Shown: in pieces, positions 1 through 5,928 of the stretch | Numbering within the stretch: position 1 is the stretch's first letter | Layout of the letters: each line of letters starts with the position of its first letter | Assembly (NCBI GenBank): GCA_030609125.1 | Contig: JAUWCW010000135.1 | Span: forward strand, 1-5,928 | Reading direction: 5' to 3' | DNA length: 5,928 nt | Origin: JAUWCW01 sp030609125 [NCBI: Candidatus Rokuibacteriota bacterium] | GTDB taxonomy: Bacteria > JAUVQV01 | Position numbers and translations under genes: made by a program | Notes under the pieces: generated by a model | The model's input: only the letters and a program-made list of their open reading frames with translations | What the model was told of the DNA's origin: nothing | The model's database searches: none

Positions 1-168
1 GACGCCGCGCTCGCGCAGCCCACTCACGTATCGCTGAATCGATAGGAAAACTTCGCTTTCCGCGTCTCCTTGCCCGAGGCGGATACCGCCCAACCCATCA
101 TCGCCGATGACTCCGCCCCAGAGCGTATTGTCCAGGTCGAAGAGCCAGTAGCGAATCTTTTTCTTCAC
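1..168 (-). CDS. HAD-IIIC / FkbH-like protein, N-terminal part (runs off left edge)
   Basis: Reading the minus strand from a GTG at 168-166 gives 56 uninterrupted codons to the window edge, so only the N-terminus is present. Residues 10-15 read FDLDNT, followed by LWGGVIGDDG and then GIRLGQG. This is the signature of the HAD-superfamily IIIC / FkbH-like group, with Asp11 as predicted nucleophile and Asp13 as acid/base. Known members include FkbH, which forms glyceryl-carrier protein from a glycolytic intermediate; related proteins occur in surface-polysaccharide and polyketide clusters. The DxDxT motif lies near the N-terminus, so the extra N-terminal domain of long FkbH proteins is absent. 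A stop codon in frame at 180-178 bounds the start, and a second GTG at 174-172 is possible. Upstream Shine-Dalgarno signal is weak (GGTAAG, 8 nt before the start). Sixteen of 56 codons end in A or T, versus 8 of the first 56 in the divergent neighbour, which hints weakly at a different origin. Confidence 0.85.
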   Translation of the reverse strand, partial: MKKKIRYWLFDLDNTLWGGVIGDDGLGGIRLGQGDAESEVFLSIQRYVSGLRERGV

Positions 169-219
169 CGCCACAGCTTACCAGAGGGGCCGTGGGCCCT
201 CAAGTAACGGAGATGCACC

Positions 220-249
220 TTGACAGAGCGGGTGAATTTTGAAAAAAAT
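220..249 (+). promoter_or_regulatory. Putative sigma70 promoter for the activase-fusion gene
   Basis: A perfect -35 hexamer TTGACA lies at 220-225. After an 18-bp spacer comes AAAAAT at 244-249, which matches four of six positions of the -10 consensus. The surrounding run of A residues gives a locally melted region in otherwise GC-rich DNA. Transcription would begin near 256, leaving a leader of about 20 nt before the ATG at 278. Such a start lies downstream of the alternative TTG (239) and ATG (254) codons, supporting the downstream translation start. The -10 is not perfect and the site is untested. Confidence 0.5.
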
Positions 250-266
250 AGGGATGCTGAATTCCC

Positions 267-270
267 GGAG
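267..270 (+). promoter_or_regulatory. Ribosome binding site that fixes the activase-fusion start
   Basis: GGAG at 267-270 sits 7 nt before the ATG at 278, an ideal Shine-Dalgarno spacing. The in-frame upstream candidates, TTG at 239 and ATG at 254, have no comparable purine-rich site at a suitable distance. The conserved start of the ATPase fold (FFIGLDSGS) begins six residues after the chosen Met, as is usual for the family. Confidence 0.75.
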
Positions 271-277
271 AAATTCT

Positions 278-3200
278 ATGGGATCCGAAAAATCCTTCTT
301 CATCGGTCTGGACTCCGGCTCTGTCAGCCTGAACACCGTCGTGGTCTCTCCCTCGGGAGAGGTCCTGCACGAGCGGTACGACAGGCTCCGCGGAGAGCCC
401 CTCAAGGCCTGCCGCCGGTCGCTGGCGAAGGTGCTGGAGGAGTTCGGCGCCGACGGCCTGCAAGGGCTGGCTCTCACCGGCTCGGGAGGCCGCGTCCTGG
501 CGGAAATTCTGGGGGGTCTCTTCGTCAACGAGATCCTCGCCCAGGCGAAGGCCGTCTCCCGGCTCCACCCCGACGTAAGGAGCGTCATCGAGATGGGAGG
601 GGAGGACTCGAAGCTGCTCGTCATGGGAGCCGACGGCGGAGAGAGCCGCCTGGAGGATTTCTCCATGAACACCGTCTGCGCCGCGGGGACGGGATCCTTT
701 CTCGACCAGCAGGCCGCCCGGATAGGCGTCTCCATAGAGGGTGAGTTCGGGGAACTGGCACAAAAATCACGGAAGCCGCCGCGCATCGCCGGTCGCTGCA
801 GCGTCTTTGCCAAGTCGGACATGATCCACCTGCAGCAGATCGCCACGCCGGTGCACGACATCATAGCGGGACTCTGCCATGCCCTGGCGCGGAACTTCAA
901 GAGCGACATCTGCCGCGGCAAGAAGCTGGAGAAGCCCGTTGCCTTCCAGGGAGGGGTGGCCGCCAACGCCGGCATGGTCAGGGCCTTTCGCGACATCCTC
1001 CGACTGGACGACGGGGAGCTCGTCATCCCCCGGCGCTTCGCCTCCATGGGCGCCATCGGGGCGGTGCTGCTCCTTCAGGAGTCTGCCGGCGCCATAGCGT
1101 CCTTTCGCGGCCTGGGGGCGCTCGACAGGCACCTGGCCGAGGCGACGCCGCCCGACAGCTCCCTGGCGCCGCTCGCCGCCTCGGCGGGCAGGCTTCCGCC
1201 CCGCGAGACACCCCTCGCATCGGCCTCCGGGGCGCAGAGAGTGTACCTGGGCGTGGACATCGGCTCCATCAGCACCAACGTGGTGGCCATCGACGAGAAC
1301 GGTAACCTCCTCGCCAAGCGGTACCTGATGACGGCGAGCCGCCCCATTGAAGCCGTCCGCAGGGGGCTCCGCGAGGTCGGTGAAGAACTGGGTGGCTCCG
1401 TGACGGTCCTCGGCGCGGGAACGACCGGATCGGGCAGGTACATGATCGGCGACTACATCGGCGCCGACACCGTCAGGAACGAGATCACCGCCCAGGCGAC
1501 GGCCGCTCTCCACTACGACCCGCGGGTCGACACCATCTTCGAGATCGGCGGCCAGGACTCCAAGTACGTGGCACTCCGTGACGCGGCGGTGGTCGACTTC
1601 GAGATGAACAAGGTCTGTGCCGCCGGAACGGGCTCTTTCCTCGAGGAACAGGCGGAGAGACTGGGGGTCGACATCGACGGGGAGTTCGGCAGCATGTCCC
1701 TGGCGGCGAAAGCCCCTTCGAAGCTCGGCGAACGGTGTACGGTCTTCATGGACTCCGATCTCGTCAGGCAGCAGCAACGGGGGAGCGACCCGGGCAACCT
1801 GGCGGCGGGGCTCTGCTACTCCATCGTCCACAACTACCTGAACAAGGTCGTCGGCGAACGGAAGGTGGGCGAACGCATCTTCCTGCAGGGCGGGATCGCC
1901 TTCAACGAAGGCGTGGTGGCGGCCTTTCAGGAGGTCACGGGAAAACCTATCACCGTCCCTCCCCACCACGACGTGACAGGGGCCATCGGGGCGGCGCTCC
2001 TGGCCCGGGAGAACAGCAGGGGCGAAGAAAGCACCTTCAAGGGATTCGACCTTGCCACCAGGGAGTACCGCCAGGATTCGTTCAGCTGCGGCAGCTGCAG
2101 CAACAGCTGCGAGATCAACCGCGTGAGGGTGGAAGGGGAAAAGCCCCTCTACTACGGGGGCCGGTGCGAGAAGTACGAGGTGCGGCGCAGCTCTTCCGAC
2201 GCCGAGGCGATCCCCGCGCTCTTCGAGGAGAGGGAGAAGCTCCTGATGGGAGAGGCGGCGGAAACACCCGGCAGAAAGAAGATCGGCGTCCCCCGCATCC
2301 TGCACTTTTATGAATTCTACCCCTTCTGGCGGACCTTTCTCGCCGAACTCGGCTTCGAGGCGGTCCCCTCTCCCCCCTCTTCGGGCCGGATGATCCGCGA
2401 GGGAATGGAGGCGGTGTCGGCGGAGTCCTGCTTCCCCGTCAAGATCGCCCACGGACACATCCTCTCCCTGACGGGGCAGGATCTGGAGGCGATCCTCCTG
2501 CCGAGTCTCGTCAGCTTCCCGCAGCTCGACGGCAAACAGGAGAAGAACGTCACCTGCCCCTACAGTCAGGCCATCCCGTACCTCGTCAGGGCAACCCTCG
2601 GCGACCGCCTGGGCCCCACGCGGCTTCTCCAGCCCATCGTCGATTTCCAGCACGGCCGGAACACCGTCTATCGCTCCCTCCTCGACCTCGGCGCCGAACT
2701 GGGAGCCTCAGGCGTCGACTCGGCCCGGGCCTTTCGTGCCGCGGAAGAGGCGCAGGAACGGTTCACGGCGCGGCTTCGCCGCCGGGGGACAGAGGTCATC
2801 GAGGGTCTGCGCGAAACCGGCGGGCAGGGGCTTGTTCTCGTGGGAAGAACGTACAACACCTGCGACAGCGGCGTGAACCTCAACCTCCCCCGGAAGATAC
2901 GGGACCTGGGACGGGCGGCGCTGCCGATGGATTTTCTCCCGTACGACATCGACGGCTCCAACGGCGCCGTTCCCAACATGTACTGGCGCACGGGACTGCG
3001 GATCATGGCCGCCGTCAGGTTCATAAAGGAGCGGCCCTGGCTGCTGCCGGTCTACCTCACCAACTTCGGCTGCGGCCCCGACTCGTTCATCTCTCACTTC
3101 TTCAGGGAGCACCTGGCCGGGCGCCCCTACCTGCAGCTTGAAATCGACGAGCACAGCGCCGACGCCGGGGCCCTGACCCGCCTGGAGGCCTTCCTCGACA

Positions 3201-4450
3201 GCCTTCCCCCGGAGGGGAAGAGAAAACCGGCGGCCGCACCGGCGGCGCCGAAGGAGCAAACCAGCCTCCGGGGAAGAACCCTCTACCTCCCCTACATGAC
3301 AGACCACGGCTACGCCCTGGCCGCGGCCTTCCGGGCCCTGGGCCAGGCGGCGGAAGTGCTCCCCGGGGCCGACGAGCACTCCGTCGCCCTGGGCCGCAAG
3401 CACACCTCCGGGAAAGAGTGCTACCCCTGCATCGTGACCACCGGCGACCTGGTGAAGAAGGTGAGCGGGCCGGGTTTCGACCCCGATCGGGCGGCCTTCT
3501 TCATGCCCACCGGCGACGGCCCCTGCCGGTTCGGACAGTACCGCGCCCATCACGGCCGCGTGCTGAGACAGCTCGGCTTCGGCCAGGTCCCCCTCCTCTC
3601 CCCCGCCGCCAGCAACTCCTACGGCGGCCTGGATAAGGGATTCGAGCTTCTGGTGTGGGACGGCATCCTGGCCGTCGACACCCTGGACAGGCTGCGCCGG
3701 CGCTACCGCCCCTACGCGCTGGAGCCGGAGGGGGCGGAGGAGATATACCGGCGCTCCCTTGAGGCCATCGTCTCCGAGGTGGAGAAGAAGGGCAATCTCC
3801 TTCCCATCCTCCGCCGTGCGGGGGAGGAACTGTCGCGCCTGCCGGGGCGGGACGAGGAGCGCCCCCTCATCGGCGTCGTGGGGGAGATATTCCTCCGGAC
3901 CAACGAGTTCTCCAACGAGGACCTGATCCGAAAGCTGGAACACTTCGGCGCGGAGGTCGCCCTTGCTCCCGTGGCGGAGTGGATCTTCTACACCAATTTC
4001 ACCCACGGCCGCCGCTGCCTTGTCCAGCGACGCTACGGGGCCTTCGCCCGCAACTGGATCAAGAACCGCTACCAGCTTCGCCGGGAGAGGGCGTTTCTCC
4101 ACACGGTGGAGGAATTTCTGGACAACGGACACGAACCGCCGGTGGAACACATTCTCGACCTGAGCCTCCCCTACCTCCACCACTCCCTCGAGGGGGAGGC
4201 GGTCCTCACCATCGGCAAGTCCATCGACATGGCCATGAAGGGGGCCTCGGGGATCGTCAGCGCCATGCCCTTCACCTGCATGCCGGGGATCATCTCGGCA
4301 GCGATCTCCAGGAAGGTGAGCGTGGATCACCACTCCCTCCCCTTCCTGAATATGGTATATGATGGTCAGGGCGGCGTGGGGGCCGAAGTCCGGCTCGAGG
4401 CTTTCATCCACCAAGCCCGCAGATACGCCCGCAACCGGGCAACATCCTGA
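278..4450 (+). CDS. Tandem BadF-type activase fused to DUF2229/COG3580-COG3581 HgdB-like modules (CoA-dehydratase-activase-related Fe-S ATPase)
   Basis: This 1390-residue protein is a probable cytoplasmic ATP-driven electron-transfer enzyme of the 2-hydroxyacyl-CoA dehydratase activase / benzoyl-CoA reductase ATPase superfamily. Two activase domains occur in tandem. Domain 1 (about 7-280) has phosphate motif GLDSGS (Asp12), MGGEDSK (106-112), VCAAGTGSF with Cys134, and GRCSVF with Cys174. Domain 2 (about 322-575) repeats these as GVDIGS (Asp327), IGGQDSK (423-429), Cys447 and GERCTVF with Cys487. In characterised homodimeric activases the two equivalent cysteines of each subunit hold one bridging [4Fe-4S] cluster. 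An Ala/Pro-rich linker separates the copies. A cysteine cluster follows (C604, C607, C611, C630). Next come a DUF2229/COG3580-like module (about 670-975: ESCFPVK C718, VTCPY C760, C862, TNFGCGPDSF C932, DEHSADAG), a PAAAPAAP linker near 985, and a COG3581-like module (about 1000-1390: GKECYPC C1048/C1051, GDGPCRFGQY C1083, PFTCMPG C1334, YDGQ). Proteins of this length and order are known in anaerobes, but I know of no assigned substrate. The ATG at 278 is preferred over the longer TTG-239 reading because of its ribosome binding site and the promoter position. Confidence 0.93.
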   Translation: MGSEKSFFIGLDSGSVSLNTVVVSPSGEVLHERYDRLRGEPLKACRRSLAKVLEEFGADGLQGLALTGSGGRVLAEILGGLFVNEILAQAKAVSRLHPDVRSVIEMGGEDSKLLVMGADGGESRLEDFSMNTVCAAGTGSFLDQQAARIGVSIEGEFGELAQKSRKPPRIAGRCSVFAKSDMIHLQQIATPVHDIIAGLCHALARNFKSDICRGKKLEKPVAFQGGVAANAGMVRAFRDILRLDDGELVIPRRFASMGAIGAVLLLQESAGAIASFRGLGALDRHLAEATPPDSSLAPLAASAGRLPPRETPLASASGAQRVYLGVDIGSISTNVVAIDENGNLLAKRYLMTASRPIEAVRRGLREVGEELGGSVTVLGAGTTGSGRYMIGDYIGADTVRNEITAQATAALHYDPRVDTIFEIGGQDSKYVALRDAAVVDFEMNKVCAAGTGSFLEEQAERLGVDIDGEFGSMSLAAKAPSKLGERCTVFMDSDLVRQQQRGSDPGNLAAGLCYSIVHNYLNKVVGERKVGERIFLQGGIAFNEGVVAAFQEVTGKPITVPPHHDVTGAIGAALLARENSRGEESTFKGFDLATREYRQDSFSCGSCSNSCEINRVRVEGEKPLYYGGRCEKYEVRRSSSDAEAIPALFEEREKLLMGEAAETPGRKKIGVPRILHFYEFYPFWRTFLAELGFEAVPSPPSSGRMIREGMEAVSAESCFPVKIAHGHILSLTGQDLEAILLPSLVSFPQLDGKQEKNVTCPYSQAIPYLVRATLGDRLGPTRLLQPIVDFQHGRNTVYRSLLDLGAELGASGVDSARAFRAAEEAQERFTARLRRRGTEVIEGLRETGGQGLVLVGRTYNTCDSGVNLNLPRKIRDLGRAALPMDFLPYDIDGSNGAVPNMYWRTGLRIMAAVRFIKERPWLLPVYLTNFGCGPDSFISHFFREHLAGRPYLQLEIDEHSADAGALTRLEAFLDSLPPEGKRKPAAAPAAPKEQTSLRGRTLYLPYMTDHGYALAAAFRALGQAAEVLPGADEHSVALGRKHTSGKECYPCIVTTGDLVKKVSGPGFDPDRAAFFMPTGDGPCRFGQYRAHHGRVLRQLGFGQVPLLSPAASNSYGGLDKGFELLVWDGILAVDTLDRLRRRYRPYALEPEGAEEIYRRSLEAIVSEVEKKGNLLPILRRAGEELSRLPGRDEERPLIGVVGEIFLRTNEFSNEDLIRKLEHFGAEVALAPVAEWIFYTNFTHGRRCLVQRRYGAFARNWIKNRYQLRRERAFLHTVEEFLDNGHEPPVEHILDLSLPYLHHSLEGEAVLTIGKSIDMAMKGASGIVSAMPFTCMPGIISAAISRKVSVDHHSLPFLNMVYDGQGGVGAEVRLEAFIHQARRYARNRATS

Positions 4451-4487
4451 CTTCACCCCGAGACGGAAGAGCCTGATTCGCCGACGT

Positions 4488-4495
4488 AAAGGAGG
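4488..4495 (+). promoter_or_regulatory. Strong ribosome binding site for the TlpA-like gene
   Basis: AAAGGAGG at 4488-4495 is a near-perfect anti-16S complement and lies 4 nt before the ATG at 4500. It decides the start: the open frame extends back to an ATG at 4359 inside the previous gene, but only the ATG at 4500 has this site and is followed directly by a signal peptide. No terminator-like hairpin is visible in 4451-4499, so the gene may be read through from upstream. Confidence 0.85.
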
Positions 4496-4499
4496 ACTG

Positions 4500-5738
4500 A
4501 TGAGAATTGCACGGATCGCCGCTTTGTGTGTTGCCGCCACACTGTTCCTGTCGGCCGGGGCGGCCTTCGGGGCTCATGCCGATGGACTGAACAGCATCAA
4601 GGAGGGCGATCAGGTCCAGCCCTTCAAGGGCCGGAACCTCGAAGGGGAAGAAGTCGATGTCGGCGCACTCATCGGCAAGAAAGTGGTGGTGCTGGCCTTC
4701 TGGTCGATCTACTGCAAGCCCTGCGTGGAGGAGATCTCCAGCCTCATCCGCCTGCAGGACGAGTTCGGCGGGGAGGACCTGGAAGTCATTGGGATCAACA
4801 CCGACAGCGAGCTCGGCATCAGCCGGATACGCACCTTCATCAGCCGCTTCGAGTCGTTCGAGAAGAAGAAAATCAACTACGACAACATCTACGACGAGAG
4901 TAACGAGATCACCAAGCTCCTCGGCATCGGGTTTCTCCCCACCGTCCTCTCGGTGAACACCAAGGGGCAGGTCGAGAAAGTCTTCGTCGGCTTCAAGGAA
5001 AAGAGCGAGGAGGAGATCTTCGCCGACATCCGCGGTCTTCTGCCGTCGGTTGCCCCCGAAACGGCCGTCGACACCGACACCCAGACTTTCTCCGTCGAGG
5101 CCGTCGTCCCGCTCTGCGGCTTCTACAACGCTGACGGCTGGATGGGGGATTTCATGGGCAATCGCGACCTGGAACTGGAACTGGAGGAGACGGCCGCCAT
5201 GGCCCGGAACAAGTCGACCAAGCTGATCATCAGGGAAGCCCTCCTCAGCCTGGGGATCACCCTTTTGGAGGATCCCGAAAAGGAAGGGTGCTTCCGCCCC
5301 TACGGGGTCTACGTGATGGAGGACCCCCTCGAGATCAAGGACAACCTGACGAACCTCGTCAACGAGCTTTTCCTCAATCGACTCGTCAAGACCCAGGGCA
5401 TCGACGAGGACTTCATGGAAACCGAATACCGCGTGAATGAGCGGGCCACGGTGAACATGGTCGCGCTGCGGGACCGCCTCGACAGCCTGGGGTATGAAAC
5501 ATCGCCGATAACGGTGACCTTCTCGGTCATCAACGTAAGGAAGCTGGACCAGGTAAAGTTTGAGAAAATTCTTCTGCAGCAGTCCCGCTACATCGGCTAC
5601 TTCAGCTTCCCCAACTACACCATCTACACCTCGGCGGAGAACTTCGCCGACGAAATGAGGAAGATGAACCTGGAGGGGCTCAAGGTCTTCATCGAGGAGA
5701 CCGGCGACGACAGCATAGAACTCGAAGTCTGGCGGTGA
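4500..5738 (+). CDS. Exported TlpA-like thioredoxin-fold protein with unrecognised C-terminal domain
   Basis: The 412-residue product begins with a Sec signal peptide: basic MRIAR, a hydrophobic core at about 6-23, and likely cleavage after AHA at 27 (or after Gly24). No lipobox is seen, so it should be periplasmic. Residues about 32-180 form a TlpA/ResA-type thioredoxin domain. The active site is Cys72-Lys-Pro-Cys75, preceded by FWSIY rather than the usual W-C, and the cis-proline motif FLPT is at 145-148 (Pro147). TlpA-family proteins reduce or exchange disulfides outside the cytoplasm, for example in cytochrome maturation. Residues about 185-412 form an acidic, mixed alpha/beta region that I do not recognise. 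It carries the only other cysteines of the mature protein, Cys206 (PLCGFYNADGW) and Cys264 (EGCFRPYG). Usual TlpA proteins are about 150-200 residues, so this is roughly twice as long. It lies 49 bp after the activase-fusion gene. The thioredoxin call is firm; the substrate is unknown. Confidence 0.9.
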   Translation: MRIARIAALCVAATLFLSAGAAFGAHADGLNSIKEGDQVQPFKGRNLEGEEVDVGALIGKKVVVLAFWSIYCKPCVEEISSLIRLQDEFGGEDLEVIGINTDSELGISRIRTFISRFESFEKKKINYDNIYDESNEITKLLGIGFLPTVLSVNTKGQVEKVFVGFKEKSEEEIFADIRGLLPSVAPETAVDTDTQTFSVEAVVPLCGFYNADGWMGDFMGNRDLELELEETAAMARNKSTKLIIREALLSLGITLLEDPEKEGCFRPYGVYVMEDPLEIKDNLTNLVNELFLNRLVKTQGIDEDFMETEYRVNERATVNMVALRDRLDSLGYETSPITVTFSVINVRKLDQVKFEKILLQQSRYIGYFSFPNYTIYTSAENFADEMRKMNLEGLKVFIEETGDDSIELEVWR

Positions 5739-5750
5739 TTCATGTATAAT
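5722..5750 (+). promoter_or_regulatory. Promoter for tRNA-Ala, with GC-rich discriminator
   Basis: A perfect TATAAT lies at 5745-5750, six bases after the stop codon of the preceding gene and 19 bases before the tRNA. With a 17-bp spacer the -35 element is TCGAAG (5722-5727), only three of six matches, inside the end of the upstream coding region. The bases just after the -10 are CCCGC, a GC-rich discriminator of the kind found at stable-RNA promoters under stringent (ppGpp) control. Initiation is expected near 5757, giving a leader of roughly 13 nt. The regulation is inferred from this resemblance only. Confidence 0.65.
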
Positions 5751-5769
5751 CCCGCTTTCATCTGGAGGT

Positions 5770-5845
5770 GGGGGTGTAGCTCAGCTGGGAGAGCGCAGCG
5801 TTCGCAACGCTGAGGTCACGGGTTCGATCCCCGTCATCTCCACCA
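5770..5845 (+). tRNA. tRNA-Ala, anticodon CGC, with encoded CCA
   Basis: The 76-nt sequence folds as a full cloverleaf. The acceptor stem pairs 5770-5776 (GGGGGTG) with 5835-5841 (CATCTCC). The D stem is GCTC 5779-5782 with GAGC 5791-5794. The anticodon stem is CAGCG 5796-5800 with CGCTG 5808-5812. The T stem is ACGGG 5818-5822 with CCCGT 5830-5834, around loop TTCGATC. The anticodon loop TTCGCAA places CGC at 5803-5805, which reads the alanine codon GCG. The third acceptor pair is G5772-T5839, the G3:U70 wobble that is the classical identity element for alanyl-tRNA synthetase, so anticodon and acceptor agree. Discriminator A is 5842 and CCA is 5843-5845. Confidence 0.96.
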
Positions 5846-5928
5846 TATTTATTCTTTAGTTTCAGTAAGTTACAACTTTGCCCTGGCACAAAATGGTGTG
5901 CCAGCGGTGTGCCAGATTCCATCAGTTC
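5846..5928 (+). other. Possible integrative-element flank downstream of tRNA-Ala
   Basis: Directly after the tRNA CCA, base composition drops sharply: only 8 of the 35 bases at 5846-5880 are G or C. A compact cluster of short repeats follows at 5883-5915. tRNA 3' ends are common insertion sites for tyrosine-recombinase elements, and arm-type integrase sites are often short repeats close by. No integrase is visible because the window ends at 5928. The alternative is an ordinary AT-rich spacer with a chance hairpin. Confidence 0.35.
5883..5915 (+). repeat. Perfect 8-bp inverted repeat overlapping a tandem 10-bp direct repeat
   Basis: CTGGCACA (5883-5890) and TGTGCCAG (5897-5904) form a perfect 8-bp inverted repeat with a 6-nt loop. 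The right arm is also part of GGTGTGCCAG at 5895-5904, which is repeated exactly at 5906-5915. The two direct copies therefore have an 11-bp period, about one helical turn, and TGTGCCA occurs three times in all, once inverted. No T-run follows the hairpin, so it does not look like an intrinsic terminator. The layout fits a protein-binding array better. Confidence 0.85.

What the first reader, a model, noticed from the sequence alone, without database searches (positions are those of the whole stretch)
278..4450. Single-chain tandem activase fused to its own apparent electron acceptor
The sequence shows two complete BadF-type domains, each with its own nucleotide motifs and cluster cysteines (C134/C174 and C447/C487, both 40 residues apart). 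They are followed by HgdB-like modules. In studied systems the activase is a separate homodimer with one cluster bridging two subunits, and it docks onto a separate dehydratase or double-cubane protein. Here the dimer and the acceptor appear to be in one polypeptide, implying an intramolecular bridging cluster and a permanent reductase-acceptor complex. The architecture recurs in anaerobes, but I know of no assigned substrate.
Basis: partly seen in the sequence, partly recalled or inferred. Interest (0 to 1): 0.6.

Follow-up and report, generated by a model that had tools for sequence, protein, structure and literature searches.

The report
One-chain ATP-driven iron-sulfur reductase
One bacterial gene appears to fuse an entire ATP-powered electron "pump" and the enzyme it feeds into a single protein; the arrangement is widespread and conserved, its substrate is unknown, and that makes it an open, testable question.

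Summary
Window 278-4450 (+) encodes 1390 aa with two complete activase domains (D1, D2) and cysteines C134/C174 and C447/C487. The acceptor is really two modules, a DUF2229 module and a C-terminal one, each with three invariant cysteines, as in 2-hydroxyacyl-CoA dehydratase subunits and unlike the six of a double-cubane protein. All 14 cysteines are invariant in 69 of 69 full-length relatives. In 12 of 24 more distant relatives D1 lacks the Asp of its second phosphate motif but keeps both cysteines, while D2 is intact in 24 of 24; this favours a D1-D2 pair sharing one cluster. Six genomes split the chain between the modules, and four have a gene for one unduplicated activase with the same tail. 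The cysteine geometry could not be measured, as no coordinates are given out. No neighbouring gene recurs widely, so no substrate can be named. [quoted passage not shown]

The parts
278..4450 (+). single-chain tandem activase plus two dehydratase-like modules, 1390 aa
   Evidence: 80 genome loci with relatives kept, 69 full-length by my criterion
267..270 (+). GGAG, likely ribosome-binding site 7 nt before ATG 278
   Evidence: read directly from sequence
302..1072 (+). activase domain 1 (PF01869); C134 at 677-679, C174 at 797-799; phosphate motif GGED
1247..2005 (+). activase domain 2 (PF01869); C447 at 1616-1618, C487 at 1736-1738; phosphate motif GGQD
2087..2167 (+). four-cysteine tail of domain 2, CX2CX3CX18C (C604, C607, C611, C630), candidate third metal site
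2240..3232 (+). acceptor module 1, DUF2229 (PF09989 at 2279-2935), dehydratase-subunit fold; C718, C760, C932
3275..4447 (+). acceptor module 2 (COG3581-like, label recalled), three cysteines C1048, C1083, C1334; a separate gene in six other genomes

Best explanation
A one-chain, ATP-driven, very-low-potential iron-sulfur enzyme of the benzoyl-CoA reductase / 2-hydroxyacyl-CoA dehydratase type. D1 and D2 face each other as the two halves of an activase and hold one bridging [4Fe-4S] cluster with C134, C174, C447 and C487 (inferred). Behind D2 a small ribbon with C604/C607/C611/C630 holds a further cluster, probably [4Fe-4S] (inferred from motif only). The DUF2229 module and the C-terminal module form the counterpart of a dehydratase subunit pair, each with a three-cysteine [4Fe-4S] cluster that leaves one iron free (inferred from conserved cysteines and fold). 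A ferredoxin-like donor (assumed) reduces the activase part; ATP binding and hydrolysis drive the electron to the acceptor clusters, where a substrate is reduced or turned into a radical. Shown here: domain make-up, conserved cysteines, fold class of D1, D2 and module 1, profile relation of both modules to HGD-D, splitting and fusion of the parts in other genomes, D1 degeneration in half of the distant relatives examined. Not shown: clusters, geometry, donor, substrate. I favour a general rather than pathway-bound role, because no partner gene recurs widely beside it.
For: 14 cysteines in the grouping 4+4+3+3 are invariant in 69 of 69 full-length relatives; in 24 mostly distant full-length relatives the groups are complete in 24, 23, 24 and 24. 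D2 keeps GGQD in 69 of 69 and 24 of 24; D1 keeps Asp110 in 68 of 69 close but only 12 of 24 distant relatives, while its two cysteines stay: a D1 without a working phosphate motif makes sense as half of a D1-D2 pair. Four genomes have a gene for one activase of 319-327 aa ending in the same CX2CX3C...C tail; in one (L174) module 1, module 2 and this activase are three genes in a row, overlapping or 1 bp apart. In the tree D2 is one group (100/97) and the tailed single activases sit beside it (93/86, just under the program's star). Six genomes split the chain between the two modules. Fold matches: D1 Z 31.3, D2 Z 27.5, module 1 Z 15.8. hhalign against 38 HGD-D proteins from 24 loci, which have three cysteines in 38 of 38: module 1 probability 94.3%, E 1.1e-7; module 2 68.6%, E 4.6e-5 over 323 columns; in both modules the first and third cysteines fall on the first and third HGD-D cysteines, C1083 falls one column from the second, C760 is not lined up with it (third cysteine of module 2). 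Three-cysteine clusters are the dehydratase pattern and six cysteines the double-cubane pattern (PMC11971306 section 8; PMC11574389 section 6). The own genome has no PF06050 match. pTM 0.83 (aa 1-985) and 0.87 (aa 590-1390) suggest a defined arrangement of domains (my inference).
Against: No coordinates were available, so D1 facing D2 is untested. In the window's own close group D1 looks ATP-competent, so a D1-D1' or D2-D2' pairing of two chains is possible there. Module 2 has no Pfam match of its own in the window, its profile relation to HGD-D is only 68.6%, and modules 1 and 2 compared directly give only 41%. The VIA table for aa 590-1390 lists only generic folds for module 2. CX2CX3CX18C could bind zinc; a profile of the tail found nothing convincing among solved structures (best E 0.34), and one of 24 distant relatives lacks one of its cysteines in the alignment. 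Neighbour genes give no hint of a redox pathway. The own genome is 92% complete, so absence of PF06050 is not proof.
Confidence: 0.6

Rival explanations
1. The bridging cluster is formed between two chains (D1 with D1', D2 with D2', or D1 with D2' in a swapped dimer), so the protein works as a homodimer and the cluster is not intramolecular.
For: Classical dehydratase activators are homodimers (PMC11574389 section 6); D1 in the window's close group keeps Asp12 and Asp110 in 68 of 69 each, so it could act like a full activase.
Against: A D1-D1' pair would lack the phosphate-2 Asp in 12 of 24 distant relatives. High pTM of one chain alone. A D1-D2' swap is not addressed by any of this.
Confidence: 0.25
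2. It is only an activase: the fused modules are docking or regulatory parts and the electron goes to a separate target enzyme.
For: Pfam and NCBIfam describe the parts as activase; no substrate pathway was seen beside the gene.
Against: Three invariant cysteines in each module, 69 of 69; module 1 has a dehydratase-subunit fold; no PF06050 target in the own genome.
Confidence: 0.13
3. The acceptor part carries a double-cubane [8Fe-9S] cluster as in DCCP or BzdN.
For: Foldseek ranks BzdNO and DCCP chains first for the module part; VIA lists DCCP at Z 14.8, within 1 of the best row.
Against: An [8Fe-9S] cluster uses six cysteines (PMC11971306 section 8); each module has three invariant ones.
Confidence: 0.05
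4. The four-cysteine tail is a structural zinc site, not an electron-carrying cluster.
For: It is a small beta ribbon in the model (strands 597-603, 612-618, 624-626); four-cysteine ribbons often bind zinc (recalled); the first spacing grows to X6 or X8 in 5 of 24 distant relatives.
Against: CX2CX3CX11-13C between two domains of 2,4-dienoyl-CoA reductase-type enzymes is predicted to bind a [4Fe-4S] cluster, based on the E. coli structure (PMC11574389, passage); the tail stays with the activase when the genes are separate.
Confidence: 0.35

Closest known systems
Class I benzoyl-CoA reductase / 3-methylbenzoyl-CoA reductase (MbdONPQ, 9gai; BzdNOPQ)
   Same: Two ASKHA activase halves plus two homologous acceptor subunits, in a permanent complex in the BCR and MBR types (PMC11971306, passages); D2 matches 9gai_D (Z 27.5, rmsd 1.6, 259 aligned).
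   Different: There separate polypeptides, here one; BzdN has a six-cysteine double-cubane cluster, here three cysteines per module; extra four-cysteine tail; equivalog scores far below cut-off.
(R)-2-hydroxyacyl-CoA dehydratase with its activator (1hux, 4ehu, 3o3n)
   Same: Activase fold (4ehu_B Z 31.3) and dehydratase-subunit fold of module 1 (3o3n_B Z 15.8); three-cysteine pattern in both modules.
   Different: There activator and dehydratase are separate components (PMC11574389 section 6), here fused; window not matched by PF06050; the matched activator chains of the PDB are 243-276 residues, too short for the tail; substrate unknown.
Double-cubane cluster protein and its reductase (DCCP/DCCP-R; 6eno, 7yyl, 7yzm)
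   Same: Activase fold and acceptor fold (Z 24.5 and 14.8).
   Different: The double-cubane cluster takes six cysteines; here three per module.
DUF2229 proteins (PF09989; COG1924-COG1924-COG3580-COG3581 chains, COG make-up recalled)
   Same: Same family and architecture: full length in 69 of the 80 best genome loci (picked as best matches to the full chain, so not a census).
   Different: Nothing essential: the window protein is a member. The ten paper searches showed no biochemical study of it (listings and passages only).

Membership tests
BadF/BcrAD activase family (PF01869, TIGR00241) | profile match over curated cut-off, both domains | tested here: met
   PF01869 118.9 and 151.4 bits against 31.5; TIGR00241 295.5 against 125.4, two stretches
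BadF/BcrAD activase family (PF01869, TIGR00241) | two cluster cysteines per half, CAAGTG and RCxVF contexts | tested here: met
   C134, C174, C447, C487 invariant, 69 of 69
BadF/BcrAD activase family (PF01869, TIGR00241) | one [4Fe-4S] cluster bridging the two halves | not testable with these tools
   no coordinates given out; needs structure or spectroscopy
DUF2229 family (PF09989) | profile match over cut-off | tested here: met
   196.7 bits against 29.4
2-hydroxyacyl-CoA dehydratase component D (PF06050) | Pfam match in the window protein | tested here: not met
   no PF06050 match in the window protein or the own genome; separate-gene counterpart of module 2, L174:3071-4153, does match, 29.6 against 28.4
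2-hydroxyacyl-CoA dehydratase component D (PF06050) | subunit fold | tested here: met
   module 1 only: 3o3n_B Z 15.8, rmsd 3.7, 270 aligned; module 2 inconclusive
2-hydroxyacyl-CoA dehydratase component D (PF06050) | three cluster cysteines per subunit | tested here: met
   C718/C760/C932 and C1048/C1083/C1334, 69 of 69; three cysteines in 38 of 38 HGD-D proteins
2-hydroxyacyl-CoA dehydratase component D (PF06050) | dehydration of a 2-hydroxyacyl-CoA | not testable with these tools
   needs enzymology
Class I benzoyl-CoA reductase (TIGR02259, TIGR02261, TIGR03192) | equivalog score over cut-off | tested here: not met
   139.1/578, 118.3/312.85, 112.1/380.2 bits
Double-cubane cluster protein | six cysteine ligands per acceptor subunit | tested here: not met
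   three invariant per module; six from PMC11971306 section 8
Methanogenesis marker 15 (TIGR03286) | equivalog score over cut-off | tested here: not met
   207.6 bits against 455.75

The most novel reading that the evidence does not exclude
A complete ATP-driven super-reductase in one polypeptide with four metal sites: an intramolecular bridging [4Fe-4S] cluster, an activase-borne relay cluster absent from the solved activators, and two open [4Fe-4S] clusters. In half of the distant relatives examined it has become asymmetric, with D1 a pseudo-ATPase, so that a single ATP site would drive each electron. It would be a general-purpose reductase, found across many phyla and not tied to any pathway operon.
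Probability: 0.4. Interest if true: 0.65.

Novelty: new variant of a known kind. Interest (0 to 1): 0.47.

Why it matters
ATP-driven electron activation below the range of ordinary ferredoxins underlies benzoyl-CoA reduction and 2-hydroxyacyl-CoA dehydration. Here the whole machine seems to be encoded by one gene, conserved with all 14 cysteines across many phyla, yet without a known substrate. One chain fixes the stoichiometry, and relatives with a degenerate D1 offer a natural way to ask how many ATP sites are needed per electron. It also marks a widespread enzyme family whose reaction is unknown.

Tried and rejected
Genome neighbourhood as a route to the substrate: clustering of neighbours in 80 loci gave 8 clusters in 5 or more loci. 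The largest, ABC-transporter ATPases by the look of their sequence, is in 12 of 80 loci (of its 17 distances 14 were printed, none under 1.7 kb); a radical SAM protein is in 6 of 80, in three of them within 400 bp upstream on the same strand. Pfam on the nearest gene: upstream Radical_SAM 5, MarR_2 4, aconitase 3 of 54; downstream at most 3 of 52 for any family. For this 54 of 55 upstream and 52 of 54 downstream genes were given (L098, L060 and L092, all long, left out). Genes beside the three-gene form in L174 are EF-G and LytR-type, no clue.

Viral collection: nothing matched the six peptide patterns tried. Solved-structure search with the tail profile: best E 0.34, unrelated proteins; with the module profile: DCCP chains only at E 0.48 and 0.74. 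VIA on aa 590-1390 did not list a dehydratase-type match for module 2, which proves nothing. Activase domains against HGD-D gave no signal, as expected. A phylum-wide census failed because the collection holds 2 genomes of the own phylum and 3 of that of G016. Double-cubane acceptor: rejected on cysteine number. Separate classical dehydratase partner: not found in the own genome.

A mend: the HGD-D set held 16 rows, of which two (L117, L133) are not HGD-D proteins but chance frames; one search repeats the comparison with 38 checked proteins, with nearly the same scores (94.4 to 94.3% and 71.3 to 68.6%).

Literature: passages of PMC10418091, PMC5322559, PMC4153887 and PMC6952196 named activases without bearing on this form. 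The DCCP papers (PMC5866592, PMC9351452) and a selenoprotein paper (PMC9879109) are not held; what is said of DCCP comes from PMC11971306. The ten searches showed no biochemical study of the fused form; this covers the open-licence library and those terms only.
Full report
Observation. The window's main gene runs 278-4450 on the + strand: ATG at 278 with GGAG seven bases before it, 1390 aa. Pfam gives two BcrAD_BadFG stretches and one DUF2229 domain; NCBIfam gives two acyl-CoA dehydratase activase stretches. The cysteines are at the stated places, each pair 40 residues apart. Predicted structures of aa 1-985 (mean pLDDT 86.6, pTM 0.83) and aa 590-1390 (88.4, 0.87) match the solved activators and a dehydratase subunit: D1 with 4ehu_B (Z 31.3, rmsd 2.1, 256 aligned) and D2 with 9gai_D (Z 27.5, rmsd 1.6, 259 aligned); module 1 with 3o3n_B (Z 15.8, rmsd 3.7, 270 aligned).

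Conservation. 69 of the 80 hold a full-length chain by my criterion; the other 11 run off a contig end or start late. In these 69 all of C134, C174, C447, C487, C604, C607, C611, C630, C718, C760, C932, C1048, C1083 and C1334 are invariant; of the other seven cysteines C200 is in 68 and the rest in 1 to 35. The tail spacing is CX2CX3C in 69 of 69, with X18 or X19 to the last cysteine in 67.

What the acceptor is. The part behind D2 is two modules, not one. Module 1 (aa 655-985) and module 2 (aa 1000-1390) each have three invariant cysteines. Compared with 38 HGD-D proteins from 24 loci, module 1 gives probability 94.3% (E 1.1e-7) and module 2 68.6% (E 4.6e-5, 323 columns). The HGD-D proteins have three conserved cysteines, each in 38 of 38. 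In both modules the first and third cysteines fall on the first and third of these; C1083 falls one column from the second, and C760 is not lined up with it (an earlier, partly impure set gave nearly the same scores). Compared directly, the two modules give only 41%. The separate-gene counterpart of module 2 in L174 matches both PF09989 (6.4e-10) and PF06050 (29.6 bits, cut-off 28.4), which ties the modules together. Three cysteines per subunit fit the dehydratase type (PMC11574389 section 6; PMC11971306 section 8) and not the six-cysteine double-cubane cluster.

The overlooked motif. C604-X2-C607-X3-C611-X18-C630 lies at the end of D2 in a small beta ribbon. A CX2CX3CX11-13C motif between two domains of 2,4-dienoyl-CoA reductase-type enzymes is predicted, from the E. 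coli structure, to bind a [4Fe-4S] cluster (PMC11574389, passage). By analogy I favour a cluster here, but zinc is not excluded. The motif belongs to the activase: four genomes have a gene for a single activase of 319-327 aa that ends in the same motif, 4 of 4.

Natural splitting. In six genomes the chain is cut between the two modules into separate genes (G001, G012, G023, G035, G051, G102); in G012 the two lie on different contigs, in G051 the module 2 gene comes first, and in G001 the first gene is cut by the contig start. In G049 (L174) three genes in a row, overlapping or 1 bp apart, encode module 1, module 2 and a single tailed activase. In a tree of 89 activase sequences all 39 D2 domains form one group (100/97), the four tailed single activases sit beside it (93/86), six activases from HGD-D loci form a group of their own (100/99), and the 40 D1 domains are long-branched and not resolved as one group. 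The simplest reading is a tailed activase that was duplicated early and fused to its acceptor pair.

D1 and D2 as a pair. D2 keeps GGQD in 69 of 69 and 24 of 24. D1 keeps Asp110 in 68 of 69 close relatives but in 12 of 24 distant ones, and Asp12 in 19 of 24, while its two cysteines never vary. A domain that loses its phosphate motif but keeps its cluster ligands is expected if it shares a cluster with an intact partner. This supports D1-D2 pairing but does not say whether within one chain or between two. The direct test, the distance between the cysteines, could not be made because models are returned without coordinates.

Context. The own genome (2.3 Mb, 376 contigs, 92% complete) has no PF06050 match. 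A second copy seems to exist: a D1 and the start of a D2 on contig C250 behind a MarR-type gene, cut by the contig end, and the end of a module 2 on contig C27; that these belong together is inference. Neighbours of the gene in 80 loci show no widely recurring partner, so no pathway can be named. DUF2229 is over its cut-off in 10 of 21 genomes searched, the own included, and in 4 of 14 control genomes: Thermus composti, Deinobacterium chartae, Thermotoga maritima and Lactococcus lactis.

Comparison with the known. The parts and their order of action correspond to class I benzoyl-CoA reductases, where an ATP-binding dimer with a bridging cluster feeds a catalytic dimer and the BCR and MBR types are permanent heterotetramers (PMC11971306, passages and sections 8 and 12). 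So neither an asymmetric activase nor a permanent complex is new in itself. New relative to described systems is that one polypeptide holds everything, the four-cysteine tail, and the relatives with a degenerate D1. The discussion section of PMC11971306 that lays out the family (BCR, HAD, DCCP, TudS) does not mention the fused form (its supplements were not seen). The architecture itself is widespread in genomes, and Pfam calls DUF2229 uncharacterised.

Verdict. Substrate and geometry remain open.

Noticed in passing
window 4500-5738 (+): 412-aa TlpA/ResA-like thioredoxin-fold protein with a CKPC motif and about 240 C-terminal residues without a Pfam match, 49 bases behind the main gene with AAAGGAGG before its ATG; possibly co-transcribed.
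   Followed up: partly
window 1-177 (-): Start of a reading frame with DLDNTLWGGVIGDDG, which resembles FkbH-type HAD proteins (name recalled), cut by the contig end.
   Followed up: no
window 5770-5845 (+): tRNA-Ala (anticodon CGC) near the contig end.
   Followed up: no
L005:1-1248 (-) and L111:3-509 (+): Second, divergent tandem-activase gene behind a MarR-type regulator on contig C250, cut by the contig end, and the C-terminal end of a module 2 on contig C27; perhaps one gene or operon broken by the assembly.
   Followed up: partly
L035:7574-8527, L044:8941-9894 and other loci: A radical SAM protein of about 316 aa lies near the gene in 6 of 80 loci, in three within 400 bp upstream on the same strand; Pfam also finds weak winged-helix matches in its tail.
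   Followed up: partly
literature, PMC6952196 Table 1 (passage): Streptococcus mutans SMU_0438c, annotated as (R)-2-hydroxyglutaryl-CoA dehydratase activator-related, rises 2.2-fold on manganese depletion. Whether it is the fused form was not checked.
   Followed up: no
window 875-877 (C200): C200 in D1 is nearly invariant (68 of 69 close, 18 of 24 distant relatives) without a ligand role in the model proposed here; unexplained.
   Followed up: no
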